A DNA stretch of 29,717 bases. Origin: a virus. Shown here piece after piece: positions 1 to 29,717 of this stretch. A program made the position numbers and the translations under genes. Within the stretch, counting starts at the first letter, position 1. Each line of letters opens with the position of its first letter. The DNA lies in the IMG/VR virus record IMGVR_UViG_3300045538_000485, positions 1 to 29,717 of that record, one strand, 5' to 3'. Below the pieces are notes generated by a model. It saw only the letters and a program-made list of their open reading frames with translations. It was not told where the DNA came from and made no database searches.

Positions 1-92
1 TTAGGGTTCTTGTTATCAACCGTACCAGATAATATTCTATAATTATTGTAACTAGAAGTCTCTATTTGTTTACCATTTTTATTTATAATCAT
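1..92 (-). CDS. Start of a protein cut by the window edge
   Basis: An open frame starts with ATG at position 92 and runs off the left edge. The 30 visible residues begin MIINKNGKQIETSSYNNY and are polar, with no signal peptide or membrane segment. It is the last visible member of the minus-strand virion block. A short AT-only hairpin lies between it and the gene upstream. The family is not recognisable from so little sequence. Confidence 0.5.
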   Translation of the reverse strand, partial: MIINKNGKQIETSSYNNYRILSGTVDNKNP

Positions 93-99
93 ACTTTAT

Positions 100-124
100 T
101 TTTTTTCTTATTATAAGAAAAAAA
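100..124 (-). terminator. Weak AT-only hairpin
   Basis: An 11-bp inverted repeat (TTTTTTTCTTA and its complement) surrounds a 3-base loop, just after the 112-aa gene in the direction of transcription. It has almost no G:C pairs, so it may be only a weak terminator or attenuator. Confidence 0.3.
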
Positions 125-145
125 AATTACAAAGTCAAATAAATA

Positions 146-484
146 TTATTTTTTCCATAATGCTATAAAAACACCGAAACCAACTTGTACTACAGCCCAA
201 ACTGTTGTTGAAACTGTTTTAAATACCTTAAGTTCTGAGACATCTTTCTTCATTTCCTTAAGTGTGTTAGGACTAGCTACATCATCCATATAACGTTTCC
301 ATTTACCAATTGATTGAATATCTTTCTCTAACGATTCAACCTTACTTAATTTAAGATTAATCTCCGAAAGTATTGCTTGTATTTTTTCATCATTCTCATT
401 CAATCTTTCCAACTCATTCAAAACTAATTTAGAATATTCATTCCATCCGTTTTGTGGTATACCGTTTTCGTTTTTCTGTATCAT
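146..484 (-). CDS. Small coiled-coil protein with C-terminal membrane anchor
   Basis: The protein is 112 aa. Residues of about 20-60 look like a coiled coil with heptad-spaced Leu/Ile. A charged linker follows, then one hydrophobic segment near residues 93-109, ending in Trp-Lys-Lys. A soluble coiled coil followed by a tail anchor and a basic end recalls small phage membrane proteins of the XhlA/holin-accessory type, but no defining motif was found and this is inference. It starts 12 bases after the PAS-domain gene, so the two are probably co-transcribed. It could equally be a minor virion protein. Confidence 0.75.
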   Translation of the reverse strand: MIQKNENGIPQNGWNEYSKLVLNELERLNENDEKIQAILSEINLKLSKVESLEKDIQSIGKWKRYMDDVASPNTLKEMKKDVSELKVFKTVSTTVWAVVQVGFGVFIALWKK

Positions 485-496
485 TTTAATATTTAA

Positions 497-946
497 TTAT
501 AAAACTGTAATATCAATATGGGTGCCAACCATTCTTAATGGTTGCCCATCTTCAGACCACATTATAACACTCCCTCTACATAATATTTTAATAATGTGCC
601 CATCTTTATGTTTATATCTAACAATAGTCCTGAATGGTACAACACCCTTACTATCAATATGTTTTTGTAACTCAGAACTCATTTTATTTAAATCCTCTTT
701 AAATATTAATTCTTGCCATGATAACGGGTTATTTTCCATCTCATCATCATTATAACCTAACTGTTTTTTAAGACCTGGACTTAGATATTGATAATCATTA
801 ATCATATCCCAATCCCAATATCCATCAGTATTATGTTCTAAGGTTAATCTAAGTATATCCACCATTTCGAATGTCTCAGCATCACGAATAGTTAGATTAT
901 CAACCAAAACACGTAACTTTTTTATATTTTCTAAACAATTTTTCAA
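497..946 (-). CDS. PAS-domain protein
   Basis: The protein is 149 aa and consists almost entirely of one PAS fold of the PAS_3 type after a helical N-terminus. Visible hallmarks are the opening GYWDWDM near residue 42, the YLSPGLKKQLGY helix, the downstream RYKHKDG strand pair, and the closing PAC-like strand with RMVGTHIDIT at the very C-terminus. No kinase, GGDEF, DNA-binding or other output domain is attached. PAS domains bind small ligands or partner proteins, so this could be a stand-alone sensor or a structural adaptor. It sits inside the virion gene block between a 274-aa unknown and a membrane-anchored protein. The fold assignment is fairly secure; ligand and role are unknown. Confidence 0.8.
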   Translation of the reverse strand: MKNCLENIKKLRVLVDNLTIRDAETFEMVDILRLTLEHNTDGYWDWDMINDYQYLSPGLKKQLGYNDDEMENNPLSWQELIFKEDLNKMSSELQKHIDSKGVVPFRTIVRYKHKDGHIIKILCRGSVIMWSEDGQPLRMVGTHIDITVL

Positions 947-965
947 AACCCCTTTATTTAATTAA

Positions 966-1790
966 TTATTTAAAACTCTCTTTAAGTTCAATTATTTTTA
1001 TAATATCACTTTCAAATGATTCTTTAATATATTTTCTATTTAATAAATTTTCTTTTAACGTTAACAAACTCTCATACAATTCTAATTCGCCTCGTGTATT
1101 ATCATTTTTCATCTTGTCATTTACTAATTCAATACACTCTTTAATTGTATTAGTATATAATTCTTCTTTAGTTTCATCAGTTGATTCTAAAATGGTTTTA
1201 AATATTTCTCTCTCACTTTCGGTAAGCTCGCTATATCTATCGTTAAATCTATTAACCATAAGATTACCCAATTCTTTAGTTGAAATTACTATATCCTCTA
1301 AACCCTCAACTATTGGTTCTACTTTTTTATTATTAACAATATAATCCGCCACACTATGTGTTGCTTCTATAATAGCTCCAACTGTCTTACCATTCTTTTC
1401 AGTATTAATTAAAAATGAAATATCTTCGTGTAATTTTTTTAACTCATCATCCGAATAACCAAACTTAACAAATATATTACCACCGTCAATTGGACCAACA
1501 ATTTTTTTATTCGCCTCAATTATAGCTTTTTTTGGAAATTTATGTATTAACGATATGTTTTCTTTAACGAACTCAATAGCTTTACTCTTATCATCCTCAA
1601 TCTTATTCTCAATATTATTAAAAATAAAAAATTGAGCTTTAAGTGCTTCATTTTCCCTAAGGGTTTTTACGTATTTTTTAAATATACTTTTTATTTTTTT
1701 ATCACCATTAGAAATAGATTCAGCTAAAACCCCATTATACGCAGTTTTAATTTGACCAAAATTCATATATGTTTTTTGTTTATCCATCAT
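966..1790 (-). CDS. Conserved-looking protein of unknown function
   Basis: The protein is 274 aa, lysine- and glutamate-rich and mostly predicted helical by eye, with no signal peptide, membrane segment or cysteine motif. A central stretch around residues 97-125 (KIVGPIDGGNIFVKFGYSDDEL) looks like a short beta element in an otherwise helical protein. The gene lies directly downstream of the portal gene with a 47-base gap. An AATATTTAT element lies 19 bases before its start. In T4 the genes just after the portal encode prohead core components. That position makes a head-assembly role thinkable, but nothing in the sequence proves it. Confidence 0.7.
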   Translation of the reverse strand: MMDKQKTYMNFGQIKTAYNGVLAESISNGDKKIKSIFKKYVKTLRENEALKAQFFIFNNIENKIEDDKSKAIEFVKENISLIHKFPKKAIIEANKKIVGPIDGGNIFVKFGYSDDELKKLHEDISFLINTEKNGKTVGAIIEATHSVADYIVNNKKVEPIVEGLEDIVISTKELGNLMVNRFNDRYSELTESEREIFKTILESTDETKEELYTNTIKECIELVNDKMKNDNTRGELELYESLLTLKENLLNRKYIKESFESDIIKIIELKESFK

Positions 1791-1837
1791 AATCTTTAGT
1801 TTATATTAAATAAATATTAAAAATATTTATAAAATCC

Positions 1838-4800
1838 TTATTCGTTAATCATTTTATCGATATCATTAATCATATCATTAATGCTTTCATTTATTTTAAT
1901 ATTCTTATTAGAAATTTTAACTCTCTCATTAAGAATGATATCATCTTCTTTTTTAAATGAATTTAATAATTTACCAAAATAAATGTCTTTATATTTATTA
2001 ACTTTTTTATTATAATTAATTCTATTCTCAGTTAATAAATTACCCCAATCTTTAGTTGATTCCTCAGTATTTTCTGGTTCAGTAGCTTCAACTTCATCTC
2101 CACCCTCTTCGCCAAATCCCAATCCTTCATCACCACCTTCATCCGCAACTTCTTCAGCACCTTCATCACCACCTTCATCACCGAAATCTAATCCTCCACC
2201 TCCGAAGCCTCCACCACCGAAACCTCCACCACCTGCGGAACCACCTTCATCACCACCAGTATCACCTCCAGCATCACCTGAACCACCAGCCTTAGCTACA
2301 TTAATATCACCATACAATCTATCAACTTCATCAAATGTACCAGTATGCTTAATAACATTGGCAGTATTCTCCATTTCTGCCGCCGCAGCTTTTTCAACCC
2401 TTTGCTCTAAGAAATCTTGTTTAATTTCATCATCTGACCATTCAAATATTTCTCGTTTACCTCTTGTCATAGACATAGCAGCAAAACCATTACCAGCATC
2501 AACTGTAGCATCTTTATATAAGGTTACCTTAGCTTGCATTTGCTCAATCTTAAGCATTTGTGCTTGAGTTGATGGGTTATTAAGTGTAAGTGTAAAATTA
2601 TCTAACTCATCTTCTAATCCCAGTAAGAATAAATGTAGTATCGCAATCTTATTCAACTCCATAATCATAGATTGCTGAATTCTATTAACAGTTCTAGTAA
2701 ATCTAATATCTTGTAATGCTAAATTTTTACCCTCACCAACAGCCTCATCAAAACCTAAAAAAGATTTAGGAACTCTTAATGCTGTAAATAGTTTACGTTG
2801 AAGGTACTCAATATCAGCTATATCAGATAAATTGGAATTCTTAATGAAAACACCTGATTCTGTAGCAAATGTATGGTAATTATGGTAAATTTCATTACCG
2901 TCAACAGTTATAGTACCTGTATCTTGTCTCTCACTTAACCATTCAATGTTAATTATTTTATGATTATATAATAAACTTTTTTCTTTATTATTTTTTTCAT
3001 ATACAGTGTCAAATATATCATACTGTTCCCCATTAAAGGGTTCGATAAAGTCATTAACTATTCCATGTGTGAACACCCATTCACCTTTTTCATTATCCCA
3101 AATAGTTTCATACTCATTACCAGTATTACCCATTTTTTTAGTATCACGATAAAAAGGCATTAAACTATCACCCACTATCAAATCCTTAGCCTCAACAAAA
3201 CCATCAGTTCTATGTACAAATTTATGGTCTGGTGTTGATATAATTTCTTTACCATTATCTAAGGTAATTTTAATTACTTCAGCATCCCTACGTGTTACAC
3301 CTGCCCAAGTAATCGGTGCAACAGCTAATTCACCAGTTTCTGGATTACAAGAATAAACCCAAAGGTCTCTGTTACCATTGTCCCATTCTTTAATTATTTC
3401 CTGCAATTCAAGTGTTCTACCATCTAAAAGCGGTATACGTGTATCTAATGCAATACAAGCACCTGGAAGTGTATCAATAGGATTTGGCGCATCTTCACTT
3501 CTAACAGGGATGAAGAAATCCTGGTCGTTCGAATTCTTAACAAATACACCACTTTTAGATATTTCACCATCTTTATTAAATGATAAAGTCGCAAAATTAT
3601 GTCTATCATCTTCACCGTTCCTACCTACAACTGTCATACAATAAACATCATCTCCACCAATAAATTCTATATATTTAACTTTATGATTTTTTTTAGTTTC
3701 GGTTATATAATCAGTTATGGTATTAAATCCTTTATCAGCTAATTGTCTTTCAACTACAGTTCTTTCAATCCTTCTCTGATTATTTAATCGTTTATTTTTA
3801 TTTATTGAAATAAGATAATCAAGTACTGGTTCAGTGTTTAAATAATTTATAAGTGTTTTTCTATTTTTTATTTCACCAATGATTGTTTTTTTACGAACAT
3901 TTTCCCATACAGAGTCATCAAAAACGATTCTCATATTTTTTGAACGTATAAGTTTTTTTTCTGGGTTAGACCAATCTTTTAATTGAGCTTCCTTTCTAAT
4001 AATATTATGTTCTTTATGTAAATCAGAATTATTGTAATCAACAAATCTTAAATGCCACTTCTGTTCTTTAGCTAACTCCTTATTACGTTGTTTTTTAGTA
4101 TCAGATTTATTATATTTAGTAATATTTTTACTTGAAATTTCTCTTACATGTGATAATTCATCATTCAAATACATATCCCTTAAAGTCACTGATATCTTTT
4201 CACCTATTCCATCATATATACCGTTTTCCCAGTTTTTTTTAGCTTTTTCACTTATTTTGGGTATTACAAGTTCTCTATGTTTAGGATTCATCCAATTAGC
4301 TTTAGCTAAATCTGAATGCATTTTTTTATGTTCATGAAAATCAACCCATTGTAAGTTATCAAAACGGTTATTATATTTATTAAAATCTTTGTGATGAACA
4401 GTATTATAGTGTTCATAATCCTTAATAATTTCTTCAGCAATTAAACGATGGGTTTTCTCAAATTTACCAGAATTTGGGTTATAAACTTTCTCATACTTAT
4501 CAATATCAGATTTAGCATCATATTTAATTTTCTTATAAAAAGGCATTAAACTATCACCACTTACTAACTCATCAGCTCTTTTACTAGAACCATCACGCAA
4601 TAAGAACGGGTGCTCTTCTGCTGTAACAACATATGTGTCATCATCTAACCATACTTTAACCATACGTTCTGCATTATAATTTTTTCCACACCAAACTACT
4701 TTACCGCCAACAATTTTATGTGTATTATCTTGTACTGAATATACATAATTTTCAACACCTTCATCAAATTCTTTGGCTAATTCTTCAATTGTAATAGTAC

Positions 4801-7042
4801 GACCATCTAGTAATGGTATTGGTGTATTTTTCCATACTGGCATCTGGTTATATTGTAAATCCACCTGACCTGTTCTAGGGTCAGTAATTGGTGTTCTTTT
4901 AAATCTATTAGCAATATCATCAACATATGATGGTACATCTTCCTCATCAATATTACCAACAAATATTTTATATACTCTTCTTTCAGGTGCTCTAGTCACT
5001 CTATAAATAAGCATGGCATCTTCACTTAGATTCAACTGTTTCCAAATACGTCTAGCTTTCTCTAAGATTGAGGTGCCATACGGCAATCTTCTATCATCAC
5101 CTAAGAGTCTAAAGTGTGCAATTTGCCAAGAATTAAACTCAATATCCTTACCTCTCCAAAGAAATTTAACCTTAGCATCTTTATCTTCATTAGTATTTGA
5201 ATTATTCATAATCCTACCAAATATATCACCCTCTCTTCTCTCAATTTCGAAATTAGGTAATTGTCTGGCCCCTAAAACACCTGATTTATCATCAATATTA
5301 AGGAAAACGAAATTATCACCATATTTTACCGTATTCCTTGTCCACATTGGTAATGTTGTATGAATGTCCAATCTATTAAAAAATAAGTCTTCTAATATAG
5401 TTTTTACTCTTTTAGAGTTAGAATAAACGTTTAATACTCTACCCTTATCATTAGTCGTGGTACAGTTATGTGATATAACCATACCATTGTTAGCTTTTAC
5501 TGCAAAATTTTCTGAAACTGATGAATTAACTAAATCATATACCTCATCTTCACCAACATATTCAATACTTATTACTCTATGGTTTCCAATAGTTGACATA
5601 AAATCAGTTAACCCTTTATAGCCTTTGGATTTAATATATCTATAAAATTTGTTAACAGGTATACCCCAATAATCACAATAATTATTAACTCTATTATTTT
5701 TATTTGAGAAATAATTTTTTATTTTAACAATATCAAACCCTTCATTAAACATAAAATCTAAATCTTCAATTCTTTTTAAATTATATTTTTTACATATAAT
5801 TTTATTATAATCTATAACTGTTTTTTCATTTAAATTAAATTTAATCATTGATTTTTTACGTCTATTACCTTTTACATTAACATTAAAATTAATGTAATCA
5901 GTCTCATTTATATCTTCTATATGATTTTTATCATGACTATAATTAGGATTTAATTTACTATATCTCTTACTACCATACATACCATTATGTACACCACCTC
6001 TATTTAAAAATTTATTCCTATCTTCTGGAGGCAATGATTTTAATTTATTTTTTAAACCTTCTTGCAATCTTTTAACTAGTTCTTTTTTATCACTATTAAT
6101 CCATAATTTTTTACCGTTCTCACTAAATATTTTTCTCATTTTTAAAGAAAATTCTTCATCTTCCCACCTTTTTGTATTTAAATCTAAATGTAGTTTTTGA
6201 TGGTCTGACCATAACATATATTCCAACTCATTAGGGTCATTATTTAACTTATTAAAAGATTTGTGATGTATAACTATTTTTTCATTTTCTGGATTGTTAT
6301 CATTTAACATATTTTTAACATCCAACATCTCAGATTCAGCAACGATAACATGAGTATGTTTAGTATCACCATTAAAATTTGTTAAACTAACTCTTTCATA
6401 TCCTTTATAATCCAAACGTCTACTAATACTTTTCAATGAATCACCTTTCTTTAAAGAAACAGTATCAACCCATGTATTATCATACCTTAACCATTTGTGA
6501 TTATCAGTACAAAATAATTCACTATTATCATCTAAAGTTACCTTATAAATTGGTTTAACCCCTTTTAATATTGCTTTTTCAACTTTAGATGGTTTTATTT
6601 TATTATTTTCGATATCTACACTATAAACCCAAAAATCTCTCATGTCGGATTCGTACATTTCTTTAATAGTTAATTCTTTTCCGTTCAATAATGGTATAAT
6701 AGTAGAGCCAGCTAAACATTCTTCCATCATAATATCTAGTGTAGCAGATATTTCAGGATAAAACTCCATTGTTTCAAAATCGGAGTACGAACCAATACGT
6801 GTGGTTTCATAATGAAGTGTTTTTTGAAACATTTCATTATCCACTTTTCTCCACATTCCACCAACATACTTACTCTGCTGAGCTTGTAATTTAGCTAGCT
6901 CATACTCACCCTTATCGGTTGTTTTTAAAATAGCATCATTACCAATAGTATATTTATTAGTTTGAATCCTAGGTGACTGCACACCAGTCGGCCCAAATAT
7001 ATTATTTAGTTTTTGAAAAACCGTTAATTTTTGTTTACTCAT
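1838..7042 (-). CDS. Portal vertex protein (gp20-like) interrupted by three inteins
   Basis: The portal forms the dodecameric ring through which DNA enters the head and on which the terminase docks. The precursor is 1734 residues. Extein segments are residues 1-108, 527-734, 1171-1195 and 1403-1734. Joined, they give about 673 residues with gp20-like stretches such as YGTSILEKARRIWKQL, RAPERRVYKIFVGN, SDIADIEYLQRKLFTALRVP and LALQDIRFTRTVNRIQ. T4 gp20 is 524 residues. The excess is mostly a C-terminal tail with a Gly/Asp/Glu-rich low-complexity stretch (about 1585-1655) and a basic helical end. Inteins occupy residues 109-526, about 735-1170 and 1196-1402. The gene follows an 82-aa gene and the large terminase, as expected for a packaging block. 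A functional portal requires three separate splicing events. Confidence 0.93.
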   Translation of the reverse strand: MSKQKLTVFQKLNNIFGPTGVQSPRIQTNKYTIGNDAILKTTDKGEYELAKLQAQQSKYVGGMWRKVDNEMFQKTLHYETTRIGSYSDFETMEFYPEISATLDIMMEECLAGSTIIPLLNGKELTIKEMYESDMRDFWVYSVDIENNKIKPSKVEKAILKGVKPIYKVTLDDNSELFCTDNHKWLRYDNTWVDTVSLKKGDSLKSISRRLDYKGYERVSLTNFNGDTKHTHVIVAESEMLDVKNMLNDNNPENEKIVIHHKSFNKLNNDPNELEYMLWSDHQKLHLDLNTKRWEDEEFSLKMRKIFSENGKKLWINSDKKELVKRLQEGLKNKLKSLPPEDRNKFLNRGGVHNGMYGSKRYSKLNPNYSHDKNHIEDINETDYINFNVNVKGNRRKKSMIKFNLNEKTVIDYNKIICKKYNLKRIEDLDFMFNEGFDIVKIKNYFSNKNNRVNNYCDYWGIPVNKFYRYIKSKGYKGLTDFMSTIGNHRVISIEYVGEDEVYDLVNSSVSENFAVKANNGMVISHNCTTTNDKGRVLNVYSNSKRVKTILEDLFFNRLDIHTTLPMWTRNTVKYGDNFVFLNIDDKSGVLGARQLPNFEIERREGDIFGRIMNNSNTNEDKDAKVKFLWRGKDIEFNSWQIAHFRLLGDDRRLPYGTSILEKARRIWKQLNLSEDAMLIYRVTRAPERRVYKIFVGNIDEEDVPSYVDDIANRFKRTPITDPRTGQVDLQYNQMPVWKNTPIPLLDGRTITIEELAKEFDEGVENYVYSVQDNTHKIVGGKVVWCGKNYNAERMVKVWLDDDTYVVTAEEHPFLLRDGSSKRADELVSGDSLMPFYKKIKYDAKSDIDKYEKVYNPNSGKFEKTHRLIAEEIIKDYEHYNTVHHKDFNKYNNRFDNLQWVDFHEHKKMHSDLAKANWMNPKHRELVIPKISEKAKKNWENGIYDGIGEKISVTLRDMYLNDELSHVREISSKNITKYNKSDTKKQRNKELAKEQKWHLRFVDYNNSDLHKEHNIIRKEAQLKDWSNPEKKLIRSKNMRIVFDDSVWENVRKKTIIGEIKNRKTLINYLNTEPVLDYLISINKNKRLNNQRRIERTVVERQLADKGFNTITDYITETKKNHKVKYIEFIGGDDVYCMTVVGRNGEDDRHNFATLSFNKDGEISKSGVFVKNSNDQDFFIPVRSEDAPNPIDTLPGACIALDTRIPLLDGRTLELQEIIKEWDNGNRDLWVYSCNPETGELAVAPITWAGVTRRDAEVIKITLDNGKEIISTPDHKFVHRTDGFVEAKDLIVGDSLMPFYRDTKKMGNTGNEYETIWDNEKGEWVFTHGIVNDFIEPFNGEQYDIFDTVYEKNNKEKSLLYNHKIINIEWLSERQDTGTITVDGNEIYHNYHTFATESGVFIKNSNLSDIADIEYLQRKLFTALRVPKSFLGFDEAVGEGKNLALQDIRFTRTVNRIQQSMIMELNKIAILHLFLLGLEDELDNFTLTLNNPSTQAQMLKIEQMQAKVTLYKDATVDAGNGFAAMSMTRGKREIFEWSDDEIKQDFLEQRVEKAAAAEMENTANVIKHTGTFDEVDRLYGDINVAKAGGSGDAGGDTGGDEGGSAGGGGFGGGGFGGGGLDFGDEGGDEGAEEVADEGGDEGLGFGEEGGDEVEATEPENTEESTKDWGNLLTENRINYNKKVNKYKDIYFGKLLNSFKKEDDIILNERVKISNKNIKINESINDMINDIDKMINE
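2837..3457 (-). mobile_element. Portal intein 3: mini-intein with eroded endonuclease
   Basis: This is residues 1196-1402 (207 aa). It begins at Cys1196 (CIALDT), has block B at 1270-1273 (TPDH), a weak block F near 1375-1392 (TGTITV then HTFATE), and ends IKN before Ser1403, with Lys instead of His next to the final Asn. It resembles intein 2 in IPLLDGRT, GDSLMPFY and SGVF(V/I)KN-SN. Between blocks B and F it keeps only the start of the same endonuclease domain: a pattern like YE..(Y/W)(D/N)....G.(W/F)..TH..(I/V). It lacks the His-His-Asp core and everything after it. It should splice but cannot home. Confidence 0.87.
3533..4840 (-). mobile_element. Portal intein 2: HNH intein without an N-terminal nucleophile
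   Basis: This is residues about 735-1170 of the precursor. Aligning all three portal inteins on the IPLL(D/N)G motif puts residue 1 at Pro735 (PVWKNTPIPLLDG), where the other two have Cys. Removing 735-1170 also restores a portal-like junction, YNQM-SNDQDFFIPVR. The first residue is therefore not Cys, Ser or Thr. Block F reads VYCMTV with Cys1135 where intein 1 has Asp. Block G ends VKN before Ser1171, with Lys replacing the usual penultimate His. Block B is TAEEH, one residue longer than TxxH. The HNH endonuclease has His883-His884, Asn891 and His903/905. Cys1135 may replace the missing N-terminal nucleophile, as in class 3 inteins; this is inference. Confidence 0.85.
5465..6718 (-). mobile_element. 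Portal intein 1: canonical class 1 intein with HNH endonuclease
   Basis: This is residues 109-526 of the portal precursor (418 aa). Block A begins at Cys109 (CLAGST), block B has the TxxH motif at 179-182 (TDNH), block F reads EVYDLV near 500-505, and block G ends SHN with Asn526 followed by Cys527. All residues for standard splicing are present. The middle carries an HNH-type homing endonuclease with His259-His260, Asn267/268 and His281, followed by long basic helices and a helix-turn-helix-like end. It interrupts the exteins between ...DIMMEE and CTTTNDKG.... It should be active in both splicing and homing. Confidence 0.9.
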
Positions 7043-7094
7043 TTTTTTTAAATATTTTTTATTAATATAGTGTAATAATTATAAAATTAAATAG

Positions 7095-7343
7095 TTACTT
7101 AACGTAATCACATTGAACATATGCGTGTCTATAACCTATTCCATTTAATATTACAACATTATAAACATAAGTAGTAATAAAATCATTACCTTGACTACCA
7201 ATTGGGGTTGTACAGAAATATTTACCAACCCCAGCACCTGAATCTTTCTTTGCTTTTTTTTCAGATGTATCTGGTGACCACTTATATAATCCAGCGCCGT
7301 TAGCACCACTTTTTCTTACGAATACCTTTTTACTTATTGCCAT
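7095..7343 (-). CDS. Small protein of unknown function
   Basis: The protein is 82 aa. The N-terminal half is basic and glycine-rich (SGANGAGLYKWSPD), and the C-terminal half is beta-rich, with YVYNVVILNGIGY and a final YVQCDYVK. There is no signal peptide or membrane segment. It sits between the large terminase and the portal, separated by 11 bases from the terminase and about 50 from the portal, so it is almost certainly expressed with them. The size and beta-rich end would fit a small virion or decoration protein, but that is a guess from position. Confidence 0.7.
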   Translation of the reverse strand: MAISKKVFVRKSGANGAGLYKWSPDTSEKKAKKDSGAGVGKYFCTTPIGSQGNDFITTYVYNVVILNGIGYRHAYVQCDYVK

Positions 7344-7354
7344 AGTTATATTTT

Positions 7355-9145
7355 TTATTTTGCACCACTAAATAACCATAAAAAATCACCCTTAGGGTCT
7401 TGCATATTCTTAGAGACCTCTTTAGTGAATTTTGGCTTGGGTAGTGAACCCTTATTTCTCATATTACCAGGGACAAATCCACCAGTACTATCTATCGAAC
7501 TAGCTCCGCCAACTGACCAACTAGAAAGTATAGCTTTACTTTGTTTTTCTAATTTTTCTAAATTTTTAAATGAGTGTTCTATAACCCATAGTGGCATTGC
7601 TAAAGCAAATAAACAATCATCGTGAAAACCATCCATATGGTCTGGTCGACCATTTTTATATACAAATGTCCTCATTTCGGAGGTTGTTCTTCTTGACCTA
7701 ACTTTAATACCATCAGTCCTAATCATAAATTCTAAATGTGATATCATAGGCACTCTAACACCATTAATATTAAACCCTGGGATTTTTTCATCTTTAGAAT
7801 GATTATTTAATTGACTTTTTTTACTATTCAATATTTTACCTCTAGGTTCATCATAATGTAAGTATTTATACTTTAACTCAAGTAATTTAAGTACGGTAGA
7901 TACACCCATACCACCAGTAATATCTATTACAGTATAAGCCTTATATAAATTACCATATTCATATATATATTCAGCAAGTATGTCTGGTTGAACTTTACCT
8001 TGATACTCCATGACTTGCGTCATAGTGGTTACATCTATTATGGTAATTACTGACATATCTTCACCATCACCACGACTTACGTCCGACCCTAAAACATATT
8101 GATGCCCCTCAATAGGGCGCTCCCAAATCCAGAATTCTTTATCGATACCATCGGTCCATTCAGGGTCTCGCACATTAACTTTTTCTTGGTAAATAATATC
8201 GTCATCATGAATAACATTACCTCCTGAACCTAAGAAAGAAACGTCTAACTCTTGAGCAATTTTTCTAGTGTTGTTATTTAAAACACCGCACATATTTTCA
8301 TACCAACTAGAAGTTGCTTTATATCCATCATTAAATCTTTTAGGATAATTTTCAACTAAGAACTCCACTTCTACTATTTCTTCAACAACCTCACCCTGGT
8401 CGTTTTTCTTTATCCACCTAAGGTCTTTATTGTATCTAGGGTCCTCATACCACCTCATCTCAATAATATTATACCCATTCTTACCAATTTTTGATTGTTC
8501 GTATGTTTTATAATATAATGAATCTAACCCGTTGGGGGTTGATATAAGCATAACTCTACCACCAGTAGCACAAGATGACATGGCAACAGCATAAACATCA
8601 CTACCCTTATCAATAAACGCTGCCTCATCAAATATCAAATACGTTGGAGTATACCCCCTAAGTGCATCCTCAGATGTAGCTACTGCTATAATTTGAGTGC
8701 CGTTAGGTAGTTCTAATTCAATTTTAGAATCAGCTATAAAAATACTTCTCTCTTCGTTTTTTGCTGAGCCATAATATTCTGGGCCCCAAACCCATCTAGG
8801 TAATTGTAAAACATAATCCTTAATACCTCTAACGAACTTTTGTGCTAATTTTAATTTATTAGCAATAACTAATATAGTTTCTGGTTTATCTGGGTCACAA
8901 AATGCGACCTTGATAGCCATATAAGCTTGAGTGGTTGTTGATATACCAGCTTGTCTAGGTTTTGTAATTAAATTATAAGGGTATTTTTCATATGCTCTTA
9001 TGATTTGTTTTTGTCTATGAAATAATTTAAACGGAACAAACCCACCTTGAGTTAAATCCTTTGTTTCCAAATATGTTTCGATAGCATAAACTGGGTCTTG
9101 CAGACATTTAGCATATTCATACAATATTTCACTATTAGTTAACAT
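7355..9145 (-). CDS. Terminase large subunit (gp17-like packaging ATPase-nuclease)
   Basis: The protein is 596 aa, close to T4 gp17 (610). It pumps DNA into the prohead by ATP hydrolysis and cuts the concatemer. The ATPase domain shows Walker A TKPRQAGIST (61-70), Walker B YLIFDEAAF with Asp173-Glu174, and the coupling motif STPNG (202-206). The RNase H-like nuclease domain shows the three acidic sites: Asp355 in GSDVSRGDGEDMS, Asp408 in VIDITGG, and Asp509-Asp510 in GFHDDCLFALAMPLW. Unlike the portal, it has no intein. It ends 11 bases before the next gene. A TATTTAT element lies 12 bases before its start, and a terminator separates it from the gene upstream. The assignment is secure. Confidence 0.96.
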   Translation of the reverse strand: MLTNSEILYEYAKCLQDPVYAIETYLETKDLTQGGFVPFKLFHRQKQIIRAYEKYPYNLITKPRQAGISTTTQAYMAIKVAFCDPDKPETILVIANKLKLAQKFVRGIKDYVLQLPRWVWGPEYYGSAKNEERSIFIADSKIELELPNGTQIIAVATSEDALRGYTPTYLIFDEAAFIDKGSDVYAVAMSSCATGGRVMLISTPNGLDSLYYKTYEQSKIGKNGYNIIEMRWYEDPRYNKDLRWIKKNDQGEVVEEIVEVEFLVENYPKRFNDGYKATSSWYENMCGVLNNNTRKIAQELDVSFLGSGGNVIHDDDIIYQEKVNVRDPEWTDGIDKEFWIWERPIEGHQYVLGSDVSRGDGEDMSVITIIDVTTMTQVMEYQGKVQPDILAEYIYEYGNLYKAYTVIDITGGMGVSTVLKLLELKYKYLHYDEPRGKILNSKKSQLNNHSKDEKIPGFNINGVRVPMISHLEFMIRTDGIKVRSRRTTSEMRTFVYKNGRPDHMDGFHDDCLFALAMPLWVIEHSFKNLEKLEKQSKAILSSWSVGGASSIDSTGGFVPGNMRNKGSLPKPKFTKEVSKNMQDPKGDFLWLFSGAK

Positions 9146-9157
9146 TATCTTTTTATT

Positions 9158-9166
9158 ATAAATATC
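9158..9166 (-). promoter_or_regulatory. Candidate phage promoter element GATATTTAT
   Basis: On the minus strand GATATTTAT lies 12 bases before the terminase start and downstream of a terminator, where a promoter is needed. The same nine bases recur before other minus-strand genes. Confidence 0.35.
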
Positions 9167-9184
9167 TTAAAACCAGTAAAAAAT

Positions 9185-9211
9185 AAAAAAGCCCCAAAAA
9201 GGAGCTTTTTT
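9185..9211 (-). terminator. Rho-independent terminator after the 390-aa gene
   Basis: A stem of AAAAAAGCCCC against GGAGCTTTTTT with one mismatch and a 5-base A loop lies 20 bases past the stop of the 390-aa gene. T-runs on both sides make it usable in either direction. It isolates the terminase transcript from the upstream genes. Confidence 0.75.
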
Positions 9212-9230
9212 AAATATTATAGATTATCAC

Positions 9231-10403
9231 TTAATACAATTCATCTAGATTAAAATAATTATCACCCATAGCTTCATTAAAATCATCTTCCTCAATTTCT
9301 TTTTTAACTTTTTTAACAATTTCAGAAACTAAATGTTGACCTCTTTTAGTGTTAGCAATAATTTCTTTCATAGTTACATTAAATTCATCAGGTTCCATTG
9401 TAGCAATATCAGCATAAACATAATGTTTTAAACCAAAATCGTCAACTGGTATACAATTACAAAATTTTCTCCAAATTGCTGGTCCGAATCTCATATCCCA
9501 TGGCTCAGCTTGTAAGAAATCTGCTTTATCTATAACATATTTAGCAACATTCTCTTGTGTAGGTAAGCCATGCATAGAAAGAACCTCCATAACACCCTTA
9601 CATAACTCATGTATTAAAACTGGAAATACCATTGCTTCCGCTTTAATAACAGGTGTTGTATTACCATCTTCATCTTCATTATGGTCAACTTCACATCTAC
9701 CACCTCTAACTCCCTTGTCCATATCAGGTATAATATAATACATCATATCAGCAGCTGACATCATTTTTTTATATACATTCGGCAATCTAGGATTCATATC
9801 AGTTAATGGTTCGTGAACCATGTGAAACATGTGATTAACACTCTTAGAAGCACCTTGAATCATAGCATTAAGAACTCTTCGCTTATAAACTTCACTATTG
9901 GCCTTAGCAATTTCTTCTGTATCATTAAAAGCTTCATCTAACGATTCTGTAGGTGTTTGCTTGGTTCCAGAATCACTAATACTCTCGTTAAGTTTAGCTT
10001 CAAAAATAACAGAACCTTCTGGAATATCAAACTCTTCAATAACCATTTCAACAGCTAATTGCTCTAATTTTACCTTATGTTCACTTTCCATCTGCATAGC
10101 TTCCCTAACTAATTTCATCTGTTCGCTCATAATAACCCTGTTATCCACTTCGTCCATATCAAAAGCTTCTCTACATCGTTTAACAACCTCTTTGAATCTT
10201 TCTCTAATAAGTTTCATCTCAGTAGTAATAACATCACCTTCAGGAAAAATATTACACCCAGCTAATGAATGTTTACCATTTCTTAAGTCTTCCTCTAATG
10301 TTTGATGCATTCTCTCCGTAATACCTTCAGAATATAAAGCGTTTTCACTTAATAAATTTTTACTTTGTAATGCTTTTCTGGCTAAATCTCTATAATTACT
10401 CAT
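9231..10403 (-). CDS. Putative virion or packaging-associated protein, 390 aa
   Basis: The protein is 390 aa. The N-terminal third is helical and charged. A linker rich in Ser/Thr/Glu (about 140-160) leads to a more compact region with several Met/Trp/Cys residues: HMFHMVHEPLTDMNPRLPN, FPVLIHELCKGVMEVLSMHG and QAEPWDMRFGPAIWRKFCN. The gene lies directly upstream of the large terminase, behind its own terminator, and starts inside the end of the preceding gene (8-base overlap), which suggests translational coupling. HELCK resembles a partial HExxH zinc motif but lacks the second His. I do not recognise the family. The position suggests a head, neck or packaging role. Confidence 0.8.
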   Translation of the reverse strand: MSNYRDLARKALQSKNLLSENALYSEGITERMHQTLEEDLRNGKHSLAGCNIFPEGDVITTEMKLIRERFKEVVKRCREAFDMDEVDNRVIMSEQMKLVREAMQMESEHKVKLEQLAVEMVIEEFDIPEGSVIFEAKLNESISDSGTKQTPTESLDEAFNDTEEIAKANSEVYKRRVLNAMIQGASKSVNHMFHMVHEPLTDMNPRLPNVYKKMMSAADMMYYIIPDMDKGVRGGRCEVDHNEDEDGNTTPVIKAEAMVFPVLIHELCKGVMEVLSMHGLPTQENVAKYVIDKADFLQAEPWDMRFGPAIWRKFCNCIPVDDFGLKHYVYADIATMEPDEFNVTMKEIIANTKRGQHLVSEIVKKVKKEIEEDDFNEAMGDNYFNLDELY

Positions 10404-11457
10404 TTCTTAAATTTTTAACTTTAATTGTTTTTAATACTTGTCTACTTTTCTTATTACCTTCAGTTATAGTTCTAACTGTTTCAATTAACTCAGACTTAGT
10501 CATTTTAGGTCTAATAGATTCTTCTTGTTTTTTCTTTAAGTTAATTTCCTTACCTATATTATATTTCGGTGTAATTTCCTTACCTATGTATTTTTTTAAT
10601 TCGGAAAAAAACGAAGGTACTGGCGTATCATCACTAAGTTTACTTAACCCATCTTTTGCCCAGTCTATAAACTCATACTCAATTCTATCGTCTAAAATTT
10701 TCGATACATCTGGGTCTATTTGTAATAATTGCATAAATTCATTTTCACTTTTTGGTTGAGGATTTTTAGGGTTGTTTAACTTTTTAATTAAACTACCTAA
10801 ATCTAATGCTACCCCAACAGCTTGAAGAGCTCCTAACGAAGCAAGACCTGTAGCTATTTTAAGAACATCCTTACCTATTGACATAGCTTTCTTTTTAGCC
10901 TCTTCCTTATCTTTTGTGGTTTGTAAAATTTCTAAAGCCTGTTTTAGTTCACCAACAGTTAATACGTCATCATTTGAGTTACTCTCATTAAGTGGCATAT
11001 CTTTATTCTTTGAATGAATATTCAAATCATTTTGAACTTTAGTTAAGTAATCAACATAATCGTTAGAATTATTAATTAAATTAAAAATATTTATTACACT
11101 AATATCAAACTTACTACTAGCATTAATTAATGTTGCAATTTTATCCCTAATCACACTAGCTTCAGGACTAAACTTTTTTAATTGGGTACCAGACATATCA
11201 CCCTTTAAGTCATCAAACATATCTTTCGTTATCATCTTAGGGTCGTTATAAAAATTACTATAATTTTCACCCACAACACCCACAACACTTTTTACAATAT
11301 TAGTTGCTGCTACTTCAGCATCACCAGGTTTAAACCCAAGTTTTTTTAAAGTTTCTTCAGTATTAGGTATAAACTTGCTAATAGTTTTTTCAGTATTATC
11401 TAATGTTTGTTTTAACTGCTCTATTGATTCTTTAATATGTTTCTTTTTAATTCTCAT
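10396..11457 (-). CDS. Hypothetical protein with central Ala/Gly-rich helix
   Basis: The protein is 353 aa. The N-terminus is strongly basic (MRIKKKHIKESIEQLKQTL) and continues as amphipathic helix. Around residues 193-220 a mildly hydrophobic segment (GKDVLKIATGLASLGALQAV) is glycine- and alanine-rich and could pack against a membrane or a partner, though it is short for a clear transmembrane helix. The C-terminus is basic (SRQVLKTIKVKNLRNE). It overlaps the 136-aa gene upstream by 4 bases and the 390-aa gene downstream by 8, so the three are coupled. No family is recognised. Confidence 0.75.
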   Translation of the reverse strand: MRIKKKHIKESIEQLKQTLDNTEKTISKFIPNTEETLKKLGFKPGDAEVAATNIVKSVVGVVGENYSNFYNDPKMITKDMFDDLKGDMSGTQLKKFSPEASVIRDKIATLINASSKFDISVINIFNLINNSNDYVDYLTKVQNDLNIHSKNKDMPLNESNSNDDVLTVGELKQALEILQTTKDKEEAKKKAMSIGKDVLKIATGLASLGALQAVGVALDLGSLIKKLNNPKNPQPKSENEFMQLLQIDPDVSKILDDRIEYEFIDWAKDGLSKLSDDTPVPSFFSELKKYIGKEITPKYNIGKEINLKKKQEESIRPKMTKSELIETVRTITEGNKKSRQVLKTIKVKNLRNE

Positions 11458-11864
11458 TTCGTTTTACTAGTTTTAGTTGAATTTTTATAATCTAATACAT
11501 GGTCTTTTTCATATAATTTCTCCTCAACAATTCTTATTTCATCACCAAACTTAAAATAAAGTCTCTTCTCAGGATATTCATCATAATCCAAAAGATTTTC
11601 CCAAGCTAAAGCAATGACACCATCAACAGCGTCAAACACAGCAAATGTATCACTGTTTTGAATTAAATGGAATTTTAATTCAGTTGTTAATCTACCAACC
11701 TTATTCACAAAATTAGACCCAGGTGGATTGGGGATACCCGAAGCTGGGTAAGCGTCCCAATCATCACCATCAACATTAGTTAAATCACTTTGTGAAAATA
11801 AAAATTCATAAATATTATTACCTTCCCAATCAGAACCTATTTCGTTTATATAAATTAATTTCAT
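11454..11864 (-). CDS. Small acidic conserved-looking phage protein
   Basis: The protein is 136 aa. It begins MKLIYINEIGSDWEGNNIYE and continues with an acidic Trp/Pro segment (DGDDWDAYPASGIPNPPG) and a beta-rich middle (HLIQNSDTFAVFDAVDGVIA) containing ALAWENL. The C-terminus turns basic. It reads like a compact single-domain protein, with no signal peptide or membrane segment. It is coupled by a 4-base overlap to the 353-aa gene downstream and follows the 483-aa gene by 9 bases. I associate this kind of sequence with large Bacteroidota phages but cannot assign a function. Confidence 0.78.
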   Translation of the reverse strand: MKLIYINEIGSDWEGNNIYEFLFSQSDLTNVDGDDWDAYPASGIPNPPGSNFVNKVGRLTTELKFHLIQNSDTFAVFDAVDGVIALAWENLLDYDEYPEKRLYFKFGDEIRIVEEKLYEKDHVLDYKNSTKTSKTK

Positions 11865-11873
11865 ATTTTATTT

Positions 11874-13325
11874 TTAAAATGATAAATCATCAGAATTTCC
11901 CTCCATCTTTGGGTTTGGTTTCACCATCGGTTTAGTTTCCCAAATTCTTTTTCTTTTAGGTGATAATGGTTTCTCTTCAGGAACAACTTTTGGTTGAACT
12001 GGTGCTGGTGTAGTTTCAAAAACATTTAAGTCAGCATAATTTAAATCTATCATTTCTTGCAATTTTGTTTTAATAGTATCTTTTAAGTTATTATCTTGAA
12101 CAAATATAGTATTATTTTTTGAATTTTGCAAATTTTCACCTAATAAATCTGAAACTGATTTAGTTGACCACATTTTACAAGACCAATATCCAGCAGTTGT
12201 TTTATCCTTCTTATCAGCACACTTATGTCTAGCTCTAAATGATTTTCTTCTCTCAGGGTCATCTCTTTTAATTTCCATATTCTTATCACCAAAATTAACT
12301 TTAACTACATTACCCTTATCATTCTTTACATAAACTTTATATTTTTTAACATCACCCCTCATTGGTTTGTTTAGTTTAACATCCTTACCTTTATATTCTG
12401 CTTCATTAATTGATTCAACAGAACCATAATACGCATCTTCAACACCTTCATTATCCGTATTAGCATCTATAAAGTGATAAACTTCCTCAACATCATCAGC
12501 AGATGTTGCAAGATGGTCTAACGCCCAACCATGACCATTGGATAATAACTCCTCAACCTTACTTTTATCCATAGACATTAAATCCTCTATTGAATTCTTT
12601 ATAGTATTTAAGTTTTGCCAAAACATATAATTATTTGACTCATCACCATCTTCCTCAATAATTTCCTGCTCACTATTCACCGCCTTTTCCCAAGCATCTT
12701 TTTTTGGGTAATCTTTATCACCTGGTTTAGCTGGAGCTTCACCTCTTTTTCGTTTAGCATGTACATTATCCCACAACCCTTCATCTAAATCCTCTTCACC
12801 ATCCATATCATTGTCCATTTCTTCTGCAGAATCTAATTCTTTAGATGGTTCATCAACATTTAAATCTTTATCAACTTCATCATTCTTATCAGCAGCGCCA
12901 GACATCTTAATTTTTCTTATGATATCTTTTTGGTCTTCTTCATCCATCTCAGAAGTATGTGTAGCTGAAATAACGGAATTAATAGCATATTTTTCTAAAT
13001 CAAAATCAGGTTGACCTCTTTCATCATTAAATTTTCTAAGTGATGTACCTAATTTACCTGCAAGTTGTTGTATGAATTTTTCAGGGTCAGTATCTTCGTC
13101 AGCTTCAACACCAGCATCAAAAGGTGTGTCATCAAATGGTTTATCACTACCCCCACCTTCAGAACCAAAACCACCATCTGCATCAGCAAACGTGTCTAAT
13201 GTTTCTTCTTCATCAGAAACACCAAAAGCTGGCTCACTCTTAGGAGTGTCCAGCTTCAGCTTATATTTTGTTTCTTCTTCTAGATTATAACCATCTTCCT
13301 CGTCTTGGAATAGACCAGTAGACAT
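11874..13325 (-). CDS. Modular acidic virion-associated protein, 483 aa
   Basis: The protein looks like several short modules joined by acidic linkers. Residues 1-80 are acidic and Gly/Ser-rich. Residues about 83-140 form a helical module (QQLAGKLGTSLRKFND ... KYAINSVISATHTSEM). Residues about 182-215 carry EGLWDNVHAKRKRGEAPAKP. Residues about 235-288 are another helical module (HGWALDHLATSADDVEEVYH). Residues about 310-390 are basic with RRKSFRARHKC and YWSCKMW, whose spaced Cys/His could bind metal or DNA. The C-terminus is Pro/Lys-rich. Acidic-linker modular proteins of this kind occur near head genes of large phages, but the function is unknown. A scaffold or head-internal protein is one possibility. 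Confidence 0.8.
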   Translation of the reverse strand: MSTGLFQDEEDGYNLEEETKYKLKLDTPKSEPAFGVSDEEETLDTFADADGGFGSEGGGSDKPFDDTPFDAGVEADEDTDPEKFIQQLAGKLGTSLRKFNDERGQPDFDLEKYAINSVISATHTSEMDEEDQKDIIRKIKMSGAADKNDEVDKDLNVDEPSKELDSAEEMDNDMDGEEDLDEGLWDNVHAKRKRGEAPAKPGDKDYPKKDAWEKAVNSEQEIIEEDGDESNNYMFWQNLNTIKNSIEDLMSMDKSKVEELLSNGHGWALDHLATSADDVEEVYHFIDANTDNEGVEDAYYGSVESINEAEYKGKDVKLNKPMRGDVKKYKVYVKNDKGNVVKVNFGDKNMEIKRDDPERRKSFRARHKCADKKDKTTAGYWSCKMWSTKSVSDLLGENLQNSKNNTIFVQDNNLKDTIKTKLQEMIDLNYADLNVFETTPAPVQPKVVPEEKPLSPKRKRIWETKPMVKPNPKMEGNSDDLSF

Positions 13326-13345
13326 ACCATCTAACTTAGTCTCAG

Positions 13346-14245
13346 TTAGACTTTTTTTTTTAATGCTTCAATCATGATAGCTCTTTCTTCCTCACCAAGC
13401 GACTCTAAAATACTATCAATTTTAGATTCTTTAGTAGTAATAGAATCAATTACTGAATCCATTTCTTCTATTGCTTTAGCAATTGAAAAACCTTTTTTAG
13501 ATTCCTTAATATCACCATATTTAGAATTTAAATCATCCCAATCATCATTACTTACAGCAACTTTGCGCTCTGTACCATCAGAATATTTAACACTATATGA
13601 CTTATCACCATTTTGTTTAGCACTAACCACAGGTTCACCTGTAATCATTCTATCAATTAACTCTTCGTTTTCACTTAATTTTACTTTTTCAATATCCTTC
13701 TCAGCCGTTGAATCAGCAACGTTATCTCCAAAACCATCCTCTTCTTTACCTTCTTTAGCATCATAAGATAATTCCTTACCTTTTTTATCAACGACATATT
13801 CAGCACCATCTCCCATACCCTTTGTAGCTGAAAGTTTTTGGTCAGCCTTAAGTGGGTGGTGTTCAGTAATAAGGTTATCATCTACAAATACATTAATTTG
13901 TCCAGACTTACCTACAGCCTCATTAAGTGACATAAATTTAAGATTTAATTGCTTAATAGCTTTTGCGTAAGATGGATAAACTTTATCTTTTTTATTTTGT
14001 AAACCACCAATATATTGGAAATCTTCCACAACTAAGTTTGACTTCTTATTAGAGACCTTAATGAAATATTCGTGATTTTCTCTTACAATTGCATAAATAT
14101 TTCCATCAGGACCTTCTTTTGTTAATTCAATAACTGAACGTGTAATCCCTTCATTAATAGGTGCGGCACCCATTAATTCTCTCATTCTATTTAACTTATC
14201 GTTACCTTTTAAACCTGTTGGTTTTATAATATTAGGTTTTTTCAT
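13346..14245 (-). CDS. Putative virion-associated protein, 299 aa
   Basis: The protein is 299 aa. The N-terminal third holds a recognisable block (GNIYAIVRENHEYFIKVSNK, DFQYIGGLQNKKDKVYPSYA, KQLNLKFMSLNEA) that looks like a small beta-rich domain. The middle (about 135-195) is low-complexity, Gly/Asp/Lys-rich. A short beta block DKSYSVKYSDGTERKVAV follows, and the C-terminus is a helical segment ending ERAIMIEALKKKV. A GATATTTAT element lies 14 bases before its start and it is spaced 20 bases from the 483-aa gene, so the pair is probably co-expressed. The N-terminal block is of a type I associate with marine Bacteroidota phages; its function is not known to me. Confidence 0.8.
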   Translation of the reverse strand: MKKPNIIKPTGLKGNDKLNRMRELMGAAPINEGITRSVIELTKEGPDGNIYAIVRENHEYFIKVSNKKSNLVVEDFQYIGGLQNKKDKVYPSYAKAIKQLNLKFMSLNEAVGKSGQINVFVDDNLITEHHPLKADQKLSATKGMGDGAEYVVDKKGKELSYDAKEGKEEDGFGDNVADSTAEKDIEKVKLSENEELIDRMITGEPVVSAKQNGDKSYSVKYSDGTERKVAVSNDDWDDLNSKYGDIKESKKGFSIAKAIEEMDSVIDSITTKESKIDSILESLGEEERAIMIEALKKKV

Positions 14246-14259
14246 ACTTTATTTTATTA

Positions 14260-14268
14260 ATAAATATC
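14260..14268 (-). promoter_or_regulatory. Candidate phage promoter element GATATTTAT
   Basis: The nine-base element GATATTTAT on the minus strand lies 14 bases before the start of the 299-aa gene, in the 39-base gap after the 87-aa gene. Confidence 0.3.
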
Positions 14269-14284
14269 TTATTTTATGTAAAAG

Positions 14285-14548
14285 TTATAGTGGATTAGGA
14301 TAACCACTTAAAGTTGGTGAACCATTTGATACGTCCTTTTTAACTCCAAGTAAAAAACAACCACTACCACCACTAACACTCTTAACGTTTATAAATATAC
14401 TAGAACTACTACCCATTAGAATAGGTGTACCATTAACAGTGATAGAACACCCAGCAGAACCACCATATACCTCAGTATAAACATGATTAGTTAAATCAGC
14501 ACTACCAGCTGGAACAATAACACTATGAACTTCATTTATTTTTGCCAT
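14285..14548 (-). CDS. Small Gly/Ser-rich protein, possible virion decoration protein
   Basis: The protein is 87 aa and almost all beta-prone, with alternating Gly/Ser/Thr/Val: VIVPAGSADLTNHVYTEVYG, CSITVNGTPILMGSSSS and SGGSGCFLLGV. It ends in a Pro/Asn/Gly tail (SGYPNPL). Small beta-sandwich proteins of this kind often decorate capsids or cap tails, but nothing identifies it. It is the first gene of the minus-strand virion block, lying just beyond the terminator that closes the thyA operon, so its promoter must be in the short AT-rich gap upstream. An ATATTTAT element occurs there, about 15 bases before the start. Confidence 0.72.
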   Translation of the reverse strand: MAKINEVHSVIVPAGSADLTNHVYTEVYGGSAGCSITVNGTPILMGSSSSIFINVKSVSGGSGCFLLGVKKDVSNGSPTLSGYPNPL

Positions 14549-14581
14549 AATAATCTTTTAATAATAAATATAACGATAAAT

Positions 14582-14607
14582 AAAAAAAACCCTCTAATTG
14601 AGGGTTT
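14582..14607 (-). terminator. Strong rho-independent terminator closing the thyA operon
   Basis: A perfect 8-bp stem (AAACCCTC / GAGGGTTT) with a 5-base loop is followed on the minus strand by a run of eight T. It lies about 90 bases past the thyA stop and separates that operon from the virion block. Confidence 0.85.
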
Positions 14608-14642
14608 AATTAAAAATTATTTATATAGTAATAATCATAAAA

Positions 14643-14689
14643 CTACCTTTTAATATAAATATCACTAAAAGTGAAAAATTAAAAGGTAG
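14643..14689 (-). other. Nested 12-bp inverted repeat after thyA
   Basis: CTACCTTTTAAT at 14643-14654 pairs perfectly with 14678-14689. Inside, CACT and AGTG form a second small hairpin with a 3-base loop. The element starts 8 bases past the thyA stop and precedes the terminator. It has no T-run, so it is more likely an RNA 3'-end stabiliser or processing site than a second terminator. Confidence 0.55.
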
Positions 14690-14697
14690 GCCTAAAA

Positions 14698-16470
14698 TTA
14701 ATTAGATAATGGTAACCTTATTGGTGGGTGTGATTGGTAGTTATCTATAATAAAATCATTAATATTTAAATTGGTTAATAGGTTTAAGTCCTCACCTAAT
14801 GATTTATAAAAATCATCACTTTTAACATGTTTTAATGTGGGTAATGGAAATGGGTTTCTACTTAATTGTTCTTTGATACCATCAATATGGTTCGAATAAA
14901 TATGACAATCACCTAAACTACAACTTAGTTCACCTGGAACCATATTAACCATTTTACCTATAATCTCCAATAGTAAAGCATAAGATGCGACATTATATGG
15001 CCAACCCAATCCAACATCCACCGACCTCTGTGACCATTGTAATGAGATTTCTCTTTTTGGTGTAGGTGTATAATAATTATTATCAAAATCTGGTAATTTG
15101 TTTGGGTCGAAATATCTTTCCATACCAGTTTCATAATTATTAACAAACCATAAATTATATCGTTCTTCTAGTGTTAATTCTCTAGTCCAAACTTGGAATC
15201 CATAGTGACAAGCTGGTAAACATAAATTATCTAATTGATTTGGATTCCAAGCTGTAACTAACATTCTTCTAGAGTCTGGGTTGGTTTTTAATGTATTAAT
15301 TAATTCTTGTATTTGGTCAACACCATCACTTATCTTATTTTTACTTATTAAATGCCATCCTTCGCAATTTAGTCTGTCGCCTCTTAACATAGAAGCAAAA
15401 TTACCTTGATTATTTATTTTAAATTTATTTATAAAGTCAACATGATTTATAAATTCATGTTCATCAACACCATTGCTAACTTTATATATGAATTTTTGTC
15501 TATTCTTTTTTACATTATCTGATTTACTTAACCAGCAACAAGTTTCTAAAGAATATTTAAAACCATCACCATATATATCTTTATCTAAATCGTATTCATC
15601 CCAATTACTTACTTTATTTTCCCAATTTTTAATCTTATCAACATCAGATAAAAAATATTCAAAACATAACCACCTGTTTTCAACGTAAACACCTCTACCA
15701 CCATAATAATTATAGTTGTCATTTGATGGGTTATAACATCTACTAATCATACCATTCCAAATATTTTTAAGTTTTTCAATATTTAAATGGTTATATTTTT
15801 TATATTTACCCACACAAGCAACACCTTTTTTAATAGGCATATATGGGTCAACAATATTAGCACCTAATTTATCTTTTCTAATATTTTTTATAGTATTAGT
15901 ATTGATAAATTGTATTTTATAGTGTATCTCATTTCTATCACCTTTTTTAAGTGAATCTAACACAATATAATTACCATAGTTTAAAGTACTAAATTCTTTA
16001 CCCACATTTTCATCATTTGAATCTAGATTATGTGATTCTTTAATAAAAGATGTTTTAAAAGGCGTTGTTACTCTCTTTCTATTGTAGTTGTTTGAGCCGA
16101 AATTTCTCCATTGATGTGGATATAAAGCACCCCCTTCGTATAAATTTGAGTCTAATTTTGCTAATTCTTTATATTTAGAAACATCTACACCATGATATTT
16201 ACTTAAATCACCATTCCAAATATTACAACCATTATCAACTAAATATTTAATACTAGTATTGCCTCTAAGAAAATACAGTAATTCAGCTATAATACCTTTG
16301 AAATACATTTTTTTAGTTGTGAGCAATGGAAATTTACCATCTTTAAACTTATATCTGATAGTACGACCAAATACACTTAAAACCTCACCATTGCGAGTAT
16401 TTTTCTTCGACCCGTTTTCCAATATATCCTTTAAAAGGTCTATATATTGTTCGTCTAATCCATTTTTCAT
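14698..16470 (-). CDS. thyA: Thymidylate synthase with in-frame endonuclease-like insertion
   Basis: Thymidylate synthase methylates dUMP to dTMP using methylene-tetrahydrofolate. The frame is 590 aa against about 264 in E. coli. Family motifs are intact: FPLLTTKK (48-54), YPHQWRNFG (117-125), NPDSRR (397-402), the catalytic cysteine Cys421 in LPACHYGFQV, QRSVDVGLGWPYN (481-493), the GDCHIYSNH segment (520-528) and a C-terminal PPIRLP. Residues about 127-383 are foreign and replace the variable loop between QWRNFG and GVDQI. A second, smaller insertion (about 428-470) occurs in some other phage and bacterial ThyA proteins. The start overlaps the stop of the endonuclease gene by 4 bases. Whether the insertion stays in the mature enzyme is open; the site is a tolerant surface loop. 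Confidence 0.93.
   Translation of the reverse strand: MKNGLDEQYIDLLKDILENGSKKNTRNGEVLSVFGRTIRYKFKDGKFPLLTTKKMYFKGIIAELLYFLRGNTSIKYLVDNGCNIWNGDLSKYHGVDVSKYKELAKLDSNLYEGGALYPHQWRNFGSNNYNRKRVTTPFKTSFIKESHNLDSNDENVGKEFSTLNYGNYIVLDSLKKGDRNEIHYKIQFINTNTIKNIRKDKLGANIVDPYMPIKKGVACVGKYKKYNHLNIEKLKNIWNGMISRCYNPSNDNYNYYGGRGVYVENRWLCFEYFLSDVDKIKNWENKVSNWDEYDLDKDIYGDGFKYSLETCCWLSKSDNVKKNRQKFIYKVSNGVDEHEFINHVDFINKFKINNQGNFASMLRGDRLNCEGWHLISKNKISDGVDQIQELINTLKTNPDSRRMLVTAWNPNQLDNLCLPACHYGFQVWTRELTLEERYNLWFVNNYETGMERYFDPNKLPDFDNNYYTPTPKREISLQWSQRSVDVGLGWPYNVASYALLLEIIGKMVNMVPGELSCSLGDCHIYSNHIDGIKEQLSRNPFPLPTLKHVKSDDFYKSLGEDLNLLTNLNINDFIIDNYQSHPPIRLPLSN
15322..16092 (-). mobile_element. AP2/HNH homing-endonuclease-like domain inserted in ThyA
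   Basis: This is residues about 127-383 of the ThyA frame. It follows a layout seen in free-standing phage endonucleases. An N-terminal strand-rich region (GNYIVLDSLKKG, YKIQFINTNT, VDPYMPIKKGVACVG) leads to IWNGMISRCYNPSNDNYNYY-GGRG with NRWLCFEYFLSD, then LDKDIYGDG...YSLETCCWLS, then a NUMOD/AP2-like end with NNQGNFASMLRGDR and GWHLIS. No intein blocks are present: no Cys or Ser at the first position, no TxxH and no terminal HN. It stays in frame on both sides. It is either an unspliced domain insertion or, less likely, an intron whose reading frame is open throughout. Confidence 0.75.
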
Positions 16471-17489
16471 AATATAATAAAATTAAAATTAATGTTTTTA
16501 TTTAAAACTGATTCTCTTTTTAAAAGGTTTTTTTCTTTTTCCTTATTAAAGGTGTAGGTTGATTTCACTTCAATTACTCTGTTTTCCGATTTGATATAAA
16601 TGTCTGGATAGTATCGATGAGTTTTGTTTTCATACTCATAATGAAAAAACCCAATCTCGTCAATAATATTTTGTACACCAACTATAATATCGTCCTCATT
16701 ATAATCGACAACTAACTTCGCCAACACTTTCGGTTCGTACCCTTGGACTCTAACAATCTTACCAGATGGGAATTCAAAATCATAATAGGAATATCCCCCA
16801 GATTGTTGTTTAGCGTTTATACTATCTACTTTTGACACCCACTCCTTACCGTATTTTTCCAATGCGGTTTTGACGCATCTATCATACCAATCATTAGTAG
16901 ATGAGTAGTACTCAACACCATATTTTTCCATGTTAGTATTTTTCATTTTAGAATACAACTCTTCTGATGCCAGACCTACACCGCCATATCGTTCAATAAA
17001 TGTCTCATTTCTTTTTTCTATGATATGCTTATTTCTCATGGCATAATCACCCCAATGTTTGATATGAGATTGTTTATTCTTTTCAATGACTTCTGGTAAC
17101 TTTGATGCTATATCCACCCCATATTTTTTGATGTTTGTGTATTTCCTCTTTGTTTGTATTGTTGATATTTCATGCTTATTTTTATTATTCCATGTCATCT
17201 TCATTCGAAGTATTTCCTCAGCATTTGTATTTGAACATGCACTAGAACAAAAAGTATTTTTAACATTTAATAGAATTTTACCACATTCTTTACATTTTTT
17301 TGGTACATTAACAAAACCTTCTTTTATATAGTTAAATCTAAAACGTAAGTGTGTATTATCAGGTAAAAAATTAGTCGCATCTATCAAAGCATCTAAATAC
17401 TTTTTATTCCCCGATATCTTTATTTTTTTAGTATTAATACCACCTTTTTTATTCGTAAAGTCTAGTAATATTTTATCTATAATATTCAT
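16467..17489 (-). CDS. Putative PD-(D/E)XK homing endonuclease
   Basis: The protein is 340 aa. A Cys4 zinc-binding site near the N-terminus (Cys66, Cys69, Cys81, Cys85) is followed by repeats of the type KYGV/RYGG..S with adjacent helices (about 122-215), probably DNA-binding modules. The C-terminal domain carries a PD-(D/E)XK nuclease signature: Pro295-Asp296 in YYPDIYI, then Glu307-Val-Lys309 in VIEVKSTYTF. This architecture is known in free-standing phage homing endonucleases. It lies between a 51-codon thymidylate synthase remnant and the complete thyA, overlapping the thyA start by 4 bases, so it probably cuts thyA alleles that lack it. A GATATTTAT element precedes its start. Confidence 0.78.
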   Translation of the reverse strand: MNIIDKILLDFTNKKGGINTKKIKISGNKKYLDALIDATNFLPDNTHLRFRFNYIKEGFVNVPKKCKECGKILLNVKNTFCSSACSNTNAEEILRMKMTWNNKNKHEISTIQTKRKYTNIKKYGVDIASKLPEVIEKNKQSHIKHWGDYAMRNKHIIEKRNETFIERYGGVGLASEELYSKMKNTNMEKYGVEYYSSTNDWYDRCVKTALEKYGKEWVSKVDSINAKQQSGGYSYYDFEFPSGKIVRVQGYEPKVLAKLVVDYNEDDIIVGVQNIIDEIGFFHYEYENKTHRYYPDIYIKSENRVIEVKSTYTFNKEKEKNLLKRESVLNKNINFNFIIL

Positions 17490-17506
17490 AATGGGTTCCC
17501 TTTATT

Positions 17507-17515
17507 ATAAATATC
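17507..17515 (-). promoter_or_regulatory. Candidate phage promoter element GATATTTAT
   Basis: GATATTTAT on the minus strand lies 17 bases before the homing endonuclease start. It adjoins a perfect CCAATA-A-TATTGG palindrome at 17515-17527. It could give the endonuclease and thyA a promoter separate from the main operon promoter. Confidence 0.3.
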
Positions 17516-17549
17516 CAATAATATTGGAAAACCGTCAAAAATATTAAAT

Positions 17550-17705
17550 TTATTTTAACAATGGAAACCCATCTTTCATATTAAATCTAATCTGTCTACC
17601 ATATACTGATATTGTATCCACCCCCGTTCTTGATGTTTTCTTATGACCATTAAATAAGATATCATTTAATAAGTCATGATATACTTTATCTACTTTATTT
17701 AACAT
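17550..17705 (-). pseudogene. Truncated thymidylate synthase N-terminus
   Basis: This is a 51-codon open frame with ATG at 17705, four bases after the stop of the KTSC gene. Its product matches the first 50 residues of the complete ThyA downstream: YHDLLNDILFNG against YIDLLKDILENG, SVYGRQIRF against SVFGRTIRY, and KDG(-/K)FPLL in both. It stops one codon after FPLL, where an intact enzyme continues TTKK. The match is clear but far from identical, so it is not a recent duplication. It most likely is the 5' end of the original thyA, stranded when an endonuclease plus a new thyA 5' end was inserted. Confidence 0.85.
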
Positions 17706-17708
17706 ATT

Positions 17709-18148
17709 TTAGTTATTTTTCATTATTTTATAAAGGGTAATCATATCATAAACTTTATTCAGTTTATTATCCATTAATAATGTATTTAACTCAATTGAAT
17801 TAAAAGAATTTGTGAATATTACCATAGCTTCATTAATACCAACTAATAAAGAATTTAATTCATCTTCCTTAGCTTTTTTAACCTTATTAATGATTTCTTC
17901 AATATCAACATTTTCATTCTTAATTGTCTTATAAGTTTTAAGATTTGCGTTTAATACCTTACCTTGACTCTCAGCACTTTCAAACCTGAAGTAATCAGTT
18001 TCTAGGACACTCTTATAAGTGTAATTACCTCCGTTTTTAAATGTTACATTTAAATCTTTCGTTAATTTATCATAACTAGACGCTATAATATTAGACGAAT
18101 CATAAAGTGCTTCAACTTTACCTTCTTTTTCTACTCTTTCTAAAATCA

Positions 18149-18149
<1 letters not shown>
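17709..18149 (-). CDS. KTSC-domain protein
   Basis: The protein is 146 aa. Residues about 15-75 match the KTSC domain (SSNIIASSYDKLTKDLNVTF, then NGGNYTYKSV and ESAESQGKVLNANLK), a small fold found alone in many phages and at the C-terminus of some lysyl-tRNA synthetases. It probably binds nucleic acid or protein, but its role is unknown. The C-terminal half is helical. It is the second gene of the operon that ends with thyA. Its start codon abuts a 21-unit ATTT/AAAT repeat that occupies the whole upstream untranslated segment, so translation must begin from this repeat without a Shine-Dalgarno sequence. Confidence 0.82.
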
Positions 18150-18437
<288 letters not shown>

Positions 18438-18456
18438 AGAAATTTTAAATATGATA

Positions 18457-18488
18457 CAAATATACTAATATTATTTATTTTTATCAAG
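18457..18488 (-). promoter_or_regulatory. Bacteroidota-type promoter for the thyA operon
   Basis: On the minus strand, CTTG at 18485-18488 (-33 element) is followed after exactly 20 bases by TATATTTG at 18457-18464 (-7 element, consensus TAnnTTTG). The first gene starts 19 bases downstream. Confidence 0.75.
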
Positions 18489-18496
18489 GGCTTGAT
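18483..18496. promoter_or_regulatory. Palindrome holding both divergent -33 elements
   Basis: ATCAAG-GG-CTTGAT is a perfect inverted repeat with a 2-base centre. Each arm supplies the -33 element of one of two divergent promoters. A protein bound here would affect both directions equally. Confidence 0.7.
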
Positions 18497-18522
18497 TTTT
18501 TATTATAAGATTAATATGTTTG
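18491..18522 (+). promoter_or_regulatory. Bacteroidota-type promoter for the clpC genes
   Basis: CTTG at 18491-18494 is followed after exactly 20 bases by TATGTTTG at 18515-18522 (consensus TAnnTTTG). The ClpC N-terminal gene starts 20 bases further on. Spacing mirrors the opposite promoter. Confidence 0.75.
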
Positions 18523-18542
18523 TATAAACTTTAAAACGATAA

Positions 18543-19427
18543 ATGAAAAGAAAACGAGAGATTGTAAAAAAAGTTAAAATCATAATGAATTTAGCTCAAC
18601 AAGAAGGTAAAGATAATGGTGATAGAGAATTAAAGTTGGAACATATAGTTTTAGCTATATTAAATGAAGATACAAATAAGTCTAATTTAATATTAAAATA
18701 CATGGGGATTGATACACTTAGTTTATATGATTTAGTCAGCGAACATCTTAGACACTCACAATTAAATGTTAATTTAAATACTAATAAAAAATTAAGATTA
18801 CCGCACGATATCAATAGCACTAAAATCATGAAAGAATTAGATGTTGAGTCTGAACATATGGGTGATATGTATATTGACACTACTCATATTATGTTAGCAC
18901 TATTAAAAGAAAAGAATTTACCGTTAGTTAAATTATTAAACAAAAATAAATTAACCTATAATAACTTTAAAAAAGGTATTATTAATTACTACAATGCAAA
19001 TTCTAAAGAATTAACTGATTACGAAAAAGAAAAAATAAAAGATATGGAGAAACAAAATAAAGAAAATTTAGACAATAACCCTATTAAAAATTCATTACCA
19101 TTTGATGATGACGATAAGAACGAATTTGCTAATAGTGGTAAAATGAAAAATAGTAAAAAAGAAGGTACTAAAACACCAGTATTAGACAACTTCTGTAGAG
19201 ACATTTCTAAAATGGCCGAGGATAATGAATTAGACCCAGTGGTTGGTAGAGGTGTTGAAATTAAAAGAGTATCTCAAATATTAGCTAGACGTAAAAAAAA
19301 TAACCCAATTTTGATAGGTGACCCTGGAGTTGGTAAATGTATTTGTGCTGATACTCAGGTAGTTATGAGGGATGATACTACTGGTGAAACGTTTAAAATT
19401 AGTATTGGAGATATTTTAAAAAGATAA
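18543..19427 (+). CDS. clpC: ClpC-type unfoldase, N-terminal part fused to intein N-half
   Basis: The protein is 294 aa. Residues 1-150 form the Clp N-domain, a double helical repeat that binds adaptors or substrates (EHIVLAILNE, then THIMLALLKEKN). A charged linker follows (about 155-210), then the start of the first AAA+ domain (DPVVGRGVEIKRVSQIL). The frame reaches the Walker A motif GDPGVGK (259-265), then passes straight into an intein N-half from Cys266 (CICADT) and stops at residue 294. The remaining AAA+ domains are in the next gene, starting after the matching intein C-half. This product is not functional alone: it has the phosphate loop but no Walker B. Expected role after splicing: ATP-driven unfolding of proteins, probably with host ClpP. 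A host-type promoter lies just upstream. Confidence 0.92.
   Translation: MKRKREIVKKVKIIMNLAQQEGKDNGDRELKLEHIVLAILNEDTNKSNLILKYMGIDTLSLYDLVSEHLRHSQLNVNLNTNKKLRLPHDINSTKIMKELDVESEHMGDMYIDTTHIMLALLKEKNLPLVKLLNKNKLTYNNFKKGIINYYNANSKELTDYEKEKIKDMEKQNKENLDNNPIKNSLPFDDDDKNEFANSGKMKNSKKEGTKTPVLDNFCRDISKMAEDNELDPVVGRGVEIKRVSQILARRKKNNPILIGDPGVGKCICADTQVVMRDDTTGETFKISIGDILKR
19338..19424 (+). mobile_element. Split intein N-half (29 residues)
   Basis: This is residues 266-294 of the first ClpC gene. It begins with Cys266 and contains only block A and the next strand-helix (TQVVMRDD, ISIGDILKR), then TAA directly followed by TAG. Block B and everything after it are encoded by the next gene. N-halves of about 25-37 residues define the atypically split inteins known from phage metagenomes, such as the AceL terminase intein. 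Confidence 0.88.
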
Positions 19428-19455
19428 TAGTACATTTGAAGAAATAAAATAAATT

Positions 19456-19842
19456 ATGGAAATAGAAAATAAAAATATGAGTGAATTAGAATCATTAAAA
19501 AAAATAACTAAATCCTGGGACATGTCTAATTTTAGTATTATGACTGATACTGGATTTGAAAAACTAGAAAAACTACACGAAACTGTGGAATATCAAGTAT
19601 ATGAATTGGTCTTATCGGATGGAAAAACATTAAGATGTGCTGATAATCACATAGTCTTTACTGAATCACTAAAAGAGGTTTTTGTTAAAAATTTAAATAT
19701 AGGTGACACGATTATTGTTGAAGGTAATAATACTAATGTGGTTAGTGTAACTGATTTGGGATATAAGGAAGTTATGTATGACTTTGAATTGTCAGAAGAA
19801 TCAAACCATAGGTACTATACCAACGGTATATTATCTCATAAT
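19456..19842 (+). mobile_element. Split intein C-half (129 residues)
   Basis: This is residues 1-129 of the second ClpC gene. A short helical leader with charged residues leads to STRAND-rich TDTGFEKLEKL. Block B is CADNHIVF (61-68, cADNH in place of TxxH), block F is MYDFEL near 107-112, and block G is GILSHN with Asn129 followed by Thr130. There is no endonuclease domain. Thr as the first C-extein residue and Cys as intein residue 1 fit class 1 splicing in trans. Confidence 0.88.
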
Positions 19843-21627
19843 ACGGCAATCGTAGAAGGTTTAGCGATATTAATTAAAGAAGGTAAAGCACCTAGAGTTT
19901 TAATTGATAAAAAAATATATTCTTTAGATTTAGCGGCAATGGTAGCTGGTACTAAATATAGAGGACAATTCGAAGAAAGAATGAAAGCTATTCTTGAAGA
20001 ATTAAAAGGTAATAAAGATATTATATTATTCATTGATGAGATTCACACAATTGTAGGTGCTGGAAATGCATCAGGTTCAATGGATGCTGCTAATATATTT
20101 AAACCAGCATTAGCTAGAGGTGAAATTCAAGTTATTGGTGCCACCACCTTAGATGAATTTAGAGAGCATATAGAAAAAGATGGAGCATTAACAAGAAGAT
20201 TTCAACAAGTATTAATTAATGAACCAACATTAGCTGAAACAATTATAATATTAAATAATATTAAAAATAAATACGAAGACTATCATAAGGTTATCTATAC
20301 ACCTGAAGCCATTGAAGAATGTGTTAAATTGTCAGATAGATATATTATGGATAGGTCTATGCCCGATAAGGCTATTGATGTATTGGATGAAGCGGGTGCG
20401 ACTACAAATATAAATCATGAAACTCCAGAAAATATTAAGATATTAGAAGAGGAAAAGAATAAGATTATTGCTAAAAAATTTGAAGTCGTTTCTAAACAAA
20501 AATATGAGGAAGCTGCAAAGCTTAGAGATGAAGAAAAAAATATTAATACCGACCTAGATGCTGCCAAAAAAGAATGGATTGATAGTATCGATAAAACAAG
20601 AACAGTTGTCGATGTGAACCTAATCGCTGAAGTTATATCTATGATGAGTGGAATCCCAATTAAGAAAATTTCAGCGCAAGAAACTAAGCGACTTATGAAC
20701 ATGGATAAAGAATTAACTGGTAAAGTTATTGGTCAAGATGATGCAGTAAGTAAAGTTGTTAAAGCTATTAAACGAAATAGACTTGGTATTAAAGATAAAA
20801 CAAAGCCGATTGGGTCCTTTATCTTCCTAGGGGCGAGCGGAGTAGGTAAAACTTTTTTAGCTAAGTTATTAGCTGAACAAATATTTGGTGATGCTGACTC
20901 TTTAATTAGAGTTGACATGTCAGAATACATGGAAAAACATGCCACATCCAGACTTATTGGAGCACCACCAGGGTATGTAGGTCATGAAGAAGGTGGGCAA
21001 TTAACTGAGAAAATCAGAAGAAAACCTTATTCAGTTATCCTGTTTGATGAAATTGAAAAAGCGCATGACGATGTATTTAATTTATTACTACAATTACTTG
21101 ATGAAGGTCATTTAACAGATGGTTTAGGTAGAAAAGTTAATTTTAAAAATACCCTAATAATACTTACATCTAATATTGGTGTTAAAGAATTGAATAGTTT
21201 CAGTAAAGATATGGGTTTCAAAACTAATGCAACCATTGCCAATGAAGAAGAAAGGTCACGCTCAATTATTGAAAAAGCATTAAAGAAGAAGTTTAAACCA
21301 GAATTCCTTAATAGACTTGACGATACAATAATTTTTAATAACCTTAAAAAGGAAGATATTCATAAAATTATTTATAATGAATTAAAAAAACTTGAAGATA
21401 GGGTTAAAGAAGAATTAAATATAACACTTAAGATTAATAAGAGTGCTGTAGAATACGTGGGCGAACAAGGTTATGATGAAGCTTATGGTGCTAGACCACT
21501 TAATAGAGCAATTCAAAAATATATCGAAGACCCCGTTGCTGATGAAATCCTTAGTGGTAACTTTAAAGATGGTGATACCATTAATATTACTTATGATAAG
21601 AAAAATAATAAGATGATACTTTCATAA
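19456..21627 (+). CDS. clpC: Intein C-half fused to the rest of ClpC-type unfoldase
   Basis: The protein is 723 aa. Residues 1-129 are the intein C-half; residues 130-723 are ClpC from the Thr that follows the Walker A lysine. Visible features are Walker B ILFIDEIHT (190-197), an arginine-finger region ALTRRFQ, and a short ClpC-style middle domain with a UVR-like KYEEAAKLRDEE (349-360). The second AAA+ domain follows, with Walker A GASGVGKT (459-466), Walker B VILFDEIEKA (527-536) and GYDEAYGARPLNRAIQ near the end. SKDMGF (583-588) sits where ClpC has its ClpP-docking (V/I)GF loop. Trans-splicing to the first gene would give about 859 residues, normal for ClpC. The start is 28 bases after the first gene, with an in-frame TAA just upstream, so this is a separate gene and not a frameshift continuation. 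Confidence 0.92.
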   Translation: MEIENKNMSELESLKKITKSWDMSNFSIMTDTGFEKLEKLHETVEYQVYELVLSDGKTLRCADNHIVFTESLKEVFVKNLNIGDTIIVEGNNTNVVSVTDLGYKEVMYDFELSEESNHRYYTNGILSHNTAIVEGLAILIKEGKAPRVLIDKKIYSLDLAAMVAGTKYRGQFEERMKAILEELKGNKDIILFIDEIHTIVGAGNASGSMDAANIFKPALARGEIQVIGATTLDEFREHIEKDGALTRRFQQVLINEPTLAETIIILNNIKNKYEDYHKVIYTPEAIEECVKLSDRYIMDRSMPDKAIDVLDEAGATTNINHETPENIKILEEEKNKIIAKKFEVVSKQKYEEAAKLRDEEKNINTDLDAAKKEWIDSIDKTRTVVDVNLIAEVISMMSGIPIKKISAQETKRLMNMDKELTGKVIGQDDAVSKVVKAIKRNRLGIKDKTKPIGSFIFLGASGVGKTFLAKLLAEQIFGDADSLIRVDMSEYMEKHATSRLIGAPPGYVGHEEGGQLTEKIRRKPYSVILFDEIEKAHDDVFNLLLQLLDEGHLTDGLGRKVNFKNTLIILTSNIGVKELNSFSKDMGFKTNATIANEEERSRSIIEKALKKKFKPEFLNRLDDTIIFNNLKKEDIHKIIYNELKKLEDRVKEELNITLKINKSAVEYVGEQGYDEAYGARPLNRAIQKYIEDPVADEILSGNFKDGDTINITYDKKNNKMILS

Positions 21628-21650
21628 TTAAAAACATATTTAACACATAT

Positions 21651-21677
21651 AAAAGCGGAATATTCCGCTTTTTTTGT
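21651..21677 (+). terminator. Rho-independent terminator after clpC
   Basis: A perfect 22-base palindrome with core GCGGAATATTCCGC flanked by A- and T-runs lies 23 bases after the clpC stop. It closes the clpC transcript just before the next plus-strand gene. Confidence 0.88.
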
Positions 21678-21697
21678 ATATTTATATTTATATTTAT

Positions 21698-23068
21698 ATG
21701 AAATCATTAATTAAACAGTTATTAAGAGAAACATTAATAAAAGAAGGTGCTTCAAGTGTGTTGTATCATTTTACAAATGTGCGTAATTTAATCAATATAT
21801 TATCTACAAATACATTTAATTTAACTACGAATATCGGAACAACATCAGATAAAATAGGTTCGGACAAGAGTTATTACATGTCATTTACCAGAACAAAAAG
21901 TGTTATACAAGGTTATGGTAGCGGTTTTAGATTTAATGGCGCAGTACGAATTAAAATAGATGGTCAAAAATTAAGTCAAAATTATAAAATAAAACCTGTA
22001 GATTACTGGCAATACCCCAAAACACCAGACATGATGAAACACTTACCTGGTGATGAAATGGAAGATAGATTAGTTACTGATAAAGATGAAATAGTAAATG
22101 CTAATAAATATATTATTTCAATCGATATCTTAATAATCAAAGATAACACTGTAAATCAAAAATTAATAGATTTAGCTAAAGATTTAAACATACAATTATA
22201 TTTTTTTAATGATGAAAAAGATTTTGCATCAGGATTAACACAAAGAGCTATTAATCCAAATGTGACTAATGACACTATCGAAAGTAGGGAATATATTAGA
22301 TTGGATGATATCGCTGGAGCGTTAACATATAAAAATCCTGATAAATATCAAGAAGTTTTGAATGTTATAGGTGATAAATGGAAAATTAAAATAGACGATT
22401 ACCATAAAAAATTAAGTTATTATTTAAGATATGATAATGATTATAATTTAACTGATATAGCAAGGAGTATTGAAGCTGATATTAGTAACCAAAAAAGAGA
22501 ACCGAATAAATTATTAAGATATATTATTAGAGAGTTAGCCTTGGATATGAAGAAAACTAATTCGAAATCTATAAAGGATTATCTTAGACAAAAAATATAT
22601 ATAAACAAAAAAACACAACAGGATTATAATAAACAATTTAACACTAAGTTAATGACAATTATTGATAATACTTACAATGAAGAACTTAATACAAACCGTA
22701 ATTCGTTCTCCCCAGTCTATGATAAAGTAAATGGAAACGAATATGATGGAATATTTAATTTTCCACCCGCTAAGGATTTTATCGATAGAAAAACTAATGA
22801 AATAAAAAGATATGTAAGTAATTACGTGTTAAACAATGAGGATATGTTTAAATATTCTTATGTACTAGGTGATTCATATATTAGAAAAGAGTTCGACATT
22901 AAAGACAATAACACTGAGGCTATTAACATTGCTAATATGTTAGAAGATGTTTGGCAAGAAGAAATAATTAAACCGTTAAAAGAAATTGTATGGGCTATTG
23001 ATAATTTTTATTATAAAGAAATAAAAGATATGCAAGAAGAAGAAACTAAACAGTGGCAAAATAATTAA
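21698..23068 (+). CDS. Possible capsid-targeted ADP-ribosyltransferase-like protein
   Basis: The best start is the ATG at 21698 (456 aa). The frame can be extended upstream only through a TTG and a repetitive Tyr-Ile stretch. The N-terminus MKSLIKQLLRE-TLIKE is an amphipathic helix ending in LxE, matching the capsid-targeting peptides that T4-like prohead proteases cut. It is almost identical in the next gene. Then comes SSVLYHFTNVRNLINILSTN, the kind of opening seen in DarT/KptA-type ADP-ribosyltransferase folds, followed by YYMSFTRTKSV and MEDRLVTD. The remaining 250 residues are helical with charged repeats. T4 packages and injects the ADP-ribosyltransferase Alt, so an injected effector is a reasonable hypothesis. 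Enzyme identity is uncertain. Confidence 0.7.
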   Translation: MKSLIKQLLRETLIKEGASSVLYHFTNVRNLINILSTNTFNLTTNIGTTSDKIGSDKSYYMSFTRTKSVIQGYGSGFRFNGAVRIKIDGQKLSQNYKIKPVDYWQYPKTPDMMKHLPGDEMEDRLVTDKDEIVNANKYIISIDILIIKDNTVNQKLIDLAKDLNIQLYFFNDEKDFASGLTQRAINPNVTNDTIESREYIRLDDIAGALTYKNPDKYQEVLNVIGDKWKIKIDDYHKKLSYYLRYDNDYNLTDIARSIEADISNQKREPNKLLRYIIRELALDMKKTNSKSIKDYLRQKIYINKKTQQDYNKQFNTKLMTIIDNTYNEELNTNRNSFSPVYDKVNGNEYDGIFNFPPAKDFIDRKTNEIKRYVSNYVLNNEDMFKYSYVLGDSYIRKEFDIKDNNTEAINIANMLEDVWQEEIIKPLKEIVWAIDNFYYKEIKDMQEEETKQWQNN

Positions 23069-23072
23069 GAAT

Positions 23073-23576
23073 ATGAAATCATTAATTAAAATATTACTTA
23101 GGGAAGGGTTGTTGGAAGAAAATAGTCAACCTAATGATATTGATAGTTCGTTCCAATATTTTATGAATAAAAACCTAAATTATGAATTACAAGAGAATTT
23201 AGAAAACGCTTATGATGAATTAAAAGATTTAATTAAAAATAACACAATAAAAGCATATCGCTTATTAAATGTTGATAACATAACTGAAATCGATAAGAAT
23301 AAGTTAGGTAAACATTTTACGACTAATAAAGACAATATAACAAGTGAAGATTTCCAAGAAAAAATTGGTATAATTAATTGGCAAGGGGAGACTGAATATG
23401 ATAAGTTTTTTGTGGTTACTATTGAAACTAATATAAATAATGTTGATTGGTATAAAACTTTTGATAACCGAATGAATTATTATGGTGAAGATGAAATAAA
23501 TTTCATTGATAGTAACCAGTTAAAAATAATAAATCTTGAAGAAATAAATATAGAGGATAATACATATATAAAATAA
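23073..23576 (+). CDS. Second tagged protein, possible ADP-ribosyltransferase-like fold
   Basis: The protein is 167 aa. The first 18 bases are identical to those of the preceding gene, giving MKSLIKILLRE-GLLEE, again an amphipathic helix with LxE sites. The body contains IKAYRLLNVDNITEI, then LGKHFTTNKDNI and KFFVVTIETNINNVDW. This arrangement (a Tyr-Arg opening strand, a Gly-x-x-(F/W)-T-T segment, then a beta strand) recalls small mono-ADP-ribosyltransferase folds found in phages. The terminal Glu site cannot be assigned with confidence. It begins 4 bases after the previous stop and is followed by GNAT one base after its own stop, so the three genes form one unit. Confidence 0.68.
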   Translation: MKSLIKILLREGLLEENSQPNDIDSSFQYFMNKNLNYELQENLENAYDELKDLIKNNTIKAYRLLNVDNITEIDKNKLGKHFTTNKDNITSEDFQEKIGIINWQGETEYDKFFVVTIETNINNVDWYKTFDNRMNYYGEDEINFIDSNQLKIINLEEINIEDNTYIK

Positions 23577-23577
23577 C

Positions 23578-23892
23578 ATGATTCAAGAAACACTTAGAAA
23601 TAAATACCACGATTGTTTAACAGGTTGGGCCCTAACTGACAAAGGTAAAAAAATTCCTGCAGGGTTAGACATCTATGAAAATAAAAGTAGTATAGTAGTC
23701 CCAAGGATTGTTATTAAGGAAGAGTGTAAAGAAAATGGTGTAGGTACAAAAATAATGAACGATTTAATCGCATATGCCGACAATAATAAACAAATAATAG
23801 CTCTAACTCCATCGAGTGATTTTGGTGGCAATAAGAACCGCTTAATTCAATTCTACAAGCGTTTTGGTTTTAAACATAACAATGGCATATAG
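23578..23892 (+). CDS. GNAT-family N-acetyltransferase ending at an in-frame TAG
   Basis: The protein is 104 aa. The acetyl-CoA-binding core is visible: strand VVPRIVIKEECKENGVGTKIM carries the GNAT motif A (the (R/Q)xxGx(G/A)-like ENGVGTK), followed by helix NDLIAYADNN and the late motif RLIQFYKRFGFK. These transfer acetyl groups to proteins, antibiotics or nucleotide conjugates; the substrate is unknown. Translation stops at TAG (23890-23892). The same frame stays open beyond it as KSFQFREAMIRYPK, which looks like the natural C-terminal end of this phage GNAT family, and continues into the next gene. The protein may therefore be truncated by a nonsense change or extended by readthrough. Confidence 0.85.
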   Translation: MIQETLRNKYHDCLTGWALTDKGKKIPAGLDIYENKSSIVVPRIVIKEECKENGVGTKIMNDLIAYADNNKQIIALTPSSDFGGNKNRLIQFYKRFGFKHNNGI

Positions 23893-23916
23893 AAGAGTTT
23901 CCAATTTAGAGAAGCA

Positions 23917-24372
23917 ATGATAAGATATCCAAAATTAAATGAAAATATGGAAAATAAAAAAGATATAACATGTAATAACTGCGGTTGGTCATGGGATAAA
24001 GATAAATCAGATATTAAAGACATGTACATTTGCCACCATTGTGGCAATAATAACGCAATAAATGAAGATAAAATTAAGGGTGGTAAAGCTGATAAATTAT
24101 CTAAAAAAGATATTGCAAAAAAATTCGGTGTTACCTTAGAAGATATTGAAAAACAATTAGAAATGGGTAAGAAGGTAGAAATGGAACATACTGATGATAA
24201 AAAATTAGCAAATGAAATAGCGATGGACCATTTAAGTGAAATACCTGACTACTATACCAGACTTAATAAGATGGAAAAAGAAGCATTAGCTTACTGGAAA
24301 GATAAAGAAAAAAAGACTATTAATGAGAATTTAAAATTAAATATTAAAAATAAATTAAGAAAACTTATTTAA
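23917..24372 (+). CDS. Zinc-ribbon protein with DUF5661
   Basis: The protein is 151 aa from the ATG at 23917. A start at 23947 (MENKKDITC) is equally possible and would leave the preceding residues to GNAT. A zinc ribbon is formed by Cys19, Cys22, Cys39 and Cys42 (TCNNCGWSW ... ICHHCGNNN). Residues about 63-121 match DUF5661: a helical module with KKFGVTLEDIEKQLEMGKKV, EMEHTDDKKLANEIAMDHL and YYTRLNKMEK, which holds conserved Glu and His. The C-terminus is basic and helical (KLNIKNKLRKLI). It is in the same frame as GNAT with one intervening TAG. The end overlaps by 8 bases with the convergent lytic transglycosylase. The function of the domain pair is unknown. Confidence 0.83.
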   Translation: MIRYPKLNENMENKKDITCNNCGWSWDKDKSDIKDMYICHHCGNNNAINEDKIKGGKADKLSKKDIAKKFGVTLEDIEKQLEMGKKVEMEHTDDKKLANEIAMDHLSEIPDYYTRLNKMEKEALAYWKDKEKKTINENLKLNIKNKLRKLI

Positions 24373-25045
24373 TATAAGATAATTTAGATTTTACTTGATT
24401 AAAATATACATGGTCATTCTGATTATTACCATGTCTTAGATATTTACGAAGACCACCATTACCAACATTATAAGTAATTAAGGCTTTAGTTAAGTTTGTT
24501 TTAGATAAATTATCACTCATAATTTTAGCCCACATTAATATATTATTAGTTTCACAAGATAACCAATCTTTAGTTAAATTATACTTTTTTTCATTATCAT
24601 AACTCTCATTTATAAATGAATAATCACTAGCGCCAATAAAATTAAATATTATACTATCAACTTTAGTTATCTTATTCTCTAAATACCATAATGAAGTAGA
24701 TTTCATTAGTTGTCCAAAACCAATGGCCCCAGTGTTACCTATAAGTAACAAATTATTATCATTATATTGTTTAGCTCCAGACTCAAAAAGTATTTGACTT
24801 AGCAATAAATTAAAGATACGCTCATTAGTATCTAAATTATATAGTTTAGAAACTTGACAGAATGTAATTACTAACGCTGAATCTACATTAACATTGTGTG
24901 ATTTAAAAGTATTATATACTTTATCGAATTTTTCAGGTAAGACTTTAACTGATTTTTGTTTTACTACACTATTAATTTTTAAAGTATTAATAGGTGTTAA
25001 TATTAAAAAAAATAATGAAATAAATAGAATTAGATTACGTAACAT
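24365..25045 (-). CDS. Secreted lytic transglycosylase (SLT domain)
   Basis: The protein is 226 aa. It starts with a signal peptide or membrane anchor (LILFISLFFLILTPI, about 5-20), so it should act outside the cytoplasmic membrane. The SLT domain shows the catalytic Glu88 in SQILFESG, then GAIGFGQLMKST (106-117), and the ALITYNVGNGG motif (188-198) that forms the sugar-binding groove. These enzymes cleave the glycan strands of peptidoglycan with formation of anhydro-MurNAc. In phage they serve lysis or local wall opening during infection. A consensus host promoter lies directly upstream, which suggests early or host-polymerase-driven expression. Its 3' end converges with and overlaps the plus-strand zinc-ribbon gene by 8 bases. 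Confidence 0.88.
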   Translation of the reverse strand: MLRNLILFISLFFLILTPINTLKINSVVKQKSVKVLPEKFDKVYNTFKSHNVNVDSALVITFCQVSKLYNLDTNERIFNLLLSQILFESGAKQYNDNNLLLIGNTGAIGFGQLMKSTSLWYLENKITKVDSIIFNFIGASDYSFINESYDNEKKYNLTKDWLSCETNNILMWAKIMSDNLSKTNLTKALITYNVGNGGLRKYLRHGNNQNDHVYFNQVKSKLSYIK

Positions 25046-25070
25046 ATGGCAATAATTTTAGTTATTCATG

Positions 25071-25102
25071 CAAATATATGAATAATTTTTTTTACTTGCA
25101 AA
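25071..25102 (-). promoter_or_regulatory. Consensus Bacteroidota promoter for the lytic transglycosylase
   Basis: On the minus strand TTTG at 25099-25102 is followed after exactly 20 bases by TATATTTG at 25071-25078. Both elements match the Bacteroidota consensus fully. The gene starts 25 bases downstream. Confidence 0.8.
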
Positions 25103-25110
25103 ATATTAAG

Positions 25111-25148
25111 TAAAAAAAAAGAGGGTATTACATTACAATAACACCCTC
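25111..25148 (-). terminator. Rho-independent terminator after the 98-aa gene
   Basis: GAGGGT pairs with ACCCTC across a 16-base loop that can add three inner pairs. On the minus strand it is followed by nine T. It lies just before the transglycosylase promoter. Confidence 0.75.
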
Positions 25149-25215
25149 ATAATTAATTTGTACTATTTTTTAGCTGCTTCAGTAATAGCTTTTACTTCAG
25201 TTGTAACAGGTTTAC

Positions 25216-25512
25216 TTATTTTTCTTTTTTATTAAGTAAACTATGGATTTTTTTCACTGTCTGCAAAAATCTAGAACTTTTTTCAAATGGGTATGATTCT
25301 AAACTAATATTTATAAAAATAAGGTCCTGTAATGTTAAGTCTACTGAACCTAACGACTCTTCTGGAGAGATTGTATTTTCCTTAACAATATTCTTATTTT
25401 TAGCTTTTTGCTCAGCAATCCATTGCTTTTTCTTTTCTGTTACTGTTTCATTAACGATTTTATCGATTAAATCTACTAATTCGTTTTCTGTGATTTTAAC
25501 TGTTTTTGACAT
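25216..25512 (-). CDS. Small helical protein with possible frameshifted tail
   Basis: The protein is 98 aa, basic and helical. It opens with KITENELVDLIDKIVNE, an amphipathic leader of the same type as those in other small proteins of this phage, followed by KKKQWIAEQKAKNKN and a helical C-terminal half. It ends KKEK at TAA. Just before the stop is an AAAAAAG run (25224-25230). A -1 shift there would replace the last two residues with a tail ending KPVTTEVKAITEAAKK and stopping at TAG (25163-25165), which looks protein-like. Either the shift is programmed, the gene is a frameshift mutant, or the tail is chance. No function is recognised. Confidence 0.68.
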   Translation of the reverse strand: MSKTVKITENELVDLIDKIVNETVTEKKKQWIAEQKAKNKNIVKENTISPEESLGSVDLTLQDLIFINISLESYPFEKSSRFLQTVKKIHSLLNKKEK

Positions 25513-25591
25513 ATTCTAGAATTTTTAAAAGTTTTTATTTATTTATATATAAATATATGTTAAAAACGTAAAAATCATAAAAAACTAAATT

Positions 25592-26113
25592 TTATTTTTT
25601 TGTTAATCTATCGGCAGCTGATGAACTAGCAAACGCATTCGGTTTAACCTTGAAATCATACCCCATTCCTAATATATAACCAACAGCTTCATTAAGTGCC
25701 TTATTAGATTCCCACTTAACATTTGGATTAATATCTGCATGTATTTCTAATGGTATATCATACAAGTCTAATAATGGTGAAATTTCATATGCAACTTCAA
25801 TTGATTTGCTTACTTCAAATATCATCCTCTCCTTAACACCTTCCTTACCTTTTTTATATTTATCATTATAAAATTTAGCACCTATTACCATACCACCTCT
25901 ACCCACAACAACACCACCCAAATCTTCGAACGTGGTAATAATTATTACTGTTGCAAACTTAAAACCCTTTTTACCCCTTTGAGAGTCGGTACCTATAGCC
26001 ACTCTCAAGATTAAACCATCTTTAATACTTTTTTCAAAAATATCTTCCAAGTATTCAACTAATGGTTTTGTTATTGGTCCCTTAGTCATTCTATTCCATT
26101 TTAATTCTTCCAT
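25592..26113 (-). CDS. YkuK/DUF458-family RNase H-like protein
   Basis: The protein is 173 aa from the ATG at 26113. An upstream ATG would add ten residues, but those codons overlap the terminator of the neighbouring gene. Family marks are VAIGTDSQ near residue 33 (first acidic site of the RNase H-like fold), VVGRGGMV, ERMIFEVSKSIEVAYEI, EIHADINPN and a C-terminal NAFASSSAADRLTKK. YkuK-type proteins are predicted RNase H-fold nucleases of unsettled substrate, found in Bacillus spores and in various phages. The gene lies alone between two terminators. Any nuclease role is inferred from family only. Confidence 0.87.
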   Translation of the reverse strand: MEELKWNRMTKGPITKPLVEYLEDIFEKSIKDGLILRVAIGTDSQRGKKGFKFATVIIITTFEDLGGVVVGRGGMVIGAKFYNDKYKKGKEGVKERMIFEVSKSIEVAYEISPLLDLYDIPLEIHADINPNVKWESNKALNEAVGYILGMGYDFKVKPNAFASSSAADRLTKK

Positions 26114-26132
26114 AACTTTTATTTTAAATAAA

Positions 26133-26153
26133 AAACCCCCCATTGGGAGGTTT
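26133..26153 (-). terminator. Rho-independent terminator at the end of the LRR gene
   Basis: AAACC-C-CCC pairs with GGG-A-GGTTT around a 3-base loop, with one mismatch, followed on the minus strand by a T-run. Its outer base pairs reach into the LRR stop codon. Confidence 0.8.
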
Positions 26154-27597
26154 AGTTTAGTGTTTTATCAATTTTTGTTGTTGGTAATAATTCTTTTAAC
26201 TTATTGTAATTAGCCTCCCCAATTTCATCTCTATTAAAAGAAATCCTATATAAATTCCCTCCGTTTTTTTTATCTAAGTATTTAATTTCATCTGGTATTT
26301 TAGTAATTTTATTACCATTAATATTAATAAATACTAAATTCTTTAATTTACCAATTTCACTAGGTAATTCGGTTAATAAGTTATTTGGTAATAATAACTC
26401 CTCTAAAGAAGTTAATTCACCAATAGATGGGTGTATCTCCCTTAAACCTGAATTACATAATATTAATGTATTTAGATTTTTAAATTTAGTCATGTCAGGT
26501 AATTTAGGTACCTTTCTATCAACAAATCTAATTATTGGGGTATATTCCTCAATTATATCAAATAATGCCTCAGTCCACCCAAAACTAACTAAAAGGTCAA
26601 CATAAACATTAACCCCATTAGATTTATTAGCCTTAGCTTTAGCTAACCCCATTAATTCCGAATAGAAGAATTTATTTATACCATCAGACTTAGTCAACAC
26701 ATCACCTAAAAAATCAGACTCGACACGCTGTATTCTATCTTTAACCTGTTTACTTTCAAAGTGAATCTGATATAAATAATTTGTCTTTATTTCACCAGAA
26801 AAAAACCTATTATCTATTACAATATAGATATCAGACTCCTTACCATCAGGCCTAAGGTATTTCGCATCATTCCTATAGTGAGAAAACATACTACCAGACT
26901 TCTTAGCAGTACACCATCCAACAAATTCGTCAAATATAAAACTAGCTTCTTCAACCTTTGGTATGTATAGTGTAAACTTTCTATCTCTATATGGTATAAT
27001 TGCCTTACCTTTTTCAACGAAGTCGTTAATTAATTTTTCAATATTTGATGGGTCTTTCTCTATAAATGGGTCCACCGCATCATATAATTCACTTAGTGAC
27101 TTATATTGATTTATGTTTAAAGGGTCTTTAACATTTCTTAAGGCAAAGTTATTTTTACAAAATTCTTTAAATTTATTTTTCCTCTTATTTTTCTCAAAAA
27201 TATTTAAATAATTACTAGCTAAGGGTAAATCTTCAAATACAAATCTAATTGCCTCAGCTTCATTATTATCTTTTAAATACCTAGTAAAAACAGTCAACAT
27301 CCACTGAGTATACATGTTGTTACTAGACGGGTCGGAATTAACAATTGTGTTAAATAATGTAAAAGATATATCAACCCTAACTTGATGATTATTTAAATCA
27401 ATTAACTCAGATTTATGTGTTATTGGTTTATGTGATGTAAATGCATAAATATCATCATTTGACTTTAGAGGCAAATAAACATATCCATTAGCTGCTAAAT
27501 GGTCATTTATATCCTTAATACCTTCTTTAGTATCATCAAAAACATTAAATTTCTCAGCTAAAAAACTTAACCTATCTAGTGACTTATCTTTTTTCAT
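26152..27597 (-). CDS. Phage protein with C-terminal leucine-rich repeats
   Basis: The protein is 481 aa from the ATG at 27597. An earlier ATG at 27639 would put the probable promoter inside the gene. The N-terminal two thirds form an unassigned domain with FVGWCTAKKSGSMFSHYRND, DIYIVIDNRFF and YLYQIHFESKQVKDRI, a Trp-Cys-Thr block that I associate with other T4-like phage proteins of unknown role. The last 100 residues are three to four leucine-rich repeats (LNTLILCNSGLREI, LEELLLPNNLLTELPSEIGK, LVFININGNKITKIPDEI) of the bacterial short type. LRRs bind proteins, so this may recognise a host or phage partner. It is followed by a terminator. Confidence 0.83.
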   Translation of the reverse strand: MKKDKSLDRLSFLAEKFNVFDDTKEGIKDINDHLAANGYVYLPLKSNDDIYAFTSHKPITHKSELIDLNNHQVRVDISFTLFNTIVNSDPSSNNMYTQWMLTVFTRYLKDNNEAEAIRFVFEDLPLASNYLNIFEKNKRKNKFKEFCKNNFALRNVKDPLNINQYKSLSELYDAVDPFIEKDPSNIEKLINDFVEKGKAIIPYRDRKFTLYIPKVEEASFIFDEFVGWCTAKKSGSMFSHYRNDAKYLRPDGKESDIYIVIDNRFFSGEIKTNYLYQIHFESKQVKDRIQRVESDFLGDVLTKSDGINKFFYSELMGLAKAKANKSNGVNVYVDLLVSFGWTEALFDIIEEYTPIIRFVDRKVPKLPDMTKFKNLNTLILCNSGLREIHPSIGELTSLEELLLPNNLLTELPSEIGKLKNLVFININGNKITKIPDEIKYLDKKNGGNLYRISFNRDEIGEANYNKLKELLPTTKIDKTLN

Positions 27598-27602
27598 TGT
27601 AA

Positions 27603-27634
27603 CAAATATAGTAATAATTTGTGACAAAATCAAT
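27603..27634 (-). promoter_or_regulatory. Possible host-type promoter giving a leaderless LRR mRNA
   Basis: On the minus strand TATATTTG at 27603-27610 is preceded after 20 bases by ATTG (27631-27634), a partial -33 match. Only five bases separate the -7 element from the ATG at 27597, so transcription would begin at or next to the start codon. Confidence 0.4.
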
Positions 27635-27644
27635 AGCATTAGTG

Positions 27645-27983
27645 TTAATAAAAAAGATTCTCAAAATCGTCTTCAATATACGCTTCAATTGTCTTTCTAA
27701 TTAACAATAAAAACCCAGAATTATTCTGAAACCTATCTAAGATATTTATTATTACTAAATTAGGTTCCTCACCATCAGTAAATCTATACTTTACCTCATT
27801 AAATAAATCAACCTCACCTAAACGCAACAACTCTTCCATAATGAGATTATAAGTCTCCCATCTATATAAAATCTCTTCATCATCAATATCTTTAATGGTA
27901 TTTTCCAGGAATTTACTATATGCTTTGTCGAGATTACTATATCGACCAGGACCATCTTTAACAACATAATTAAAGTTCTTCAT
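27645..27983 (-). CDS. Small protein, paralogue of the 106-aa gene upstream
   Basis: The protein is 112 aa, acidic and helical. The core YRWETYNLIMEELLRLGEVD followed by EVKYRFTDGEEPNLVIINIL aligns with the 106-aa product at 28116-28436 (W.TYN..I.EL..., then Y+.T....PN.V.I.+L). The two seem to be diverged tandem copies. It has no known motif, signal peptide or membrane segment. It starts 31 bases downstream of a GATATTTAT element and ends just before the LRR gene promoter. Function unknown. Confidence 0.72.
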   Translation of the reverse strand: MKNFNYVVKDGPGRYSNLDKAYSKFLENTIKDIDDEEILYRWETYNLIMEELLRLGEVDLFNEVKYRFTDGEEPNLVIINILDRFQNNSGFLLLIRKTIEAYIEDDFENLFY

Positions 27984-28013
27984 GAGTCAAAAAATTAATA
28001 CTTTTATTTAATG

Positions 28014-28022
28014 ATAAATATC
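28014..28022 (-). promoter_or_regulatory. Candidate phage promoter element GATATTTAT
   Basis: GATATTTAT on the minus strand lies 30 bases before the 112-aa gene, in a 132-base gap (27984-28115) that holds no other recognisable signal. Confidence 0.3.
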
Positions 28023-28115
28023 AAAAAGAAGTCCAATAATCATTTAGCTAAACAAACTTTTTTATCTAATATACTTATATGATTTATTTAAAGGGATTTA
28101 TCTGAAAAACTTAAC

Positions 28116-28436
28116 TTAAAAGTTACATATCTTATTATATAACCTCTCTAGCTCTGGTGTTAAATTATTAATACTATTCAAAACTTCAATACAAACTTCA
28201 TTAGGATTCGATGATTCAGTTATTTTATATTGTAACTCTTTAACTTTAACCATGTTTTTAAGATTATGTTTTAACTCCAATATAACTTGATTGTAAGTCA
28301 CCCACTTCTCCCTATTATTAACGCTAGACGTGTAGATATTCTCAGTTAAATAGTTTTCGTAAGTGCCCTCCAAATATGTTTCGAATTCACCATAAGATTC
28401 CCTTAACTTGAGACGTATGTTTGCTCTGATATCCAC
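28116..28436 (-). CDS. Small protein, paralogue of the 112-aa gene downstream
   Basis: The protein is 106 aa. The first 14 residues (MDIRANIRLKLRES) are a basic amphipathic helix ending in LRE, like the leader of the tagged plus-strand proteins. The rest resembles the 112-aa product at 27645-27983 across REKWVTYNQVILELK and YKITESSNPNEVCIEVLN. It begins 3 bases after the stop of the 113-aa gene, so the two share a transcript. Function unknown. The leader could direct it into the prohead if the phage uses LxE-type cleavage. Confidence 0.7.
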   Translation of the reverse strand: MDIRANIRLKLRESYGEFETYLEGTYENYLTENIYTSSVNNREKWVTYNQVILELKHNLKNMVKVKELQYKITESSNPNEVCIEVLNSINNLTPELERLYNKICNF

Positions 28437-28439
28437 TTC

Positions 28440-28781
28440 TCATTCAGTTAAACCTATATTCCTAGATAATGTACCATCGTTAATATTACCATCACACCAA
28501 TCCATAATAACTTGCTTTAAAAACTTAACCCCATAGGGGTATTTAAGCTTAAAGTATTCTAATAATTTTTCTGGACTGATTAATTGGCCATCTACTATTA
28601 TCTCAAAAATTTCTCTTTGTTTATATTCATTACCATCACGGTAAGTTTCAATAGCTTTTCTATAATTACTATTTAAATCTTTCTCAATCTCTTTGACAAT
28701 AATAGAATAATCTGAACCCTCAACCAAGAACTCAGCAATTACCTTTAATTGACCCTCTGTTATGATTAACCTCTTTTTCAC
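28440..28781 (-). CDS. Small protein with ITEGQL leader
   Basis: The protein is 113 aa, starting at GTG. The leader KKRLIITEGQLKVIAEFLVEG resembles the ITE.ELV..I leader of the 98-aa gene at 25216-25512, pointing to a recurring N-terminal element in this phage. The body is helical with KYPYGVKFLKQVIMDWCDGN near residues 79-98. An AATATTTAT element lies just 4 bases upstream of the GTG, so either the transcript is leaderless or the real start is further in; no better ATG is present near the N-terminus. Function unknown. Confidence 0.68.
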   Translation of the reverse strand: MKKRLIITEGQLKVIAEFLVEGSDYSIIVKEIEKDLNSNYRKAIETYRDGNEYKQREIFEIIVDGQLISPEKLLEYFKLKYPYGVKFLKQVIMDWCDGNINDGTLSRNIGLTE

Positions 28782-28804
28782 AATTATAAATATTTAAAAA
28801 TATA

Positions 28805-29110
28805 TTAAACTTTTACTAATTCAATTAGCTTATCCTTTAGGATAACTCCAGAAACCCTATTAACTACTTCACCATTCTTAAATATTATAGTTGTAGGGAT
28901 ACCTCTAATACCGTATTTAGCTGCAATATCATCGTTATTATCAACATTAACTTTACCTATGATAATATCAGGGTTCTCATTCGAAAATCCATCTAATATT
29001 GGACCATACATGCGACATGGACCACACCATTCAGCATAAAAATCAATTAAAACTACCTTATCTGTATTTAACGTATCTGCAATTGTTGAATCTGTTACCT
29101 CTAAAACCAT
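28805..29110 (-). CDS. trxA: Thioredoxin
   Basis: The protein is 101 aa, typical thioredoxin length. The redox site WCGPC is at residues 28-32 inside FYAEWCGPCRM, and the cis-proline is in GIPTTIIF. The Asp in LIDFYAEW is the usual buried acid. It reduces disulfides. In T4-like phages phage-encoded thioredoxins or glutaredoxins supply electrons for nucleotide reduction or serve as accessory factors. It lies downstream of a GATATTTAT element and upstream of the 113-aa gene, with gaps of 23 to 30 bases. All catalytic residues are intact. Confidence 0.95.
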   Translation of the reverse strand: MVLEVTDSTIADTLNTDKVVLIDFYAEWCGPCRMYGPILDGFSNENPDIIIGKVNVDNNDDIAAKYGIRGIPTTIIFKNGEVVNRVSGVILKDKLIELVKV

Positions 29111-29140
29111 ATTTGTTTAATTTAAAATTATTATTTATAT

Positions 29141-29149
29141 ATAAATATC
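29141..29149 (-). promoter_or_regulatory. Candidate phage promoter element GATATTTAT
   Basis: GATATTTAT on the minus strand lies 30 bases before the thioredoxin start, in a 143-base gap that otherwise holds only AT-rich sequence and a hairpin at its far end. Confidence 0.3.
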
Positions 29150-29244
29150 TTAAACTTTCCTAATATACTAACCACATTGTATTAATATTTTTCATTATCA
29201 TCTTAATTACTTATCTTTTCTAATTAGTTACCATTTTAAACATT

Positions 29245-29269
29245 AAAAGCTGGTTAATAACCAGCTTTT
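29245..29269. terminator. Perfect 12-bp hairpin overlapping a stop codon
   Basis: AAAAGCTGGTTA pairs perfectly with its complement around a single-base centre. On the minus strand it covers the last codons and stop of the 72-aa gene and is followed by TTTTAA. It probably works as that gene's terminator. The longer T-run is on the plus strand. Confidence 0.7.
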
Positions 29270-29472
29270 TTTAATTCCTCCATAGTAGGATAACCTAAAT
29301 CTTTTAAACAAACCTTACAAATCTTTTTAACTTGAACTGGAACTGACCCTATTAATTTCACATCATAGTCTAAATGTCTACATTCATGCTGTAATTCATC
29401 TATCTTTACATTAATCTTATTAATTGTGTCTTTATATTCGTTGATTGTTTTATTAACTTCTTCAGATGCCAT
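29254..29472 (-). CDS. Small coiled-coil protein with possible zinc site
   Basis: The protein is 72 aa. The first half is a helical coiled-coil-like segment (VNKTINEYKDTINKINVKID). It is followed by ECRHL (Cys31, His33) and KICKVCLKDLG (Cys52, Cys55), which could form a single C-x-H...C-x2-C zinc site. The end is TMEELKKAGY. Small phage zinc proteins of this type often act as regulators or assembly factors, but no family is recognised. Its last codons form one arm of a perfect terminator hairpin. Confidence 0.7.
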   Translation of the reverse strand: MASEEVNKTINEYKDTINKINVKIDELQHECRHLDYDVKLIGSVPVQVKKICKVCLKDLGYPTMEELKKAGY

Positions 29473-29526
29473 AGATATTATATTTTATGTAATGACTCTT
29501 GTAACACTTTATATAATTATTAAAAC

Positions 29527-29717
29527 TTATTTATTATTTGTATATATCTCTGGATTTTGTTTACCAAAAATCCTTATGATTTCTCCAGCCTTAGAATTAG
29601 CTTCGTTTTCAATAATCGAACCATCTGCACCCTCCTCAGCATGACCTTTTAAATCACCTCTTTCATTTTGATGATGATGCACCAACTCATGTGCAACTGA
29701 ACGCATTATGTCCATTA
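29527..29717 (-). CDS. C-terminal part of a HExxH metallopeptidase-like protein
   Basis: Sixty-two residues are visible, and the frame continues to the right window edge, so the internal Met is probably not the start. The segment SVAHELVHHHQNERGDL holds HELVH, the zinc-binding HExxH motif, and a following ENEANSKAGEIIR supplies the downstream Glu typical of a third ligand. Zinc peptidases of this small type are common in large Bacteroidota phages. Substrate unknown. Confidence 0.78.
   Translation of the reverse strand, partial: MDIMRSVAHELVHHHQNERGDLKGHAEEGADGSIIENEANSKAGEIIRIFGKQNPEIYTNNK

Follow-up and report, generated by a model that had tools for sequence, protein, structure and literature searches.

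A proline-initiated intein in a phage portal protein that appears to use an internal cysteine

How can an intein be removed from its host protein when its first residue carries no nucleophile? The question is raised by the second of three inteins that interrupt a T4-type portal protein encoded in a 29,717-nucleotide stretch of viral DNA (IMG/VR record IMGVR_UViG_3300045538_000485), referred to here as the window. The portal ORF lies on the minus strand (7042..1838), encodes a precursor of 1734 aa and matches the portal protein family phrog_213 with an E-value of 5.9e-40. Intein 1 (5465..6718, minus strand; aa 109-526) is a class 1 intein with Cys1 and a His-Asn end, and intein 3 (2837..3457, minus strand; aa 1196-1402) is likewise class 1 with Cys1, but has no HNH hit and ends in Lys-Asn. 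Intein 2 (3533..4840, minus strand; aa 735-1170) comprises 436 residues from Pro1 to Asn436. The window also contains a ClpB-like AAA+ ATPase gene (18543-19427 and 19456-21627, plus strand) split at the Walker A lysine (GVGK/) by what looks like an atypically split intein, with an IntN of about 29 aa, a double stop, a 28-nt gap and an IntC of about 131 aa ending in SHN/TAIVEG, the latter being 38-45% identical to terminase inteins of Vibrio and other phages. In addition, a thymidylate synthase ORF of 590 aa (14698-16470, minus strand) has an in-frame insertion of roughly 250 aa with no Pfam intein hit and no Rfam intron match, and lies next to a gene for a protein with DUF7487 and a weak TnsA-like endonuclease match (16467-17489, minus strand).

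The unusual residues of intein 2 are confirmed. The first residue is Pro735 of the portal precursor (Pro1, position A:1; 4838..4840, minus strand), in place of the class 1 nucleophile. Block B reads TAEEHPF, with Ala74 at B:7 (4619..4621, minus strand) replacing the Thr of the class 1 TxxH motif, His77 at B:10 (4610..4612, minus strand) and Phe79 at B:12 (4604..4606, minus strand). Block F reads VYCMTV...DRHNF, and its Cys401 at F:4 (portal Cys1135; 3638..3640, minus strand) falls in the same alignment column as the Cys of the class 3 inteins with the Trp-Cys-Thr (WCT) set and the Asp of DnaBi2. Block G ends in Val434-Lys435-Asn436 at G:5, G:6 and G:7 (3533..3541, minus strand), followed by the Ser+1 of the C-extein (3530..3532, minus strand). 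The earlier note had correctly observed that the Thr of the WCT set is missing from its expected place, but overlooked that the Trp is absent as well, so that the triplet reads F-C-V instead of W-C-T. The penultimate Lys, which the note had also pointed out, is not distinctive, since the neighboring intein 3 likewise ends in Lys-Asn. An HNH homing endonuclease core is found inside the intein (4283..4456, minus strand; residues 129-186; phrog_7545, E-value 9e-10), although Pfam HNH_3 matches only below its cut-off.

The boundaries of intein 2 are fixed by an intein-free homologue in the contig L016, which has the identical flanking protein sequence YNQM/SNDQDFF, with 130 of 150 and 139 of 150 identical bases on the two sides. 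The insert is thus exactly 1308 nt, and no other start is compatible with the empty site, so no nucleophile is hidden nearby. The AlphaFold2 model (mean pLDDT 86) is a HINT fold in which Pro1 to Asn436 align from residue 1 to the last residue of the Mtu RecA, Msm DnaBi1 (6BS8) and Mch DnaB1 (6RIX) inteins with Z scores of 16-20 (up to 20.5). The TIGR01445 profile scores above its cut-off, whereas the Pfam splicing model does not detect intein 2, although it finds inteins 1 and 3.

Intein 2 is not a unique case. Scans of uncultivated viral contigs with three different seed sets revealed 64 distinct complete relatives at three portal sites, with 42 at site 1, which is that of the window, 19 at site 2 (WTRN/CKYGD) and three at site 3 (PGGQF/TGDID), while a search of 50,697 phage genomes gave only class 1 relatives and no Pro1 type. 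Pro1 occurs in 63 of the 64 sequences although it was present in none of the seeds, and among the 34 sequences whose codons were tabulated all four Pro codons are used (6/13/9/6), which indicates that selection acts on the amino acid. The F:4 Cys is present in all 64; it was included in one of the seeds but not in another, with which every readable member nevertheless has it. The B:10 His is also found in all 64. The B:7 residue is Ala in all 42 site 1 members and Thr, Ser or Ala at site 2. The B:12 residue is Phe, Ile, Leu, Tyr, Met or Val at sites 1 and 3, and Trp only in three site 2 members (L357, L399 and L400), while Thr at G:5 is found in a single site 2 member (L354), G:5 at site 1 being Val, Leu, Ile, Met or Cys. 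Single WCT residues therefore appear piecemeal in the family, but no member has both Trp and Thr. G:6 is never His, and the terminal residue is Asn in 63 of 64, with Gln in L068 (3001-4218; GGIFMFQ/SVDEDYF). A block F His, His414 in intein 2 (DRHNF; 3599..3601, minus strand), is invariant in 34 of 34 sequences and is a candidate to assist Asn cyclization. A further cysteine of unknown role, Cys51 (WCGK; 4688..4690, minus strand), is near-invariant, being Cys in 63 of 64 relatives and Ala in L378, whereas it is Ala in most class 1 cousins. Mini-inteins of 165-214 aa that have lost the nuclease (L085, L086, L087, L400, L378 and L404) keep the same residues.

The residue following the intein provides a sign of splicing. 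Occupied sites always have Ser, Cys or Thr at +1, in 42 of 42 cases at site 1 compared with 5 of 13 distinct empty flanks (Fisher p 1e-6), the other eight having Ala or Gly, and in 19 of 19 cases at site 2 compared with 14 of 27 (p 2e-4). The sequences are related and the p-values are therefore only indicative, and biased insertion into such alleles would give the same pattern, but that too implies a need for the +1 nucleophile.

To determine where the family belongs, genuine WCT class 3 inteins were collected, consisting of two mycobacterial DnaB inteins, one of which was searched against the PDB and matches 6RIX and 6BS8 at E-values of 1e-55 or better, and more than 35 inteins from phage contigs with HxW, the block F Cys and THN. 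In HHalign profile comparisons of the splicing domains, the family scores 285 with 43% identity against class 1 inteins at the same site and 268 with 34% identity against the intein 3 type, but only 35 with 15% identity against the WCT class 3 inteins. In a tree calculated without the catalytic columns the family forms one clade (98/87) among class 1 inteins, while the WCT inteins form a separate clade (100/100), and FastTree gives an agreeing result. However, the AU test does not reject a tree in which the family and the WCT inteins lie on the same side (p 0.19), because the long WCT branch is hard to place. A position outside the WCT clade is thus well supported, while a fully independent origin is likely but not proven. 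Of the two possibilities offered in the earlier note, a variant of class 3 or a separate solution, the residues favor a class 3-type mechanism and the phylogeny favors the latter.

As regards INTERMEDIATES, the contig L039 has a site 2 intein with both Cys1 and the F:4 Cys that shares the derived features of the family (WC, VYCMEV and DRHNF) and branches below all 41 Pro1 inteins in the tree (82/79), although the support is moderate and its Cys1 could be a reversion. In the sister class 1 group at site 1, L084 and L090 have Cys1 and Asp at F:4, whereas L088, L092, L094, L097 and L098 have Cys1 and Cys at F:4. A path from Cys1/Asp-F via Cys1/Cys-F to Pro1/Cys-F therefore has living representatives at each step, although its direction is inferred. 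Another intein with both Cys1 and a block F Cys (TYCLTA) is found in the dCTP deaminase of a cultured phage, Aphanizomenon phage CL131 (L008, 1443-3110).

Taken together, intein 2 is most likely an active intein that splices by a class 3-type route, with a probability of roughly 0.78 in the absence of a splicing assay. In the proposed mechanism, Cys401, helped by His77, attacks the carbonyl of Met-1 at the Met-Pro junction and forms a branched thioester, Ser+1 takes over the N-extein by transesterification, Asn436 cyclizes, probably helped by His414 because the penultimate His is missing, and an O-to-N shift joins YNQM to SNDQDFF, while the HNH domain makes the element mobile. The family appears not to have descended from known WCT class 3 inteins, but to have come out of class 1 portal inteins of T4-like phages through forms that carried both cysteines, and then to have fixed Pro1, lost the block B Thr at sites 1 and 3 and never assembled the full Trp-Thr set; the chemistry, the order of steps and the direction of evolution are all inferred. 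Published work makes such a mechanism feasible, as the AceL NrdHF intein splices by the class 3 route with Met at B:12 and Ala at position 1, its G:5 Thr-to-Ala mutant is about tenfold slower but active, and it lacks both C-terminal histidines (PMC7891396). The loss of the TxxH Thr also fits, since that residue is described as spring-loading a position 1 nucleophile (PMC6195587). On the other hand, Trp at B:12 matters strongly in published WCT inteins (PMC5222942), and grafting WCT onto a class 1 intein with Cys1 removed failed (PMC7664689). It is somewhat more likely than not that block F-cysteine splicing evolved a second time in this way and that an obligatory Pro1 replaced the Trp-Thr support of classical class 3 inteins. 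The role of Pro1 is a guess, namely that the Met-Pro imide bond may be easier to strain and break. In AceL NrdHF an Ala1Gly substitution abolishes splicing, which shows that the backbone at position 1 matters.

Other explanations appear unlikely. The family could be a diverged branch of the classical WCT lineage that lost Trp and Thr, as the nucleophile layout is the same, some WCT inteins (e.g. L254 and L270) also start with Pro, and the AU test leaves the junction unresolved; the profile scores and the WCT clade nevertheless argue against this, the signature GWTTMGD region is missing, and the endonuclease is of the HNH type, whereas 82.5% of catalogued class 3 inteins carry LAGLIDADG motifs (PMC7891396). 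Direct attack on the N-junction by the +1 residue, which would agree with the lack of a nucleophile at position 1 and the invariant +1 nucleophile, is reported only for class 2, and Cys is usual at +1 outside class 3 (PMC5222942), while at site 1 the residue is Ser or Thr in 33 of 42 members; moreover, the F:4 Cys is invariant, and in the Bvi IcmO intein even a natural Cys+1 cannot replace the block F Cys.

The least likely alternative is that Cys51 is the initiating nucleophile, since, despite its conservation, L378 has Ala there with everything else intact and the position lies between blocks A and B, not in a known catalytic block. Finally, intein 2 might be splicing-dead or only cleave, with the portal gene broken or rescued by another copy, given that its catalytic residues depart from both class 1 and WCT class 3, that one decayed class 3 intein is known (PMC3196547) and that the relative L070 is frameshifted. 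This is also improbable in view of the open ORF in an essential gene, the residue-level conservation across 64 diverse sequences at three sites, the dependence on a +1 nucleophile and the persistence after loss of the endonuclease.

Class 3 inteins were described as monophyletic with an essentially fixed WCT signature, with class 1 inteins bearing Cys at F:4 scattered (PMC3196547), and as unlikely to evolve directly from class 1 (PMC7664689). The present family looks like a natural case of that transition with living intermediates, which makes the origin of a catalytic mechanism accessible to simple mutagenesis, and it also offers new inteins, including forms of 165-175 aa without a nuclease, that appear to need no cysteine at the N-junction. 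Among 1701 catalogued class 3 inteins, Trp and Thr deviations amount to 6.1% and 4.6%, respectively (PMC7891396), and no paper on a Pro1/Cys-F portal family was found, although some members may already be counted among the tabulated signature deviations. The family is regarded here as working like class 3, but not as a member of the WCT class 3 family.

Compared with the WCT class 3 inteins, such as Msm DnaBi1 (PDB 6BS8), Mch DnaB1 (6RIX) and that of the mycobacteriophage TerL, intein 2 shares the lack of a nucleophile at position 1, the Cys at F:4, the His at B:10, the terminal Asn and Ser+1, but differs in having no Trp at B:12, no Thr at G:5, no penultimate His and an HNH nuclease. The AceL NrdHF split intein (MCT; PDB 6ZGQ) demonstrates class 3 chemistry without Trp and without the penultimate and block F His, and shows that the triplet is not strictly needed, but it keeps Thr at G:5 and has Ala1, whereas this family lacks Thr too, G:5 being Thr in only one of 64 relatives, and fixes Pro1. 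The class 1 portal inteins of T4-like phages at the same or nearby sites (L084, L090, L092 and intein 3 of the window) have the same site, block architecture and, in the full-length ones, the HNH domain, with 41.6% mean identity in the splicing domain, but start with Cys1, have Asp, Thr or Cys at F:4 and keep the TxxH Thr. Finally, the class 2 (KlbA) inteins also have no nucleophile at position 1, but intein 2 has Ser+1 rather than Cys+1, and an invariant block F Cys.
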